Positions 1-64,000 of a stretch of DNA of 64,000 nt are shown here, piece after piece. The DNA is from Pseudochryseolinea flava (GTDB taxonomy: Bacteria; Bacteroidota; Bacteroidia; Cytophagales; Cyclobacteriaceae). Below the pieces are notes generated by a model. That model was not told where the DNA came from. It searched no databases and saw only the letters and a program-made list of their open reading frames with translations. A program made the translations under genes and the position numbers. Position 1 is the stretch's first letter. Each line of letters opens with the position of its first letter. Location: contig NZ_QMFY01000005.1 of assembly GCF_003286915.1 (NCBI RefSeq), positions 62,001 through 126,000 of the forward strand, written 5' to 3'.

Positions 1-531
1 TTCGCCGCCCACTTCATATGATTCCTGACTCACCGAAGGGCCAATCCCCGCCACGATATCTTCGCCACGTGTGCCAAACGTTTCATTCATCTTCGCTAAT
101 GTCTTGGCCAAAATCCCTGCTACCGTGCCACGCCAACCTGAATGCACAGCACCTACAGCATGGTTGCACTTGTCGTAAAGCAGGATAGGAACACAATCGG
201 CTGACATCACAGCAATACAAATTCCTTTTTCATTGCTGATGAGTGCATCTGTATCGAGTAGCGATTCTTTGGACGTATCATGCGTAACATGTACAATGCG
301 CGTGAGGTGAACTTGCGAAGGAAGCACGAGCTTATCAGGCGTAATTCCCATCGCTTCGGCAACTAGCTTACGATTATGTTTTATTTCTTCTTTGTCGGGC
401 GAGCTACCAAAACTAAGGGTAAGTTCTTTTTCTCCGCTTTGACGATCACTCACAAAATGATCAATGGCTGTTTCTTGAGCCAAGTTGTTAAAGTGCCAAA
501 AGTAGATGCCGTTGCGTGAAATTCGTTTCAT
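1..531 (-). CDS. pgeF: Purine nucleoside phosphorylase/laccase-domain protein PgeF (YfiH), 3' part outside window
   Basis: The ATG lies at 531-529 and the frame stays open for 177 codons to the left edge, so the C-terminal part is missing. The visible protein matches the YfiH/PgeF (Cu-oxidase_4) family. H75 in PSQVH, C113 in MSADCVPILLYD and H130 in AVHSGWRGT fall where this family has its metal- and substrate-binding residues. Family members have been described as polyphenol oxidases, purine nucleoside phosphorylases and peptidoglycan-editing factors, and all are cytoplasmic. No signal peptide is visible. It is separated by about 60 bases from the next gene on the same strand, so co-transcription is possible but not shown. 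Confidence 0.88.
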   Translation of the reverse strand, partial: MKRISRNGIYFWHFNNLAQETAIDHFVSDRQSGEKELTLSFGSSPDKEEIKHNRKLVAEAMGITPDKLVLPSQVHLTRIVHVTHDTSKESLLDTDALISNEKGICIAVMSADCVPILLYDKCNHAVGAVHSGWRGTVAGILAKTLAKMNETFGTRGEDIVAGIGPSVSQESYEVGGE

Positions 532-590
532 GGTGCAAAGCTACATGGGAAGTTTAAAGTTGAAAGATGCAAACAACTTTTTGGGGTGTG

Positions 591-1499
591 CTAAAAGTTG
601 ATCGTCGTGCCAATCAATATGCTGAAAGATTTACGATCAACGCCATTTAACCGCGTATTTTCAATTTGTCCATTTTTAAAAAATACGGTGTCGGTTCCGT
701 GGCCGGTTTCGGAAAATTCATACTGCGGTTGAAGCAAAAGACAAACGTTTCTTGATATGTCATAGCTAACCTCCAGCACACTTCTGATGCCAAATCCTTT
801 TGCGTAATGCTTGAAGCTAGTGGGATGTTGAAACTCATCTATTAAATTCCAATCGGCCACAGCATTGTAACGAAGTTGTCTGTAGCTGAAGATCGGTGCG
901 ATTTCGAAACGATCGGAGATTGCAAATCTTGTGACCAGCGATACGATCATGCCCTTCCAAATAGTTTCATAGCTGCTATTGAGTTTTTGATCGCCGAATG
1001 ATTCATCATCAAGCAATTTGAGATCCGCCTGATCGCGTGTAAATCCCACCAAGGGCGCGAGCGAAATTCGATCACTGATATTGAAATGATATCCTATTTG
1101 CGCATCGAAAGCGAAGATAAATCCGTTATCAGCGTTTGCCTTGAAAAAAAAAGATTGGTTTGTACGATCGTCTCCCTGGTAGTCGGTGTCGGTAACGGTG
1201 CCCGAAACTGTTTTCTGGTATTTGGTCGACAACTTCAATAGAAATCGTTGTTTGATTTTTGCCGATACACCGATATCCAATAACGGGCCACGAACGTTTT
1301 TCCAATGCAATTCAGAAAGAATGTTTGGATTCTTCCCCTGAGAATTTCCGGCGATAGTCCAATGCAATCGCTCATCTCCAAAGCCCGTCGCAATCTTTAC
1401 CGATAGCCTGTCCGTTGTTGTCGACGCCTGTGCGTAGCATTCAAGCTTCATGAGCAGAAGTATCGATACGGTAACAAGAAGGTGTATTGGTGTTTTCAT
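591..1499 (-). CDS. Secreted outer-membrane beta-barrel protein, omptin/Pom-like in shape
   Basis: A 302-residue protein starts at an ATG with a clear signal peptide (cleavage near LECYAQ, residues 18-24). The mature part alternates polar and hydrophobic residues in strands and ends in ...SILIGTTINF, the aromatic C-terminus typical of outer-membrane barrels. The segment SELHWKNVRGPLLDIGVSAK and the repeated Y/F-rich strands recall ten-stranded omptin-like or Protochlamydia-type outer-membrane proteins. I cannot identify omptin catalytic residues with certainty, so no protease activity is claimed. Location in the outer membrane is inferred; substrate and function are unknown. Confidence 0.7.
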   Translation of the reverse strand: MKTPIHLLVTVSILLLMKLECYAQASTTTDRLSVKIATGFGDERLHWTIAGNSQGKNPNILSELHWKNVRGPLLDIGVSAKIKQRFLLKLSTKYQKTVSGTVTDTDYQGDDRTNQSFFFKANADNGFIFAFDAQIGYHFNISDRISLAPLVGFTRDQADLKLLDDESFGDQKLNSSYETIWKGMIVSLVTRFAISDRFEIAPIFSYRQLRYNAVADWNLIDEFQHPTSFKHYAKGFGIRSVLEVSYDISRNVCLLLQPQYEFSETGHGTDTVFFKNGQIENTRLNGVDRKSFSILIGTTINF

Positions 1500-1740
1500 G
1501 AAGGCGTGTCATTAAAGTTATGAAATGATCGCCAATCCGATCTTCCTTAAAGAAAAAGATTGCCAAAAAATAAGGTGACCTGGAATTGGGAACGAGACCG
1601 GAAATGTTTCATAAAAAAAATGTAGGGGTTAAAAAAATGTTCTGCGTCATCATCATACACGGAATGTATTGTGCTGCCGACGCACTGCTTATTTCAGTGC
1701 ATGTGATGTTGAAGGACTGAATGAAGAAAATCTCAAACAC

Positions 1741-3372
1741 ATGACAGATCATTATTTTCGATCGCACACACCGCTTGATTTGAAATGGATTCGCTCCATT
1801 TTTTTTAACCCCTTAAACGCAATCGTTTGTGTTTTCACTAGGACTACCGTTGTGTTTGTATGCGGATTTTTATTGACATGTTGTGAAAACCCCAACAACC
1901 GTGTTGTTGAAATATCGACTTCACAAAAGCATGATATTCATTCGTTCGTGAACAAGATTCATCACACCTATCCAATTCCAGGGTTGGCTGTAGCGCTCGT
2001 CGATGCACAAGGTGTAAATTTCTTTTACGAAGGTGTCGCCGATAATAAACGCACTTCGTTCACCGATACTACTGTCTTTTATAGCGGAAATATCTCCGAA
2101 CTATTGGTCGCCACTACGATTTTACGGTTGGTAGATGCGGATAAAATTTCTCTTGATGATCCCATTATAAAACACCTTCCGTATTTCAAACTCGGCGGCA
2201 ACACTTATCGCGGGGTTACCATTCGCCATATGTTGACGCATGCGTCTGGCATTCCCCATCATGACGTGATTTTTGATCCCCCATCTTATGATGATCATGC
2301 GCTCGAAACAACTACGCGTAGTATTGAACATCAGCAACCGGATTTTCCCTTCGGCACAAAAATCAAGCGCTCGCCATACAACTACGACATCCTTGCAGAC
2401 CTCGTAGCGAAAGTAACAGGTGATTCCTTTGAATCGTATGCGCGAAAAAATGTATTGATACCCTTGGGGATGAAACATTCGTCTTTCTCGGTTCGCGATC
2501 TATCATCACACAAACTGGCGCAACCTTTTCACATTTCAAATTGGCTTTCTTACGACCTCAAGCAATCGGATATGTATCCGTATAGTAGAGAGCACGCTGG
2601 CAGTCGTGGTTTACATACAACCTTGCATGACATCAGCCGCTGGTTGAAAATGATCCTCAACAACGGTGTCCTTGAAAAAAAGCAATTCTTACAAGAGAAA
2701 AGCATCCGCGAATTTTTCAAGCGGGCTTATCAAATTGACGCCAATCATTTCACCGGTATGGGGTGGGAGATAGAACACGCTGAGGAAAAGACTTTTTTTT
2801 CGAAAGGCGAAAATGCATATGGCTTCACGAGCAATCTCACTATCCTACCCGAAGAACGTGTAGGCGTGATAACCATAAGCAATATAAGCGGAGACTTCGA
2901 GGCAAACTTTGTGAATCAAGCAATTCTGAACTTGACCTTAAATAGGTTGCTACTACAAGTTAAGATTCCTGTGAGCATTCAATTTAGCAAGACGGTGGCT
3001 GCCACCGGATCACTCGATAGCGCATTCGCCTGGTATGAGATCATCGAAACACAACGGGACGTCTATGCGATTTCCGAGGAGGAACTAAGTCAGCCGGGGG
3101 TGAATTTGCTTTATCGGCTTAACAGGCCAGCAGATGCTATTCGCGTATTCGAATTTTGCTTGGAGCATTTTCCGGATTCACCAAACGTATACCTCAACAT
3201 TGCGGAAGCACAGCTGATACAACAAGATCTACAAAAGGCCGCACAAGCATTGGCCAAAGCAAAGGATCTCAATCCGAAACATCCTGACCTTTTGGCGCGG
3301 ATTGCTTTTGTGGAGGAACGATTAAAAGTAGGAGAAGAAAATGCACTGCTGTCGTCGCGCGCCAGGCCGTAA
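1741..3372 (+). CDS. Beta-lactamase-fold (serine hydrolase) lipoprotein with C-terminal TPRs, catalytic motifs lost
   Basis: I chose the ATG at 1741; an in-frame TTG at 1669 would add 24 unlikely residues. A hydrophobic segment ending LLTCCENP is a lipobox, suggesting a membrane-anchored lipoprotein, though the n-region before it is long. The middle (about residues 65-400) follows the class C beta-lactamase/esterase family (PF00144): FYSGNISELL aligns with the usual xxxGSVSK segment and KVTG...PLGM is conserved. The SxxK position reads NISE (117-120), the YxN position reads RSP, and HxG reads KGE, so catalysis is unlikely. Two TPR-like helices follow (about 460-535). The next gene, 43 bases on, encodes a PL14-like lyase, so a structural or binding role in the same locus is possible. 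Confidence 0.75.
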   Translation: MTDHYFRSHTPLDLKWIRSIFFNPLNAIVCVFTRTTVVFVCGFLLTCCENPNNRVVEISTSQKHDIHSFVNKIHHTYPIPGLAVALVDAQGVNFFYEGVADNKRTSFTDTTVFYSGNISELLVATTILRLVDADKISLDDPIIKHLPYFKLGGNTYRGVTIRHMLTHASGIPHHDVIFDPPSYDDHALETTTRSIEHQQPDFPFGTKIKRSPYNYDILADLVAKVTGDSFESYARKNVLIPLGMKHSSFSVRDLSSHKLAQPFHISNWLSYDLKQSDMYPYSREHAGSRGLHTTLHDISRWLKMILNNGVLEKKQFLQEKSIREFFKRAYQIDANHFTGMGWEIEHAEEKTFFSKGENAYGFTSNLTILPEERVGVITISNISGDFEANFVNQAILNLTLNRLLLQVKIPVSIQFSKTVAATGSLDSAFAWYEIIETQRDVYAISEEELSQPGVNLLYRLNRPADAIRVFEFCLEHFPDSPNVYLNIAEAQLIQQDLQKAAQALAKAKDLNPKHPDLLARIAFVEERLKVGEENALLSSRARP

Positions 3373-3415
3373 ACGCACACACTAAACCAATCAATAATTA
3401 CTTAACCCTTAAACT

Positions 3416-4294
3416 ATGAAGTACAATTGGAAAATTGGAATGTCGAAGACGCCGCGCTTCGCGTTGCTCAAAATCTCGATGATGCTGATGGCGTTCACCG
3501 TATTCTCTTGTAAGGAGGATGTAGTCGAACCACAAGTTGTCGCTGACGGTGATGCCGCTACACCGCGTGCTATTTATTCATCCCGTACTGTGAACTGGAA
3601 CAACTACGGAAATGGAACCTACGCTTCTGGATCTGCGGCTGCAGATTTTGGTAATGTAGGCGGATGGAATGACAGTCGTGCGTACATCTCAAGTGGGTCA
3701 TGCCGTATTACGCTCTTGAAAAATGCGCTGTCTGGTGCAGGTGGTGTTATTGCAAATGTCGACGTATCGGATGGCTCTGCATATGAACTCGATTTTGATG
3801 TTCGTTACCATAGTCAGTTCGATTGGAGTCGTGGTGGTAAAGTAGGATTCGGATTCGGGATTGGCGACGGGAATGCCGGCGGCGATCCAGGATGGGATGG
3901 TAACGGTGGTAGCCTTCGTATCATGTGGTACAATACAGGTTCAAGAGTTTTCTTTCAACCTTATGTGTACTATCGAGATCAACCCGGACAGTTCGGCGAT
4001 ACGTTCGGTCGCAGTTATCCGTCAAGTGGATCAATCAACAAAGGTCAATGGTACAAAGTGCACATGTATGCGAAGAGTAACACCGGAAGCAGCACCAATG
4101 GCCACGTACAAATTGTAATCAATGGTACAGTAGTTCTCGATCAAGATATCCGTTGGACAACCAACGATGGCAAACGACTTATCAGAAATCTTTGGTTCCA
4201 TACTTTCCGCGGTGGTAGCCAAGATTATTGGAAGTCCTCGATAGATAGCTACATCTATTACGATAACTTGTGGTTTAACAGAATCAGCAGCTAA
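3416..4294 (+). CDS. PL14-like polysaccharide lyase lipoprotein
   Basis: This 292-residue protein has a lipoprotein signal (FTVFSC, lipobox Cys at about 32) and a beta-jelly-roll domain over about residues 50-290. The pattern GGKVGFGFGIG, GGSLRIMWY, KGQWYKVHMY, HVQIVINGTVVLDQ and SYIYYDNLWF matches polysaccharide lyase 14-type proteins, whose characterised members cut alginate or beta-1,4-glucuronan by beta-elimination. It is probably surface exposed on the outer membrane. Upstream is the inactive serine-hydrolase lipoprotein (43 bases), and a strong hairpin follows. The substrate is inferred from neighbours (GH88, UxuA) and is most likely glucuronate-containing. The exact catalytic residues cannot be assigned by eye. 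Confidence 0.72.
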   Translation: MKYNWKIGMSKTPRFALLKISMMLMAFTVFSCKEDVVEPQVVADGDAATPRAIYSSRTVNWNNYGNGTYASGSAAADFGNVGGWNDSRAYISSGSCRITLLKNALSGAGGVIANVDVSDGSAYELDFDVRYHSQFDWSRGGKVGFGFGIGDGNAGGDPGWDGNGGSLRIMWYNTGSRVFFQPYVYYRDQPGQFGDTFGRSYPSSGSINKGQWYKVHMYAKSNTGSSTNGHVQIVINGTVVLDQDIRWTTNDGKRLIRNLWFHTFRGGSQDYWKSSIDSYIYYDNLWFNRISS

Positions 4295-4312
4295 CGTGCG
4301 GTGACAGGTATG

Positions 4313-4346
4313 AAAGGTGGATCGAATGAAAAATTCATCCACCTTT
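4313..4346. terminator. Bidirectional hairpin terminator between PL14-like gene and lacI gene
   Basis: AAAGGTGGAT (4313-4322) pairs exactly with ATCCACCTTT (4337-4346), and further inner pairing is possible. T residues follow on the plus strand. It sits between the convergent PL14-like gene and LacI-family gene and could end both transcripts. Confidence 0.8.
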
Positions 4347-4352
4347 TTAATG

Positions 4353-5372
4353 TTACGATTTTTTGCCGGCTGTACTTTCTCGAATAACAAGTTTACTCTT
4401 GACTAATTTTTTTTCAAGTTCTCTAGAGCCTTTGATTTGCCTCAGAAGCAATTCGGCAGCTGTGGTTCCTAAATCGTAGGAAGAAAGTTCGATACTACTC
4501 AAAGGCGGTTCTACAAACTTGCAAATATTCTCATTGTTGAATCCAAGCATCGCGATGTCTTCAGGGATTCTGATACCGTGCTTCTTAAAATGATACATCA
4601 TCTCAATCGCCGCGTAGTCGTTGATCGCAAAAACAGCGTCAGGACGTTCAGGAAGATTGATCAATTGTTTTGTGTAAGCCTCGATATCACTGTTATGGAA
4701 ATTGGAATGGATGATGTATTCATCTCGCAAGGGGAGGTTATGTTTCTTCAAGGCATCAGCATATCCTTGGAAGCGATGCTTGCTGACATATAAATTGAGT
4801 GGACCTGCAACAATAGCGATTTTATTTCGCCCTTGCGCGATTAAGTGCTCGGTGCCTTCGAAGGCAATTTCATAATTGTCTGTAACAACTTGAGATGTTT
4901 GCAGCGATTCGCTGATGCGATCAAAAAATACTACCGGAATATTTCGCTGTAACAACGCATCGAAGTGGTCGGTGTGATCTGTTTCACTGGATACGGAAAT
5001 GATAACGCCGTCGACATGTGCTGCGATCAGAGATTGCAAATTATTCTTTTCAGTTGTAGATGATTCATCGGATTGACAAATCATCACATTATACCCAGCG
5101 AGGTTTGCAATACGCTGAATTCCGCCAATAGCTTTTGCGAAAAATCGATTGACCGTTTCCGGTATAATGACGCCGATAATATTAGTGCGTTGTTGTTTAA
5201 GATTGAGCGCGATGGTGTTGGGGGCATAGTTCAATTTGCGTGCTACTTCGATTACACGTTGTCGTGTTTCAGCGTTGACATCGGTATGTTCGGAAAGCGC
5301 GCGCGACACCGTCGACTTAGATATGCCAAGCATTTTGGCGATATCTTTTATGGTGACAGAACTGGAGCTCAT
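4353..5372 (-). CDS. LacI/GalR-family transcriptional regulator
   Basis: This 339-residue regulator has an N-terminal LacI helix-turn-helix (IKDIAKMLGISKSTVSRALS, residues 8-27) with the hinge region near NYAPNTIALNLKQQ, followed by a periplasmic-binding-protein-like sugar-sensing core (about 60-335). It is a cytoplasmic DNA-binding repressor or activator. It is transcribed away from the ECF sigma gene and toward the PL14-like gene. A near-perfect palindrome at 5413-5436, just upstream of its start, is a candidate autoregulatory operator. The inducer is probably a uronate-derived sugar from the locus substrate, but nothing in the sequence fixes this. It is distinct from the second LacI protein at 7683-8711. 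Confidence 0.93.
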   Translation of the reverse strand: MSSSSVTIKDIAKMLGISKSTVSRALSEHTDVNAETRQRVIEVARKLNYAPNTIALNLKQQRTNIIGVIIPETVNRFFAKAIGGIQRIANLAGYNVMICQSDESSTTEKNNLQSLIAAHVDGVIISVSSETDHTDHFDALLQRNIPVVFFDRISESLQTSQVVTDNYEIAFEGTEHLIAQGRNKIAIVAGPLNLYVSKHRFQGYADALKKHNLPLRDEYIIHSNFHNSDIEAYTKQLINLPERPDAVFAINDYAAIEMMYHFKKHGIRIPEDIAMLGFNNENICKFVEPPLSSIELSSYDLGTTAAELLLRQIKGSRELEKKLVKSKLVIRESTAGKKS

Positions 5373-5412
5373 GCAGTAAAAATGATAAGGTTCGAAGGTT
5401 TGCGGTTCGGTT

Positions 5413-5436
5413 GGGACCGATCCCGGGAACGGTCTC
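5413..5436. promoter_or_regulatory. LacI-type palindromic operator candidate
   Basis: GACCGATCCCGGGAACGGTC (5415-5434) is a palindrome with one mismatched pair (two of 20 bases), centred on CCCGGG, and G/C flanks extend it to 5413-5436. It lies 41 bases upstream of the LacI-family start codon at 5372 and about 80 bases before the ECF sigma ATG at 5517, between two divergent genes. LacI-family operators are typically even palindromes with a central CG, which this has. Assignment to the adjacent LacI protein is inference. Confidence 0.55.
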
Positions 5437-5516
5437 TATAAAATATTTTCATAAATGCAATTCTTAAGCGGTTTTTCTTGCTACAATCGTATAAAAATAA
5501 GGACAATCGATTGCGC

Positions 5517-6137
5517 ATGATAACACAAATTCAGACTCCTTCAGCACAACTTTCCCAAAATTTTTGTGCGCCTGAAACACGTGCACAAGAGCCGGCATCT
5601 CTCGATGAGTTGTTCGCTTCCGTAGTTCACAGCGACGACTATCATGCCTTCGAAAAGATCTACAACCGAACTTATCAACACCTCTGCTCACTGTCATCGC
5701 GCATGTTAAAAAGCCGCGAATTAGCCGAAGAAATCGTTGACGATGTTTTTTGTACGCTTTGGGCAAACCGGAAAAAAATTCTGATCAGCGCATCTTTTAA
5801 TGCCTATTTAAACACCGCCGTAAGAAACCGATCGCTGGATTCTATCCGAAAAATGAAGAGCGAAAAAAGCTTGGAATTGGAAACCGCCGCCGACGTTCCA
5901 TGTAAGCAATCGGTTGCCGACGAAGACCTCGTTTTTCAAGAACTCAACCACTCGATTGAGGTCGCGATTGCCACGCTTCCGACCCAATGTCGTACGATTT
6001 TCCTGCTAAGCCGCGACCAGGGACTCATGTATAAAGAGATTGCAGAGCTCCTTCAGATCAGTATAAAAACGGTGGATACGCAAATGGGCCGAGCACTAAA
6101 GCAGCTACGTAACCTCGTCAAACCAACCCTGCTCTGA
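5517..6137 (+). CDS. ECF RNA polymerase sigma factor (sigma-70 family, FecI-like)
   Basis: I take the ATG at 5517; an in-frame TTG at 5478 would add 13 residues. Region 2 (about residues 35-100: FEKIYNRTYQHLCSLSSRML, AEEIVDDVFCTLW) and region 4.2 helix-turn-helix (about 150-200: LPTQCRTIFLLSR, YKEIAELLQISIKTVDTQMG) are clear. FecI-like ECF sigmas of Bacteroidota commonly switch on SusC/SusD loci after a signal passes through a membrane-bound FecR. Here the next gene encodes only an 80-residue soluble anti-sigma-like domain, followed by uxuA. The N-terminus (about 30 residues before region 2) is longer than usual. Confidence 0.92.
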   Translation: MITQIQTPSAQLSQNFCAPETRAQEPASLDELFASVVHSDDYHAFEKIYNRTYQHLCSLSSRMLKSRELAEEIVDDVFCTLWANRKKILISASFNAYLNTAVRNRSLDSIRKMKSEKSLELETAADVPCKQSVADEDLVFQELNHSIEVAIATLPTQCRTIFLLSRDQGLMYKEIAELLQISIKTVDTQMGRALKQLRNLVKPTLL

Positions 6138-6201
6138 GCGATCTTAACATTTGAACCCATAGACTTGTAGGGGTAACGCGGCCTTTTCCCGTCTTCTAGA
6201 T

Positions 6202-6444
6202 GTGGCAGTCAAATCTCATCCTACGGAAATCTACGCATTGATCGCGCGCTACCTCGCGGGCGAAGCTTCTCCCGAGGATCGACGCCGCATTGAACAAATC
6301 TTTATCGACCACCCCGAGCTAAAATCGGAATTCGAATTTTTCCGCTTCTTATTAGAAAAACATGATCAACGCCAAGCGCAAGTGCCGTTCAAAAACGGTT
6401 TCGAACGAATTACCAAGCGCCTTAAAGATGAAGGCCTACGCTAG
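6202..6444 (+). CDS. Minimal cytoplasmic anti-sigma-like protein (FecR N-terminal domain only)
   Basis: A GTG at 6202 starts an 80-residue protein with no signal peptide and no transmembrane segment. Its first half, including IYALIARYLAGEASPEDRRR (residues 10-29), resembles the N-terminal sigma-binding domain of FecR-type anti-sigma factors; compare VAAYLAGEMSADEKMNFEAW in the full-length FecR at 22552-23601. The membrane anchor and periplasmic FecR domain are absent. It lies 64 bases after the ECF sigma gene and 18 bases before uxuA. It may be a genuine short anti-sigma factor that responds to a cytoplasmic signal, or a remnant of a longer gene, but no FecR-like coding remains downstream, because uxuA begins at once. 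Confidence 0.7.
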   Translation: MAVKSHPTEIYALIARYLAGEASPEDRRRIEQIFIDHPELKSEFEFFRFLLEKHDQRQAQVPFKNGFERITKRLKDEGLR

Positions 6445-6462
6445 AACAAGTCGTGACATCAA

Positions 6463-7650
6463 ATGTACAGTAGCATGAAGATGATGGAACAAACTTGGCG
6501 ATGGTTCGGCCCAAAAGATCCTGTGCGTTTGAGTGATGTTCGTCAAGCGGGTGCTACTGGCGTGGTAACAGCACTGCATCATATATCAAATGGTGAAGTG
6601 TGGGAAGTGGCGGAAATTGAAAAGAGAAAAATAGAAATTGAAAGCGCCGGGCTGACGTGGTCTGTTGTTGAGAGTATTCCCGTTCATGAAGATATTAAGA
6701 AACAAGCTCCAGGTTTTAAACGATACATAAACAACTATCAACAGAGCATTCGAAACCTCGCTACCGTAGGCATCACAACAGTTTGTTACAACTTCATGCC
6801 GATCTTAGACTGGACGCGTACGGATCTCGCGTATACCGTTGCCGATGGATCGAGGGCACTTCGCTATGATGCCATTGCGTTTGCGGCATTTGATGTGTTT
6901 ATCTTAAAACGAAAAAATGCAGCTGCGGATTACGCGGAGGAGATTCTTACACGCGCGAAGAAATATTTAAGTGAAGCAACGCCAGAACAACTGCAACAAC
7001 TTCAACGAAATATCATCGCTGGCCTTCCCGGAGCGGAGGAAGGATATACACTTGAACAATTTCAACAGGCGTTGGATAGCTACAGCGGCATTGATGATAA
7101 AAAATTACGCAGCAACCTTTACTACTTCATCCAACAAGTAGCACCGGTGGCAGCGTCTGTTGGCGTTCGTCTTGCAATTCATCCCGATGATCCGCCATTC
7201 TCAATTTTGGGATTGCCGCGCGTGGTGAGCACAGAAGCAGATGCGCTCGAACTTATTAATGCGTATGATTCGCCCTTTAACGGAATTTGTTTCTGTACAG
7301 GATCGTATGGCGTTCGTGCTGATAATGATTTACCTGGAATGGTGAAAAGATTAGGACATCGTATCAATTTCGTTCATCTACGGAATACAAAACGTGATGA
7401 CCTGGGAAATTTCTTCGAAGCAGATCACCTCGAAGGTGATGCAGACATGCCGGCGGTGATGAAGAACTTAATTGAAATGCAACAGAAGCGTGAAATGCCG
7501 ATACCGTTTCGCCCTGACCACGGTCATCAAATGTTGGATGATTTACAGAAGAAAACAAATCCTGGTTATTCCGCTATAGGTAGGTTGCGCGGACTCGCCG
7601 AACTGAGGGGTTTGGAACGCGGCATTGCCATGATGCTTTCACTAAAGTAG
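6463..7650 (+). CDS. uxuA: Mannonate dehydratase UxuA
   Basis: This 395-residue enzyme converts D-mannonate to 2-keto-3-deoxygluconate in the glucuronate catabolic pathway and is cytoplasmic. Family-typical segments include [13 protein letters not shown] at the start, [53 protein letters not shown] and FRPDHGH. The His, Cys and Asp in the last four are the expected metal-binding and catalytic positions. Length matches E. coli UxuA (about 394). Alternative ATGs at 6475, 6481 and 6484 are possible. Its place between the sigma/anti-sigma pair and a LacI gene suggests the product of the locus enters the uronate pathway. The isomerase and reductase (UxaC, UxuB) are not in this window. Confidence 0.93.
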
Positions 7651-7682
7651 CTTATAAGGATGTGTACCGAAAAACGATGTGT

Positions 7683-8711
7683 ATGAACAGGAAGAAAGCT
7701 ACCATCCACGACATAGCAAAAGAATTGAACATCACAGCGTCGACAGTGTCGCGAGCGTTGAATGATCACCCGCGCATTAGCGACGACACAAAACTTGCCG
7801 TCACACGCATCGCTAAAGAGCTTCGTTATCGACCGCATAATTTGGCAGCTGCACTTCGCAGTGGTAAGAGTAATATTCTCGGTGTTATTATTCCTGTTGC
7901 TGATCGTAATTTTTTTGGCTCCATTGTAAGGGGAATTGAAGAAATTGCTAACCATGCAAATTATCAAGTGATGATTTGCCAGACGTACGAAGACCCGAAG
8001 AAAGAGGCTGCGGCTGTGCAAGCACTCATGAACTCGCGTGTTGATGGTATTATTGCGTCGCTTTCAAAAAATACACTCGACTTTAGTCACTTCAATAAAG
8101 TAATAGACGAAGGTATTCCGCTGGTACTGTTTGATCGTTACAATGATCAACTGGAAATTAGTCACGTGGTTATCGACGACTATCAAGGTGCGTATAAAGC
8201 CGTTGTACACCTCATTCAGCAAGGGTGTAGAAGAATAGCACACTTTACAAACGTGCAGAAGATTTCGATTTATCGTGAACGGTTGCGTGGCTATAAAGCA
8301 GCTTTGCAAGATTATAATATTCCATTTGTTCCCGACTATGTGATCGAAAGCGACATGCAGTTGCTCGACGGAAGAAGAAGCATGGAGAAATTATTGACGT
8401 TGCAAGAAATACCTGATGGAATTTTTTCGTCGAGTGATTTAGGTGCCATGGGCGCGTTGCAAGTATGTAAAGAAAATAACATCAACATACCACAACAGAT
8501 TGCTATCATCGGATTTAGCAACGAACCCTTTACCATGTTTAGTGATCCGCCATTAACGTCTGTTGATCAGCATTGCAAGCGTATGGGGAATATCGCATCC
8601 GATATTTTTCTTGAGGAAACGAAGTTGTCGGGTACTGAAAAATTCATTCCTAAAAAAGTGGTCTTGATGCCCGAGCTAGTGATCCGAAAATCTTCGTTGC
8701 GGAAAAGCTAA
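7683..8711 (+). CDS. LacI/GalR-family transcriptional regulator
   Basis: The ATG at 7683 gives MNRKKATIHDIAKELNITAS, the usual start for Bacteroidota LacI proteins; an ATG at 7677 and a GTG at 7662 are also in frame. The helix-turn-helix covers about residues 5-27 (HDIAKELNITASTVSRALND) and the sugar-binding core about 58-335. It follows uxuA by about 30 bases, so it is probably in the same transcript, and it precedes the SusC gene by about 160 bases. It likely senses a uronate intermediate and controls susC/D or uxuA expression. Its sequence is clearly diverged from the LacI protein at 4353-5372, so the locus carries two separate repressors. Confidence 0.93.
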   Translation: MNRKKATIHDIAKELNITASTVSRALNDHPRISDDTKLAVTRIAKELRYRPHNLAAALRSGKSNILGVIIPVADRNFFGSIVRGIEEIANHANYQVMICQTYEDPKKEAAAVQALMNSRVDGIIASLSKNTLDFSHFNKVIDEGIPLVLFDRYNDQLEISHVVIDDYQGAYKAVVHLIQQGCRRIAHFTNVQKISIYRERLRGYKAALQDYNIPFVPDYVIESDMQLLDGRRSMEKLLTLQEIPDGIFSSSDLGAMGALQVCKENNINIPQQIAIIGFSNEPFTMFSDPPLTSVDQHCKRMGNIASDIFLEETKLSGTEKFIPKKVVLMPELVIRKSSLRKS

Positions 8712-8869
8712 ACTTTTTTGCACCTTTTCCTCAATCGTTGTCAGGGAGGGAAAATACCATTACGTCCTATAGATACATCGCCGAGCTAATCGCAATGACG
8801 ATGTCCGTGCGCGATCTTAACCCAATCGTGTGTCGTGTTAAGAAGTTTAACCCATAACCTATCCGCATT

Positions 8870-11800
8870 ATGTCTAACGTTTTACAAAAACCGAGGCGAT
8901 CGCTTCTGCGCGAAGCTTTCTTACTCTTGGTACTCATGATTCCTGTGATGGTAAATGCACAGGACATCACTGTTTCCGGAACCGTCACTTCCGACGGATC
9001 TCCATTGCCCGGCGTATATGTACTTGTAAAAGGTACTTCCACCGGAACCGTTTCTGATACGAATGGTAAGTATGTGATTGCTGCTCCGCCACAAAGCGTG
9101 TTGGTGTTTACGTTCATTGGTATGCGCAATACAGAAGTTGCAGTTAACAATCAAAGCTCGATCGACGTCGGCATGGAAGCAGACATTTCGCAATTAGATG
9201 AAGTTGTCGTCGTCGGTTACGGAACGCAAAAGAAAAGCGATCTTACCGGATCAGTGGCGTCGGTGTCTACAAAAGAAATTAAATCTCAACCACTGCTCTC
9301 TTTGTCGCAAGCACTTCAAGGACGCGCACCGGGTGTGCAGGTAAGACAATCGTCGAATGCTCCAGGTGGCGGTGTTTCTATCCGCATCAGAGGTGGTGGA
9401 TCATTGCAAGCCGGTAACGAGCCTTTGTATGTTATTGATGGATATCCTTTATACAACGAAGCTGGCCCTAATTTGAATCCGAATGATATTGAAACGATCG
9501 ACATCTTGAAGGATGCGTCGGCTACGGCAATTTATGGTTCACGCGGTGCCAATGGTGTTGTGATCATCACAACAAAACGTGGCAAAGAAGGTCGCATGAA
9601 TATCGACTTCGAAGGATATTACGGTGTACAGAAAGTAAGAAAGAAATTAGATCTGCTCAATGCCACTGAATTGGCAACCTTAATTAACGAAGGTATTGCA
9701 AACGTGAATGAAGATAATGTTGGCAAGCCAGGTTTTCCAAAAGCCCCGGCATTCACCGAGGAACAGATTGCTCAGCTTGGAAAAGGGACAGATTGGCAAG
9801 ATGAAATTTTTCGCACGGCGCCAATGCAAAGTTATCAGTTAACCCTTTCCGGTGGCGATGATAAAATGCAGTACGCCGTTTCTGGAAACATTTTCGATCA
9901 GAAAGGTATTGTTATCAATTCGGACTATAATCGTTCATCACTTCGCATCAACCTCGATCGCAAGATTAATTCAAAACTGAAGTTTGGCAATAGCCTCACA
10001 CTTTCTCGCACCGTAACCAACGGTGTGGCTACTGATGGCGACGGTGGATCAGGAGCTGGTGTCGTGTATGGCGCGCTGAATTTTTCGCCAACAGTTCCAG
10101 TGCGTAACCCTGATGGAACCTACACCCTGGAGAATCGTCTCGGAGCGATTAAGATTAATAATCCTGTGGCGCTGGCCAATGATCGTGTAGATAAAACTAC
10201 AGCAACGCGTATTCTTGGAAATCTTACGGCGGAATATGAAATCGTGAAGGGCCTTACGTTCAAAGTTCTCTTAGGGACAAACATGAATTTAAGCAAGAAC
10301 AGAAATTATTCACCGAATAGTACCTATGCGGGATCTCAGTCGGGCGGTGTCGGCGCCATTTATTCGTCGCAATACATTGACCTCTTGAATGAAAATACCC
10401 TCAACTATCAATTCGCGGTGAGCGAGAAGCATCACTTCAATGTGCTTGCTGGTTATACAATTCAAAAGGCCAACTTTGATGATGTGCGCGCAAGTGCGCA
10501 GAATTTCGGTAACGACATTTTACAAGATAATAACCTCGGCGCGGCGCAAACAACAAATACGAGTGGTTCGAATGTGTGGCAATGGGGATTGCGCTCCTAT
10601 ATCGGTCGCGTGAACTATGATTACGATGGTAAATATCTCGCGACGATCACCGGACGCGTAGACGGATCGTCTAAGTTTGGGCAAGGGAACAAGAATAGCT
10701 TTTTCCCTTCGGGATCACTCGCATGGCGAGTTTCTAAAGAATCGTTCATGGAGAATGTGCCGCAAGTAAGTGATTTGAAACTTCGTGTCAGCTATGGATT
10801 TTCGGGTAATCAGGAAATCGGTACGTTTCAATCTTTGGGGGCTTTGGCTGCATTCAATTATAGTTTTGGAAACACGCTGTTGATTGGCTATGGACCAAAC
10901 CGAATTTCGAATCCTGATCTGAAGTGGGAGACTACTGGACAATTTGATGTGGGTATCGACATTGGGTTGTTCACAAACCGTGTAGTGCTCACGGCGGATT
11001 ATTATCACAAGAAAACATCTGATCTATTGTATAGCGTTCCCTTGCCGATCACTACAGGATATACCAATTCATTGCAGAATCTTGGAGAAGTGGAAAACAA
11101 AGGTTTCGAGATTGGCTTGAATACGGTAAACTTCGATGGCGATTTTCAGTGGACGTCGAACTTTAACTTCGCGACAAACAAAAACAAAATCTTGAACCTT
11201 GGACAATTTACCGCAGATATTCCTGCAGGCGGTGCGAGTGGTCACTTACAATTATCCAACTCTGGAATTCTTCGCATCGGTGAACAAATCGGTGTATTCT
11301 ACGGACTTGAATCAGATGGAATATTCCAGACGGCCGAAGAGGTTGCCGCATCTGCACAAAAGAATGCGAAGCCTGGTGATCGTCGCTACATTGACCACAA
11401 TCCAGATGGCGTAATCAATGCAAGCGATAGAAAAATTCTCGGTTATGCACAACCAAAGTTCACGTTCGGATTTAATAACACCTTCACCTATAAAGGCTTT
11501 GAGTTGACGGTATTTTTCCAGGGTGTTCATGGTAATAGCATATTCAACTTGAATCGTTTTGAATTAGAGTCGATGACAGGTGTGAGTAATCAATCAAGAG
11601 ATGTGTTGGATCGTTGGACGAAAACAAATCCAAGCAATACAATTCCGCGTGCTAAATCTGAAGGAACGCCTTATCAAGTTACAAGTCGTCAGATCGAAGA
11701 TGGCTCATACATCAGGATGAAGAACATTCAACTCGCATATAATTTTCCATCGGCAGTATTGTCGCGCTTCAAAATCAACACCGCGAAAGTGTATGTGAGC

Positions 11801-11947
11801 GCGCAAAATCAAATTACCATTACCGACTACTCTGGCTATGACCCAGAAGTAAGTCGCTATGGTCAGGAAACGTTGAGCCAAGGAACGGACTACGGAAGTT
11901 ATCCGGCGGCGAAGTCAGTGATGTTTGGTGTTAACCTTGGATTTTAG
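8870..11947 (+). CDS. SusC/RagA-family TonB-linked outer-membrane transporter
   Basis: A 1,025-residue protein with a signal peptide (ending VMVNAQ), a CarboxypepD_reg-like domain (about 31-105, VSGTVTSDGSPLPGVYV), the TonB-box-like segment LDEVVVVGYGTQKKSDLTGS (about 111-130), a plug domain (about 130-235, including YVIDGYPLY and DASATAIYGSRGANGVVIITTK) and a long 22-strand barrel ending KSVMFGVNLGF. It imports oligosaccharides across the outer membrane using TonB energy and works with the SusD lipoprotein encoded 21 bases downstream. The typical size is about 1,000. Its leader contains TTAACCCATAA (8847-8857). Substrate is inferred from neighbouring lyases and GH88 to be an acidic oligosaccharide. 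Confidence 0.97.
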   Translation: MSNVLQKPRRSLLREAFLLLVLMIPVMVNAQDITVSGTVTSDGSPLPGVYVLVKGTSTGTVSDTNGKYVIAAPPQSVLVFTFIGMRNTEVAVNNQSSIDVGMEADISQLDEVVVVGYGTQKKSDLTGSVASVSTKEIKSQPLLSLSQALQGRAPGVQVRQSSNAPGGGVSIRIRGGGSLQAGNEPLYVIDGYPLYNEAGPNLNPNDIETIDILKDASATAIYGSRGANGVVIITTKRGKEGRMNIDFEGYYGVQKVRKKLDLLNATELATLINEGIANVNEDNVGKPGFPKAPAFTEEQIAQLGKGTDWQDEIFRTAPMQSYQLTLSGGDDKMQYAVSGNIFDQKGIVINSDYNRSSLRINLDRKINSKLKFGNSLTLSRTVTNGVATDGDGGSGAGVVYGALNFSPTVPVRNPDGTYTLENRLGAIKINNPVALANDRVDKTTATRILGNLTAEYEIVKGLTFKVLLGTNMNLSKNRNYSPNSTYAGSQSGGVGAIYSSQYIDLLNENTLNYQFAVSEKHHFNVLAGYTIQKANFDDVRASAQNFGNDILQDNNLGAAQTTNTSGSNVWQWGLRSYIGRVNYDYDGKYLATITGRVDGSSKFGQGNKNSFFPSGSLAWRVSKESFMENVPQVSDLKLRVSYGFSGNQEIGTFQSLGALAAFNYSFGNTLLIGYGPNRISNPDLKWETTGQFDVGIDIGLFTNRVVLTADYYHKKTSDLLYSVPLPITTGYTNSLQNLGEVENKGFEIGLNTVNFDGDFQWTSNFNFATNKNKILNLGQFTADIPAGGASGHLQLSNSGILRIGEQIGVFYGLESDGIFQTAEEVAASAQKNAKPGDRRYIDHNPDGVINASDRKILGYAQPKFTFGFNNTFTYKGFELTVFFQGVHGNSIFNLNRFELESMTGVSNQSRDVLDRWTKTNPSNTIPRAKSEGTPYQVTSRQIEDGSYIRMKNIQLAYNFPSAVLSRFKINTAKVYVSAQNQITITDYSGYDPEVSRYGQETLSQGTDYGSYPAAKSVMFGVNLGF

Positions 11948-11968
11948 TCAACCCTTAAAAGTGAAATC

Positions 11969-13363
11969 ATGAAAAAGCATATTAAATATCTAGTGCTCTC
12001 CACGATGATCTGTTTTTCGTCATGCGACATATTAGATGAAGATCCGGCATCGTTCATTTCTCCGGAAAATTTTTATAAAACAAAGGGTGATGCGATATCA
12101 GCTGTCACCTCCTGCTACGCTGTCAACAGAACAAACGGTGACACAAATCGTAACTATGTAATTCTGGGAGACATTACCACGGATGATATGTTTCCGCTGC
12201 CCAACAACAACGATCGTGTGCAGTTGGATAATTATCAGCACACCTCTCAAAATGTGATTCTGCGTGAGGCATGGCAAAATTACTACCGCGGTATTACGCG
12301 TTGCAACGTAGCCATTACACGCATACCGCCAATCCCCAGTGTGGACGAAGAATTGAAAGCAAGGCTTGTTGGAGAGGCTAAATTTCTACGCGCGTTCTAC
12401 TACTTCAACTTGGTTAGGCTATTCGGAAAAGTGCCCGTTGTGTTAACGGAAGTGAATACACTCGATGATATCGTGTATCCGGAACGTTCTTCAGTTGATG
12501 ACGTGTATACACAAATACTCAAGGACTTTACCGATGCTGAAGCGGTGCTTCCGTTGAGCTATACCAACGCCGACCGTGGTAGAGCAACAAAAGGCGCAGC
12601 GAAAGCTTACTTGTCACTCGTCTACCTTACGCGTCATCAATACAAGCTTGCTGCCGACAAAGCGAAAGAAGTAATGGCGGCTGAATTTGGCTATGGGCTA
12701 TGGGCCGATTACAAAGATGTATTCGACGTGAACAATGAGTATGGTAAGGAATCTATTTGGGATGCACAATTTGTTAGCGGCCCTTCAGGACAAGGAAGTA
12801 ATTTGATCGCATTCTTTGCGCAGGAAAATAACAAAGTTGCAGGTCGCGGGTTTGGATCATTTCAACCAACGCCTGAGCTATACGCCGCATTTGATCCAAC
12901 CGACAAGCGTCTTCCTTACTTTTTTACAAAGGGAACAGATAACAAATGGTATTGCAACAAGTGGGTGGACGTAGATGCAACAGCAGCATACCAATCGGAT
13001 AATAACTATCCGTACATGCGTTACGCTGAAGTGCTGTTGAACTTTGCAGAGGCAGCCAACGAAGATACAGGTCCAACACAAGAAATCTACGACGCCGTTA
13101 ATGCGATCAGAACACGTGCAGGGCTTGCGCCGCTTGAAAATCTTACCCAAGACGAGCTCCGCGAAGCTATTCTGAGTGAACGTCGCCTTGAGCTTTGCTT
13201 CGAAGGACATCGCTGGTATGATCTCGTTCGCACAGGACGACTAGTAACTACGATGACAGCGGCGGGAAAAGATAAAGTGCGCGATTTTCATAATGTCTTT
13301 CCTGTGCCTCAGATTGAAATCGATCTCAATAACAAATTGAATCCACAGAATGACGGTTATTAA
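11969..13363 (+). CDS. SusD/RagB-family nutrient-binding outer-membrane lipoprotein
   Basis: A 464-residue lipoprotein with signal peptide and lipobox FSSC (Cys about 19), then the SusD-like N-terminal TPR part (ENFYKTKGDAISAVTSCY at about 32-50; LVGEAKFLRAFYYFNLVRLFG) and the RagB/SusD C-terminal domain (YMRYAEVLLNFAEAAN and ILSERRLELCFEGHRWYDLVRTG). It binds the oligosaccharide at the cell surface and forms the lid of the SusC transporter encoded just upstream. It is somewhat shorter than the family average (about 500-600), with all landmark motifs present. The neighbouring GH88, lyases and UxuA suggest a uronate-rich ligand. Confidence 0.97.
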   Translation: MKKHIKYLVLSTMICFSSCDILDEDPASFISPENFYKTKGDAISAVTSCYAVNRTNGDTNRNYVILGDITTDDMFPLPNNNDRVQLDNYQHTSQNVILREAWQNYYRGITRCNVAITRIPPIPSVDEELKARLVGEAKFLRAFYYFNLVRLFGKVPVVLTEVNTLDDIVYPERSSVDDVYTQILKDFTDAEAVLPLSYTNADRGRATKGAAKAYLSLVYLTRHQYKLAADKAKEVMAAEFGYGLWADYKDVFDVNNEYGKESIWDAQFVSGPSGQGSNLIAFFAQENNKVAGRGFGSFQPTPELYAAFDPTDKRLPYFFTKGTDNKWYCNKWVDVDATAAYQSDNNYPYMRYAEVLLNFAEAANEDTGPTQEIYDAVNAIRTRAGLAPLENLTQDELREAILSERRLELCFEGHRWYDLVRTGRLVTTMTAAGKDKVRDFHNVFPVPQIEIDLNNKLNPQNDGY

Positions 13364-13402
13364 GATCTGTGAATAATTAAATTAGTGTATTAACGAATTA
13401 TT

Positions 13403-14575
13403 ATGTTGAAGAAACTATTCATTATACTGGTTGCCGCTGCCGTGGTGCTGGCGTTCACGTTGAAATCGAAACTCAATACCAAATCGAATCTTGCGTTCGC
13501 ACAAGCGCAGATCGGAAAGGGTTTGGAGATCTTTAATGATACGTTAGCTTTTCCGCGCACCACCAAACAAGATGGCTCGATGAAAGGCGTACCATCGCGC
13601 GATTGGACCAGTGGTTTCTATTCGGGAAATCTTTGGTATCTCTACGACTATACAAAAGATAAAAAATGGGAGAACGCCGCACGTAAATGGACAGCGGGTT
13701 TAGAGAAAGAGAAGCACAACACGCACACACACGACTTAGGATTCATGCTGTACAATTCATTCGGCAATGGATACCGACTCACACAAGATCCCCGCTACAA
13801 GGAGATCCTCATTGAAGGTGCACGTTCTTTATCTACTCGCTTCAGTCCAATTACAGGCTGTATTAAATCGTGGGATCATGGCAAGTGGCAATTTCCGGTG
13901 ATCATCGACAACATGATGAACTTGGAATTTTTGTTTTGGGCAACCAAAGTGACGGGTGATTCATCATTCTATAAGATAGCCGTAACACATGCGAATACGA
14001 CCTTGAAGAATCACTTTCGTGCGGATTACAGTAGCTACCACGTTGTAGACTATGACACGCTCACGGGAAAGGTTCTAGCACGCGTAACAGCGCAAGGGTA
14101 TGCGGATGAAAGCGCATGGGCTCGCGGCCAAGCATGGGGATTGTACGGCTACACGGCAACCTATCGGGAAACCAAAGACAAAAAGTATTTAGATCAAGCC
14201 GTAAAAATTGCCGACTATTTTCTCAGTCATAAAAATCTACCAAAGGATATGGTGCCTTATTGGGATTTCAATGCACCCAATATTCCGAATGAAGAACGTG
14301 ACGCCTCTGCTGCCGCGATCGCAGCAAGCGGAATGTTGGAATTAAGTCAATACGTTCCCAATGGTAAGAAATATCTTCAGGCTGCGGAGAAAATATTGAC
14401 AAGTTTGGGTACCGCTGCCTACCGCGCAGAATTGGGAACCAACGCGAATTTTATCTTAAAACATAGCGTAGGCCACAAACCTGCGAAATCAGAAATTGAC
14501 GTGCCACTGATCTATGCAGATTATTATTTCATCGAAGGAATGATGCGGTATGAAAAGTTAGCGTCAAAAAAGTAG
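13403..14575 (+). CDS. GH88 unsaturated glucuronyl hydrolase
   Basis: A 390-residue protein with an N-terminal hydrophobic segment (IILVAAAVVLAFTL) that looks like a signal peptide or anchor, followed by an (alpha/alpha)6 barrel. RDWTSGFYSGNLWYLYDYTK, HTHDLGFMLYNSFGNGY, IIDNMMNLEFLFWATKVTGD and ADESAWARGQAWGLYGYT are GH88 hallmarks. D111 and D169 correspond to the two catalytic aspartates known in Bacillus unsaturated glucuronyl hydrolase (Asp88 and Asp149). The enzyme removes the 4,5-unsaturated uronic acid left on the non-reducing end by a lyase, and probably acts in the periplasm. It sits directly after SusCD and ahead of the DUF4861 and lyase genes, which fits lyase-product processing. 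Confidence 0.95.
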   Translation: MLKKLFIILVAAAVVLAFTLKSKLNTKSNLAFAQAQIGKGLEIFNDTLAFPRTTKQDGSMKGVPSRDWTSGFYSGNLWYLYDYTKDKKWENAARKWTAGLEKEKHNTHTHDLGFMLYNSFGNGYRLTQDPRYKEILIEGARSLSTRFSPITGCIKSWDHGKWQFPVIIDNMMNLEFLFWATKVTGDSSFYKIAVTHANTTLKNHFRADYSSYHVVDYDTLTGKVLARVTAQGYADESAWARGQAWGLYGYTATYRETKDKKYLDQAVKIADYFLSHKNLPKDMVPYWDFNAPNIPNEERDASAAAIAASGMLELSQYVPNGKKYLQAAEKILTSLGTAAYRAELGTNANFILKHSVGHKPAKSEIDVPLIYADYYFIEGMMRYEKLASKK

Positions 14576-14601
14576 AGTCTTGGGTTTATTATGAGTTAGT
14601 T

Positions 14602-14627
14602 AGCGGCTGATTTTCGGATCAGCCGCT
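14602..14627 (+). terminator. Intergenic hairpin, terminator or attenuator
   Basis: AGCGGCTGA (14602-14610) and TCAGCCGCT (14619-14627) form a perfect 9-bp stem with an 8-base loop, followed by only a weak T-rich run (TCTATTGT). It lies between the GH88 gene and the DUF4861 gene, so it may set a step-down between upstream and downstream parts of the operon rather than stop transcription completely. Confidence 0.6.
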
Positions 14628-14646
14628 TCTATTGTAAAATGCACCT

Positions 14647-15795
14647 ATGAAAAATACAATCATCACAATCGTCGCCATTATCCTTCTGAGCGCTTGTTCG
14701 AAAGGCAAAAAGATTATCGTTACCAACGAACTTGACTTCGCACGTAGGGAAGTTGTCTCCATTCCCCTAAAAGATGTCTCCAAAAAAATATCAGATTTTT
14801 TTCACATCGAAGATGAAAATGGAGAAGTGGTACCCATGCAGCTTGTTGAAGCAAATGGCGCTGATGCTGATGACGTACTGCTCCTTGACGTAGCCTTTAC
14901 CGGAAAATCGTCGCGCAGTTTCGTCGTGGTGGAGTCAGAAGGAAAACAAAGTGTCGAAGATGGTACATTCGGACGTCTCGTACCAGAACGTATCGATGAC
15001 TTTGCATGGGAAAATGATCTCGTGGCATTCAGAACGTATGGCCCGGAAGCACAGCGCCTCGTCGATGCGAACGAGAAAGGTGGCACCCTTTCAAGCGGAA
15101 TAGATTGCTGGCTCAAACGCGTTAACTATCCAATCATCGACAAGTGGTATGCAAAGTATGTAGCAGGTGGAACATATCACAAAGATGACGGTGAAGGTTA
15201 CGATCCATACCACGTGGGAGCGAGTCGTGGCTGCGGTGGACTTGGCTTCTTAGCCGGTGACTCACTTTTTGTTTCGAAGAATTTTACGTCTCATAGAGTG
15301 ATAACGAATGGTCCCTTGCGTACGGTGTTTGAATTGACATATGCGCCATGGTCTGCAAATGGTGTAGGCGTGGAAGAACGAAAAATAATCACGATCGATC
15401 GTGGTCAACAGTTCTGCAAAGTGGAAGCACATTTGCAAACGGATAGCTCATTAAATTTTACAGTAGGCATCACGTTGCATGATAAGAAAGGTGAAGCAAA
15501 GCTTGATTCCACAACAGGTTGCTTTCGTTATTGGGAGACAATTGATGATTCATCACTGGGAACCGCAGTCGTGATTGATCCCGCAAGCATTTTGCGATCA
15601 CAAGATTTTCGCACCGAGAAAAAAGATCTAAGTCACATCTACGTCACTGCAAAACATAACGGCGTGCTTACCTACTATCCAGGTTTTGCCTGGCAGAAAG
15701 CTGGTAAGATAACATCCAAGGAGAGCTGGGATAAACATCTGGCAGAATTTTCAAAACGTTTGCAAGCTCCTGTTAAAGTCAGCGTCCAGAATTAA
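14647..15795 (+). CDS. DUF4861-family lipoprotein
   Basis: A 382-residue lipoprotein (signal peptide, lipobox LLSAC with Cys about 17). The protein resembles DUF4861 (PF16153): early beta-rich part with TNELDFARREVVSIPLKDV, then WYAKYVAGGTYHKDDGEGYD, YHVGASRGCGGLGFLAGD, and a late beta-rich part. The family is often seen in loci with polysaccharide lyases and unsaturated uronyl hydrolases, which holds here. It has no established enzymatic role that I can state. Conserved acidic and Gly-rich segments suggest carbohydrate binding or a catalytic beta-sandwich. The downstream lyase begins only three bases after its stop, so the two are almost certainly co-translated. Confidence 0.8.
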   Translation: MKNTIITIVAIILLSACSKGKKIIVTNELDFARREVVSIPLKDVSKKISDFFHIEDENGEVVPMQLVEANGADADDVLLLDVAFTGKSSRSFVVVESEGKQSVEDGTFGRLVPERIDDFAWENDLVAFRTYGPEAQRLVDANEKGGTLSSGIDCWLKRVNYPIIDKWYAKYVAGGTYHKDDGEGYDPYHVGASRGCGGLGFLAGDSLFVSKNFTSHRVITNGPLRTVFELTYAPWSANGVGVEERKIITIDRGQQFCKVEAHLQTDSSLNFTVGITLHDKKGEAKLDSTTGCFRYWETIDDSSLGTAVVIDPASILRSQDFRTEKKDLSHIYVTAKHNGVLTYYPGFAWQKAGKITSKESWDKHLAEFSKRLQAPVKVSVQN

Positions 15796-15798
15796 CCC

Positions 15799-16983
15799 AT
15801 GAACCGAATTGTTCTTTGTCTCACGGTTGTGTTGATCATGTCGTGCGCGAATCAACTTGAACTTCTGGCACAGCAAGTTTCCTTTGAGGAGGTGAGCAGT
15901 GTTCTGCGAAAAGATGTTTTGCAACACGCAGCAATAGCCATGAACGAAGCACCGATTACAGTGACGGCGGAACGTTCGCCACGCAGCGCGGGTAATGCGC
16001 ATTGCTTTTTTTCAGAAGGTGATTATTGGTGGCCTGATCCGGCAAATCCAAACGGTCCATACATTCAGCGTGATGGCTTGAGCAACCCCAATAATTTCAT
16101 AGCGCATCGTCATGCCATGATTCGTTTCAGTCAAATCGTGGGTACATTGGTTTCGGCCTATCTCATCACAAACGATCAAAAATATCTTGTCCCGGTTAGA
16201 AATCACGTTCGTGCATGGTTTGTTGATTCTGTTACCTACATGGAACCTCATCTTAATTTCGCACAAGCCATCAAAGGGCGTGTCACAGGAAGGGGTATCG
16301 GCATTATCGATACGATCCACCTGATGGAAGTTGCACAGTCGCTGTTGATTTTGTTTGAACGTGATTTAATCGATGCACCCTCAAAAGAAAAAATTCTTGC
16401 CTGGTTTCGTGCATACCTGCATTGGCTAAAAACTTCGACAAACGGAATCGAAGAGATGAATGCTAAAAATAATCATGGCACATGTTGGGTAATGCAAGTC
16501 GCTTCTTTTGCAAAACTCGTTAATGATACGACTACCTTGAACTTCTGTCGCTCACGGTATAAGAACGTTCTTATACCTGAACAGATGTCTGCGGATGGTA
16601 GTTTTCCATTGGAGTTGAAACGTACCAAGCCTTATGGCTATTCTATTTTTAATCTTGATGCAATGACGATGGTGTGTCAGGTGCTATCAACACCAGCCGA
16701 TAATTTATGGGCCTATCACATGAGTGACGGCCGTTCTATCAACAAGGCTATTGATTTTTTGTATCCTTTTTTAGAAAATAAAATAATGTGGCCCTACGCA
16801 AAAGACGTGATGTACTGGGAAGAATGGCCAGTAGCCCAACCGTTATTGATATTTGGCGCGAACCAATTCGGTAACAAGAAATGGTTTTCGCTATGGAAAC
16901 AACTTGATCACGCCCCAACTGAACACGAAGTAATAAGAAATTTACCTATTCGACACCCACTCTTGTGGATTGACCAAAAGTAG
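15799..16983 (+). CDS. Alginate_lyase-fold polysaccharide lyase, PL38-like
   Basis: A 394-residue protein with an N-terminal signal containing IMSC (possible lipobox; a signal peptidase I site near LLAQ is the alternative). The (alpha/alpha) toroid pattern of PF05426 is visible: FFSEGDYWWPDPANPNGPYI, DGLSNPNNFIAHRHAMIRF and AKNNHGTCWVMQVASFA. N224, N225 and H226 form the conserved NNH segment that in this fold neutralises the uronate carboxylate and helps beta-elimination. Related PL38 proteins act on glucuronan or alginate-like polymers, and PL5 members on alginate. It follows the DUF4861 gene by three bases and precedes GH2 by two. It probably cleaves polyuronate in the periplasm or on the cell surface, making the unsaturated ends that GH88 removes. 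Confidence 0.82.
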   Translation: MNRIVLCLTVVLIMSCANQLELLAQQVSFEEVSSVLRKDVLQHAAIAMNEAPITVTAERSPRSAGNAHCFFSEGDYWWPDPANPNGPYIQRDGLSNPNNFIAHRHAMIRFSQIVGTLVSAYLITNDQKYLVPVRNHVRAWFVDSVTYMEPHLNFAQAIKGRVTGRGIGIIDTIHLMEVAQSLLILFERDLIDAPSKEKILAWFRAYLHWLKTSTNGIEEMNAKNNHGTCWVMQVASFAKLVNDTTTLNFCRSRYKNVLIPEQMSADGSFPLELKRTKPYGYSIFNLDAMTMVCQVLSTPADNLWAYHMSDGRSINKAIDFLYPFLENKIMWPYAKDVMYWEEWPVAQPLLIFGANQFGNKKWFSLWKQLDHAPTEHEVIRNLPIRHPLLWIDQK

Positions 16984-16985
16984 AA

Positions 16986-19454
16986 ATGAATTTGAAACGG
17001 AAAACGCTGTATATCTTAATCGCGATCGGAGCGCTTGTAACGCGTCATGAAGTCAATGGACAGATGCATTCGCGGCTCAATAGCGGATGGGAATTTTTGA
17101 GAAGTGACCTCGGCGGAATTTGGGAGTCGGTTAGACCTGTTGGAAAAGGTAATCCTGAAAGCGTTCCCTTATGGACGAAAGTAAATTTACCACACTGCTA
17201 CAATGCAATGGATGCTGTAGACCCTGATGTGAACTACTATCAAGGACCGGCTTGGTACCGCACCCAGATTAAAATCGATAATCCCTATCGCGATGGTAGA
17301 ACGATTTTACATTTCGAAGGTGCTGGTCAGAAAACATCGGTTTACGTCTACACAACAAAAGTAGCGGAACATGTTGGTGGCTATGATGAATGGACTGCGG
17401 ACATCACCGATGCAGTTGCAGCTTTTAAGAAACTTGAGGTATATGAGAAACAATTTAAGGGCGAGGTACCAATTTCTATTCGCACAGATAATAGTCGCGA
17501 CCTCGAGATGATTCCATCGAGCCTTTCTGATTTCAATGTTTACGGCGGTATTTACAGATATCTGAATTTAGTGTACAAACCAGCCGTTGCTGCGGAGTCT
17601 ATTTTCATCACACCGTCTGTCGAAGGAAAAATCGGCAGAATAAAAGTGGAGGGAATCATCCATCACTCGTCCACGATTAACAAAGCGCAAGTTACGATAA
17701 CTGTTTTAGACCCCGGCGGAAAAAAGGTGCTCGATAAAATCCAGACGCTTTCTAATTTAAAGAATGATAGAATACATCTTGGTGATTTCACAATCAAGTC
17801 TCCAATGCTGTGGTCAACCGATAAGCCGCTACGCTATACACTACAAATTGTGCTAAACGTTGATGATATTAAGTCAGAAGTAGCGCAAACATTTGGTTTT
17901 AGAAGTTTTGAATTTGTCGAACAAGGACCGTTCAAGTTAAATGGACAACGACTTTTATTAAGAGGTACACATCGACATGAAGATCATGCCTTAACAGCTG
18001 CGGCGATGACGGACGCTATGATGCGGCAAGAAATGATCATGATGAAGGAGATGGGCGTAAACTTTATCAGGCTCGGGCACTATCAACAGTCGCGAACGAT
18101 ACTCGACCTTTGCGATAGCCTTGGTATTCTCGTGTGGGAGGAGATTCCATGGTGCCGCGGCGGATTGGGTGGCGAAATCTATCAGGAGCAGGCCAAGCGA
18201 ATGCTGACAAATATGATTGAACAACACTATAACCATCCGTCAATTATTATCTGGGGACTTGGAAACGAGAACGATTGGCCGGGAGATTTTTCTGTATTCG
18301 ACAAGGAGGCGATCAGGGCATTCATGAAAATATTAAATGACCTTTCTCATACATTAGATCCCACGCGCAAGACCGCTATTCGTCGTTGCGATTTTTGTAA
18401 AGATATCGTCGATGTTTACTCACCTTCAATTTGGGCCGGGTGGTATCGTGGAATTTATACAGAGTACAAAGAATCTTCTCTTGCAGAATATAAAAAGGTA
18501 AAACATTTTCTACACGTTGAGTGGGGCGGCGATAGTCATGCCGGAAGACATTCCGAAAGTCCTGATCGTGCTTTGAATAAGATTGTTACAGGAAAAGGAA
18601 CGGATGAACGTTCTGGCGATGCGTCCCTTTTCGGTGGATCTGCACGCGTATCGAAAGATGGTGATTGGAGTGAATCATACATCTGCAATTTGATTGATTG
18701 GCACTTAAAAGAACAAGAGACGATGCCATGGTTGACGGGAACTGCCTATTGGCCCTTCAAAGATTTTTCAACGCCGGTTCGTCCTGATAATCCTGTTCCT
18801 TACGTAAATCAAAAAGGTGTTGTGCAAAGAGACTTTGAGAAGAAGGAATCTTACTATGTTTTTCAATCATATTGGGCAACCAAGCCGATGGTTCACATTT
18901 ATGGCCACTCATGGCCCGTGCGTTGGGGTGATGAAAACGAAGAGAAAATGATGAAGGTGTATTCCAACTGCGACGAAGTGGAGCTGTGGTTAAACGGAAA
19001 AAGTTTAGGTAAAAAGAAACGCAGCAGTCAAGATTTTCCTGCAGCAGGTTTACGCTGGTCTTCTGTGTTTGTGAAAGGGAAGAACACGCTTTTGGTGGTA
19101 GGAAGAAAAGGTAAAGACATCGTGCGTGATGAGTTGAGCTTTATGTACCAAACAGAACAATGGCAACAGCCGGCGAAGTTGTCGATGAAGATTGTTGAAA
19201 GAAATGAAAATCTCGCTACAGTTGAAGTGACGGTGTTGGATAAAAATAATATCCAGTGTTTGGATGCATCGAACTGGATTCGTTTTAGCCTTGCTGGCGA
19301 TGGTACGTTAATCGATAATTTGGGAACATCGGATGGCGCGCGACTCGTGCAAGCATACAATGGGCGTGCAACGATATCCGTGAAGTTAAAAAACAAATCG
19401 GCCGTGGGAGCTTTTTCTGAAGGTCTAGCGACGGCGTTATTATCAATCGAATAG
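16986..19454 (+). CDS. GH2-family glycoside hydrolase, candidate beta-glucuronidase
   Basis: An 822-residue secreted enzyme with signal peptide (ending EVNGQ), a GH2 sugar-binding domain (about 30-200), an Ig-like domain (about 210-300), a TIM barrel (about 300-590) and C-terminal beta-sandwiches. The barrel includes RLGHYQQ, WEEIPW, IIWGLGNENDW with acid/base E428, and HVEWGGDSHAGRHSE with the nucleophile most likely E512. It removes terminal sugars from oligosaccharides in the periplasm. GH2 covers beta-galactosidase, mannosidase, glucuronidase and galacturonidase. The surroundings favour a uronic acid or a neutral branch sugar, and the exact specificity cannot be read. It begins two bases after the lyase stop and is the last gene of this operon. 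Confidence 0.9.
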   Translation: MNLKRKTLYILIAIGALVTRHEVNGQMHSRLNSGWEFLRSDLGGIWESVRPVGKGNPESVPLWTKVNLPHCYNAMDAVDPDVNYYQGPAWYRTQIKIDNPYRDGRTILHFEGAGQKTSVYVYTTKVAEHVGGYDEWTADITDAVAAFKKLEVYEKQFKGEVPISIRTDNSRDLEMIPSSLSDFNVYGGIYRYLNLVYKPAVAAESIFITPSVEGKIGRIKVEGIIHHSSTINKAQVTITVLDPGGKKVLDKIQTLSNLKNDRIHLGDFTIKSPMLWSTDKPLRYTLQIVLNVDDIKSEVAQTFGFRSFEFVEQGPFKLNGQRLLLRGTHRHEDHALTAAAMTDAMMRQEMIMMKEMGVNFIRLGHYQQSRTILDLCDSLGILVWEEIPWCRGGLGGEIYQEQAKRMLTNMIEQHYNHPSIIIWGLGNENDWPGDFSVFDKEAIRAFMKILNDLSHTLDPTRKTAIRRCDFCKDIVDVYSPSIWAGWYRGIYTEYKESSLAEYKKVKHFLHVEWGGDSHAGRHSESPDRALNKIVTGKGTDERSGDASLFGGSARVSKDGDWSESYICNLIDWHLKEQETMPWLTGTAYWPFKDFSTPVRPDNPVPYVNQKGVVQRDFEKKESYYVFQSYWATKPMVHIYGHSWPVRWGDENEEKMMKVYSNCDEVELWLNGKSLGKKKRSSQDFPAAGLRWSSVFVKGKNTLLVVGRKGKDIVRDELSFMYQTEQWQQPAKLSMKIVERNENLATVEVTVLDKNNIQCLDASNWIRFSLAGDGTLIDNLGTSDGARLVQAYNGRATISVKLKNKSAVGAFSEGLATALLSIE

Positions 19455-19549
19455 GCGTTCCCTTCTTCAACATTCAATTTCACTAACTCAAACAACCCCT
19501 TCGCTAAGAGGCGCTGTTCTCCTCATTGATCCACATGTACTTTCGGATC

Positions 19550-20215
19550 ATGAGAGCAGCAAAATTATTTCCTGTCTTGGTAGCGTTGGCGTTCTGGACT
19601 CCAGTTGCATTTTTGTCTGTTCTCTTGGCGCACAATGCCATGTTATATTTCACACATGGTGGTGATTATGGCCTTGTGATTGAAAAGGTTGTGGCGAAAA
19701 GAGACGTGCTCTGGCACATCTCTTTGTATGTGCACCTGATCACCGGAACGGTTTGCCTGTTGACGCCACTCTTCTTGTTTGCTAAAAGATTTTTTCGAAA
19801 CGGAATTGGGATACACCAATACGTTGGAAAACTTTACGTATGGATAACCTTGATATTTGTTTGTCCAACGGGATTGTACCTAGCCCTTTATGCTAAGGGC
19901 GGGCTCGTCACGCAAGTCGGTTTTGTTGTCCAAGATTTTCTCGTCGGTTACTATTCTTATGTTGGATATAGATCAATCCGTCAACGCGACAAAGCGCTCC
20001 ATTTTGAAAACATGATTCGCTCATATGCGATGGTTGCCGTGGTGTTGTCCTTTCGATTGTTTCATGTGATTTTCTTTGTTCTCAGTGTGTCGTATGAAAC
20101 GAACTACGCTATCTCGCAATGGCTCGGAATTGTTTTTAATCTGCTCTTCGCGGAGATCGTCATATTATTCATTCAATCAAAACAATTAAAAGTAAAACGT
20201 TATGAAACCGCTTAG
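19550..20215 (+). CDS. DUF2306-like integral membrane protein
   Basis: I use the ATG at 19550; ATG 19535 and TTG 19526 are in-frame alternatives. About six hydrophobic helices are visible (for example FPVLVALAFWTPVAFLSVLL, WHISLYVHLITGTVCLLTPL, YAMVAVVLSFRLFHVIFFVL). Conserved features include IGIHQYVGKLYVW and the histidine-containing helices typical of DUF2306 (PF10067) proteins, whose function is unknown. The two His-containing segments might bind haem, but this is a guess. Its last 14 bases overlap the next gene, so the two are co-translated. Confidence 0.75.
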   Translation: MRAAKLFPVLVALAFWTPVAFLSVLLAHNAMLYFTHGGDYGLVIEKVVAKRDVLWHISLYVHLITGTVCLLTPLFLFAKRFFRNGIGIHQYVGKLYVWITLIFVCPTGLYLALYAKGGLVTQVGFVVQDFLVGYYSYVGYRSIRQRDKALHFENMIRSYAMVAVVLSFRLFHVIFFVLSVSYETNYAISQWLGIVFNLLFAEIVILFIQSKQLKVKRYETA

Positions 20216-20558
20216 TAAAATCGCAATGCTTGCAGCTATTTGTACTTGCATTGTTGCCTTCTGGCTAGTGCCGCATACCAACGAAGCTGCTGATAAGGAT
20301 TATGTGCGCATTTATGAAGACACTGACGCACAACCCGTGTCGTTTGTTGTTCAGGATACTTCAAAGGTGAAAAAGAAGAAGTATAAGCAGGAAAAAATCA
20401 AACACAATGAAAAGCTCAGCAAAGTGAACGGCAAGATGTTTAGTCGCGTGATGCAGTTTGAAGAAGTACCTGCAGATTCAACGACTGTTCAAATAGTAGA
20501 GGAGGATAAAGTAGAAAAACCGGTGCAATCGGAAACAAAAATGGCGAAGAAGAATTAG
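20202..20558 (+). CDS. Hypothetical small envelope protein with lysine-rich tail
   Basis: 118 residues with an N-terminal hydrophobic segment (MLAAICTCIVAFWLV, about 9-23) that could be a signal peptide or anchor. The rest is polar: acidic stretches, a lysine-rich part (KVKKKKYKQEKIKHNEK) and repeated V/E/K runs. No domain is recognised. The start overlaps the end of the DUF2306 gene by 14 bases, so co-expression is likely, and a strong hairpin follows the stop. Confidence 0.65.
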   Translation: MKPLSKIAMLAAICTCIVAFWLVPHTNEAADKDYVRIYEDTDAQPVSFVVQDTSKVKKKKYKQEKIKHNEKLSKVNGKMFSRVMQFEEVPADSTTVQIVEEDKVEKPVQSETKMAKKN

Positions 20559-20571
20559 GAGCAGGTTGAAG

Positions 20572-20598
20572 GTAGGGCGAACGTTATCGTTGCCCTAC
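20572..20598. terminator. Hairpin terminator between convergent genes
   Basis: GTAGGGC (20572-20578) pairs with GCCCTAC (20592-20598), and AACG/CGTT extends the stem with one bulge. On the plus strand GCTTTTAT follows. It separates the DUF2306 operon from the convergent response-regulator gene. Confidence 0.7.
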
Positions 20599-20605
20599 GC
20601 TTTTA

Positions 20606-21004
20606 TCAATTATTGTTGATGAGTGCAGCATCAATGATTTCGCGGAGGTTATGAAATGATAGGGGCTTTGCATAAAAGCCTTTTACAGCTTTATACTGTT
20701 TGGATTTTTCAACATCTTTTCGGTCGCGTGAACTACTCACAATCACGATCGGCGTATCAAGGTTCATCGGTTCAAGGGCATCAAGAAAATCCCAGCCACT
20801 CATGTAGGGCATGTTGATGTCGAGAAGAATGAGGTCGGTTTCGAATTTGTTTTCTTCGATCAATTTTAATACGGTCATCGCGTCGCCGTATACGGCAGTG
20901 TCGATACCGCCGATTTTTTTTGCGATCGTTTGGAAGATGAAGTGTACGACTTCCTCATCGTCGATCATGGTTACTAACAAGTTGGTGGTTTTTGCGTCGG
21001 TCAT
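20606..21004 (-). CDS. Single-domain response regulator (CheY-like receiver)
   Basis: 132 residues made of a receiver domain only. The acidic pocket is in VTMIDDEEVVHF (about 12-23), the phosphoacceptor Asp is in LILLDINMPYMSGWDFLDAL, and the conserved Lys lies in FYAKPLS, with an S/T switch in VIVSSSRD. It receives phosphate from a histidine kinase and passes the signal by protein contact, since there is no output domain. No kinase gene is adjacent, so it is an orphan. It is read toward a shared terminator and stands alone. Confidence 0.93.
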   Translation of the reverse strand: MTDAKTTNLLVTMIDDEEVVHFIFQTIAKKIGGIDTAVYGDAMTVLKLIEENKFETDLILLDINMPYMSGWDFLDALEPMNLDTPIVIVSSSRDRKDVEKSKQYKAVKGFYAKPLSFHNLREIIDAALINNN

Positions 21005-21058
21005 TATCTATCGTTGTTTTGCTATCGTTAATTGCTATCGGTTTGTTTGTTAGTCGAC

Positions 21059-21508
21059 CTACTGTCGATTGCCAACAAGGTTGTTCCAATCTTGCCAGCG
21101 CATGCCCATACGTTGCTTCAACTTCTCATAGTTGTCCCACGTGTCACTCACGTGATATATACTCGGCAAAGATTGTACTAGTATTTGATTGTAATCTGCA
21201 TGATAGAGTCCACCTGCGTAATAGTAATACGTAAACATGTTACCAGGCTTGTTGAAAAATTGATGATCAAGATATCCTTCCCAAATTTCGCTTAGAATCG
21301 TGCACGAAATTTCGCGACGCTTAAAACGGAAAATTTGATTCGATGCTTCGTCTTCGAAATATTCTGAATAGAGGTCCATATCGATAACCCATCCCAGGTA
21401 CATACCGATGTGCACATACGCTTGCTCGATCGGGAGATTTTCGGGAAAGTTGCCAAGGAAATGTTGTTTGGCATTATCATAAATGGTTTTCTTAGCCGCT
21501 ACAGTCAT
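21059..21508 (-). CDS. Conserved hypothetical protein, DUF7832-like
   Basis: A 149-residue soluble protein with no signal peptide. The arrangement NFPENLPIEQAYVHIGMYLGWVIDMDLYS and later acidic and aromatic segments (YYYYAGGLYHADYNQILVQ) resembles a family of small bacterial proteins sometimes placed beside toxin-immunity or SMI1/KNR4-like genes. I have no function to assign. It lies 55 bases upstream of the response regulator on the same strand, so they could share a transcript. Confidence 0.7.
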   Translation of the reverse strand: MTVAAKKTIYDNAKQHFLGNFPENLPIEQAYVHIGMYLGWVIDMDLYSEYFEDEASNQIFRFKRREISCTILSEIWEGYLDHQFFNKPGNMFTYYYYAGGLYHADYNQILVQSLPSIYHVSDTWDNYEKLKQRMGMRWQDWNNLVGNRQ

Positions 21509-21551
21509 ATCACTTTTTTTAGGTTTAGGAAGCTAACAAGTTAATCCTAAT

Positions 21552-21779
21552 TTATTTCGTCTTCTTTTTTTTCTGTTGACCCGGAGCGTACGGTTTTGCC
21601 GATTTACTTCCAGTCGTTTTCTTAATTTGACCCGGCGCCGTCTGCTTTTTTATTTGGCCAGGAGGTGGCGTTTTCTTGGCCGGAACAATCACTGTTTTTT
21701 TTGAGCACGCTGTCAATGCTAGCAGCAAAATCAACACAAAGGATACCGCGATCTTTGTCCTTCTTCTTAACAATTTCAT
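21552..21779 (-). CDS. Small PGQ-rich lipoprotein
   Basis: 75 residues: a positively charged start, a hydrophobic signal and lipobox LTAC (Cys 25), then a basic, proline-rich tail with repeated PPGQIKK/APGQIKK/APGQQKK units. Proteins of this kind are common in Bacteroidota and have been mislabelled as quinol oxidase subunits in databases; the sequence shows nothing of that kind. It is probably an inner- or outer-membrane lipoprotein of unknown role. It lies 44 bases downstream of the DUF7832-like gene's start on the same strand. Confidence 0.75.
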   Translation of the reverse strand: MKLLRRRTKIAVSFVLILLLALTACSKKTVIVPAKKTPPPGQIKKQTAPGQIKKTTGSKSAKPYAPGQQKKKKTK

Positions 21780-21785
21780 GTCTAA

Positions 21786-21818
21786 TAAAGTGTCTTCGTC
21801 TATTATTAAAGCACTTTA
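21786..21818. promoter_or_regulatory. Inverted repeat between divergent lipoprotein and sigma genes
   Basis: TAAAGTG (21786-21792) and CACTTTA (21812-21818) form a 7-bp inverted repeat 19 bases apart, immediately upstream of the PGQ-rich lipoprotein start and about 100 bases before the ECF sigma gene. It may be a protein-binding site for one or both divergent promoters. Confidence 0.3.
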
Positions 21819-21920
21819 CCTGCTATTTACCCCTAAGCCGATGACAGAAATTCTGATATTTTCTAACATTCCAAATCTATTTTCTGTAAATCGTCATTTT
21901 TTAGAATATTTACCGGTACT

Positions 21921-22484
21921 ATGCAGAAAAACGGCAAGCAAGATTTTGAGGCTTTATTCAAAAATTATCACCGCCAACTCGTCAATCTTGCTTACAACCT
22001 GCTTCGTGACAAGGATCTGGCCAAAGATGTTGTACAAGAGGTTTTTTTGAAACTCTGGAAAAATAAAGATGAACTCCATTTCGGTGAACAGATTCATCAC
22101 TATCTCTTTCGTGCGACAGTACACACCGCAATGAATGCCATTCGCTTTCAAAAGAAAATTGTTCGAATCGACGACGACCCTGTAATCGATACGCTCACGG
22201 CAAGCGAACACCGCGACGATATTAGCTACACCGAATTGGAAGTTAATGTAAGAGAAGCCATCGATCGATTACCACCGAAATGTAAGACTATCTATTTGTT
22301 GAGTCGACACGAGGGATTAAAGTACCAGCAAATTGCCGATGTGCTCGAATTATCACTCAAAACCGTCGAAAACCAAATGGGAATAGCCTTGGAAAAGCTG
22401 CGACAAGACCTCAAACCTTTTCTAACGCCCAACCTTTTAGTAATCGCGTTGCTTATCGCTTTCGTGCTATGGACAATACTGTAA
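21921..22484 (+). CDS. ECF sigma factor with C-terminal hydrophobic tail
   Basis: 187 residues. Region 2 covers about 10-75 (FEALFKNYHRQLVNLAYNLL, AKDVVQEVFLKLW) and the region 4 helix-turn-helix covers about 110-165 (LPPKCKTIYLLSRHEG, YQQIADVLELSLKTVENQMG). After region 4 the protein ends in TPNLLVIALLIAFVLWTIL, a 17-18 residue hydrophobic run long enough to cross the membrane, which most ECF factors lack. The sigma factor may therefore be tethered to the inner membrane. The next gene encodes a membrane FecR-like anti-sigma factor, 67 bases away, so a sigma/anti-sigma pair sharing the membrane is likely. Confidence 0.9.
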   Translation: MQKNGKQDFEALFKNYHRQLVNLAYNLLRDKDLAKDVVQEVFLKLWKNKDELHFGEQIHHYLFRATVHTAMNAIRFQKKIVRIDDDPVIDTLTASEHRDDISYTELEVNVREAIDRLPPKCKTIYLLSRHEGLKYQQIADVLELSLKTVENQMGIALEKLRQDLKPFLTPNLLVIALLIAFVLWTIL

Positions 22485-22551
22485 AAAAAATTAAAGGCCT
22501 TTGGGGGGAACGCACGACCAACGTGCTATACCAATATACGGGATTAAATAA

Positions 22552-23601
22552 ATGAGCGCCGAGAAACCAAATTGGCATGTAGTAGCAGCATATCTCGCGG
22601 GAGAAATGTCTGCTGATGAGAAAATGAATTTTGAAGCTTGGATTAAAGCATCGAAGGAAAATGAACTGCTTTTCCGCGAGTCACAAATCTTATGGAAAAA
22701 TTCGGGCAAGCGAATTCAACTTGCGGATGTAGATACAGAAAATGAATGGCAGCGGCTTGAACAAAAAATGGTTTCACGTTCGTTCTTCCACGACAACCTG
22801 TGGATGAAAGTCGCCGCAGCGATCGCCCTCCTCGCTGTAGCTATTTACGGACTCATCGTACTCAATCTCAAAGACGATATTATCATTGCCAGCGGCGATC
22901 ACGTAGCTACCGTATATCTCCCTGATAGCACACGCGTGTGGTTGAATGTCAATAGCTCCTTGGTGTATGCCGATGACTTCGATCAGGAACACAGAAAGGT
23001 ACACCTTAAAGGTGAAGGCTATTTTGATGTGCGTCATGACAGCCTGCACAAGTTTGTAGTTACTACTGAAGATGCATCTATCGAAGTACTCGGAACCGCG
23101 TTTAATGTGCAAGAAGATTCTTCTACATTAACATTGTCCGTTGAAAAAGGAAAAGTTCTCTTGTTGCCTTCAGGTCAGAAAAAAGGAGAAGAGGTTGCTG
23201 CTCAGGAAATAATTTCACTGGTGAACAATGTAGTGATGCCGAAGAAAAAAGTTGATGGCGATTTTTCCATCTGGCGTAAAGTTCGGAATCCGCATTATGA
23301 GCTTGAAAAATCTCAACCTCAAAAGTTTCTTAACGTAAAGTTTTCATGGCGCAAGAATGCGATCAATCAATCTGTTGTTGAAGGCAATATTTTGAACACT
23401 GCATCTTTGGCCGAATATACAAACATCGACTTGGCGGTAACCTATTCTAATCTGAAAGGAAAAAGTAAAACCATCACTATTAAAATCGATGGTAAGATCG
23501 GAAACGGTGAAAAGTTGACATTCTCTAAAAAACTTTTTGACATCTTTAGAGATACACAGCATATGGAGGTCTCCGTTCGTGGAGCGGAAGTTGTGCAGTA
23601 A
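22552..23601 (+). CDS. FecR-like anti-sigma factor with atypical C-terminal domain
   Basis: A 349-residue inner-membrane protein: N-terminal anti-sigma domain (about 1-80, containing AAYLAGEMSADEKMNFEAW), one transmembrane helix (about 85-107, AAAIALLAVAIYGLIVL), and a periplasmic FecR domain (about 110-225: VYLPDSTRVWLNVNSSLVY, RKVHLKGEGYFDV, SIEVLGTAFNV). Instead of the usual DUF4974/STN domain, the C-terminal 120 residues contain VVEGNILNTASLAEYTNIDL and a beta-rich end resembling FxLYD-type beta-sandwiches. No SusC/FecA receptor is adjacent, so the signal source is not clear. It follows the membrane-tailed ECF sigma factor in an operon. Confidence 0.85.
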   Translation: MSAEKPNWHVVAAYLAGEMSADEKMNFEAWIKASKENELLFRESQILWKNSGKRIQLADVDTENEWQRLEQKMVSRSFFHDNLWMKVAAAIALLAVAIYGLIVLNLKDDIIIASGDHVATVYLPDSTRVWLNVNSSLVYADDFDQEHRKVHLKGEGYFDVRHDSLHKFVVTTEDASIEVLGTAFNVQEDSSTLTLSVEKGKVLLLPSGQKKGEEVAAQEIISLVNNVVMPKKKVDGDFSIWRKVRNPHYELEKSQPQKFLNVKFSWRKNAINQSVVEGNILNTASLAEYTNIDLAVTYSNLKGKSKTITIKIDGKIGNGEKLTFSKKLFDIFRDTQHMEVSVRGAEVVQ

Positions 23602-23610
23602 AAAAAGAAA

Positions 23611-23631
23611 GAGTGCCCTTTAAGAGCACTC
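23611..23631 (-). terminator. Rho-independent terminator of the alpha-amylase gene
   Basis: GAGTGC (23611-23616) pairs with GCACTC (23626-23631). On the minus strand the stem is followed directly by TTTCTTTTTTT, the typical T-run. It serves the amylase gene at 23667-27125 and may also stop the convergent fecR transcript. Confidence 0.85.
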
Positions 23632-23666
23632 GATCTATTCTAAAAAACCAAAAACAAAACGGTGGG

Positions 23667-26600
23667 CTAGTGGGCGATAATAATTTTTTGCGTCGTCATG
23701 ATGTCACGTCCGCGTAGTCTGTAGATGTACAAACCACTAGGCAATTGTTTCGTTTTTAATTCTACGATGTGTGAACCTGACTCGAGGCGTTCATTCACGG
23801 GTGTCGCTACGATTTCTCCACGTTCATTGTACACCGTTAAATTGATGTGCGTTTGTGACGGGAGATGGAAAGATATCAACACACGATCATCGGCTGGGTT
23901 AGGATAACTTTCACTACGATTCAATTCGGTGTTTATAATTTTTGATGTACTGCTACGCGCACCTGCAGACGATGACCATGTTCCACTATTATACCATCCT
24001 TCACCACATCGCGATAGATCGCCGGTTTGTGATGATCCGTTATTACTAAATACAATATTGGTACATGCTGCATTCGGGATGGTGTATTCGTACCATCCGT
24101 TTCCTTCCAACGTCATCGTTGCTCCTGGCCAGGTTGTCGAGGCTGTTCCTGCAGGCATTACATTCCAGTAATGAATCTTCGGTGCTGACCAAGTTGTCTT
24201 CAAGTGAATCCTCAAACCAAGGCGTGGATCGGTATCATACCATACGCCATCGGCAAACCAACCATTTTTATCTCTCGATAGATCGACCGTTTTTAAACTT
24301 GTAGAACCATTGCTGTTGAATATTAAATTAGTCCTGGTCATTGTTGCAGGAAATGTGAATTTGTACCAACCTCCGGTTCCGTCTGGAATCATATCCACAC
24401 CGGGCCAAGTTGTTGCCGTGACCGAGCCTGATGGCGATGCATTCCAATAATGAATTTTAACAGTGGTGCTCCAAGCGGAAGGTTTTCGGAAGTAGACTGT
24501 AAATCCATTGTATGTTCCGATGGTGTATTGGTGTGTTTGAATGTTCGATGCAAGGCTTTGGTTGTCGACTGCAAATACTTTCAAGGTTGTTGTTGAAATG
24601 ATGTTCAACGATGTAGAGCCTACTGCCTGCGTTGAATTGCTAGTAGGCGTCGTGCCGTCTAACGTGTAATAGATCGTCGGCGCTGTTTCACTATTATCTG
24701 TTGCTGTTATCGTAATACTCACGGCACTGTTTCCTGAATATGGACCTGCTGGCGATACATTCACAACGGGAGGTGTATTGGTCGCTTCAGGATTGCTATC
24801 ATACCACGCTCCACCTTTGTACCAGCCATTGGTATTCCGCGAAAGGTCTACTGTTTTGTTCGTGGTAGATCCAGTGTCGTTAAAGATCAAATTCGTGCTG
24901 GTAACATTCGGGAATGTGAAAGTGTGCCATCCACTTGCTTGATCATAGGTCATGTCAACGCCTGGCCAAGTCGTGCTACTTATTGCACCTGCTGGCGATG
25001 TGTTCCAATAATATACCTTGAGCGGGCCTGTCCATGACGCGGGCTTCTTGAAATATACTTTCAAACCGGTGATAGGGCCAATGGTGTACGCATTACTAGC
25101 AACGGCGGATTGTAAATTCTGTGCATCGATCGCGATTGCTTTTACTGTTGTACTCGTTGTTACAGTAAATGGTGTCGAATATAATGTACTCGATGTAGTG
25201 GGTGCGCTGCCGTTGGTCGTGTAGTAAATTTTGATCGGTGTATTTTGTCCGCTCGCGGCAAGTGTCACTTGTAATGGATTTTCATAGTTACCACCCGCGG
25301 GACTCATACTCACCAATGGATTGTTGGGATTGCCACTCCCTGGTTGAAAAAAACCAACACCATTTCCGCCAATGATACCAGGACCGTTCAACACGTAAAC
25401 TCCCGCCGACGAAGGCTGAACAGTGAAACTTAAATTACCATTACTAACTGCGATGGCATTTCCGGTCACAGCATCACGGTAGGTTCCATTTGTCAGTCCT
25501 GAAAAATTGAACGTTACTACGCCATCTTTAGCAAGCCCCACAGCGACTTCACTAATACCAGACTTGCGTACATAACCTACACCATTTCCGTTTGAAGTTC
25601 CTCCCCACGACCATGTGCCATTTTGTAACGCCGGAATCGCTTTACGCATGGCGTTAAGCTTCTTGATGTGTTGATAAATTTTGTGATTCGGCGCATTCGA
25701 AAATTCGTTGCCATAGTATGCACGCCCTGTAAGATCGAGCGATTGACTTATTCCTGCGGCATCGTGAATGTCGGCGTATGCACCTTTTTTGAATTGAACC
25801 TCGGTGCCATAGTATACCACTGGAATGCCGCGCCATGTGAACATAAAATTCATACACGCCGCAAGGTTTTCGGCGCTCCCTCCGAAGCGTTGGTTCCAAT
25901 CGTTGTTAGGACCGAAGTCGTGATTGTCGAGCCACGTGAGTAATGTAGATGGGTCACTATACAAATGATCGTAACGTGCTGCTGCTGTTACGCCAGAAAG
26001 ATTGCCACCGTCTTGAAATACATTGTGAAAAGTAGCCTCAGCATAAAAGTCAAGTACCGCCATACCCGAATTCGCCGATGATCCTACAGCACCGCGCCAC
26101 GTGTACCAATGCGGATTGATTTCCTCTACGGTGTGAAGCTCGTGTCGCTTCTGGGCAACTTCACCAAACACAAACAAATTCGGATTCGCTGCTTTGAATT
26201 TGTCAAGAAAATATAACGCATCTTCTTTGCTCATATGCTTCATCGTATCCCAACGAAATCCGTCAACACCCATGTTGATGAATGTAGTATATGCCGCTAC
26301 CAAATAGTCTCGAACAAATTGGCTACTGGTGTTGAGGTCGGGACAGTCGCCAGCCAGTGCGCGATCGTAAAGATTAACAATATCATCCCAACCTTGCGCA
26401 AATCCATTTCCTGAGTGATGAAACCAATTTGGATCGGAAGTGCTTACAAATGATTCTGTACATGGCCAATTGAAGTTGGCGAGGTTTGAATTATATGGCG
26501 CCGGAAGTTTGGCAATGTTGGCGCGACTCCAAATTTTTCCATCTTGTGGGTTTGGCGTAAGTCCGTCATATTCCCAGGACGCATTGTCTGGCGCATACCA

Positions 26601-27125
26601 CGCTTTCGTTGGATCTGTATTGTACTTAAGTTCTGCTTTGTTCTTGATGCCGAATCGTCCCGAATGATTTGTAACGACATCCAATACGATCTTCATTCCG
26701 CGCGCGTGAACTTCATTGATAAGATCCTGAAATGTAGCGCCAGGCGATTCGAGTCGTGGATCTACCTTGGTGAAATCCCAGGCATGATATCCGTGATAAT
26801 CTAACGGTCCTCGATTTTGAACGATCGGTGTGATCCAAATTGCTGTGAACCCTAAATCTTTGATGTAATCTAGTTTTTGAATGAGCCCCTTGAAATCACC
26901 GCGCCACGTAACATCATTTGGATCGGTGATGGACGGACTATTGGTACCGTAAGAACACCATTCATTGGGTCTGTTGTTGGATGGATCTCCGTCGAAAAAC
27001 CTCGTCGTTATAAGGAAGTAGATCGTTTCTTTTCGAAAGTCTGTTTGTGCGCGTAGACCATGCGTTTGTAGTAACAACATGATCCCGAAACACAAACAAA
27101 AAATTGGTTGTGATTTTGTTTTCAT
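23667..27125 (-). CDS. Secreted GH13 alpha-amylase with three starch-binding modules and T9SS sorting domain
   Basis: 1,152 residues. Order: signal peptide (to about 27, GLRAQ), GH13 catalytic barrel (about 30-590), first CHB_HEX_C-like beta-sandwich (about 605-685), starch-binding module, CBM26-like (about 687-778), second CHB_HEX_C-like domain (about 785-872), two more CBM26-like modules (about 873-965 and 966-1050) and a C-terminal T9SS sorting domain (about 1075-1152, SYPNPADDR...LPSGLYIYRLRGRDIMTTQK). Catalytic residues: D293 in GFRWDTMK, E322 in VFGEVA, D403 in LDNHDFG. It hydrolyses alpha-1,4 glucans outside the cell. The three binding modules share HYWN/YYWN and TTWPGxxM motifs. A CBM-bearing AraC regulator lies upstream. 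Confidence 0.97.
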   Translation of the reverse strand: MKTKSQPIFCLCFGIMLLLQTHGLRAQTDFRKETIYFLITTRFFDGDPSNNRPNEWCSYGTNSPSITDPNDVTWRGDFKGLIQKLDYIKDLGFTAIWITPIVQNRGPLDYHGYHAWDFTKVDPRLESPGATFQDLINEVHARGMKIVLDVVTNHSGRFGIKNKAELKYNTDPTKAWYAPDNASWEYDGLTPNPQDGKIWSRANIAKLPAPYNSNLANFNWPCTESFVSTSDPNWFHHSGNGFAQGWDDIVNLYDRALAGDCPDLNTSSQFVRDYLVAAYTTFINMGVDGFRWDTMKHMSKEDALYFLDKFKAANPNLFVFGEVAQKRHELHTVEEINPHWYTWRGAVGSSANSGMAVLDFYAEATFHNVFQDGGNLSGVTAAARYDHLYSDPSTLLTWLDNHDFGPNNDWNQRFGGSAENLAACMNFMFTWRGIPVVYYGTEVQFKKGAYADIHDAAGISQSLDLTGRAYYGNEFSNAPNHKIYQHIKKLNAMRKAIPALQNGTWSWGGTSNGNGVGYVRKSGISEVAVGLAKDGVVTFNFSGLTNGTYRDAVTGNAIAVSNGNLSFTVQPSSAGVYVLNGPGIIGGNGVGFFQPGSGNPNNPLVSMSPAGGNYENPLQVTLAASGQNTPIKIYYTTNGSAPTTSSTLYSTPFTVTTSTTVKAIAIDAQNLQSAVASNAYTIGPITGLKVYFKKPASWTGPLKVYYWNTSPAGAISSTTWPGVDMTYDQASGWHTFTFPNVTSTNLIFNDTGSTTNKTVDLSRNTNGWYKGGAWYDSNPEATNTPPVVNVSPAGPYSGNSAVSITITATDNSETAPTIYYTLDGTTPTSNSTQAVGSTSLNIISTTTLKVFAVDNQSLASNIQTHQYTIGTYNGFTVYFRKPSAWSTTVKIHYWNASPSGSVTATTWPGVDMIPDGTGGWYKFTFPATMTRTNLIFNSNGSTSLKTVDLSRDKNGWFADGVWYDTDPRLGLRIHLKTTWSAPKIHYWNVMPAGTASTTWPGATMTLEGNGWYEYTIPNAACTNIVFSNNGSSQTGDLSRCGEGWYNSGTWSSSAGARSSTSKIINTELNRSESYPNPADDRVLISFHLPSQTHINLTVYNERGEIVATPVNERLESGSHIVELKTKQLPSGLYIYRLRGRDIMTTQKIIIAH

Positions 27126-27549
27126 AGATCTGGTTTAGGTTGTGGGATAGCAAACCAGCTGCAATCCCTGAAGGGTTTAGTGTGTTAAAAAATTTTGGCT
27201 TTGGTAATTGATCGCGTCTTATTACGATGTGCTAAAGATCTAAGGGGAATGAATGGTATTCGCTCCACGTTATAAAGTGATCGCTGGAATCAATTCAATT
27301 TCATGTGTCATCTGATAAAATGACACGTGCTACTTTTTTGAATGTACTGACGGTAAACGTTTTAATGCCTTGGTCCGCGATATGATGCGATCCTCGTTAC
27401 ACGTGATTAAACTAGAATGCTGGATAGAAAAAATGAACCTTCCTGAGGAATAGCCGCAGTACACGGGAGATGCAAATCGATCAGTTTAATAAATGATTGC
27501 CGTGGAGGCTTTGATGCAAGCACACAAATATGGCAACGATAACGTGCGC
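27126..27549. other. Upstream regulatory region of the alpha-amylase gene, no gene seen
   Basis: This 424-base stretch lies between the amylase start and the stop of the AraC-type regulator, both on the minus strand. It holds an inverted repeat at 27302-27329 and no convincing coding frame. I could not find a TTTG/TAnnTTTG pair at standard spacing. Confidence 0.5.
27302..27329. promoter_or_regulatory. Inverted repeat upstream of alpha-amylase, candidate operator
   Basis: CATGTGTCAT (27302-27311) matches ATGACACGTG (27320-27329) as an inverted repeat with nine of ten pairs and an 8-base gap. It lies about 180 bases upstream of the amylase ATG (minus strand). The T-run expected of a terminator is absent, so I read it as a possible binding site for the neighbouring AraC-family protein, which is inference. 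Confidence 0.4.
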
Positions 27550-29409
27550 TCAGGAGATGCTTTCAAGTTGCGTTTCGGCAACGTTAAAAAATTCCCGCGG
27601 CGTTTTACCCGTTGTTTTCTTAAAGGAGCGATTAAACGTAGTCTTCGAACTAAAACCAACTTCCATCGCTAAGGCCAAAAATGTATAATGTTTGTATTGA
27701 TCACTGGCGACCAACTTTTTGAATTCTTCGATCCGATATTCATTGATGAAATCGAAAAAATTCTTCTGATAGCCTTCATTAATGATGCGCGATAAAGTAT
27801 GAACGTTGGTATGCATCTGGTCCGCAAGTTCTTGCAACGTAAGCTTTGCGTTGAGAAACGGCTTATCTTTCCGCATCATGTGCGCAAGCGAATTTTTTAA
27901 TGTGTCGATATTGTCTTTTACCACTGTCGCCGATTTCTGTTTTTCTTCGTCTTCTTTTACAATCCGGAAAAGCATCGGGTATCGCATGATTAACACTGCA
28001 TGCATCGACGTGGAAAGCGCAAATACAACCCAAAAGATATCGACATTGACCTCATGGAAAATGCGTAGATCAGCGTGAAAAATTTTCCCGGAAATATAAA
28101 CGACGTGTGTACAGAACCAGAGTAGGAGACAAAGGCCACTATGCACAAATAGCGCGGTTACATAAGCGAACGAGTTTGGTCTCCCGTAGAGTTTCCCTGG
28201 CCTGAAGTAGTGTTCGTTCAAAAGACGTGCACAAAAAATCCAGCAGATGATGTTGTACACTAAACCGATCAGCTCCGTAGCGTTGAATAACCAAAAATAT
28301 TTTTGATCGATAATTGAATTGATAAAGATGTCCCGTGGTTGTATGAGCAACGGAACATAGAAAGCAAACTGGAGAAGCATGGGAATCAAGAAAATCCATT
28401 TCAAATACCTTGACCTGTTGCTGATGCCAGACAAACTTTTGATCACTGCAAAAAACATCGGTGCATAAAGAAAATACACGAAGTCGGAAAGCAGAAGTAC
28501 TTTCGGCGCCCAATTGAACAAAGTCCTGTTGTATGTTGCTGTGCGCGCGAAAAGCACGAGGCATGTAATACCCAGCAGTCCCGTGAATAGCCAACCAAGT
28601 TCACGATGTCGATCTTTCATTCCTGCGATAGAAACGATGAGGATGATCGCTTGAAACGCACTTGCTAAGAGTATAAAAGAGTAGAGTAGGTTTGTGCCAT
28701 TCGTAAGATCTTCCCATCCTTCTATGCTGCATGTGATGTTTTTTACGGTAGCGCCTTTGTTCCAAACAGCGTGGCGATTATACAGGGTTCTCCCGTTGTA
28801 ACGCGCTTCTACCGACGACCAACTTCCGCGATTAAATTTGAACCATAGCGAGTCCGTTGTTTTACGAATGTTAATGCCATAAGTACCATTGTCAAGACGC
28901 ACAAGTTTGAAGTTCGCGTCGTTCTCTTTCCAGTTGTTAAAACTCCCAGCAATGTATAACGATGCGTCAAATGGGGTGTTCGCAGGAATGTCTTCGACAA
29001 CGATACTCCAGTGGTATAGGAGCGCCTGGTCTTCCCAGCTTAATATTTGTATTGTTAAAGAATCTGGCGTTTGTGTTTCGTTCACGTGATTTCGATCACC
29101 CGTCTTATTGCCATTGATGTCGCCCTCAACGGTTGCCCATGAACCGCGTGTCACTTTGAAATCTATTTTCTTCGGCGTCTGCGGCAGCGTGATGGTGTAC
29201 GTTCCGTTTTTCTGTTTTAGAAATTGATAGGCGTCTTTCCCAGGACTCCAATCGTTTATTGTGCCCGCGAGAAATAACGTGTCGTGAGGCGGCGTGTGTT
29301 CCGGTACCTTGTCCACAATGATCGTGAGCTGTGCTGATGCTTGGAATGCTATCAAGAACAGCAAGAAGGCAACGATGTTCGTCAACGGTATGGCTACATT
29401 TTTCTGCAT
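27550..29409 (-). CDS. Membrane-bound AraC-family regulator with two extracytoplasmic CBM20-like domains
   Basis: I use the ATG at 29409; an in-frame GTG at 29418 would add three residues. About 619 residues: signal-like segment (to about 27, FQASAQ), two tandem CBM20-like domains (about 28-125 and 133-230; each has LFLAGTINDW or LYIAGSFNNW, GTY, FKVTRGSWATVEG or FKFNRGSWSSVEA and an N-R end), then about seven transmembrane helices (about 240-490), and an AraC helix-turn-helix (about 515-615: LTLQELADQMHTNVHTLSRI, GFSSKTTFNRSFKKTTGKTP). Periplasmic glucan binding coupled to DNA binding is inferred. It lies upstream of the amylase gene on the same strand. Confidence 0.88.
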   Translation of the reverse strand: MQKNVAIPLTNIVAFLLFLIAFQASAQLTIIVDKVPEHTPPHDTLFLAGTINDWSPGKDAYQFLKQKNGTYTITLPQTPKKIDFKVTRGSWATVEGDINGNKTGDRNHVNETQTPDSLTIQILSWEDQALLYHWSIVVEDIPANTPFDASLYIAGSFNNWKENDANFKLVRLDNGTYGINIRKTTDSLWFKFNRGSWSSVEARYNGRTLYNRHAVWNKGATVKNITCSIEGWEDLTNGTNLLYSFILLASAFQAIILIVSIAGMKDRHRELGWLFTGLLGITCLVLFARTATYNRTLFNWAPKVLLLSDFVYFLYAPMFFAVIKSLSGISNRSRYLKWIFLIPMLLQFAFYVPLLIQPRDIFINSIIDQKYFWLFNATELIGLVYNIICWIFCARLLNEHYFRPGKLYGRPNSFAYVTALFVHSGLCLLLWFCTHVVYISGKIFHADLRIFHEVNVDIFWVVFALSTSMHAVLIMRYPMLFRIVKEDEEKQKSATVVKDNIDTLKNSLAHMMRKDKPFLNAKLTLQELADQMHTNVHTLSRIINEGYQKNFFDFINEYRIEEFKKLVASDQYKHYTFLALAMEVGFSSKTTFNRSFKKTTGKTPREFFNVAETQLESIS

Positions 29410-29490
29410 ACACTTCACGCGTATCAGTTGGTTTAGGTTGTGAAATATCGAGGGGATTGGCTACCGGCAAGATAAAAGTAGCATATTCAG

Positions 29491-29557
29491 CAAACGTTTG
29501 AAATTTTATCTCCGCAATCGTTTGTGATAACGAATTAGTGTCGTTAAATCGATTGCG
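29491..29557. promoter_or_regulatory. Palindrome plus long inverted repeat between divergent genes
   Basis: CAAACGTTTG (29491-29500) is a perfect 10-base palindrome. Close by, CGCAATCG (29513-29520) and CGATTGCG (29550-29557) form inverted arms, with inner AACGA/TCGTT arms enclosing ATTAGTG. Both lie between the AraC-type gene start and the truncated-haemoglobin start. They may be binding sites for divergent control or a structured leader. Confidence 0.4.
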
Positions 29558-29665
29558 TTAAAAATGACTCACTTTAAAATAGAAGTTTCAATAGAGCGTG
29601 ATGTACGGAGGGATGTTTGTGCGATGGCGTACGAATCGTGGTGTTGCAATCCGTATTTTTGCTCT

Positions 29666-30031
29666 ATGGAACTTACTACATACGATCGCCTGGGAGAAGA
29701 TAATCTGCGCTTGATGGTCGATCGTTTCTACGATCTAGTCTTCAGTCATCCACAGATTTCTCGCTTGTTCAAAACCGATAAGGCATTGATAAAAGAAAAG
29801 CAGCGTTTGTTCTTAACACAATTCTTTGGTGGACCTGATCTTTATTCACAACAGTATGGCCACCCTCGAATGCGCGCGCGTCACATGCCTCATGCTATCG
29901 CTGAAGAAGATGCAGTCGCATGGCTTCAATGTATGTCGCAAGCCGTTCACAGTCTCGATATCGAGGAATCTCTGAAAGACGAAATGATGAAGCGGTTTAT
30001 TCCGACAGCGATGTTTATGGTCAACAGCTAG
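29666..30031 (+). CDS. Group II truncated haemoglobin
   Basis: I chose the ATG at 29666 (MELTTYDRLGEDNLRL); the reading frame extends up to ATG 29564, but those 34 residues are not family-like. The 121-residue protein has the truncated haemoglobin pattern: LMVDRFYDLVF, FFGGPDLYSQQYGHPRMRARHMPHAI (the proximal His lies in the RHMPH part), and AVAWLQCM with the Trp typical of group II. It is cytoplasmic and may bind oxygen or detoxify NO/peroxides. No operon partner is visible; it is divergent from the AraC-type regulator. Confidence 0.9.
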   Translation: MELTTYDRLGEDNLRLMVDRFYDLVFSHPQISRLFKTDKALIKEKQRLFLTQFFGGPDLYSQQYGHPRMRARHMPHAIAEEDAVAWLQCMSQAVHSLDIEESLKDEMMKRFIPTAMFMVNS

Positions 30032-30339
30032 GTCTTCGTATCAACGCTTCTTGCTGTTTATCATAGTAAAAAGAGAGCTGTCTCTAAAATTTAATAGAGC
30101 GTGCGCGCGGTGGCCCACCTTAAACGCGGGCGAGCCCCGGCATGTGCGATGGGCAGCATGTTTAAGTTCCCCGTTTTTCTTTTGTTACTTTTCTATTTGG
30201 GGAAGCAAAAAGAAGTAAGAAGAGATGATGCATGACCTAATTAGACGCACTTCATTAGAACATTCACAAAGTTGATAAGAGTAACGTGCGATCCTGTTTT
30301 TCGGCCGATATGAAAAACCTTTCTCCGGGCACTGATAAA
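30032..30339. other. Gene-free stretch with GC-rich core and imperfect hairpin
   Basis: No supported gene. A locally GC-rich tract (about 30100-30160) is followed by TTACTTTTCTATTTGGGGAA and AGCAAAAAGAAGTAA (about 30185-30225), whose ends form an imperfect inverted repeat. This resembles dispersed non-coding repeat remnants that recur in genomes of this phylum, but copy number cannot be judged from one window. Confidence 0.4.
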
Positions 30340-31158
30340 TCAAAACTTCTTGCTAATCAACCAAAGCACGCTTTCGATGATCAATGTGTTTTGTTCAGCG
30401 CTTCCAAACGATGATGACAACGCTTGGTTAGTTCCCCCATAGTCCATGTCGTTGTGACCCATGTTGATGTAAATCATCTTGAATCGCTTGTTAGTCCAGA
30501 CCACAGGAAAATATCCTTCGTGCCAGATCTCATGCGCTTTTGGTCCTGTACCCAACGGAAAACTTTTGGGATCGACAGAAAGCAAAATCGTGATGTCGCG
30601 ATTTTCTCTAAGATCTTTTTCCCACGCATACCATTCATTGGGTGACGCAGTAATTGTACTTGAAAGTTTTTTTGTTGCGGGATGTTTTCTGTTTTCAACG
30701 CGAAGAGTTGCCGAAGTTGGTCTCCAGGTGTTTCGGGCATATTGACCACTTCCGAGAAATGTATTGTGATACCAATCCCAATCTTGATTGTAGGTAGAGG
30801 GTGTTAAAGCGAATGCGGCGAAATGAAAGCCCATCCATCCACCACCACGTTCTATGTACCGCTGAAAAGCTTCTCGTTGTAATTTATCTTCCGGACGCGT
30901 GTCTAGAAAAATTATGGCCTTGTAATTTTTTAGGAAATCATCATTGAGATTCTTCCAATTAGATGTTGTGTCGTACTGAAAACCATGTTCCTTCGCAATG
31001 GAGGGAAACCAATCATTGGCTTCTTTTACAAAACTGATGTGCGCTTTATCGTGCTTAGCGGTAAAGAATGCGATTACCTTCGGAGATTGTTTGCTTTGTG
31101 CAGCAACGGCTTGTGAGACGAATAGTACAACAAGAAAATAGGCTAGTCGCGTTTTCAT
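30340..31158 (-). CDS. Secreted ThuA-like domain protein
   Basis: The ATG at 31158 begins a signal peptide (MKTRLAYFLVVLFVSQAVAAQ); the frame extends to a TTG at 31179 but without support. The mature protein is a single ThuA-like domain (PF06283): VIAFFTAKHDKAHISFV, AIIFLDTRPEDKLQREAFQRYI, GGGWMGFHFA and FPVVWTNKRFKMIYINMGHND. The family has a class I glutamine amidotransferase-like fold and is common in sugar-metabolism loci of Bacteroidota as a probable hydrolase or binding protein. No catalytic triad can be confirmed by eye. It probably works in the periplasm. Confidence 0.9.
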   Translation of the reverse strand: MKTRLAYFLVVLFVSQAVAAQSKQSPKVIAFFTAKHDKAHISFVKEANDWFPSIAKEHGFQYDTTSNWKNLNDDFLKNYKAIIFLDTRPEDKLQREAFQRYIERGGGWMGFHFAAFALTPSTYNQDWDWYHNTFLGSGQYARNTWRPTSATLRVENRKHPATKKLSSTITASPNEWYAWEKDLRENRDITILLSVDPKSFPLGTGPKAHEIWHEGYFPVVWTNKRFKMIYINMGHNDMDYGGTNQALSSSFGSAEQNTLIIESVLWLISKKF

Positions 31159-31238
31159 CGGTAAATGGATTGTCACCAAAGATCATGAAAACAATTTTCT
31201 TTTCGACTAACCTATTTTCGGTGGTGGACAAATAAAGA

Positions 31239-31712
31239 TTAAAAATTTCCCTTTTTTCTGTCAGGGAAGGATAGTGCTACCAACGTCCTGCCTTCCGTCA
31301 ATTGTTCAGACGAGTACGCAACGTTCAGTGTGGCCCCCTTTTTGTTGAGCGCTACCAGATCTTTCACAAGGATTGTCATCGCGTTACGTTCATCCGTACG
31401 GTCTGGAAATTTCCATTCTTTCAAAATGTTTCCAGCTTCATCGCGTACCGTAAGCTTTCGACCTGTCGCATTTTCATCGTGACATCGTTTGTAAATAATC
31501 GTAATGCGGTCATTGGCATTTGCATTTTCAATGGGAATGTTCTTCAACTGAATCGTCTTCCCCGTAACACCTTGTTGAAGAATCAGCTTATCATTTAGGT
31601 AAACTTCATAATACTCACCACCAGCGTAGGCAGGGATGATAGAAGAGCACATCAGCAACGAAAGGAAAGTAAAGACTTTGACGAGTGATTGCGACCATGG
31701 CTGTGTTTTCAT
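31239..31712 (-). CDS. Hypothetical secreted protein
   Basis: 157 residues with a signal peptide (VFTFLSLLMCSSIIPAYAG, cleavage near residue 30). The mature part is beta-rich: YYEVYLNDKLILQQGVTGK, RITIIYKRCHDEN and ATLNVAYSSEQLTEGRTLVAL. No family is recognised. It lies 80 bases before the ThuA-like gene on the same strand and could be co-transcribed. Confidence 0.65.
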   Translation of the reverse strand: MKTQPWSQSLVKVFTFLSLLMCSSIIPAYAGGEYYEVYLNDKLILQQGVTGKTIQLKNIPIENANANDRITIIYKRCHDENATGRKLTVRDEAGNILKEWKFPDRTDERNAMTILVKDLVALNKKGATLNVAYSSEQLTEGRTLVALSFPDRKKGNF

Positions 31713-31882
31713 AGGATTTTATTTTTGGTGATCGTTTTGTTATGTAAATGAACGTTATCACGCCGTAGCGGTAAAATTTATATGACCACTGGCAATGTTT
31801 CCTTGATGAAAAGCGCATTAGATGAGGCCGACAACCATCGATTCGCAACGAATGCCTATACTTGTACCCTAAATCAGAATGC

Positions 31883-32092
31883 ATGAACGTAAAAGATAGC
31901 AACGGCACGCCCTTGAACGAAGGAGACGCTGTTACAGTGATTAAAGATCTTAAGGTGCGTGGTTCGTCGTCCGTGATTAAACGCGGTACAATGGTCAAGA
32001 ATATTCGCCTCACAGATGATGAAGGGGAAATTGAAGGTAGGGTTGATAAATCCACCATTGTCTTGAAGACTATGTTTTTGAAAAAAGCATAA
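31883..32092 (+). CDS. PhnA-domain protein (YjdM-like), C-terminal domain only
   Basis: I start at the ATG 31883 (MNVKDSNGTPL); TTG 31862 is also in frame. The 69 residues match the PhnA domain: DSNGTPLNEGDAVTVIKDLK, GSSSVIKRGTMVKNIRLTDD and EGRVDKSTIVLKTMFLKKA. The zinc-ribbon N-terminal half found in longer PhnA proteins is absent. Function is not established despite the name's link to alkylphosphonate genes. It ends 12 bases before the PLD-like gene, likely in one transcript. Confidence 0.85.
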   Translation: MNVKDSNGTPLNEGDAVTVIKDLKVRGSSSVIKRGTMVKNIRLTDDEGEIEGRVDKSTIVLKTMFLKKA

Positions 32093-32104
32093 CTCGTAGC
32101 GCGT

Positions 32105-33343
32105 ATGTTGATAAAGAAACTAGCGGTTCCGCTCATTAACGAAAAAATATTGTTGCAGGCAGAATTCTGTCAGATTGTAACGGCAGGGCTATCTGACGAA
32201 GGCTTCGATTTCATTGCAAGTCGTCTACCCACAAAATGCAAAGTCGAACTCGTTACAGGTCTTGATGAAGTGACTTCACCCAAGGTGCTATGGCGCATTT
32301 GGAAACACTTTACGGATCGTATTTCCCTACGCATTTATACGAAGAACCCATTGCATGCAAACACGTTTATCATTCAACTTCCCTTCCGGAAAACGGTCGC
32401 ATATATCGGGTCAGGTAGTCTTACATTCGAAGGTTTGAAAGATCACGAAGAAGTATTTTATAAAGTCGCGGATGTAAAAGAGATCGAAAACTTAAAATCG
32501 TGGTTTGTTGGCTACTTCGAATTTGGCGAACCAATTACCGAAGAGATTATCAAGGAATATGATTTGATATATCCAACGTTGATGAAACGTCTAATCGCAT
32601 CGCGTAGAGATAAGGAGGAAGCATTGGCCATCGCGTCGCGCGCATTCAATTGGGATCAGTTCAAGTTTAGAAACCAGTTTTTTAAGAAAGAAGATTACCT
32701 GGTATTAAGCAACGAAAAAGCATCATCAATATCACCGATATTCCAAACAGAACGCGAGCAATTGCGTGAGAAGCTTTTGCAAGTGCACGAGCTTATCAAA
32801 CGTGATGTTTCGCTGATGAAAATTTCTACGGTAGGCGATAGCGTAAGCACGATTACACCTCAATATGAAAAGCCTGTAAAGGAAATTTACCTATCGTATG
32901 GTCGACGTGAAGCGGAGATGAAAAAATTTTCTCTTCATGCGTCTCAGGACGAGTTCGCGCAGTTGCAAATCGCCCTTCGTCAAAGAGAACTCGCAGTACG
33001 TTTAGTTGTGGGTGTGGCTGGAATGGAGGGTATCGACAGACCTTTCTTTCATCAGCAGATGACTGACGAATCATTCAGAGCTGTAATCTACAAGGATATC
33101 GTGGCACTTGGATCTCCGTATTGGATTGATATCGTCGGGAAAAGAATCGATGTTGGGAGCTTTAAAGATGAAAAAGCATTACATGCCTTTACGCAGCAAG
33201 ACGATTTTCGATTCAGTACATTTTCTATCGGAAGAAATTTCAGCCCGGGTGATGTTGCCATAAGCTCAGATCAACTTCCAATCACGTTAGCAGGTGAGTT
33301 AAATAAGATGCTCGGTATTTATCAGCGCGTCATGCGGTCTTAG
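32105..33343 (+). CDS. Degenerate PLD-like-domain protein of unknown function
   Basis: 412 residues without signal peptide. The N-terminal part (about 20-150) follows a phospholipase D-like nuclease domain as in restriction-enzyme families: LVTG, then LHANTFII (84-91) in place of the HxK motif, then IGSGSLTFEGLKDHEEVFYK (101-120), which corresponds to the GSxNLTxxGLxxNxE motif. The Lys of HxK is Asn here, so hydrolysis is doubtful. The C-terminal half (about 200-412) is helix-rich with no recognised domain. The upstream PhnA gene is 12 bases away. A hairpin follows the stop. It could be a regulator, a DNA-binding protein or an inactive nuclease partner. Confidence 0.65.
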   Translation: MLIKKLAVPLINEKILLQAEFCQIVTAGLSDEGFDFIASRLPTKCKVELVTGLDEVTSPKVLWRIWKHFTDRISLRIYTKNPLHANTFIIQLPFRKTVAYIGSGSLTFEGLKDHEEVFYKVADVKEIENLKSWFVGYFEFGEPITEEIIKEYDLIYPTLMKRLIASRRDKEEALAIASRAFNWDQFKFRNQFFKKEDYLVLSNEKASSISPIFQTEREQLREKLLQVHELIKRDVSLMKISTVGDSVSTITPQYEKPVKEIYLSYGRREAEMKKFSLHASQDEFAQLQIALRQRELAVRLVVGVAGMEGIDRPFFHQQMTDESFRAVIYKDIVALGSPYWIDIVGKRIDVGSFKDEKALHAFTQQDDFRFSTFSIGRNFSPGDVAISSDQLPITLAGELNKMLGIYQRVMRS

Positions 33344-33353
33344 CGCTAGATTT

Positions 33354-33388
33354 TTCACAGGATAGCAGCGCTTCTACTATCCTGTGAA
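33354..33388. terminator. Bidirectional hairpin terminator
   Basis: TTCACAGGATAG (33354-33365) pairs perfectly with CTATCCTGTGAA (33377-33388). T/A-rich sequence flanks both sides (TTTTT before, ATTTT after). It separates the convergent PLD-like and Hsp20 genes. Confidence 0.82.
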
Positions 33389-33394
33389 TGAATT

Positions 33395-33763
33395 TTATCC
33401 GACAACTTTTCTGTGGTATCCACTTGCTTTCTCGTTGAATGGCATATCCACAATCAAATGACTTTCATCGTAAGTAGCCGTGATAGACTCTGCAGAAATA
33501 AAGTAAGGTATCGGTTTACTGTACACGACGAGTGGCATATGAACGGCTTTCCCATTGCTATCGATCGTGATATGATAGAAGATCGATAGCTCGTTATTAT
33601 GAATTTCCACTTGCAGTGATTCTTTGTCCATACCCGGTACACGAACTTTCATTTCATGGCCTTCCGATTTTTTATGAAGTTGTAACTGAGGCTCGCTGGT
33701 GCCACCGTTCAAAGTATTCAATACATCAACGGAGGTTACTAAATTCTTAAAGTGCTTTTTCAT
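33395..33763 (-). CDS. Small heat-shock protein (Hsp20/alpha-crystallin family)
   Basis: I chose the ATG at 33763, because AGGAG lies nine bases upstream (33777-33773) and MKKHFKNLV follows; the frame runs to 33823 but without support. The 122 residues carry the alpha-crystallin core: HEMKVRVPGMDKESLQVEI, NELSIFYHITIDSNG and ESHLIVDMPFNE. The C-terminal I-x-I motif is not clear. The protein would hold unfolded proteins during stress. A promoter-like sequence is marked separately. Confidence 0.8.
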   Translation of the reverse strand: MKKHFKNLVTSVDVLNTLNGGTSEPQLQLHKKSEGHEMKVRVPGMDKESLQVEIHNNELSIFYHITIDSNGKAVHMPLVVYSKPIPYFISAESITATYDESHLIVDMPFNEKASGYHRKVVG

Positions 33764-33792
33764 TATTTTAATCTCCTGTGTGAATCCTCCGC

Positions 33793-33824
33793 CAAATAGA
33801 ATACCAATCTCGGGGCAAGACAAA
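33793..33824 (-). promoter_or_regulatory. Bacteroidota-type promoter for hsp20
   Basis: On the minus strand TTTG (33824-33821), a 20-base spacer and TCTATTTG (33800-33793) match the TTTG/TAnnTTTG consensus with one deviation. The predicted start is about 20 bases before the hsp20 Shine-Dalgarno site. Confidence 0.5.
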
Positions 33825-33915
33825 AAGGCGTATTCTTGAAGGTTAATTAATTTTTGATGCGGGAACTTTTTAATTTAGACGCTGTAATGTCATATCTTTT
33901 GCCAATTCAGCAGCC

Positions 33916-34986
33916 ATGTACCTCGTTTTTTCTGACTTTACATCAATAATTGATACGGTCGTTTCGTCGACCTGGATGTTCTTCTCATACCTCGCTGTAC
34001 TGATCGCTGTGGCTATTACATTCACGGTCTACAAACCGTTTCGTACGCCTTGGATGAATTACATTTTGCCAAGCCTATTTTCTATAGCATTCCTTTTTTC
34101 GCTGATCTATCTCACACGCGGTCCGTATGGGAGAGCAGTCGATTTTATCGATGTTGCATCAAATGGAAAACAACTTGCTTTAATTGAAACGCACGAGGTA
34201 GGAGATGGCGATGGTGGCACAACAACGCTCTATCGACTGTATGTGCTCGACTTAAAAACTGGAAACCGACTCGTGCGCCAAGTGCAGTCGTACGCTCAGA
34301 TTATTTGCATGACGGACCATTTGATTGCGATCGCTGAACCGCAAGGTGTTACTGGCTACAACATCTTTACAGGCGATGAGGAGAAATTATGGTCTAAAGA
34401 ATCTGGTTTTGAAAAATATCCTGAGTTGTCTTCAGGAATTAGTCAGTTGAGCTACGTGACAATCGATGAACATGATACTGCATTGCTGGCGATCACGGCG
34501 ATGGATGGCAAGCGCAATCATTACGACCTATCGGAAGAAAAACTAATTCCCGGCGACCATCCTCGGCGCTCTCATCATCGCTACGAAACAACTGCAGTAT
34601 TGGAGAATGGCGATTACTATTATTTCAAAGACGAAAACGGCGAAATAGGTCGCATGACCGTCGATCGAAAGGGGCAATCGAAGGCCTATCAAGAAACATT
34701 TTTATTGCCCAGAATTGTCTTTTTTGATGAATCTGATGATGTGATTATCGTGCGGCATTTCGAAACGTTAGGGAAAAAAAACGCGATATTTACTGCGGTT
34801 GATCTGGAGCTGAATAAATTGTGGGAGTTGAAGCAAAACGATCTTATCGGTGCAGACGCGGACGATGGAAACGCACGTGTTGGTATTCACTACAAGTTGA
34901 ATGAAAGGATAATTATCACGATAGGCAGTTGGGTGATTTCTGTGAATGCAAAAAACGGCGCAGTGTATTGGAAAAAGCCTTTGTGA
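33916..34986 (+). CDS. PA2928-like membrane protein with beta-propeller-like domain
   Basis: 356 residues with two N-terminal transmembrane helices (about 20-40, WMFFSYLAVLIAVAITFTVY; about 48-70, YILPSLFSIAFLFSLIYL), then a soluble part with repeated short beta-strands: GGTTTLYRLYVLDLKTGNRL, ITAMDGKRNHYDL and WVISVNAKNGAVYW. The pattern resembles PQQ/WD-like blades and the PA2928 family. Topology suggests the propeller lies on one side of the inner membrane. No function is known to me. It stands alone, with the next gene starting 66 bases later on the same strand. Confidence 0.65.
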   Translation: MYLVFSDFTSIIDTVVSSTWMFFSYLAVLIAVAITFTVYKPFRTPWMNYILPSLFSIAFLFSLIYLTRGPYGRAVDFIDVASNGKQLALIETHEVGDGDGGTTTLYRLYVLDLKTGNRLVRQVQSYAQIICMTDHLIAIAEPQGVTGYNIFTGDEEKLWSKESGFEKYPELSSGISQLSYVTIDEHDTALLAITAMDGKRNHYDLSEEKLIPGDHPRRSHHRYETTAVLENGDYYYFKDENGEIGRMTVDRKGQSKAYQETFLLPRIVFFDESDDVIIVRHFETLGKKNAIFTAVDLELNKLWELKQNDLIGADADDGNARVGIHYKLNERIIITIGSWVISVNAKNGAVYWKKPL

Positions 34987-35052
34987 TAAAATATGCGCAT
35001 TCATGTTTATGTAAATGCGTAATCGATTATCTTCATAGTAAAATCCTTTCCC

Positions 35053-35928
35053 TTGATTTCACCATTCAAAAGTCTTTGTGAACGACTAATGTTATTGACA
35101 TTGGTCTCGCTTTCTGCATGCTCGATTCGACAAACCGGAAGTGATATGGTTTTTGATTCCGTGCTCGTAAAAGCGGATGATTCGTTAACCACAATTGTCG
35201 ATAGTGAGCAACTCCCTGAGGGATTGTTATTCAAGGATAATGAAACGTTCTTTAAGGCTCTGGTGGAAAAGAAATTTGTAGCAGGCGAATTAATCGACAT
35301 CACATTCATTACGGAAAATCTAGTGTCCGTGGAAGAAGGAGAATCCGCGCAGCTTTCTGTTGCGTTAATTCAAAGCGGAGAGGGTGAATACGTAGGTGGA
35401 CGTGAAGGAATTCAATATGCAACTGTGCACTGTATGCTGGTTGTATTCAAGAAGGTAGGGGAAGAACAGGTATTCCGAGACTTTGTATCACTCGGCGATG
35501 TAGAAAGTCAAGGGCTTGTTTCTGGAAGTATTGAAGGTGAAGAAATCAAAATTACCGACGATAACGCAGCGGTGCTGATTCACTTTAAATCGTCCGAAGA
35601 AGGCGCCGGCGACTATGGTTTCCGAAAAGATGATGCATCGCTTTATGTTTTTGTGAAAAGCAAATTGACAAGCGTTCTTGAAATGACATTAGAAGACTAT
35701 CAATTTTCAAGCGATGAGCATGGTGATTATAGTGAGCGAAGTAGTGTAACCGAAATCAAGGTGTTGGATTCAAAATCTAATGGCTTGTACGACATATCAC
35801 TTCACACGACGGTGAACGTTTCCGTTACGAAAGATGAGGAATCGTATGACGGCAACGACGCCATTGAGGAGGCACCTGTTGATCCGATAACATACCGCTG
35901 GGATGGTGTAAAATATCAATCCAACTAA
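35053..35928 (+). CDS. Hypothetical lipoprotein, acidic
   Basis: The TTG at 35053 gives a charged n-region (ISPFKSLCERLM) followed by LLTLVSLSAC, a lipobox; the alternative ATG 35089 would leave only MLLTLVSLSAC. The 291-residue protein is markedly acidic (SVEEGESAQL, SIEGEEIKI, EESYDGNDAIEEA) with beta-like segments. No domain is recognised. It follows the PA2928-like gene on the same strand. Confidence 0.6.
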   Translation: MISPFKSLCERLMLLTLVSLSACSIRQTGSDMVFDSVLVKADDSLTTIVDSEQLPEGLLFKDNETFFKALVEKKFVAGELIDITFITENLVSVEEGESAQLSVALIQSGEGEYVGGREGIQYATVHCMLVVFKKVGEEQVFRDFVSLGDVESQGLVSGSIEGEEIKITDDNAAVLIHFKSSEEGAGDYGFRKDDASLYVFVKSKLTSVLEMTLEDYQFSSDEHGDYSERSSVTEIKVLDSKSNGLYDISLHTTVNVSVTKDEESYDGNDAIEEAPVDPITYRWDGVKYQSN

Positions 35929-35941
35929 GTGCTACGACACG

Positions 35942-38854
35942 CTACTTCATCGCCTTCCAGAGAATATCAACTGGGTGCAACGCTTTCCTTCCTGTGCCGT
36001 CTTTAATCTGGTGACGACAACTTGTTCCAGCCGCTGCGATGACTACATTCTCAGGCTGCTTTCTCACGGTTGGAAAAAGTACAAGCTCACCGATTTGCAT
36101 GGAGAGATCGAAATGTTCTTTTTCATAACCAAATGATCCCGCCATACCACAACATCCCGATGGAATCATGTGCACTTCATTGCTTCCCATGCGGGTGAGG
36201 ATTTTTTTCACGGGCACAAGAGATGACAATGCCTTTTGTTGACAATGGCCGTGAAGCTTGATCGTTAGTTTTTGTTCTTGGAATAAACTCAGATCGATTC
36301 TTCCCAGATCGAGTTCTCTAGCCAAAAACTCTTCAATCATAAAGGTATGTGCACCGATGCGGTATGCTGCGTCTTTCTCTTCACCGCGAAGTAAATCCGG
36401 ATACTCATCGCGGAAGGTAAGAATTGCCGAAGGTTCAATTCCAATCAACGGTGTTTCTGCAGTAATGAGATCTTTATAGATCGCTACATTTTTTCGCGCA
36501 AACTGCTGCGCTTGTTCGAGAAGCCCTTTCGATAAGAAACTCCTACCAGATTCTTCGTGCTCCACAAATCGAATGGTATAACCAAGTTTGTCGAGAAGCT
36601 TGACCGTCGTGATTCCGATTTCTGCTTCATTGTAGTTTAGTAATTCATCAATGAAGAGATATACAGTTTTCGCAGGCGTGTTAACTGTTGGTTTGAATTC
36701 TTTTAAAAACCATTTTCTCCAAGTTGTCTTCGAGATTGATGGCATGCTCCTATCGCGCGCAAAACCGATCAACGATTTAGCAGCGTTACCCAGGGTTTTG
36801 TTTTTGAACACAAAGTTGTATCCCCATGGCATGAGTGATGCGAGTTTCATGCCGAGTGCGAAATTTCCAATCAGGCGAGAACGGAAAGGAACACCCTTCT
36901 CTTTGTAATATTGATATTGCCATTCCTGCTTCAGCTTACCCATATCGACATTCGACGGACATTCTGATTTACATCCTTTGCAACTCAAACAAAGATCCAT
37001 TACTTCCTTGATCTCATCTTGTGCAAATGGATTTACTTTGTCGGAGTGCGTGATCATCTCCCGTAAAATATTCGCCCGCGCCCGCGTAGTATCTTTTTCA
37101 TGACGTGTGGCCATATAGCTCGGACACATCGTGCCACCACTCAATTCTGTCTTACGACAATCGCCGGAGCCATTACATTGCTCTGCCGAACGCAGAATGC
37201 CCAGCGTAGATGAAAAGTCTAGTACCGTATCGAACGTTTTTGTTTCCTGATCTTTTTCATAACGCAGGAATGTATCCATCGGTGGTGTATCAACAATCTT
37301 CCCTGGGTTGAAAATGTTTTGTGGATCCCACACGGCTTTCAGCTCTTTGATCAATTTGTAGTTGTGTTCACCAATCATCTGCGGAATGAATTCTCCGCGA
37401 AGACGACCGTCGCCGTGCTCACCTGATAAGGACCCGTTGTATTTTTTTACTAGCGTAGCAATCTCTTCAGCAATCGTTCTGAACAGCTTAATACCTTCTG
37501 CTTTTTTTAGATCGATGATCGGGCGCAGGTGGAGCTCTCCGGAACCTGCATGGGCATAATGTACGCTGTACAAATCATGCTTCTTTAAGATCTCGCCAAA
37601 TTCCGCGATGTAAGCCGGCAGATCATTAACATCCACCGCAGTGTCTTCAATTACGGGTACTGGCTTTTCATCGCCGGGTACATTGGACAGCAATCCTAAA
37701 CCTGCTTTACGAAGGTTCCATACTTTTTTAATATTGTCGCCACTCACAATCGGATATGAGTATCCCAATTGCTTTTGCTTGAGATCAGCAATCAGCGCTT
37801 CCGCGTCGGCTTGCGCTTGTGCTTCTGAATCGCGTGTAAGCTCAGCAACCATGATCGCCTGCGGATCACCTTCAATAAAAAATCTATTTTCTTGCTGACC
37901 GCGATTTCGCTTTGTGGCCTCAAATACGTAGTGGTCCATCAACTCGACAGCCGATGGATTATGCTGAAGCGCTACTAAATTTGCACGCAGCGATTCATCG
38001 ATACTCTGACAATGAATGCAAACTAATTTTTTATGCGGCGGATCAATCGGCGTCAACTTGATCTTGGCCGTGGTCACCACAGCAAGCGTTCCTTCTGATC
38101 CTGCAATCAGTCCACAGAAATTGAAAGGTCCTCCGCTTGCGTTGAATGGTTGCATCCGAGCAAGCATGTCGATTGCGTAACCCGTATTTCTTCTTTCGAT
38201 CGATGCTTTCGGAAATTCTTTTTCGATCTCTTTGATATTTTCTTCATCCGACAGAATGCGATCGATATGTTGATACAATTGATGTTCTAGTGTATCGCCG
38301 TTCGTTTTTTGTTTAAACGCTTCCTTGGTAGTAGGGCCGAACCAAACTTTATTTCCGTCTGATAGAAGTGCGTTAACTTCAAGCAAATGCTCTCGCGTAC
38401 TCCCGAAAACAACAGAGTTCGAGCCGCAAGAGTTGTTTCCGATCATCCCACCAATCATGGCGCGATTCGCGGTAGATGTCTCTGGCGCGAAAAAGAATCC
38501 GTAAGATTTCAGATGTTGGTTCAGATCATCACGCACGATGCCGGGTTGAACGATGGCCCAGCGCTCTTCAACATTCACTTCGATGATTTTGTTGAAGTGC
38601 TTCGAGATGTCAACAACTATCCCAGCACCAACGACCTGTCCTGCTAATGATGTTCCCGCCGTTCTCGGGATAATCGATGTTTTATTTTTGCTTGCAAACT
38701 GAATGAGCTTGACAAGGTCATTTTCGGATTTTGGAATCGCTACGGCTTGTGGCATCTCACGATATGCAGAAGCATCAGTAGCATAAAGTCTACGGGTAGT
38801 CTCGTCTGTAAAAAGATCTCCTTCAAGATCTTTACGCAGGGCATCAAAGTTCAT
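35942..38854 (-). CDS. FAD-linked oxidase/Fe-S protein, D-lactate or glycolate dehydrogenase type
   Basis: The ATG at 38854 (MNFDALRKDLEGDLF) is preferred over the in-frame TTG at 38863. About 970 residues: FAD-binding PCMH domain (about 35-220; TAGTSLAGQVVGAGIVVDIS, MIGNNSCGSNSVVFGSTREH), FAD-oxidase C-terminal domain (about 220-480; HYAHAGSGELHLRPIID, HGDGRL), Fe-S domain (about 560-640; CNGSGDCRKT, CLSCKGCKSECPSNVDMG) and a CCG domain (about 730-960; SGCCGMAGSFGYEKEH). This resembles E. coli YdiJ and other D-2-hydroxyacid dehydrogenases that pass electrons to quinones or an Fe-S acceptor. It is a single, very long fusion of subunits often found separately. Confidence 0.93.
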   Translation of the reverse strand: MNFDALRKDLEGDLFTDETTRRLYATDASAYREMPQAVAIPKSENDLVKLIQFASKNKTSIIPRTAGTSLAGQVVGAGIVVDISKHFNKIIEVNVEERWAIVQPGIVRDDLNQHLKSYGFFFAPETSTANRAMIGGMIGNNSCGSNSVVFGSTREHLLEVNALLSDGNKVWFGPTTKEAFKQKTNGDTLEHQLYQHIDRILSDEENIKEIEKEFPKASIERRNTGYAIDMLARMQPFNASGGPFNFCGLIAGSEGTLAVVTTAKIKLTPIDPPHKKLVCIHCQSIDESLRANLVALQHNPSAVELMDHYVFEATKRNRGQQENRFFIEGDPQAIMVAELTRDSEAQAQADAEALIADLKQKQLGYSYPIVSGDNIKKVWNLRKAGLGLLSNVPGDEKPVPVIEDTAVDVNDLPAYIAEFGEILKKHDLYSVHYAHAGSGELHLRPIIDLKKAEGIKLFRTIAEEIATLVKKYNGSLSGEHGDGRLRGEFIPQMIGEHNYKLIKELKAVWDPQNIFNPGKIVDTPPMDTFLRYEKDQETKTFDTVLDFSSTLGILRSAEQCNGSGDCRKTELSGGTMCPSYMATRHEKDTTRARANILREMITHSDKVNPFAQDEIKEVMDLCLSCKGCKSECPSNVDMGKLKQEWQYQYYKEKGVPFRSRLIGNFALGMKLASLMPWGYNFVFKNKTLGNAAKSLIGFARDRSMPSISKTTWRKWFLKEFKPTVNTPAKTVYLFIDELLNYNEAEIGITTVKLLDKLGYTIRFVEHEESGRSFLSKGLLEQAQQFARKNVAIYKDLITAETPLIGIEPSAILTFRDEYPDLLRGEEKDAAYRIGAHTFMIEEFLARELDLGRIDLSLFQEQKLTIKLHGHCQQKALSSLVPVKKILTRMGSNEVHMIPSGCCGMAGSFGYEKEHFDLSMQIGELVLFPTVRKQPENVVIAAAGTSCRHQIKDGTGRKALHPVDILWKAMK

Positions 38855-38871
38855 AGGGCGCAAAACTAATT

Positions 38872-38879
38872 CAAATATA
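38872..38879 (-). promoter_or_regulatory. Minus-7 box for the FAD-linked oxidase gene
   Basis: The minus strand reads TATATTTG, an exact TAnnTTTG match, 17 bases upstream of the ATG at 38854. A TTTG box lies 29 bases further upstream, farther than the usual 19-21, so the upstream element is uncertain. Confidence 0.45.
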
Positions 38880-38997
38880 GTTTCGAAATCGCGATTGCTT
38901 CAATTAAACAAACCCATCGCGCCTACTTTCATGAATGAATTTTTTAAAACGTTTTCGTGTTGAGAACCTAACAAACAATAGCCTGTTTTGTGAGAGA

Positions 38998-39028
38998 TTT
39001 TATTAACCCTCCAAAAATGTTATCTTTG
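38998..39028 (+). promoter_or_regulatory. Promoter candidate for the DEAD-box helicase gene
   Basis: TATCTTTG (39021-39028) matches TAnnTTTG exactly. TTTT (38998-39001) lies 19 bases upstream in the -33 position. Start at about 39036 would give a 5' leader of about 100 bases before ATG 39135, a length often seen in cold-regulated helicase genes. Confidence 0.5.
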
Positions 39029-39134
39029 GCACTTGAAATACGCTCAACAGGCAGCTGTTCAATCCGAATCCGCGATCTGCTCGAATTTCTCAAATAGGAT
39101 ACCTACACCAGATCGCTTTTTTTAAACAAATTAC

Positions 39135-40415
39135 ATGTCATTTCAGCAATTTAATTTATCGCCAGCAATTCTTCGTGCCCTTCAAGACCAAGAATACATT
39201 ACGCCTACACCCATTCAGCAACAAGCAATTCCGGTTGTTTTATCACAGCGTGATCTGCTTGGCTGCGCACAAACCGGAACAGGAAAGACTGCCGCGTTTT
39301 CGTTGCCTATGTTAGAGCGCCTTCATCAACGCGCTTCTCAACCTTTTGTTAAAGCTCTCGTACTAGCGCCAACCCGCGAACTTGCTTTGCAAATTGGAGA
39401 AAATATTAAGGCTTACAGCAAATACCTCCGACTTGAACACGCCGTGATTTTCGGGGGTGTTTCGCAGCACCATCAAGTGCAACAATTACGACGTGGTGTC
39501 GACATCATCATCGCCACGCCCGGAAGGTTGTTGGATCTTGTGAATCAAGGCATCGTGAAGCTCAATAAAATCGAGATCCTCGTGCTCGACGAAGCAGATC
39601 GCATGTTCGACATGGGATTTATCAATGACCTTCGAAAAATTGTAAAGCTTACACCCACATCGCGACAGACGCTACTTTTTTCGGCAACGATGCCTCCGGA
39701 AATTCAAGACCTTGCCATGAGCATCTTGAAAGATCCTGTTGAAATAAAAGTAACACCGGTATCCTCGACAGCGACTACCATCAATCAATCCGTTTATTTC
39801 GTCGAAAAGAATAATAAACGTGGATTGTTACAGCACGTTATTCGCGAGCAGCAAATGCAAAACGTGTTGGTATTTACACGTACCAAACGCGGTGCGGATC
39901 GTGTAGCCATGACGTTGAACAAAGGCGGCATCAGCGCGGCAGCCATTCACGGCGACAAATCACAACAAGCACGTCAGAAAGCGTTGGCGAATTTTAAAAA
40001 TAAATCGCTCACCGTATTGGTTGCTACGGATATCGCTGCGCGCGGTATCGATGTAGACGACCTTTCATTCGTGATCAACTACGAACTTCCCAATGTACCG
40101 GAGACTTACGTTCACCGTATCGGCAGAACGGGACGCGCCGGTGCAAACGGATCTGCATTATCTTTCTGTGATCAGGAGGAAAAAGAATACCTGAGAGATA
40201 TCATTAAAACCATTAAGAAAGATATCGAAGTTGTGGGTGAGCATCCTTTTCAGGGAGGTGTAACACCAGAGCTTGCTGTAAAGCATACACCATCGCAGCC
40301 CAAGGCTAACAACGATCATGCAAAACATCGACCGAAAGGAAACGGTAATGGTAATCGGGGAAGAAAACGTTGGGGGAATAAGAAAAACGCGAATCCAGGA
40401 AAAACCATTTTATAA
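39135..40415 (+). CDS. rhlE: DEAD-box RNA helicase, RhlE-type
   Basis: 426 residues with the full motif set: Q motif (TPTPIQQQAIP), Walker A (AQTGTGKT), PTRELALQI, TPGR, DEAD in VLDEADRMFDMGF, SAT, and HRIGRTGRAG. The C-terminal tail (about 370-426) is rich in basic residues (RPKGNGNGNRGRKRWGNKKN), typical for RNA binding. It unwinds or remodels RNA in the cytoplasm, for example in ribosome assembly or at low temperature. A promoter and about 100-base leader precede it. The RhlE name rests on length and basic tail and is the usual call for this type. Confidence 0.95.
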   Translation: MSFQQFNLSPAILRALQDQEYITPTPIQQQAIPVVLSQRDLLGCAQTGTGKTAAFSLPMLERLHQRASQPFVKALVLAPTRELALQIGENIKAYSKYLRLEHAVIFGGVSQHHQVQQLRRGVDIIIATPGRLLDLVNQGIVKLNKIEILVLDEADRMFDMGFINDLRKIVKLTPTSRQTLLFSATMPPEIQDLAMSILKDPVEIKVTPVSSTATTINQSVYFVEKNNKRGLLQHVIREQQMQNVLVFTRTKRGADRVAMTLNKGGISAAAIHGDKSQQARQKALANFKNKSLTVLVATDIAARGIDVDDLSFVINYELPNVPETYVHRIGRTGRAGANGSALSFCDQEEKEYLRDIIKTIKKDIEVVGEHPFQGGVTPELAVKHTPSQPKANNDHAKHRPKGNGNGNRGRKRWGNKKNANPGKTIL

Positions 40416-40453
40416 TCCGACGCTGCCATAAGAAAGTAATTTTATCTTGCGGC

Positions 40454-41596
40454 ATGCTTTCATTCAAACAGTCAATAGGGTTTAAAGAATTCTTCGAGAG
40501 CGATCGATCAGGAGGGGTGGTGTTGATCTTCTGCACAATCATCTCGCTTCTATTGGCGAATATTTCCGAAAGTTACATCGACGTCTGGAATACGCCAATC
40601 GGTGAGCACACACTCACCCATTGGATCAACGATGGTTTGATGACCATCTTCTTCTTGTTGATTGGCCTCGAACTGGAACGGGAAGTTTACATCGGTGAGT
40701 TATCAAACTTTAAAAAGGCATCCTTGCCAATCGTCGCAGCACTGGGGGGCATGATCGTTCCTGCAGCATGCTATTTTTTTGTAAATCGTCATTCTGAGTT
40801 TTCGCGTGGCATTGGTATTCCCATGGCCACGGACATTGCTTTTGCGCTCGGTGTATTGTCGCTGTTGGGTAAACGCGTTCCGCTTGCGCTCAAAATTTTT
40901 CTCACAGCCCTCGCAGTAATCGATGACCTCGGGGCAATTTTACTCATCGCCATTTTCTATACACAACAAATTAGCTGGCTCTACCTCTCGTTAGCCATAG
41001 GCATCTTTGTCGTGCTCCTCGTCTTAAATCGATTGAAAGTACATCGTATGTGGCCGTACCTTAGCCTAGGCGTTGTCATGTGGTATTGTATGATTCATTC
41101 CGGTGTACATGCAACCATTACCGGCGTTCTGTTGGCTTTCGCCATTCCATTCGGCAATGGTGATGAGGGCACGCCTTCAGCTAAGCTTCATCATTTACTA
41201 CACAAGTCCGTTGCCTTTATTATTCTTCCGATTTTTGCCATTGCCAATACAGCAATACCCATCAGTAGCACCTTTTACGTCCAATTAGGAAACACGATTG
41301 GTGTGGGAATTATGATCGGCCTCTTAATCGGCAAGCCTCTTGGCATCATCGGATTTACTTGGATTGCCGTGAAGACAAACGTAGGGAAGCTATCGCAAAG
41401 TCTCACCTGGAAGCACATTATCGGTGCCGGCTTTCTAGGTGGAATTGGATTCACCATGTCTATCTTCATTAGCCTACTGGCTTTCTCTGATTCGGTATTG
41501 ATTGACCAAGCAAAGATCGCCGTGATGATTTTTTCTGTGATCGCCGGGTTGATTGGATTCTTTTGGCTGAAAGTCAACATCAAACAGCCATCGTGA
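40454..41596 (+). CDS. nhaA: Na+/H+ antiporter NhaA
   Basis: 380 residues with about 11-12 transmembrane helices. Key family features: AVIDDLGAILLIAIFYT with the paired aspartates of ion binding, FFLLIGLELEREVYIGEL, PMATDIAFALGVLSLLG, and FLGGIGFTMSIFISLLAFS. It exchanges sodium for protons across the inner membrane in pH and salt homeostasis. It starts 38 bases after the helicase stop on the same strand; TATCTTGC (about 40444-40451) lies just before the start. It is a standard member with no visible defect. Confidence 0.96.
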   Translation: MLSFKQSIGFKEFFESDRSGGVVLIFCTIISLLLANISESYIDVWNTPIGEHTLTHWINDGLMTIFFLLIGLELEREVYIGELSNFKKASLPIVAALGGMIVPAACYFFVNRHSEFSRGIGIPMATDIAFALGVLSLLGKRVPLALKIFLTALAVIDDLGAILLIAIFYTQQISWLYLSLAIGIFVVLLVLNRLKVHRMWPYLSLGVVMWYCMIHSGVHATITGVLLAFAIPFGNGDEGTPSAKLHHLLHKSVAFIILPIFAIANTAIPISSTFYVQLGNTIGVGIMIGLLIGKPLGIIGFTWIAVKTNVGKLSQSLTWKHIIGAGFLGGIGFTMSIFISLLAFSDSVLIDQAKIAVMIFSVIAGLIGFFWLKVNIKQPS

Positions 41597-41685
41597 ATCG
41601 TTAATCGTTAATCGTTAAGCGTTAAACGTGAATCGTTATCCGGACAGCTTACTACACGTTAATCATGAATCGTTAACTGTTACCT
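41595..41685. repeat. Cluster of AATCGTTA-like heptamers
   Basis: ATCGTTA occurs three times in a near-tandem run at 41597-41617, with further copies and reverse-complement-like TTAATC at about 41631-41637 and 41659-41675. It fills the gap after nhaA. No longer structure is evident. Confidence 0.6.
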
Positions 41686-41757
41686 TCGATCTTTTCATCC
41701 GCTTTAGATTGATACGCTAGAGTTTCTAATTTTGCAATTCATCAACGATGATCAACC

Positions 41758-41967
41758 ATGGCAAAATTTATCGAAGTAACAGTCACAGAAGAAGAAGAAA
41801 CAAAAACAGAGCTTATCAATATTGAAAGTATCGGACGTGTATTTCCGAGTCCGCAAAACACGAGGAAGAGTATTATCGAATTAAATTACCATAGTATCAA
41901 CGACTCGCCTGTTTACCTGGAGGTGGAAATGCCATACGATACATTGAGGCTACATTTTCTAGGATAA
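41758..41967 (+). CDS. Small conserved hypothetical protein
   Basis: 69 residues, MAKFIEVTVTEEEETKTELI at the start, no signal peptide and no TM segment. The short beta/alpha pattern (IESIGRVFPSP, SIIELNYHS) recalls small FlbD-like or other single-fold proteins, without clear identity. It is followed closely by a hairpin on the opposite strand. Confidence 0.6.
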   Translation: MAKFIEVTVTEEEETKTELINIESIGRVFPSPQNTRKSIIELNYHSINDSPVYLEVEMPYDTLRLHFLG

Positions 41968-41971
41968 AAAA

Positions 41972-41995
41972 AAAGCGACTTTTCAGGCCGCCTTT
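41972..41995 (-). terminator. Terminator for the small gene at 42025-42264
   Basis: On the minus strand AAAGGCGGC (41995-41987) and GTCGCTTT (41979-41972) form an imperfect stem followed by TTTTTTTTTA. It may also act on the plus-strand small gene, where GC-rich stem sequence follows. Confidence 0.6.
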
Positions 41996-42024
41996 CGATA
42001 TATAGATTAAAGCAAGATTGTAAT

Positions 42025-42264
42025 TCATTCTTGAATCGACGTGCGATACAATTTCATTTTTTCAGCAGCTGCGAGCAGCGCGTGCTGGATCGACGTGTAT
42101 CGTGCGAGGTCGCCATTTTCGTTGGTGTCAGAAATCGTCCACAATTTTCTACATTGATCATCTTTGGCGATAAAATGCAGATGGAATCCATCGGTGAAAG
42201 TACTGTCATTACTGGTTAGTCCGGCAATCGATGAGCTCGTGGATATGGATACTTCTATGGTCAT
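42025..42264 (-). CDS. Small hypothetical protein
   Basis: 79 residues, MTIEVSISTSSSIAGLTSND at the start, with FHLHFIAKDDQCRKLWTISD and ALLAAAEKMKLYRTS. No signal peptide, TM segment or known domain. A terminator-like structure lies downstream. Low-complexity serine/threonine start suggests possible extracellular or regulatory role, but nothing specific can be claimed. Confidence 0.5.
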   Translation of the reverse strand: MTIEVSISTSSSIAGLTSNDSTFTDGFHLHFIAKDDQCRKLWTISDTNENGDLARYTSIQHALLAAAEKMKLYRTSIQE

Positions 42265-42368
42265 GGCAATACGTTCGGTTTGTTCGATAAGTCGATTCGT
42301 GAAAGTAAAACTTGATGCCAGCGGGCGTTGGGAAAATCAACAATTCCGGCCGGATACAACAGTTGCGA

Positions 42369-42611
42369 CTATTTTGCCTTAAAAGAACAAAAGAATTCTT
42401 CTAAGGAAACGCGATGTATACTCAATAGTTTCAATAGTGTTTTTATGGTAATGTTCGCCTTACCATTTTCAATTTTCCAATATTGATTGGGCGGTAGTTT
42501 GTGTTCTAAGGCAAAATTTAGCACGGTGTCATAGCCTTTTTTCATTCGGAGATGCGACAATTCTTCGCCAATTTCTTCGAGCGTAGCCGCTAAAATTTTT
42601 CTTGATTTCAT
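42369..42611 (-). CDS. XRE-type small helix-turn-helix protein
   Basis: 80 residues. LSHLRMKKGYDTVLNFALEH, KLPPNQYWKIENGKANITIK and LLKLLSIHRVSLEEFF form the four- to five-helix pattern of the Cro/C1 HTH, with the recognition helix around NQYWKIENGK. It would bind DNA as a dimer in the cytoplasm. It is not adjacent to a toxin gene, and the nearby 79-residue gene lies on the same strand 104 bases downstream, so a small toxin-antitoxin pair is not supported. Confidence 0.75.
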   Translation of the reverse strand: MKSRKILAATLEEIGEELSHLRMKKGYDTVLNFALEHKLPPNQYWKIENGKANITIKTLLKLLSIHRVSLEEFFCSFKAK

Positions 42612-43043
42612 ACGACGTGTACAATTTGTTTATCAATCGTTATTCACTGTCATTGACTCACCCCAACCCTTTCATTCCCTAAAGGGTCAGCCCGCAAACC
42701 GAGTTCCCCTTCAGGGCATAGGGGTGAAGACAACTCAATAGCTGAAAGAGGTCGTTTAAGTCAATAACATCGAATCCTTATCCAAAAAATTTGCCAGTGG
42801 CCTATTCGCCCGTCACGCGTAGGTTGTACGTTCTAAATGTGGAAAAACTCTACAAAATCAAACCCAATATCGCCACAATTCTACAATGGCATTTGCCTTT
42901 TATGATAAAGCGCTAACCATGCTTATTCCCGCTCTCAAGTATGTCATCGGCGGCTTTTGACGTGTCTCTTATAGCGTGTGCACACGTCACGCGCCTTTCA
43001 ACTTTACAGCTGAAATTGTACCTTCCGAACAAATTTTACGGCT
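42612..43043. other. Gene-free stretch upstream of the YdjC-like gene
   Basis: 432 bases with no supported gene. It holds the inverted-repeat element at 42659-42726 and otherwise unremarkable sequence. The leader of the YdjC-like gene occupies the right end. Confidence 0.5.
42659..42726. repeat. REP-like inverted-repeat element
   Basis: CACCCCAACCCTTT and CCCTAAAGGG at the left mirror TTCCCCTTCAGGG and TAGGGGTG at the right, forming an imperfect 68-base inverted repeat. This resembles small dispersed elements of Bacteroidota intergenic regions. Copy number in the genome is not known from this window. Confidence 0.55.
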
Positions 43044-43967
43044 ATGAGAGCATTAATGATTTTTGCATTGGTGTTGTGCCAGACTCCAATTTTTTCGCAA
43101 ATGAAAACACTCCAAGAACGACTGGGATATCCTAAAGAAACCAAACTGCTGATTATACATGCCGACGACATTGGCGTAGCACAGACCGAAAATGCGGCAA
43201 CTATTTATGCGATGGAAAAAGGCGTGGTTAATTCCGGTAGCATCATGGTGCCTTGTCCTTGGTTTCCCGAAATAGCGGCCTACGCCGTCTCACATCCTGA
43301 GCTTGACCTTGGTGTACATCTTGTGTTAACGAGTGAATGGAAACATTACAAATGGGGACCTGTACTTCACCAAGAAGTTAAAAGTTTGACAACCGATAAA
43401 GGATTCTTAACGGATGGCTCGGTCGATCTATCAAAGGTGGCCAAGGTCGAAGATGTAGAAAAAGAACTGCGCGCACAAATTAAAAGAGCCATTCAATTCG
43501 GCGTCGATCCAACGCACCTCGATAGCCATATGGGAATGATTTTCAGAGATGCTGAATATGTAAAGATATACATTAAACTCGGTCATGAATTTAAAATTCC
43601 CGTGATGATCACGCAGCAGATTGTTGATGCATATGAATCGAGTGGTATAAAGAAAATGTTGACTGAAAAAGATGTGGTGATCGACGACATTTACACGGCG
43701 GCAACTTATGACTACGCGAAAGGAATGTCCAAATACTACACAAACCTTTTGAATAACTTGCAACCCGGTGTGAGTACTATCTTAATTCACACCGCGTACG
43801 ATAATGATGAAATGAAGGCCGTTACGATCGATCATCCAGATTGGGGATCAGCATGGAGACAAGCGGATTTTGATTTTTTCACAAGCGACGTGTGTAAGAA
43901 GTTGCTGGAAACAAATAACATCCAACTTATCACGTGGCGTGAGATGCGTGATAAACTCGTGAGGTAG
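43044..43967 (+). CDS. YdjC/ChbG-like carbohydrate deacetylase, secreted
   Basis: 307 residues with a signal peptide (MRALMIFALVLCQTPIFSQ). The domain (PF04794) is seen in LLIIHADDIGVAQTENAATIY (metal-binding Asp pair), DLGVHLVLTSEW and DPTHLDSHMGMIF. Members remove acetyl groups from acetylated sugar chains with a divalent metal. The signal peptide suggests the periplasm, unlike cytoplasmic E. coli ChbG. It precedes an SDR gene by five bases. Confidence 0.9.
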   Translation: MRALMIFALVLCQTPIFSQMKTLQERLGYPKETKLLIIHADDIGVAQTENAATIYAMEKGVVNSGSIMVPCPWFPEIAAYAVSHPELDLGVHLVLTSEWKHYKWGPVLHQEVKSLTTDKGFLTDGSVDLSKVAKVEDVEKELRAQIKRAIQFGVDPTHLDSHMGMIFRDAEYVKIYIKLGHEFKIPVMITQQIVDAYESSGIKKMLTEKDVVIDDIYTAATYDYAKGMSKYYTNLLNNLQPGVSTILIHTAYDNDEMKAVTIDHPDWGSAWRQADFDFFTSDVCKKLLETNNIQLITWREMRDKLVR

Positions 43968-43972
43968 ATAAA

Positions 43973-44710
43973 ATGATCAAAGGAACTGTGGAGAAATCTG
44001 TACTGATACTCGGTGCAAATTCTGATGTAGCAAAGGAAGCATTGCGTTTATATGTCGATAAGGGTTATCACGTTGTTGCCGCTTCGCGAAGTACTGCGCA
44101 CCTTAAAACTTTTGTAGATGACCGTGTTTCGGATCCAACGATGGTCGACATTCGCTATTTCGATGCGGTCGCTTTTCATACACATCAAGCGTTCTACGAT
44201 GCGCTCCCGGTAAAACCCAACATCGTGTTGTATGCCGCCGGATTTCAAGTGACTAATGAAGAAGCCTTGGTAAGTTGGGATGGCACCTACCAAATGATCA
44301 ATGTATTGTATGCAGGTGCCGTTTCGATTTTGAACATCGTCGCCATGGATAAGCATAACACCAATTTAGAGCGAATCATTGGACTTTCATCGCTGTCTGG
44401 CGTGCGTGGTCGTAAAAGCAACTTTGTGTATGGCAGCACGAAGGCCGCATTTACGCAATATCTGGCAGGTTTAAGACAATTTCTTTTTGATCGGAACATT
44501 CAAGTAAACGCGATTGTTTCAGGGTATATCCGAAGTAAACTTACCGCAGGGCTACAGCTTACCGAATCATTGATGCTGGAGCCGGCCTTTGTCGCCGAAG
44601 CTATTGTAAATGCCGGGAATGTCCTCATTATTGTTCCAGGTTGGAAATGGAAGATTATCTATTTTGTCTTAAAATCGCTTCCGGAAAGACTTGTCGCAAA
44701 ATTACCTTAA
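43973..44710 (+). CDS. Short-chain dehydrogenase/reductase
   Basis: 245 residues with a Rossmann fold: LILGANSDVAKEALRLYVDK (nucleotide binding), VLYAAG, LSSLSGVRGRKSNFVYGSTK (Ser and YxxxK catalytic residues), and NAIVSGYIRSKL. The classic TGxxxGxG motif is replaced by GANSDVA, as in DprE2-like enzymes. A C-terminal hydrophobic stretch (IIVPGWKWKIIYFVLKSLP) may contact the membrane. Substrate is not known. It is translated 5 bases after the YdjC-like gene and precedes a lipoprotein gene by 10 bases. Confidence 0.9.
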   Translation: MIKGTVEKSVLILGANSDVAKEALRLYVDKGYHVVAASRSTAHLKTFVDDRVSDPTMVDIRYFDAVAFHTHQAFYDALPVKPNIVLYAAGFQVTNEEALVSWDGTYQMINVLYAGAVSILNIVAMDKHNTNLERIIGLSSLSGVRGRKSNFVYGSTKAAFTQYLAGLRQFLFDRNIQVNAIVSGYIRSKLTAGLQLTESLMLEPAFVAEAIVNAGNVLIIVPGWKWKIIYFVLKSLPERLVAKLP

Positions 44711-44720
44711 GAAAAAACGG

Positions 44721-45158
44721 ATGAATATGGTGCAGCGTGTGATCGTATGTGTGTTTCTGCTTGTGTTCTTAACGCAATGTAATAATCCGAAACCTGTGGA
44801 ACTGAAGGACATGCCTTCGAGGTATGCTTCAACATTTCAGATGACTACGCCTGATCGCGTCATCATCGACGACTACACGAAACTGTCCGATACTATTCCA
44901 GCGCGCACGCATGAAATGAAGGATTCCGTCGAGGTAAAAAAGATGATGGCATTGCTATTTCAACTGCCAGATTCGGGAGAGATCATGATTAAAATGGGTG
45001 ATGTACCACTAAAGCGCGTCAACCTCGTATTCAGTGATCACATTGAGATGATCGAATTTTACAACGGTCGTATCAAAACACCTGCAACATCTTTCTATGC
45101 GCAACCAAATCCGATGGAACAAGCTGTCTTCGATTTAGTTTCGCGCGACTCGCTGTGA
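44721..45158 (+). CDS. Hypothetical lipoprotein
   Basis: I use the ATG at 44721 (MNMVQRV...); the frame begins upstream at 44691 within the SDR end. About 145 residues: signal with lipobox LTQC (Cys about 18), then a small mixed fold with QMTTPDRVIIDDY, MALLFQLPDSGEIMIK and DHIEMIEFYNG. Not recognised. It is the third gene of the YdjC-SDR transcript. Confidence 0.65.
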   Translation: MNMVQRVIVCVFLLVFLTQCNNPKPVELKDMPSRYASTFQMTTPDRVIIDDYTKLSDTIPARTHEMKDSVEVKKMMALLFQLPDSGEIMIKMGDVPLKRVNLVFSDHIEMIEFYNGRIKTPATSFYAQPNPMEQAVFDLVSRDSL

Positions 45159-45169
45159 GTACTGAACAA

Positions 45170-45823
45170 TCAATGCTGTAAATTCTGATCGCCAAACTTT
45201 ACGGTTTTCATCACCGTATCAAGCTCTTCTAGTTGATCTCGTGTGCGATACGATATAATGAATGTCAAGCTGAAACCATTGATGACCGCGGCGTAGTAAC
45301 GCTGATTAATTTCGATTCCCATCGACGACTGTGTTGTATTGAGTACATGAAAGGGAATACTTCCAAGTTTAACTTCTGTCAACGTCTCGTCAATGTGATT
45401 GTAAGAATGACCAGATTTAGAGAGTAGCGTTTTTACAGTCGACAAATAATCTTGACCACTTTTAATGTTTGCAGCATTGGCGACATTTTCAGTTACGACA
45501 ATCAGGTTTGGATTAAATGCCACTAGGGCACCAGAGTCGTATTTTCGAACATTTAGCAGCGTAGCATTTGCAATGTCTTCTGTGGCCACAGGCTGATCCA
45601 ACAATTCACTTGTGGTTTCCGCTGCTTGCGCTGCCTGTTCTTGCGTTTGAGCTTTCGATTGAACTTTCCAAGCGCTAGGAACATCGAGCGTAAAATCGAA
45701 AAACTTGTTTTTGTATTGATTGTTTTCAATCGCGCCGTAATCAAAATCTGACGGCTTATCAGAAAATGTGCACGCACTTAGCGTGATGGAAATGAAAATA
45801 AATAATCGTTTGATTCCTTTCAT
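45170..45823 (-). CDS. Hypothetical lipoprotein, PsbP/DUF1795-like shape
   Basis: I use the ATG at 45823 (MKGIKRLFIFISITLSACTF), a clear lipobox; the frame extends to 45880 without support. About 217 residues: NKFFDFTLDVPSAWKVQSKA near the start, then long beta strands (SIPFHVLNTTQSSMGIEINQ, AVINGFSLTFIISYRT). This is the kind of alpha/beta fold seen in PsbP-like and DUF1795 proteins. Function is not known. Confidence 0.65.
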   Translation of the reverse strand: MKGIKRLFIFISITLSACTFSDKPSDFDYGAIENNQYKNKFFDFTLDVPSAWKVQSKAQTQEQAAQAAETTSELLDQPVATEDIANATLLNVRKYDSGALVAFNPNLIVVTENVANAANIKSGQDYLSTVKTLLSKSGHSYNHIDETLTEVKLGSIPFHVLNTTQSSMGIEINQRYYAAVINGFSLTFIISYRTRDQLEELDTVMKTVKFGDQNLQH

Positions 45824-45981
45824 GGCGCGTATGGTAGATGTAAGTTGGCCAGCTGGAGAGGAACAACGGCCCGGTGTCAATCGACAAATCTAATAATTTG
45901 CCCATTTAAAATTCAACGACTTATTTAAAAAGTCAATGTGTAAGCATACGATTTAATATGCTTTTAATGGTCATCGCAACA

Positions 45982-46878
45982 TCAACGCGCGTAGTGATCA
46001 TACACGGCTTTTGCAATTTCTGCAATGGCACTTTCGCCATCTTTAATTTCTCCCCGAAGATGCGTTACAAAAACGCTAAGGACGACATGGTCGCCATTGG
46101 GAAGAACAATGATTCCAGCATTATTCACCGCGGTCCAAAAACCATCGGCATCCCTATCGCCTGTTCCGGTTCGGTGCGCGACAACCGTCCCGCTGGGTAA
46201 CAGGCCTTTTATTCGGCGCGGGCCTACACTGGTTTTCGAAAGGGTAGTCCACAAAAAGTCGTGTGTTGTAGCCTGAAGAACTTTTCGAAGATAGAATTCT
46301 CTCAATAGCGTGCTCATGGCAATGGGAGTTGTCCAATTCTGAAATTGAAGATCTGGCGTTACATGCATTTCGCGCTCTGTGTTCAGAATAGAAACGTCCT
46401 TTATGCGCAAGGTGTGAATGAAATGATTCACTTTCTCAGGTCCACCAATCAAATCAAACAACAGGTCGCATCCCAAATTATCGCTTTCGATAATCGTATA
46501 TTCTAACAATTGGGTAACAGAAAGATCAATATTGCCTTCAGGATATGTTTTGATGATCGGACTATGTGTCTTAAAATATTGATCAGGGTATATTCTTACC
46601 TTTTTCTCAAGCTTGATATTTCCTTTGTCAACTTGCTCAAGAATAGCCAGCGCCAGGTGAAATTTATAGATACTCTGCATCGGATAATGTTTGGTTCCCT
46701 GTAATGAGAGTGTGTCTTTTTTCTCGACATGGAACATCGAAACACCAATGTCGGCGTCAATCGATTTTACGATACTAGATATTTTTGATTTTAATGCTGC
46801 TTTCGATTGGGCATACAGTGGAGTAGCAAGCGCAAAATCTAGCAAGAGCAATACAATGATAACGGCGTATTTTTTCAT
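45982..46878 (-). CDS. Class A beta-lactamase, subclass A2 (PER-like)
   Basis: 298 residues with signal peptide (ending LYAQ). Active-site motifs: S69-IYK72 (S-x-x-K), SDN (132-134), NTERE (E168 in the Glu166 position), and H-RTG (235-238) where most enzymes have KTG. EREMHVTPDLQFQNWTT recalls PER-type enzymes. It hydrolyses beta-lactams in the periplasm. The Lys to Arg change at the KTG position is known in some carbenicillinases. No mobile element surrounds it, so this looks like a resident chromosomal gene. Confidence 0.92.
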   Translation of the reverse strand: MKKYAVIIVLLLLDFALATPLYAQSKAALKSKISSIVKSIDADIGVSMFHVEKKDTLSLQGTKHYPMQSIYKFHLALAILEQVDKGNIKLEKKVRIYPDQYFKTHSPIIKTYPEGNIDLSVTQLLEYTIIESDNLGCDLLFDLIGGPEKVNHFIHTLRIKDVSILNTEREMHVTPDLQFQNWTTPIAMSTLLREFYLRKVLQATTHDFLWTTLSKTSVGPRRIKGLLPSGTVVAHRTGTGDRDADGFWTAVNNAGIIVLPNGDHVVLSVFVTHLRGEIKDGESAIAEIAKAVYDHYAR

Positions 46879-46911
46879 GGTAAATGGGACGCTAAAAAAT
46901 GCTGCCGCGCA

Positions 46912-47394
46912 TCAGCGGCGTTTCCGAAGTTTTAGCAAGTAGACTGTTTCTGTAGTTTTGAGAATACCGTCAGTAGATTCTTCAAGCAGTAGTGTGCGGC
47001 GGTCTAATTTGTAATTTTTTCTATAGGACTGGTCCTTCTTGGTGAAAATGATTGTCTTCGTAGTGAGGTCGACGTTGAATTTTCCCGACTCTTTTATGGA
47101 TCTTGGTTTCACAACGTTGCCGTTCATATCTTTCACAACGGTGGTGGTTTTACCGTTGAAGAACGTCGTCGAAAAAAGTACATGATTCGAGGTATCTGCT
47201 TTGCTCTTGTAAAGACTGTATCGCCTGATATAAGTGCTGTCTTTTTTAAAGATGATTTTTTCCTTCTTGTTCAGTTCAATTTCGGCGTTCCGAAAAATAA
47301 CGGAGTGTGCTGTCCATTTACCAATAAGGGTTTCTTGAGCAGTAACAAGCACAGTTTGGAAAAGCAGAAAGAATAAAAGAATGAATATTTTCAA
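46912..47394 (-). CDS. Hypothetical secreted lipocalin-like protein
   Basis: A TTG at 47394 is the only start that keeps the signal peptide (KIFILLFFLLFQTVLVTAQ). The mature part is about 140 residues of beta-strands (LIGKWTAHSVIF, KIIFKKDSTYIRRYSLYK, KTIIFTKKDQSYRKNYKL), like lipocalin or DUF4488-type small barrels. Function is unknown. It lies upstream of the beta-lactamase on the same strand, 33 bases before it. Confidence 0.6.
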   Translation of the reverse strand: MKIFILLFFLLFQTVLVTAQETLIGKWTAHSVIFRNAEIELNKKEKIIFKKDSTYIRRYSLYKSKADTSNHVLFSTTFFNGKTTTVVKDMNGNVVKPRSIKESGKFNVDLTTKTIIFTKKDQSYRKNYKLDRRTLLLEESTDGILKTTETVYLLKLRKRR

Positions 47395-48159
47395 GTCTGG
47401 GGTCTGATTGCTTTACCAATATAGAAAATACAACTGACCAAGTTTAACCATTTGTAAAAATTAAGGGAGAGCAGCAAACTCATAGAGTTCATAACACAAC
47501 CGCTGCCCTCGCCAAATTCGGTAAGTTGGGGTTCCCGAAAAATCTTTAGCCTATCTTGATTGTATGTTGATTACTTGAAATAACTTCTTGATATGACCCT
47601 TTGCCGCTTGAACCACCCGTTCCCAAAGATTCTCGCCGGGATTTAATAGTTTGGATAAGTGCTGAAAGGTAAACAATGGTTGATGTACCGGAGCGTTGTA
47701 TGATCATGAGGTTCAAAAGGTTTAGGTACGACTTTAACGTGCATGCGCCAATCTACGAACGTCAACTACCCATCCCCTCATCAGATTAATCGGTCTCGCT
47801 GAAAATCTCGGCGACCACATGCTATAGCAGCAATGACTTGGGAGCTAATCTTAACACACAAAAATTTCTACAACGCTGTGCTCCAAAAAAACATCATAAA
47901 CCATTATCGTGCCAGTTGAAGGAAAATTGTGTTGGAGGTAGTGAAAATTTTTGAAGCGAGAAAAAACTATCATCCGGCTTTTCGAATGGCAGACACCATC
48001 TTAGTCGTGCATCGGGCATTAGATTGGTAGCCATATGCGTGATCGAGAACAAATCATGTGGGACAGTAGACCTTCAAGGGAAGAAGTTTAGTGATGCCGG
48101 ATGACCATCACTTGTAGTTTGCCGAATAACATTATCTTGCGACACCTTAAACCACATCT
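47395..48159. other. Large stretch without a clear gene
   Basis: 765 bases with no ORF I can support. On the minus strand about 47555-47706 a 50-codon open stretch, with LLNPGENLWERVVQ and AAKGHIKKLFQVINIQ, could be a remnant of a gene end, but it lacks a start and family identity. I see no terminal inverted repeats or transposase remnant. Confidence 0.45.
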
Positions 48160-48966
48160 ATGCTTAGAAGACTTATGTTCTTGCTGAAACGTTTTGCTTG
48201 GTTCAAACGACTCAACGCAAAAATAACGTACGAGCTGTTAGCGAAGCACGTTCCAGCGGAAGATTGGCAGTTTATGAACTACGGCTATGTGCCCAACAAC
48301 AGTGAGCCGCCGCTTAACCTGCCCGCCGATCATCAGACGAAGCAACGCCTCCCGTTGCAGATGTATCATTACCTCGCATTAAAAAAAGAACTTAAAGGAA
48401 AACAAGTCCTTGAAGTTGGAAGCGGTCGCGGTGGTGGAGCGAAACACCTCGCTTCCTATTTTCAACCAGCTAGTTATGTGGGTATGGACCTCGCACAAAA
48501 TGCTGTTGACCTTGCCAATCGTTTACATGTAGTGCCCAATCTCAAATTTATTCAAGGCAGTGCTGAATCAATTCCTGTAGCCGATAATAGTGTTGATGTG
48601 GTGATGAATGTCGAGTCTTGCCATGCCTACGGTTTGCCTGAGAAATTTCTTCAAGAAGTAAAGCGTGTGCTCAAGCCTGGTGGCTATTTGCTCATGGTCG
48701 ATTTTCGCAGCGACAATAATATGCCTGTCTTTCAACAACAGATCGGTAGAAGCGGACTACGATTGTTGGAGGAGGAAGATATCAGTGATAATGTTATTCG
48801 CTCAATCGAGGAAGAAGATGAGGCAAAAACCACACGCATCAAACAACTTATTCCCCCCAAATGGCAAAAGCTTTTTTCTGAGTTTGCTGGCGTCGTAGGA
48901 TCACGCTTCTATCTCACGCTAAAAGATGGCTCACGCCGATATTATCGATTCGTATTGCAGAAATAA
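48160..48966 (+). CDS. Class I SAM-dependent methyltransferase
   Basis: 268 residues. KQVLEVGSGRGGGAKHLASY is the SAM-binding motif I, followed by YVGMDLAQNAVDLANRLH and GSAESIPVADNSVDVVMNVE (motifs II/III), and VLKPGGYLLMVDFRS. This resembles Methyltransf_11 enzymes such as those acting on phenolic lipids or small molecules. The substrate is unknown. It stands alone between a gene-poor stretch and the GH9 leader. Confidence 0.88.
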   Translation: MLRRLMFLLKRFAWFKRLNAKITYELLAKHVPAEDWQFMNYGYVPNNSEPPLNLPADHQTKQRLPLQMYHYLALKKELKGKQVLEVGSGRGGGAKHLASYFQPASYVGMDLAQNAVDLANRLHVVPNLKFIQGSAESIPVADNSVDVVMNVESCHAYGLPEKFLQEVKRVLKPGGYLLMVDFRSDNNMPVFQQQIGRSGLRLLEEEDISDNVIRSIEEEDEAKTTRIKQLIPPKWQKLFSEFAGVVGSRFYLTLKDGSRRYYRFVLQK

Positions 48967-48987
48967 AAATATTTGCGTGGATGACTA

Positions 48988-49010
48988 ACGCATGATCCTT
49001 ATTAATGCGT
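48988..49010. repeat. Short inverted repeat after methyltransferase gene
   Basis: ACGCAT (48988-48993) and ATGCGT (49005-49010) form a 6-bp inverted repeat with an 11-base loop. There is no T-run, so termination is not supported. Confidence 0.25.
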
Positions 49011-49067
49011 GCTAAGTACACACCAAAAAACGTCCGCGCATCATCATATTGTTTGTTGTTGTAGGAT

Positions 49068-49119
49068 AAATTCAACGCCAACGTTCAAGAATTTGGATCT
49101 TAACGTAATCGTTGAATTT
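49068..49119 (+). promoter_or_regulatory. Long-armed inverted repeat in the GH9 leader
   Basis: AAATTCAACG (49068-49077) pairs with CGTTGAATTT (49110-49119), a perfect 10-bp stem with 32 bases between. It ends five bases before the GH9 start codon at 49125, so folding of the mRNA would bring structure to the start site. It could hide or present the start, or act as a protein-binding site on DNA. Confidence 0.45.
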
Positions 49120-49124
49120 ACCCT

Positions 49125-50957
49125 ATGAGCAAATACAAAACCTTCCTCTCTTTACTGCTTTTTCTGATACACACAGGCATTTATGCACAATTGCCGCGTG
49201 TCATTACAAATCACTTAGGATATGATAAGTTTGGACCGAAGCACGCCGTGGTGCAAGGTACTGCTGACGATCAGGTGAATTCGTTTCGCGTGATCGACTA
49301 TACTTCAAACAAGGAAATTTTTTCCGGTGTGCCAGTGAAGACTGGGAACGTTACCAAGTGGAAAGATTGGCACTTTTGGACGGTTGATTTCGACGACGTT
49401 ACAACGGAGGGGGTATACGTTTTAGAATGCTCGACAACAAAGGGGATCATTCGTTCCTTTCCATTCCAAATCCAAAAAGAAATCTTGGAAAGAAATACGT
49501 TATCGAATGTCGTGTATTATTTCAAAGGACAACGCTCTTCGGGATTGCTGGACAAAGCGGATCATCACGTTAAACTTGAAGATACAAAAACTACGATCGA
49601 TGCACATGGTGGATGGTTTGATGCGACTGGCGATTACGGAAAGCACCTATCTCATTTGTCGTTTTCAACATACTTTAATCCGCAGCAAATTTCACTCACC
49701 GTATGGAGTTTACTGAAGACGTATGCTGCTCTAGATGCCCGCAATGATGTCGCTTTCAAACAATACAAAAGAAAAATCCTCGATGAAGCGATGTTTGGCG
49801 CGGACTATCTCGTTCGGGTAAAAAATCCCAAAGGATCTTTTTATCGATCCGTGTCATGCCCAGGTCCAGAGAAACGCCCTGAAGACCGATTGATTAGCAA
49901 GGATAATAAAGGCTATGCGATCAAAACCGATGAAACAAAAGACAATTTCAATCCTGGCGGCGTGCAAAATGTGCAAAGTCAAGCGACGTATGAAGTGAGT
50001 TATCGTGCAGGAGGAGGTATGGCAATTGCGTCGTTGGCGATGGCGAGTGCGTATAAAGTTTCCGGTGAATTTTCGAATGCTGAATACCTTCGTGTTGCCG
50101 AGGAAGCGTTTGCTTTTTTAGAAAAGAATAACGTCGCGTATTGTAATGATAGAAAAGAAAATATCGTCGATGATTATTGCGCGTTACTGGCGGCAACAGC
50201 ACTTTATCAAGCAACGGGTAAGCCTAGTTATAGGATATCGGCAGCCGTTCGCGCGAAGAAGTTATCCACGCGTTTGGTCACCTCCGGTACGCACAAGGAT
50301 TATTGGCGCGCAGATGATGGAGATCGCCCATTTTTTCATGCGTCAGATGCAGGACTTCCGGTTGTGGCCTTGACCAACTATTTGTCCATTGCAAGCGACG
50401 ATGAACGAAATGCGCTATTGACGGTGATCAAACGATCGTTGACGTTCGAATTAAATGTAACCAAAGAGGTTAATAATCCCTTTGGCTATGCAAGGCAACT
50501 TGTTCAAAACAAAGGCGGCGTTAAGCGTACTAATTTTTTCTTTCCGCACGATACTGAAGCATCTCCATGGTGGCAAGGTGAGAATGCGCGATTAGCTTCA
50601 CTCGCCACGGCAGCAAGAATGGCGATGCCCTTATTCAAAGACGACATCGCTTTTCAAAAGCAACTCAATGGCTATGCGTGGAATCAATTGAACTGGATTC
50701 TCGGCTTAAACCCTTATGATGCATCGATGCTACACGGCACAGGTCGAAATAATATTGCCTACATGTTTTTCGGAACATACCAATACACCAATGCACCCGG
50801 TGGAATTTGCAACGGCATCACGGGTGGTTATGATGACGAAGACGGTATTGATTGGGACCTCAGCTATTTAAAGACAGGCAAAGACGACGACTGGCGTTGG
50901 GCAGAACAATGGCTGCCACACGCTTCATGGTATCTGATAGCAATCAGCTTGAAGTAA
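49125..50957 (+). CDS. GH9-family glycoside hydrolase (endoglucanase-like)
   Basis: 610 residues: signal peptide (ending IYAQ), N-terminal CelD_N-type Ig-like domain (about 24-115), and a GH9 (alpha/alpha)6 catalytic domain (about 120-605). DAHGGWFDATGDYGKHLSH contains the DxxxD pair and WAEQWLPHASW probably the catalytic Glu close to the C-terminus. It hydrolyses beta-1,4 glucan or a related chain, either in the periplasm or outside. No SusCD pair is next to it. A strong inverted repeat covers its leader. Confidence 0.92.
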   Translation: MSKYKTFLSLLLFLIHTGIYAQLPRVITNHLGYDKFGPKHAVVQGTADDQVNSFRVIDYTSNKEIFSGVPVKTGNVTKWKDWHFWTVDFDDVTTEGVYVLECSTTKGIIRSFPFQIQKEILERNTLSNVVYYFKGQRSSGLLDKADHHVKLEDTKTTIDAHGGWFDATGDYGKHLSHLSFSTYFNPQQISLTVWSLLKTYAALDARNDVAFKQYKRKILDEAMFGADYLVRVKNPKGSFYRSVSCPGPEKRPEDRLISKDNKGYAIKTDETKDNFNPGGVQNVQSQATYEVSYRAGGGMAIASLAMASAYKVSGEFSNAEYLRVAEEAFAFLEKNNVAYCNDRKENIVDDYCALLAATALYQATGKPSYRISAAVRAKKLSTRLVTSGTHKDYWRADDGDRPFFHASDAGLPVVALTNYLSIASDDERNALLTVIKRSLTFELNVTKEVNNPFGYARQLVQNKGGVKRTNFFFPHDTEASPWWQGENARLASLATAARMAMPLFKDDIAFQKQLNGYAWNQLNWILGLNPYDASMLHGTGRNNIAYMFFGTYQYTNAPGGICNGITGGYDDEDGIDWDLSYLKTGKDDDWRWAEQWLPHASWYLIAISLK

Positions 50958-50961
50958 TGAG

Positions 50962-51831
50962 TTAGTTTCGAAAGATCGCCGGATCGAAATCGACAACAAA
51001 AATGTCTTCCGTTCGTCGACCATTCGCATGTGTCACGGTGCGACAGAAATAGAGTTTCTTTTGACGCTCATGATAGAAAGGACAGAACTCACCAAGTTTA
51101 CCATTGATGGGGGAGCCGAGAGATTTCGGTTTACTCCATTGATCTCCATGCTTGAAGCTGATGAATAAGTCAACGTCGCCCAGTCCAGTGCTGTCACTTG
51201 AAAAATAGATGATGTAGTCTTCGTTAGGAGACACAAATGGGTTCGACTCACGGAACGTGGTGTTCACTGGCGCGCCCAGATTCACGGCATCTTTGTACTG
51301 GTTGTTTTCGAATTTAGAAACCCAGATGTCAGATGATCCTTTGCCGTCTGGATTGTCTTTCATGAAGTAGATGTTACCGCTTTTCGTCATCGATGCAAAT
51401 GATTCGGAGGCATCGGTGTTGATCACGTTTCCCAGATGGATTGCCTTACTCCATCCGTTCTTCTCACGCTTCGATATCCAGATGTCGAAAAATGTTCGAT
51501 CGGGTTTCCCTTCAACAGGCCTGTTGGATTGAAACAGAATTGTTTTGCCATCGGGAGAGAATACGGGATCAATGTCTTTCCACACGCCCGCGTTGCCCGA
51601 GAATGATGCTGGCGTAGGTTGTTGCCATTTGCCTTTGACGTTCATCGAATGCATGATGATCAGCGTATCTCGTCCACCATTGGACTGTACCCAAAATGCT
51701 TCTTTCCCATCGGGTGACAAGGTAAATCCGAAAACACCGCCGTTAGAGATTAAGCCTGGCTGAAAGATTTCGGGAGTTTTTTGAGCGGCAAGATTGGAAA
51801 CAACCAATAAGAGAAGGAGTGTTATGCGCAT
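50962..51831 (-). CDS. Secreted WD40-like (PD40/TolB-type) beta-propeller protein
   Basis: The ATG at 51831 gives MRITLLLLLVVSNLAAQ, a signal peptide; TTG at 51858 is in frame but not needed. About 289 residues with repeated blades ending in SPDGK or SPNED (FTLSPDGKEAFWVQSNG, PVFSPDGKTILFQSNR, PFVSPNEDYIIYFSSDS) like TolB/PD40. It probably binds ligands in the periplasm. It is convergent with the GH9 gene, four bases apart. Confidence 0.85.
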   Translation of the reverse strand: MRITLLLLLVVSNLAAQKTPEIFQPGLISNGGVFGFTLSPDGKEAFWVQSNGGRDTLIIMHSMNVKGKWQQPTPASFSGNAGVWKDIDPVFSPDGKTILFQSNRPVEGKPDRTFFDIWISKREKNGWSKAIHLGNVINTDASESFASMTKSGNIYFMKDNPDGKGSSDIWVSKFENNQYKDAVNLGAPVNTTFRESNPFVSPNEDYIIYFSSDSTGLGDVDLFISFKHGDQWSKPKSLGSPINGKLGEFCPFYHERQKKLYFCRTVTHANGRRTEDIFVVDFDPAIFRN

Positions 51832-51927
51832 GATTTCTTTTTTGATAAAGAAACGCAATGTTGTGTTCTGAGTTTGTTAATGAATTGTGAAATAGGGCTT
51901 CGAGGATTATCAAATCAAAAAAATCAA

Positions 51928-51959
51928 GGCTGCTTCAAAGATAATGTATTGAAGCAGCC
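51928..51959 (-). terminator. Rho-independent terminator
   Basis: GGCTGCTTCA (51928-51937) pairs with TGAAGCAGCC (51950-51959), a perfect 10-bp stem. On the minus strand TTGATTTTTTTGATTT follows. It ends the barrel/IPT-Kelch operon at 51984-55392. Confidence 0.9.
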
Positions 51960-51983
51960 CATAATATGTCGCGTTCTTGCGCT

Positions 51984-54194
51984 CTAATAATTTGGATCGA
52001 ACTCATATACAACAGAGGTTGCATTGCCCCAGTAGTCTTGACGCCCGCCGATAAGATATCCTTTATTATTCATCGAGATATACGATTGCTCATAAGTGAA
52101 GATCGGTATTCTAGTGGTAAAAGTGGAGAATTTATTTGTCACCGGATCGTACTTCCAAGTAATGCTTTCATCTGTATCGTCTTGCCCGTCTTCGAAATAA
52201 ATAGCTCCGTTCAAGGAAAATACTTTTGCGCCATAGGAAAGCGACGTGGGCATCGAATTGTTTTTTTGTGTCCAATTGTCAGCAGCAATATTATAGACCC
52301 ACAAACTTCCTTCGGCTGCAGCGTAGATTTCATTTGCGTGAACAAAAATAGGTGGCGCATCCATGGAATACATGTTTGGAGCATAGCTTAGCGGTGTCCA
52401 AGAGTCATTAAGAGGATCGTACTCGTAAAATCTATTGTAGAAAAATAGATAGGCCTTACCATTATGGGTGATAGCTGCGGCACTCCAAAGGTGGTCTCCA
52501 GGGAGCACGTCATTCAACTTTGTCCAAACGTGAGAAACAAGATCGAATTCCCACAAATCATTGAATGTACTTAGATCACTTTGCCCGCCGCCAATATACG
52601 CTTTGTCCCCTAATGTGAACGCAAATGCATGACTACGTTCCCCACCAGGGAAAGTGCCAAGTTTTGTCCATCCCGTCGTAGGATTGAATTTCCACATTTC
52701 ATTGGAGTATTCTCCATAGTAGGTTTGTCGTCCAAGGCCAGCGTAAATTTCGTTATTGTGTTGGAAGATAATGTTGTTGCTTATTCGAGCATTCGTACCA
52801 TCGTGTAGTGTAATCCAAGGTGATGTAACCGTTTTTGTATTAGTCGATGCTTGTCCTGCGGTGATAACGTTTAGCTCCATCTCGTGCTTGCGCATAAAGG
52901 CTGAAGTTGTAAAGCGAATGGCCGTGCCCATATTGTAAGAATGAAATACCGGTTCGCCGTCGAGTGTTACAATATTTCCACCGTATATGTCGAATCCAGT
53001 TCCAGTAATTGTTGCTTCCGAATTTGTACCAATCCGTGTGGGTGTTACTGAAGTAATCGATGGACGCGTGAGCACGAATCCACTAGTATATCTTCTTGTT
53101 TCGATGTTTGCAACGGTAACATCAATCATCGCTGGTGTTTGAGAAATACCATATGGAATGCGCGCTCGAATTTCTGTGGTAGACGATGAAATAATTTCGG
53201 CAACTTGCCCATCAACAGTAACAACATTTTCACTCTGAATACCGCTGAAATTTTGGCCTTTTATTGTGATCTGGTCATTGTATGTACCGGTAAGTGGTGT
53301 TATCTGAGTAATTACGGGCGACATCATTGTAAAGTCTGTATCGACCCAAAGCGTCTCCGCACCTGCCTTTAATGTAACTTTAGTCATACCATTGGGTGCA
53401 CCAGTAGGAACTGTACATTTTATCGCTTGGCGACTAATACTTTTGACTGTCGCTTTTCTATCAGCGAAGAAAACTTCAGTATTAAGATTGAATCCGCTAC
53501 CAGAAATTATTACTTCCGTATTTACCTTTCCTGCAGTGGGGGTAATCGAACTGATGATCGGCTTCTTAATCGTGAGGGCACCGTTGAGTGTAGCAGAGTT
53601 TCCGACGAAGTTTATCGAAACGTCATTGACCACGGAAACAACGGTATGGGGAATGATGAGCTTCACTTGATCGTTGGATACGAAGATGGAGCGAACATCG
53701 ATGTCTCCGATTGACGTTAGAAATTTACTGTTTTTCGTAAAATTTGTCCCTGTCAAAGTGATGGTGTCTCCCCACTGTGCTTGGGTTGGCGCGATCGATA
53801 TTAAGGTTGGTTTAGTGGTACCCAAACTCATGAATTCAACTTGATCGCCGTACACAATATAGGAACTAGATTTCGCGTAGGCTCTTACATAGTAAGTAAC
53901 TTTTTCGACAAGGCTTTTTTCGATCGTGGCAGAAAATTTTCCCACACCCGCCTTGGATCCGAGTGAAATTACTTCGTGTGATGTGATTGTCGGATATTGT
54001 GTTTCGCCGTAAACAAATCCGTGATCTTCGATTGCTGCAGGTGCCGTGGTGATTGTACCTTCTACGGTTGCACCAGCGCTGGTAACAGATGTAACAAGTG
54101 ATGTTCTCACACGCGGGTAGTCGCGGGAAGTTGGTTCTTCTTCAGTGCACGTTGAGAATAAGAATATGGCAATTATAAAATAATATTTTTTCAT
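51984..54194 (-). CDS. IPT/TIG and Kelch-repeat lipoprotein
   Basis: I chose the ATG at 54194 (MKKYYFIIAIFLFSTC with lipobox Cys about 16); the frame runs on to 54344 without support. About 736 residues: a first beta-sandwich domain (about 25-120), four IPT/TIG domains (about 120-450; each starts with a T/S-x-x-P turn such as ISSITPTAGK and ITQITPLTGT), and five Kelch-like repeats (about 480-730: MWKFNPTTGWTKLGTFPGG, LWEFDLVSHVWTKL, FYEYDPLNDSWTPL). It is probably a surface adhesin or binding protein. It begins four bases after the barrel-gene stop, in one operon. Confidence 0.88.
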   Translation of the reverse strand: MKKYYFIIAIFLFSTCTEEEPTSRDYPRVRTSLVTSVTSAGATVEGTITTAPAAIEDHGFVYGETQYPTITSHEVISLGSKAGVGKFSATIEKSLVEKVTYYVRAYAKSSSYIVYGDQVEFMSLGTTKPTLISIAPTQAQWGDTITLTGTNFTKNSKFLTSIGDIDVRSIFVSNDQVKLIIPHTVVSVVNDVSINFVGNSATLNGALTIKKPIISSITPTAGKVNTEVIISGSGFNLNTEVFFADRKATVKSISRQAIKCTVPTGAPNGMTKVTLKAGAETLWVDTDFTMMSPVITQITPLTGTYNDQITIKGQNFSGIQSENVVTVDGQVAEIISSSTTEIRARIPYGISQTPAMIDVTVANIETRRYTSGFVLTRPSITSVTPTRIGTNSEATITGTGFDIYGGNIVTLDGEPVFHSYNMGTAIRFTTSAFMRKHEMELNVITAGQASTNTKTVTSPWITLHDGTNARISNNIIFQHNNEIYAGLGRQTYYGEYSNEMWKFNPTTGWTKLGTFPGGERSHAFAFTLGDKAYIGGGQSDLSTFNDLWEFDLVSHVWTKLNDVLPGDHLWSAAAITHNGKAYLFFYNRFYEYDPLNDSWTPLSYAPNMYSMDAPPIFVHANEIYAAAEGSLWVYNIAADNWTQKNNSMPTSLSYGAKVFSLNGAIYFEDGQDDTDESITWKYDPVTNKFSTFTTRIPIFTYEQSYISMNNKGYLIGGRQDYWGNATSVVYEFDPNY

Positions 54195-54198
54195 GGTG

Positions 54199-55392
54199 TT
54201 AAAATCTAACGCCGAGGAGGAAACTAACGTTGGTAATAGATGCAAACTCAAGGTCGGTGAAATTCTTCGTGAAGCCCGATGGTCTTTCAATTCTAACTTC
54301 AACAAATCCTTTGTAGCGACCATATACATGCTGGGTGAAACCAACGCTTGCCCATAGTGCAGTCTGATTCTTTTCTTTTAGTGACAGCGAAGATGATGAT
54401 GTGCTGACTACGCCCTTCGGAAATTCGTGTTCTCTGAGGAATTTAATGTTAGCATCGGAAACGACTGCATATGAGCAACCAAATTTTATGTACGGTGTTT
54501 GGGCGTCGTTTGAAAAATTATATTTCACACCGGTTGCAATTCGCAAAGCCTTGGCATCAAGAAATATATCGTAACGACTTATTTGTGAAACACCTTCTTG
54601 ATAGTATCCGAGGTAATCTTTCTCCGAATACTGGGCCTCGACGGTAAAGAAGAGACGATCGAACAACCTAGGTGACGAAACGTCGAAGCCTAACCCATAT
54701 AAAGCTGTCGAGCTTTTTTGGAAATCAATTTCACCGTTTTCGGGAATAAGCTTGGAGTTGTCAATGCCTGCAAAGAGTTGCCAGCTAAACTTGATGTTCT
54801 GTAAGTCAGTATTGTATACTACATGTGTTGCATCTTTGCATCGGTTGTAGCTGCTTACCAAGTCAATCATTTTTCGTCTTTCATATCGCGCGCCATCGGC
54901 AGATAGTCCGCAGTCGTGCATTAGATAATTGAGAAGTCCGATGTAGGGCTTACGGGTAACAATTGCACTTGCTCCCGATCGAGTTTTAATCGCGTCTTGT
55001 ATGTCTTTCGTTAACTTATAAATAGAATCTTTTTCCGCAAAGTATGTGCCGTGATAGACAAGTAAACTAAGCTTACCGGCAACTAGCTGCTCGATGAAAA
55101 TTAGTTTTTCAGGTTCACCTTTTTCAATCCGAATTTTCTTGCTAATGAAACGACGACCGTTGTCAAAGCCGTAAGCAAGAATTTCGCCTGGGAAGAATCG
55201 CTTTGCTTTTGATTTCGAAGTCTGTTTGTAGGTCACCTTTTTTGAAGATGCCTTGTTCGACCGATAATCGATTAGCGCTGAAACGGAGTCATGCTGAAGT
55301 GTGATGTAGTAGCCGGGCCTGAAATCGCCCTGTGCAACAGCAAGGAATGATCCCAATAAAAAGAAGGGGACCACGAGCAAGAATTTTCTCAT
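54199..55392 (-). CDS. Hypothetical outer-membrane barrel protein
   Basis: 397 residues with a signal peptide (MRKFLLVVPFFLLGSFLAVAQ). The N-terminal half (about 22-160) is a soluble region with GYYITLQHDSVSALIDYRSN; the C-terminal half has alternating strands (YKGFVEVRIERPSGF) and ends SFLLGVRF, typical of an outer-membrane barrel. No family assignment. It is four bases upstream of the IPT/Kelch lipoprotein gene, so they probably assemble together at the surface. Confidence 0.7.
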   Translation of the reverse strand: MRKFLLVVPFFLLGSFLAVAQGDFRPGYYITLQHDSVSALIDYRSNKASSKKVTYKQTSKSKAKRFFPGEILAYGFDNGRRFISKKIRIEKGEPEKLIFIEQLVAGKLSLLVYHGTYFAEKDSIYKLTKDIQDAIKTRSGASAIVTRKPYIGLLNYLMHDCGLSADGARYERRKMIDLVSSYNRCKDATHVVYNTDLQNIKFSWQLFAGIDNSKLIPENGEIDFQKSSTALYGLGFDVSSPRLFDRLFFTVEAQYSEKDYLGYYQEGVSQISRYDIFLDAKALRIATGVKYNFSNDAQTPYIKFGCSYAVVSDANIKFLREHEFPKGVVSTSSSSLSLKEKNQTALWASVGFTQHVYGRYKGFVEVRIERPSGFTKNFTDLEFASITNVSFLLGVRF

Positions 55393-55493
55393 GTATCGGG
55401 GTTCAATAAATTACCGCCCAAATGTAGATAAAAATTTAACATTTAAGGGTGAAAAATTAGCTGCGTTTCTGGCATAAAGTACACGCCTTCCGT

Positions 55494-55501
55494 TATATTT
55501 C
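55494..55501 (+). promoter_or_regulatory. Minus-7-like box before the ribosome hibernation gene
   Basis: TATATTTC differs from TAnnTTTG only in the last base and ends 19 bases before the ATG at 55521. The upstream TTTG element is not at standard spacing. Confidence 0.3.
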
Positions 55502-55520
55502 ACGTATAATCTTAAGCACT

Positions 55521-55808
55521 ATGAAAATCATCATTCAAACACCTGACTTTAAAGCGCAGCCAGAGCTCACCGACTTCGTGAATGAAAAAGTAGAAAAATT
55601 GGCTTTGTTCAGCGATAGAATCATTGAGAGTCGTGTGTTGCTAAAAATCGATAAGTCTGATAACAAGGAAAATAAAATCTCAGAGATTCGTGTTGTTATT
55701 CCCGGAAATGATTTGTTCGCGTCAAAGCAAGCCAAATCTTTTGAGGAAGCTACCGCCAAAGCAGTTGATGCGCTCAAAAAACAAATAGAAGACTGGAAGC
55801 GAAATTAG
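55521..55808 (+). CDS. Short ribosome hibernation-promoting factor (HPF/RaiA family)
   Basis: 95 residues with the beta-alpha-beta-beta-beta-alpha pattern of the family: MKIIIQTPDFKAQPELTDFV, SRVLLKIDKSDN, and SFEEATAKAVDALKKQIEDW. It binds ribosomes in stationary phase and stabilises them in inactive form. The long-form C-terminal dimerisation domain is absent. A hairpin terminator follows. Confidence 0.93.
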   Translation: MKIIIQTPDFKAQPELTDFVNEKVEKLALFSDRIIESRVLLKIDKSDNKENKISEIRVVIPGNDLFASKQAKSFEEATAKAVDALKKQIEDWKRN

Positions 55809-55853
55809 TCCTCCTCGTGACTTGTTCGCTGTGAACTACTTTACATTCTAAGC

Positions 55854-55880
55854 AAAGCGCGCTCTAATGGGTGCGCTTTT
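55854..55880 (+). terminator. Terminator of the HPF gene
   Basis: AAAGCGCGC (55854-55862) and GTGCGCTTT (55871-55879) form a stem, with a T-rich tail (TTTTCGTTTTTT) on the plus strand. Confidence 0.85.
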
Positions 55881-56004
55881 TCGTTTTTTAAATTTCTTAC
55901 CGTAATAACGGAGAATATTTATCAGTTCGTTTTTTTCTCGATCCTCCTGCGTAATTTTGCACAACCACCCTCCGCGAATACGACATTTAAATCACATCAA
56001 ACGT

Positions 56005-56565
56005 ATGGATAGTATCTTACAACCATGGCCGTGGTATGTTGCAGGCCCATTAATTGGTCTGATGGTTCCGCTATTATTACTTGCTGGAAATAAATCATTT
56101 GGAATTTCGTCGTCACTTCGGCACATCTGCGCGGCATGCATTCCTGCGGATATCACTTTTTTCAAGTACGATTGGAGAAAAGAATCTTGGAATTTATTTC
56201 TGGTTGGTGGAATATTTATTGGCGGCATGATTGCTAGCCAACTTCTCATGTCTTCTGGTAGCGTGGTCGTAGATCCACGTTTACAAAAGGAGTTGACATC
56301 TTATGGCGTCACCGATTATTCGAATTTGGTTCCGCAAGAGTTATTTAATATTCAGTCGCTCGTGACAATCAAAGGTTTTGTATTGATGATTGTCGGCGGT
56401 TTTTTTGTTGGCTTTGGAACGCGATACGCAGGTGGTTGTACTTCGGGTCATAGTATCATGGGATTATCAACACTTCAATGGCCTTCCCTCGTCGCCACGT
56501 GTTGCTTTATGCTAGGCGGTATTTTCGTTGCTAATTTTATTTTACCCTTGCTGCTTCAACTATGA
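56005..56565 (+). CDS. YeeE/YedE sulfur-transport membrane protein, first half
   Basis: I chose the ATG at 56005 (MDSILQPWPWYVAGPLIGLM); the frame extends to a TTG at 55957 but is unsupported. About 186 residues with four to five hydrophobic helices and YAGGCTSGHSIMGLSTLQWP, the Cys-containing signature of the YeeE/YedE family (PF04143), which transports sulfur compounds such as thiosulfate. Its stop overlaps the next ATG by four bases (ATGA), so the halves are translated together. Confidence 0.92.
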   Translation: MDSILQPWPWYVAGPLIGLMVPLLLLAGNKSFGISSSLRHICAACIPADITFFKYDWRKESWNLFLVGGIFIGGMIASQLLMSSGSVVVDPRLQKELTSYGVTDYSNLVPQELFNIQSLVTIKGFVLMIVGGFFVGFGTRYAGGCTSGHSIMGLSTLQWPSLVATCCFMLGGIFVANFILPLLLQL

Positions 56566-57059
56566 AAAACAAAATGATCACTATAAACAACAATGTAGAT
56601 TACGAGGTTAAGTCTCTTGATGTGAACGCTAACGTTCAAGAAAAAAAACAGCCGGGAATTGTTTATCTAATCGTTGGTATTTTATTCGGAATCCTACTGG
56701 TGAAGTCTGAGGTTGTTTCCTGGTTTCGCATTCAGGAGATGTTTAGGTTTCAGTCATTCCACATGTATGGCGTAATTGGATCGGCAGTTGCTGTTGGTGT
56801 ACTCTCTGTATGGATCATTAAAAAGTTCAACGTAAAAACGATACAGGGTGAAGAGGTTACGTTTTCAAAGAGAAAGTTCAGCAATGGAAATATATTCGGG
56901 GGACTCCTTTTCGGATGTGGCTGGGCACTTACTGGTGCATGCCCAGGACCGTTGTTTGCTCAAATTGGAACGGGTGCTTTTGCAGTAGGGGTCACGTTGT
57001 TAAGCGCCATCATCGGCACGTGGGTGTATGGCTTGATTCGCGAGCGATTGCCACACTAG
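56562..57059 (+). CDS. YeeE/YedE sulfur-transport membrane protein, second half (DUF6691-like)
   Basis: 165 residues with a polar 30-residue N-terminal extension and about four hydrophobic helices; FGCGWALTGACPGPLFAQIG is the second Cys-containing pore signature. It pairs with the first half encoded 4 bases overlapping upstream to form one two-part transporter. The common persulfide dioxygenase or rhodanese partners are not adjacent. Confidence 0.9.
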   Translation: MKNKMITINNNVDYEVKSLDVNANVQEKKQPGIVYLIVGILFGILLVKSEVVSWFRIQEMFRFQSFHMYGVIGSAVAVGVLSVWIIKKFNVKTIQGEEVTFSKRKFSNGNIFGGLLFGCGWALTGACPGPLFAQIGTGAFAVGVTLLSAIIGTWVYGLIRERLPH

Positions 57060-57075
57060 TGTCATGCATTACATA

Positions 57076-60000
57076 TCATAAGCCAAGGATGTAATCAGAA
57101 AGATTGATCTCCGTATCCAACTCCATTTTTTTACGAACCCGATATCGAAGATCTTCAACGCCGCGCACCGACAAACTCAACAGCGGTGCAATCTCCTTGC
57201 TGTTCAAATTCATTCTTAAGTATGCGCATAGTTTTAGATCTCTGTTAGTAAGTTCTGGAAAGCGTTCTTTCAGTCGTTGTAAAAAGTTTTCGTGTATTTG
57301 ATTGAACAACTGCTCAAACTGCGTCCAGTTTTGATCGGGCTTAACTTCTTGCTCGATTAGCTTAATAATTCGTTTTAAATTCTTTTCAAGCTCTTCAGGT
57401 GAATTTGTTCTCAATGTGAAAGAAATATCTTCTTTGATTTTGAGCAGTGTTTCGTTCTGTTTCACCACATTCATGACCGATGATGCAAGCTCGGCATTTT
57501 TGAAATGTACTTCCGATTCGAGTTTGCTTTTGCTGAGTTCGACAACATGCTTTTCATGGCGTAGCCGCTCTTCGCGAATTTCTGCTTCTTTCACTTTAAG
57601 TTCTCGTTCTTTTTCAAGGCGCATCGAGTTTCGAATGGCAACGGTGCGCATTTTGTAAATGGCGACCATGCCGCTAACAACGAAAATAAACAGTGCGCTC
57701 TTGAACCAAAGCGTCTCCCACCACGGTGGTGTAATCACCAACGTGAGGGCTATGCCTTCATCGTTCCAGATGCCATCGTTATTAGACGCTTTGACGTGGA
57801 AAGTGTATTCTCCAGGGTCGAGATTCGTGTATGTTACCTCCCGTTTCGTGCCTACATAGTTCCAATCTTTTTCGAAGCCATCCATCCAATAGGCATACTG
57901 ATTTTTTTCTGGTGATATAAAATTGAGTGCGGCAAACCGAAATGAGATAACGGATGCCTCATAGGATATTTCAATGTGGTTAGTTTCTGAAATTTGCTTC
58001 GTCAGAATTGCGTCTTCACCACCAATCTTTAAAGGCTTATTGAAGATTTGAAAATCCGTAATTGCTACCGGTGGCACATACGGGTTGTCGCGAAGCCTTG
58101 ACGGGTTGAATACATTGAATCCGTTGGCGCCACCAACATAAAGGTCGCCACTGCGCGAAGCACACACCGCGTTGATGTTAAAATCATTTGACTGAAGGCC
58201 ATCTTTCAGGTCGAAGTTCTTAAACGTTTTTTTCTGCGGATTAAATTTGCTCATTCCTTTTCCCGTCGTGATCCACAAGTTTCCGTCTTTGTCTTCGAGA
58301 ATACCGCTGATAATATCACTCGGTAATCCATCCGCTTTTGTGTAATGCGTGAAATTCATCTGCTCGCGATGGTACAGATTTAAGCCGCCGCCAGCTGTAC
58401 CGATCCAGATCTGATTGTGAGAATCTTCGAAGATTACCCAAGCGTGATCACTACTTAAAGATGTTGTGTCGTCGACTGCGTTTCTTAAGTAACTAAATTT
58501 TCCTGTTTCATAGTGGAACAGATTAACGCCATGATCTTCGGTCCCTATCCATAGGTTGCCTTCACTATCTTCTAGAATTGCGATCACATTATAGTCGCCG
58601 AGGGAACCCTCTCCAGATGCAAAAGGCTGGAAATGTCTGAAACTATTTTTATTTGGATCGTACATCGTTAGTCCATGACCAAGCGTACTGAGCCAAATGT
58701 TGTTGTGGCTATCTTCATAGATGTCCCATATAATATTCATGATACCATGATCGTTTGCAAGGATTCGTTCAAAATTATTGTTGAGTGGATCATATCGATT
58801 TAGTCCGCCCAAGTAGGTGCCGATCCAAATGTTTCCCCGCTTATCTTCGTGAAGGGATTTAACAACATCCGACGAAATGCTCTTGGGATTTTTAGGGTCA
58901 TGTCGAAAGTGTTTGAAGTTGCCAGTACGTTTATCAAACATGTTTAGTCCGCCACCGTCGGTACCGATCCACGTTTGTCCTTTTTGATCTTCCAACAAGG
59001 CCAACACGGATTTGTGGCTAAGGCTATTCTTGTTATTAGGTTGAACCGTGTGATGATTGAATTTTTCTTTGAACCGGTTGTAGATATCAAGTCCGCCGCC
59101 AAATGTTCCAATCCAAACGGTGCCAGCCTTATCTTGATAGAGTGAGTAAATTGCGTTGCTGCTTAAACTATTTTTGTTTTCTGAATTTGACTTTATAACG
59201 GTGAAGTCATCTGTTAGTGGATTGTAGATATTTAAGCCACCACCGTCCGTACCGATGTAAACATTTCCTTTATCGTCTTGTAAAATGGAACGAATGAGAT
59301 TGTGACTGAGGCTTCTTGCTTCCGTTGGCTGATGTTCATATCTACGAATTCCATTTTTGTTTTGCTTGATCAATCCATGGTCGAGTGTACCGGTCCAAAT
59401 GTTGTTTTCGCGATCGCGATATAGTAGCCTTGCGGTGTTGAGCGATACTTTGTCGTTGGTACTAACAGTGAAATGAACGAACCCGTTTGGGCGTTCGCTG
59501 TAGCGATTGAGTTCAGGAGCGTTGGTGAGAATAATCAGATCTTTGTTTTGATCTTCAATGATGGAATAAATTTGATTGCTGTTGAGCGAAGAAGGATCGC
59601 CGTCTTTTTTATGGAATGCTTCGAATCTTTCCGTTTTGTAGTTGAAGCGATTAAGACCTTCGTTTGTTCCGATCCAAAGGCTGCCTTGTGAATCTTGAAA
59701 AATGGTTTCGATGCGGTTGCTGCTGATCCAAAAGTTTTTTGATGACTCTTTTGTGAAACGACGAAAGTTATCTTGTTGCCGATCGTATAGGTTAAGCCCG
59801 CCAACATTAGTTCCAATCCATAAGTTTTTATGACTGTCTTCAAAAACAACTGTCACGCGATTATCGCTGAGTGATGTCGAGTCTTTAGGATTGTGAAAAT
59901 AATTTTTTATCTCATATCCGTCGTAGCGATTCAGACCATTAAAGGTTCCAAACCACATGAAGCCTTTGTTGTCTTGAAAAATGGAGGTGACTGTTAAATT

Positions 60001-60111
60001 TGATAAGCCTTTGTCGATGCCGATGTGATCAAAGGAAAATTCAGAAGGCTGTGCAAAAACAGACCTCGAATACAATAACAATAGCGTGAGGATGGTGTAG
60101 GCTCGTAGCAT
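57076..60111 (-). CDS. Two-component-regulator-propeller sensor with C-terminal LuxR-type HTH
   Basis: 1,011 residues: signal (ending SVFAQ), fourteen propeller repeats (about 30-690; repeated xWIGTxxGGLNxY, for example LWIGTNVGGLNLYD), a Y_Y_Y domain (about 700-780, YWMDGFEKDWNYVGTKREVT), one transmembrane helix (about 790-812), a coiled coil (about 815-895) and a C-terminal HTH (about 940-1000; ELTNRDLKLCAYLRMNLNSK, IAPLLSLSVRGVEDLRYRV). It has no histidine-kinase or receiver domain, so binding a glycan outside would directly control DNA binding inside. The adjacent GH16-CBM6 gene is its likely target. Confidence 0.93.
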   Translation of the reverse strand: MLRAYTILTLLLLYSRSVFAQPSEFSFDHIGIDKGLSNLTVTSIFQDNKGFMWFGTFNGLNRYDGYEIKNYFHNPKDSTSLSDNRVTVVFEDSHKNLWIGTNVGGLNLYDRQQDNFRRFTKESSKNFWISSNRIETIFQDSQGSLWIGTNEGLNRFNYKTERFEAFHKKDGDPSSLNSNQIYSIIEDQNKDLIILTNAPELNRYSERPNGFVHFTVSTNDKVSLNTARLLYRDRENNIWTGTLDHGLIKQNKNGIRRYEHQPTEARSLSHNLIRSILQDDKGNVYIGTDGGGLNIYNPLTDDFTVIKSNSENKNSLSSNAIYSLYQDKAGTVWIGTFGGGLDIYNRFKEKFNHHTVQPNNKNSLSHKSVLALLEDQKGQTWIGTDGGGLNMFDKRTGNFKHFRHDPKNPKSISSDVVKSLHEDKRGNIWIGTYLGGLNRYDPLNNNFERILANDHGIMNIIWDIYEDSHNNIWLSTLGHGLTMYDPNKNSFRHFQPFASGEGSLGDYNVIAILEDSEGNLWIGTEDHGVNLFHYETGKFSYLRNAVDDTTSLSSDHAWVIFEDSHNQIWIGTAGGGLNLYHREQMNFTHYTKADGLPSDIISGILEDKDGNLWITTGKGMSKFNPQKKTFKNFDLKDGLQSNDFNINAVCASRSGDLYVGGANGFNVFNPSRLRDNPYVPPVAITDFQIFNKPLKIGGEDAILTKQISETNHIEISYEASVISFRFAALNFISPEKNQYAYWMDGFEKDWNYVGTKREVTYTNLDPGEYTFHVKASNNDGIWNDEGIALTLVITPPWWETLWFKSALFIFVVSGMVAIYKMRTVAIRNSMRLEKERELKVKEAEIREERLRHEKHVVELSKSKLESEVHFKNAELASSVMNVVKQNETLLKIKEDISFTLRTNSPEELEKNLKRIIKLIEQEVKPDQNWTQFEQLFNQIHENFLQRLKERFPELTNRDLKLCAYLRMNLNSKEIAPLLSLSVRGVEDLRYRVRKKMELDTEINLSDYILGL

Positions 60112-60191
60112 CCGTTTGGCGTTAGCAAACGCACTACTAATATTGGAAAAAATCCGGTACTAGTGATGCTGATTCTGGTGTATAATAAAAT

Positions 60192-60225
60192 AAAAACTGA
60201 CGACCGTTATCAGCCGCCAGTTTTT
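60192..60225 (-). terminator. Rho-independent terminator of the GH16-CBM6 gene
   Basis: AAAAACTGACGAC (60192-60204) pairs with GCCGCCAGTTTTT (60213-60225) as 13 pairs including G-U. The minus-strand end is T-rich. It lies between the GH16 gene stop (60239) and the propeller regulator. Confidence 0.88.
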
Positions 60226-60238
60226 TACGGATGTTCTA

Positions 60239-63200
60239 CTAATCTTTAATGATTCGTTCTGTTCGAGATACTTTTTTGTTTTTTACAGTGATGTAATACG
60301 TGCCAATTGGATATTCTGTGAGATCGAAATTTGCTTCTTTCTCGCTGTTGATAATCTTGTCGAAAAGCACACCTCCTTGTTGATTGACGATGGTAATCTT
60401 CGCAGGATATTCTTCAATACCGCTAATCGTTACAATGTTTCTCGATGGATTGGGATACAAATTCGTTTCAACGACTGCTTCTTCCAAACCAATGCGTGCA
60501 CCTGGTGCCGCAAAGTTTATCCAATTGAAGTTGAAGCCACCGGTTACGACGTGTACGCGAAGCGTGATGTTACCTGATGGCAGTGTTACATTTTGTGCTG
60601 TCGTTGTGGACCAGTTTTGTCCACCGCCTGTATTCGGAACATTAACCGTGGCCAGCACCGTAGCACCATTACGCAATTGCAATTGTGCAGTGGTGTTCCA
60701 TCCTGCGAGTCGGAAAGTCACGGCATATGTTCCTGCGTTTTGAACGATGACCGGGAAATCCATCCAATCACCGCTGTCGATGTATCCAACATTTTGACCT
60801 CCACCTGCATCAGCTGTATTTTCCTTCGCGACGCCACTCATTGTTGCGTAGTTCTCCGCTTCGATTTTACCCGGAATGTTTGCGCCTACACCCCCCGTTG
60901 TGACTGTAACATTAATAGGCGACGAAGTTGTGTTCGCATTGAGATTGTCAAATGCTCTTGCGGTAAGTGTATATGTACCTGCAGCAGTTGGCGTCCACGT
61001 CGCCGTAAATGGAGACGATGTATCTGTTGAAAGTAAATTTCCGTTGACCAAAAATTCAACTCTCGATACCGTACCATCACTGTCGGTGGCGTTCGCGGCA
61101 ATTGTCACGGTGCCCAAACCGGTTAGAACCGCATTGTTAGATGGCGTCGTAATTGACACGCTCGGGGAGATATTTCCGCCTGCTTGTGAAAATTCCATCC
61201 AGTTATAATTGAATCCGCCGTTGATCACCTGTACGCGAAGTGTTTGATTGCCCGCCGACAATGGTATAGTAGCAGCACTTGTTGTTGCCCAAACTTGCCC
61301 GCCGCCTGTATTGGGAACGTTCACTGTAGCAAGTACAGTTGCTCCTGACCGTAATTGAACTTGAGCTGAAGCATTCCATCCTGCAACTCTAAATGTTACA
61401 GCGTAATTACCCGTAGCCTGTACGTTGACACTATAGTCCATCCAATCGCCGCCATCGATGTATCCGATGTTTTGTCCGCCGCCAACGTCCGATGTATTTT
61501 CTTTCGCTACGCCATTCATTGTCGCGTAAGATTCTGCTTCAATTCTACCGGGGATTGATGATCCAGAGACACCAGAAATTGTAACGGTTGACGTACCAGA
61601 AATATTTCCGGAAGTAGCAGTCACGGTAGTTACACCTGATCCGCTCGCGGTGAATAAACCTGCTTGTGATATCGTTCCGCCGCTGCTCACGCTCCACGTT
61701 GGCGTAATGCTCACCGTATTACCATTCGCATCTTTTCCGACTGCAGTAAATTGCAAGGTCTGTCCAACGGAAATTGTATTTCCCTGTGGTGTAACCGTAA
61801 TTGACGCCAAAGGATTTGTTTCGGGGATGACATCAAATACACGAATGTTGTCGATGTGAAATGTGTTGCCTGTTAATTTTCCGGGTGCAAAAAGCAACGC
61901 TACGTTGTCAATCAAATTATCGGGCGTACTTGGATCTGGCGACGCTGCATAGGTGAAGTAAACGGTGTGCCAACTGTTTTGCGCTTTTGTAAATGCTTGG
62001 TAATTGCTGTGTCTTCCAGTTGGATAATTATCCGGCAATGCCAATGTACTCGCGTCAAACCCAATGGAAATTTCTGTTCCTGCGGGTGCGTCGGTGTAGA
62101 TATCCATCGCGATTTTTTGCTTTCTTTCTTTTAATTTTTTTCCATCAACTACTGCTGTTGATTTGTTAAACACAAGAAGATCCCATTGTTGCGTTGCGTT
62201 TCGAACATAGGTTGCTGCCTCAGGCGAAGTATTCACGCCACCCGGTGACGGTGTATTGATGGCTGGTGAATATGTTCCCGTTGTTGTTTTTAATGTTAGC
62301 TTTCTGTTGGCGTCATAATCTTCCCAAACAGTGGAGAGTACATAATTATCTTTGGGTACAGCAGAAGCAATTCGCACGTTGTCGATATAGTAAGTGTTAG
62401 ACGTGTTGGTGACAGGATTGAATAGAAATACAATTTTGTCAATGGCAGCATCTGACGCGCCTTTATCAGGTGTAGCAGAGATATAGAACGTGACAGTTTC
62501 CCACTGATTTTGTTTCGTCGTTACGGCTTCGTAGTTACTGTGACGTCCGGCGGGCCAGTTGTCTGGAAGTGCAAAAGCGCTTACTTCGAAATTCATCGAC
62601 AGTCGTGTACCGATAGGGGCATCGGTGAACACGTCCATCATCACTTTATAATTTCCTTTTTTGAAATTGTATGCGTCAACGATCGCATCTGTCTTGAATA
62701 CTAACGCATCATAAGAACTATCGGCGTCACGTACGTACTTTGCAACGGTTGGGCTATTGTTTGGTGCGGTAACCGATGGATTGGCCTGAACTGTATAGAC
62801 GCCGTTCGAAAAATCTTTCGTCAACTTCGCAGTGCCATCGTAGTTCTGCAGTACATCGTTGTACACTGTTGCGGGGAAACCTCCTGGATAGCCTGTTCGT
62901 AAATTGTCGTAGTGAAATGTGTATCCTGTATTGGTAACCGGTGCAAAGAGGAGTATCCATTGATTTACTTCCGCAGCGCTACCATATACGTCGGGAGAAC
63001 TCGTGTAATTAAATTCGAGTGTTTCCCAAGTATTTTGCCGCGTTGTGACAGCGTCAAAGATTGCATATCGCCCGGAAGGATAATTCGTTCCTGTTGATAC
63101 ATTTCCGTTTTCCAAATTCAGAGACACTTTCGTTCCAACAGGGGCATCGGTATAGACATCCAAAAGAATTTTACGCCTTCCATAAACCAATTCTCCATTG

Positions 63201-64000
63201 GGTTGAGAGTTCAATCCTGTAAGCGTCATATAGTCGTACTGCTGTGTCGCATTGCGAGTATATCGACCAACCTTGGCTGATGTGTTAACCGTGTTGGTTG
63301 TATTCGGATTTGCAACATCTTTTGTCAACGTGCCCGACATTGCGCCGTATGTGAGCGAAGCCGGTACTTCAAAATTTTCATAAACTTTATCGGCAACGAA
63401 AGGCTCTTCCGCTGTTACCGGAATTTTGTAGCTGTTGGTTCCGCAGCTTGAGCCAACGGACACGCTAACATCTCCGCCAGATTGTCCCCAATTGACCGTT
63501 ACTTTATTTGTGCCTTGACCCGCTGCGATCGTAGCACCTGCTGGTACTGTCCAATTGAATGTGTGTCCGGCGGATGCAACGTTAACACTGTAGTCTTTTG
63601 AAATTTCACCTTTATAAATTTTATCGTCACCGGTGATGAACGTACTGTAAGTTCCCTTGTAAACGCGGATGTATTCAATCTCTGCTTTCATGGGAGAAAC
63701 GGTTGTTGCATCCGGGGGACCAGAATATGACCCGCCCATACCCACGCTAAGAATAATGAAGAAAGGACGATTGAAAGGTTTGTAACCGTTGATTGGATTA
63801 CTGATGTCAAAAGTGTGGTAGAGGTTCCCATCAATGAAGTACTTTATATAAGTAGGACTCCATTCAATTGCAGCAGTGTGAAAATCATCGGCCCACCGCG
63901 CGTTGTTAGGAAGGGTGTACGATCCTTGATTCCAAGCATGGCCCCATGATTCTTGATAATGCGACGTGCCGATATTTTTTCCGGGATATTTTCCGGTGTT
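60239..64000 (-). CDS. Large GH16 glycosidase with three repeated modules, two CBM6 and T9SS tail, 5' end outside window
   Basis: The reading frame is open to the right edge, so the start and the N-terminal part of GH16 are missing; a GTG at 63745 within YKPFNRPFFIILSVGMGGSY is not a start. Visible order: end of GH16 (about 63640-64000; SWGHAWNQGSY, IEWSPTYIKYFIDG), PKD-like domain, three related domains (about 63385-62885, 62860-62366, 62335-61829) with APVGT or APIGT and xNTWETxxF segments, a BIG_2-like domain, CBM6 (61555-61184), a Big_9-like domain, second CBM6 (60877-60506) and a T9SS sorting domain. The EIDIxE catalytic site lies beyond the window. GH16 enzymes with CBM6 often act on beta-1,3-glucan. 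Confidence 0.95.
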   Translation of the reverse strand, partial: NTGKYPGKNIGTSHYQESWGHAWNQGSYTLPNNARWADDFHTAAIEWSPTYIKYFIDGNLYHTFDISNPINGYKPFNRPFFIILSVGMGGSYSGPPDATTVSPMKAEIEYIRVYKGTYSTFITGDDKIYKGEISKDYSVNVASAGHTFNWTVPAGATIAAGQGTNKVTVNWGQSGGDVSVSVGSSCGTNSYKIPVTAEEPFVADKVYENFEVPASLTYGAMSGTLTKDVANPNTTNTVNTSAKVGRYTRNATQQYDYMTLTGLNSQPNGELVYGRRKILLDVYTDAPVGTKVSLNLENGNVSTGTNYPSGRYAIFDAVTTRQNTWETLEFNYTSSPDVYGSAAEVNQWILLFAPVTNTGYTFHYDNLRTGYPGGFPATVYNDVLQNYDGTAKLTKDFSNGVYTVQANPSVTAPNNSPTVAKYVRDADSSYDALVFKTDAIVDAYNFKKGNYKVMMDVFTDAPIGTRLSMNFEVSAFALPDNWPAGRHSNYEAVTTKQNQWETVTFYISATPDKGASDAAIDKIVFLFNPVTNTSNTYYIDNVRIASAVPKDNYVLSTVWEDYDANRKLTLKTTTGTYSPAINTPSPGGVNTSPEAATYVRNATQQWDLLVFNKSTAVVDGKKLKERKQKIAMDIYTDAPAGTEISIGFDASTLALPDNYPTGRHSNYQAFTKAQNSWHTVYFTYAASPDPSTPDNLIDNVALLFAPGKLTGNTFHIDNIRVFDVIPETNPLASITVTPQGNTISVGQTLQFTAVGKDANGNTVSITPTWSVSSGGTISQAGLFTASGSGVTTVTATSGNISGTSTVTISGVSGSSIPGRIEAESYATMNGVAKENTSDVGGGQNIGYIDGGDWMDYSVNVQATGNYAVTFRVAGWNASAQVQLRSGATVLATVNVPNTGGGQVWATTSAATIPLSAGNQTLRVQVINGGFNYNWMEFSQAGGNISPSVSITTPSNNAVLTGLGTVTIAANATDSDGTVSRVEFLVNGNLLSTDTSSPFTATWTPTAAGTYTLTARAFDNLNANTTSSPINVTVTTGGVGANIPGKIEAENYATMSGVAKENTADAGGGQNVGYIDSGDWMDFPVIVQNAGTYAVTFRLAGWNTTAQLQLRNGATVLATVNVPNTGGGQNWSTTTAQNVTLPSGNITLRVHVVTGGFNFNWINFAAPGARIGLEEAVVETNLYPNPSRNIVTISGIEEYPAKITIVNQQGGVLFDKIINSEKEANFDLTEYPIGTYYITVKNKKVSRTERIIKD
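60506..61555 (-). repeat. Paired CBM6 domains (60506-60877 and 61184-61555)
   Basis: Both copies carry IPGxIEAExYATMxGVAKEN, GGGQNxGYIDxGDWMD and ATVNVPNTGGGQ. The match is very close and indicates internal duplication, separated by a Big_9-like domain. Confidence 0.85.
61829..63385 (-). repeat. Three tandem protein modules within the GH16 gene
   Basis: Three copies (63385-62885, 62860-62366, 62335-61829) share the order of Y-x-R-N/D-A-xxxYD, KxxxDxxTDAPxGT, xxPxGRxxxxxAxT and NTWxT followed by a D-N-x-R end. They encode about 165-residue modules. Identity is visible at protein level and weaker at DNA level, so the duplication is not recent. Confidence 0.8.

Follow-up and report, generated by a model that had tools for sequence, protein, structure and literature searches.

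Can a single membrane protein carry the news that starch is present directly to the genes that degrade it? The question is raised by a 619-aa regulator encoded on the minus strand of a 64,000-nt stretch of Pseudochryseolinea flava DNA (hereafter the window), just upstream of a starch-binding alpha-amylase. A sequence-only reading of the window had put forward two CBM20-like N-terminal domains, about seven transmembrane helices and an AraC helix-turn-helix in one chain, an arrangement that would let external glucan control DNA binding from the membrane.

Architecture of the regulator

The gene runs from an ATG at 29409 to a stop codon that ends at 27550, with a GTG at 29418 as a possible alternative start, and comprises the following parts.

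27550–29409, minus strand: CBM-CBM-7TM-AraC membrane regulator gene, 619 aa (open reading frame, Pfam, AlphaFold2 model)
29332–29409, minus strand: signal peptide, residues 1–26, ending ...AFQASA (read from the sequence; predicted helix 9–24)
29026–29331, minus strand: alpha-glucan-binding-type domain A, residues 27–128, with W54, K85 and W91 (profile, model)
28696–29022, minus strand: alpha-glucan-binding-type domain B, residues 130–238, with W160, K191 and W197 (domain model, Foldseek, conservation)
27967–28695, minus strand: seven predicted transmembrane helices, residues 239–481 (model; no Pfam family)
27868–27954, minus strand: predicted cytoplasmic linker helix, residues 486–514 (model, low confidence at 486–499)
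27586–27828, minus strand: AraC-type HTH_18 DNA-binding domain, residues 528–608 (Pfam E 4e-15)

The analysis confirms this architecture of signal peptide, two homologous glucan-binding-type domains, seven transmembrane helices and AraC helix-turn-helix, and the arrangement proposed from the sequence holds in each of its parts. The same domain order, with one to three CBMs ahead of the membrane part, recurs in 66 distinct loci from other genomes and the window, and is thus not a chance fusion. An AlphaFold2 model of the regulator, computed with 29 family sequences (mean pLDDT 86), places two beta domains at about 28–121 and 133–228, followed by seven helices at residues 239–263, 269–293, 304–327, 342–367 (with short breaks), 372–402, 411–443 and 449–476. 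At the C-terminus, HTH_18 and HTH_AraC both exceed their curated Pfam cut-offs (56.3 bits against 33.6 and 37.3 against 26.6), and HTH_18 is matched by all 29 family members (E <= 0.1), which places the protein in the AraC/XylS type. Pfam searches of the 619-aa chain at E <= 1 found no histidine kinase or receiver domain, no NCBIfam model spans the chain at its cut-off, and no Rfam family lies within 27000–29600.

By sequence, domain A and domain B are two copies of one unit: a single profile of 36 domain B sequences, which has the regulator's own domain B among its rows but not its domain A, finds both (E 6.5e-33 at residues 26–128 and E 5.2e-39 at 132–237). Modelled alone (pLDDT 95), domain B adopts the beta-sandwich fold of the CBM20/CBM48/AMPK glycogen-binding superfamily, and its 16 best Foldseek matches in the PDB without exception bind alpha-glucan or are domains of a glucan-binding type (AMPK/SNF1 glycogen-binding domains, the CBM20 domains of STBD1 and human GDPD5, B. 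cereus beta-amylase, CGTases, CBM41), at modest E values of 0.0019 or worse, none reaching 0.001. The AMPK glycogen-binding domain, the STBD1 CBM20 with maltotetraose, the starch-binding domain of B. cereus beta-amylase and CBM41 are among the seven best, and the top entries are 1z0n, 8x8k, 1cqy and also 2j71 (TM about 0.5–0.66, E about 0.002–0.004). Because no CBM Pfam family passes its cut-off on the 619-aa regulator itself (CBM53 E 0.083, 13.6 bits against 27.6; X25 E 0.12, 13 against 27), the label "CBM20-like" rests on fold and relatives. Among those relatives, Pfam at E <= 1 finds AMPK1_CBM in 17 of the 36 domain B members (best 1.7e-6), X25 in 14, CBM53 in 13 and CBM48 in nine; the same domain in a tandem-repeat protein of locus L187 passes both AMPK1_CBM (33.1 against 26.8) and CBM_20 (24.1 against 23.3), and the best PDB match of the family profile is BoGH13A of a Bacteroides Sus system (E 0.0026).

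Within the family, W54 of domain A is present in 48 of the 48 rows that have the domain, and in the 66-row alignment of domain B, where two rows have a gap, W160 and R194 are kept in 64 of 64 rows with the residue, K191 in 63 of 64, W197 in 62 of 64 and E201 in 62–64 of 64. In AMPK, the FNNW and YKF..W residues contact glucan; the family profile aligns FNNW...YKF...W with AMPK beta-2, and these aromatic and lysine contact positions are in place and conserved in the regulators, with the AMPK alignment itself reaching only a weak E of 0.05. The domains thus share with the AMPK beta-subunit glycogen-binding domain, CBM20 and CBM48 a common fold and an aligned motif, but differ from them in sitting on a bacterial membrane regulator and in having the further conserved residues R194, E201, N211 and R212. 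Overall, we infer that the N-terminal domains bind alpha-glucan.

Other proteins carry the domain as well. The frames at L185:972-2015 (+) and L187:535-2208 (-), of 348 and 558 aa, consist mostly of tandem copies of it; by eye both have a lipoprotein-like start, and they are possibly surface or periplasmic starch binders. In L182:1072-2487 (+), L189:1209-2363 (+) and L191:213-1658 (-), a glucan-binding-type domain is followed by a PF00756 esterase, with a type IX secretion tail matched in two of the three, one of these two matches lying just below the cut-off.

The seven model helices are read here as seven putative membrane spans. The mean K+R fraction of the loops is 0.11–0.16 inside and 0.03–0.13 outside, a weak positive-inside bias that is compatible with a cytoplasmic C-terminus without proving it. 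A transporter identity for the membrane part, which would have spoken against the sequence-only reading, was considered and rejected: among 29 members no convincing transporter family appeared in Pfam at E <= 0.1, where the scattered matches were PHO4 in one (E 0.015) and Tetraspanin in four (best E 0.005).

In 7TMR-DISM receptors, an all-beta domain in the periplasm precedes seven membrane helices and an output on the cytoplasmic side. The regulator resembles them in this succession, but it has no 7TMR-DISM membrane or DISMED match in Pfam at E <= 1 and its output is DNA-binding; this identity was likewise rejected, and neither 7TMR-DISM nor DISMED is among the 23 Pfam families that 29 members match at E <= 0.1. 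The whole model also resembles GPCRs in Foldseek (E 0.003 or worse, rmsd mostly 6–20 A), many of which align with the seven-helix part (27967–28695, minus strand); this is probably a generic likeness between seven-helix bundles, and was taken as such.

Association with starch genes across the family

In the window, the next gene downstream of the regulator, on the same strand and across a gap of 424 nt, is the amylase named in the sequence-only reading:

23667–27125, minus strand: secreted alpha-amylase with GH13, three CBM26, CHB_HEX_C and a type IX secretion tail (Pfam)

This CBM26 alpha-amylase is likely the regulator's target gene. The same genome encodes a second regulator, a single-CBM paralogue that is likewise followed by a GH13 gene; the second gene after that amylase (L193:7136-10000, plus strand) encodes a Reg_prop/Y_Y_Y sensor-type protein. 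Elsewhere around the window's regulator, frames at 21921–23601 (plus strand), which stop 65 nt short of the amylase gene's 3' end, appear by eye to encode an ECF sigma factor with a FecR-type anti-sigma factor, and the divergent neighbour at 29564–30031 (plus strand) appears by eye to encode a truncated haemoglobin.

The regulator belongs to a Bacteroidota family, whose architecture was sought in other genomes by several routes. An order-wide search of 291 genomes with a CBM-plus-membrane profile gave matches in 84; among the rows listed, 42 of these extend over the CBM and the greater share of the membrane part, and the others cover one part alone, usually the CBM within a different protein. 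A scan of named genomes gave 28 CBM-7TM-AraC loci among the best 80 of at least 579 matched stretches (569 confirmed); these 28 come from Flammeovirga, Fibrisoma, Spirosoma, Runella, Emticicia, Dyadobacter, Hymenobacter, Reichenbachiella, Daejeonella, Cellulophaga baltica, Natronoflexus, Saprospiraceae MAGs and other sources. Adding 45 regions found in other genomes and the window brings the total to 74 loci; seven duplicates were removed and L158 was left uncounted by ORF picking, though it holds an open regulator frame, giving the 66 distinct loci. By profile count the regulators have two CBMs in 47 cases, one in 16 and three in one; in L071 and L074 the picked ORFs start after the CBM, and the full open frames hold one each. 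The architecture is patchy and, in a phylum-wide sample searched at E <= 1e-40, rare outside the window's order, as it was found in four of 395 genomes, all within that order; named loci do exist in Saprospiraceae, Cellulophaga, Daejeonella and Natronoflexus.

The amylase linkage extends well beyond the window, as had been anticipated. A GH13 gene lies within about 10 kb in 47 of 66 CBM-type loci and in three of 52 control loci (Fisher p 8e-14), SusD in 29 of 66 against 0 of 52 (Fisher p 2e-9), SusC in 32 against three and SusE in 25 against one, with the reservation that the profiles were built from the case loci, which favours the case set, and that related species are not independent. The controls surround other AraC regulators without CBM domains from the same scan, and a profile search found a CBM domain in none of the 52; the 20 controls that have a membrane part include two with SusC and none with SusD or SusE. 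The GH13 count is that of the profile search, clustering having given 48, and in the 19 loci without GH13 in the DNA examined some contigs are short and seven have SusC or SusD. When frames of at least 150 aa are considered, an adjacent gene is GH13 or SusC in 49 of 66 loci, and the next downstream gene on the same strand is SusC in 19 and GH13 in 17, the window being of the GH13 type. The order regulator-susC-susD-susE-GH13 is frequent, and cluster representatives, taken mostly from one locus, are SusC, SusD, SusE and GH13 (one with SusG_C) by Pfam. Directly downstream of the regulator, L059, L066, L150 and L154 each have a gene from one and the same sequence cluster, whose member in L066 is a GH53 galactanase by Pfam, an odd presence in a starch locus.

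A quick tree of the membrane-plus-HTH part, with 66 CBM-type and 25 CBM-less proteins, puts 58 CBM-type proteins, including the window's, on one side. Six single-CBM proteins group apart, as a clade placed among the CBM-less proteins, with GH13 as the downstream neighbour in all six, and two long-branched CBM-type proteins (L161 and L172) also fall on the CBM-less side. The CBM sensor may have been joined to the membrane scaffold at least twice, or perhaps only once.

A candidate operator between regulator and target

Many gaps between regulator and target gene hold inverted repeats of one palindrome type, the 22–23-bp GTGCCATTTT-N2/3-AAAATGGCAC, mostly 100–230 nt upstream of the target start. 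Applied to 56 held-out loci, some of them close relatives of training loci, a palindromic matrix trained on eight loci (GTGCCATTTT...AAAATGGCAC) had its best match within the whole locus in the gap behind the regulator 17 times, against 0.96 expected by length; in the other 39 the best match lies elsewhere. A pattern search of eleven genomes, with two mismatches allowed, found exactly one copy, located in the regulator gap, in six (G330, G271, G278, G282, G172 and G290, three of whose loci were training loci), and a copy in the gap with one or two further sites in two more. Two Hymenobacter-type genomes gave no copy at this setting, and the window's own genome gave three sites of the SusC-type consensus, none of them at the regulator. 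As the candidate operator of the family, the palindrome is well supported.

In the window, the sequence-only reading had pointed to 27302–27329 as a place to look for DNA binding, and this site coincides with a diverged copy of the palindrome conserved in relatives:

27305–27326: candidate operator GTGTCATTTTATCAGATGACAC (as read on the minus strand), inside the inverted repeat 27302–27329 (diverged family palindrome match)

The site starts 201 nt before the amylase ATG. By half-site scoring it is the fourth best in the 64 kb, and 14 of 2000 gap shuffles reach its score; with the 23-mer matrix it falls outside the window's top three. We regard it as a likely candidate operator. The strict form GTGTCAT-N8-ATGACAC, allowing up to two mismatches, occurs at 24 distinct places in the genome (one exact, the window site itself, one with a single mismatch elsewhere and 22 with two) against 11 for the reversed control pattern, and for this reason we claim no regulon from it. 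A Bacteroidota promoter pattern gave three matches in the window against 2.9 in shuffles, none of them in the gap.

An inverted repeat behind a gene may also be a transcription terminator, and in the window a T run does come after it on the plus strand; we nevertheless think it rather unlikely that the palindrome ends transcription of the regulator gene or is bound by a different transcription factor. The conservation of GTGCCATTTT across genera is unneeded for a terminator, and the single copy per genome in six genomes speaks against a global factor. In addition, the clade of six single-CBM regulators shows another hexamer, GTCCTA/TAGGAC, in five of its six gaps against one of 30 others, and GTRCCA/TGGYAC is found in 21 of those 30 against one of the six.

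A probable one-component alpha-glucan receptor and its relation to known sensors

Overall, we are fairly confident that the regulator acts as a one-component receptor for alpha-glucan in the inner membrane, responding to malto-oligosaccharides in the periplasm by turning on starch genes. Once exported, its two CBM20/CBM48/AMPK-type domains would bind malto-oligosaccharides or another alpha-glucan there, and their occupancy would rearrange the seven-helix membrane part or a dimer, the chain presumably crossing the membrane seven times and ending in the cytoplasm. This rearrangement would in turn alter the binding of the cytoplasmic AraC domain to the 22–23-bp palindrome upstream of the starch genes, the regulator's putative operator, and so switch on its probable targets, susCDE-GH13 in many relatives and the CBM26 amylase in the window. 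The original proposal of external glucan as the signal needs one correction: since the domains should face the periplasm, the likely signal is imported malto-oligosaccharide and not glucan outside the cell.

We consider it improbable, slightly more so than a terminator, that the CBMs do no more than tether glucan or raise its local concentration, or retain an ancestral function in binding, and that the true signal is perceived by the membrane part, as a small sugar or another molecule, or arrives through a partner protein. CBM-less 7TM-AraC proteins do exist (for example, L077, L080–L083 and L085 match only from about residue 240, with no CBM in those loci), and in them the membrane part must receive its own signal; membrane AraC regulators with 6–7 membrane regions also adjoin cellulases in Saccharophagus (PMC2386152, in excerpt). 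GH13, however, is near 47 of 66 CBM-type loci against two of 20 CBM-less 7TM-type loci, and the CBM therefore predicts the starch role. That the regulator is a repressor released by glucan, or mainly controls its own gene, is the least probable of these alternatives, for although the distance of the palindrome from the target start and palindromes as such fit repression too, AraC proteins are mostly activators and the clear palindromes stand between the regulator's stop codon and the following gene instead of ahead of the regulator.

A putative periplasmic alpha-glucan receptor of this kind can be set beside several known systems, here compared through the excerpted descriptions in the papers cited. 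SusR of Bacteroides thetaiotaomicron (BT3705) is described as a membrane-bound activator of starch genes that senses on the periplasmic side and binds DNA on the cytoplasmic side; it is reported to bind maltose and to have a DNA-binding domain without significant similarity to those of other known regulators (PMC3878776). Like SusR, the regulator is a membrane protein with a predicted periplasmic sensor and is linked to starch genes, its topology being taken from the model; going by that description of SusR, it is set apart by its clear AraC domain, seven-helix part and CBM20/48-type sensors. It is best explained as a counterpart of SusR in function that is built differently. A Pontibacter alpha-glucan locus, as excerpted, has also been drawn with its regulator labelled SusR (PMC11206854).

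The nearest precedent we found, at the level of these excerpts, is the group of membrane-bound AraC regulators of Saccharophagus degradans, which have 6–7 transmembrane regions, lie next to cellulases and were proposed to be detectors of extracellular polysaccharide (PMC2386152). As described, their chain likewise combines an AraC helix-turn-helix with 6–7 transmembrane helices and is encoded near genes for glycan degradation, but the excerpt mentions no sensor CBM, and the context there is cellulose or xylan whereas here it is alpha-glucan. HTCS proteins, as excerpted, also unite sugar sensing in the periplasm and an AraC DNA-binding domain in a single chain linked to polysaccharide utilisation genes, and they contain kinase and receiver domains (PMC3878776); the regulator differs in lacking a match to either (Pfam, E <= 1) and in having a sensor of another fold. 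In keeping with the sequence-only reading, which knew of none, no characterised protein of this architecture came to light: in open-licence PMC literature, covered mostly at the level of titles and the beginnings of abstracts, we found no description of the CBM-7TM-AraC arrangement or its starch role, and the regulator looks like an undescribed type of starch sensor.

On starch sensing in non-gut Bacteroidota (Cytophagales, Saprospiraceae and others) we found little in print. With a candidate sensor now named, a candidate operator that occurs just once in six of the 11 genomes searched, and an adjoining starch locus in dozens of genomes, the question can be tested directly. If the mechanism proposed here is true, a carbohydrate-binding module governs a transcription factor with no kinase between them, all within one compact membrane receptor that would also be useful as a scaffold for alpha-glucan biosensors. 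In this context, we give about even chances to a broader view: that such proteins constitute a fourth class of regulator of Bacteroidota polysaccharide loci, beside SusR, HTCS and ECF sigma/anti-sigma pairs, one of seven-helix receptors in which glucan binding by periplasmic CBMs would act directly on an AraC dimer bound to DNA, and whose scaffold possibly acquired its CBM more than once.
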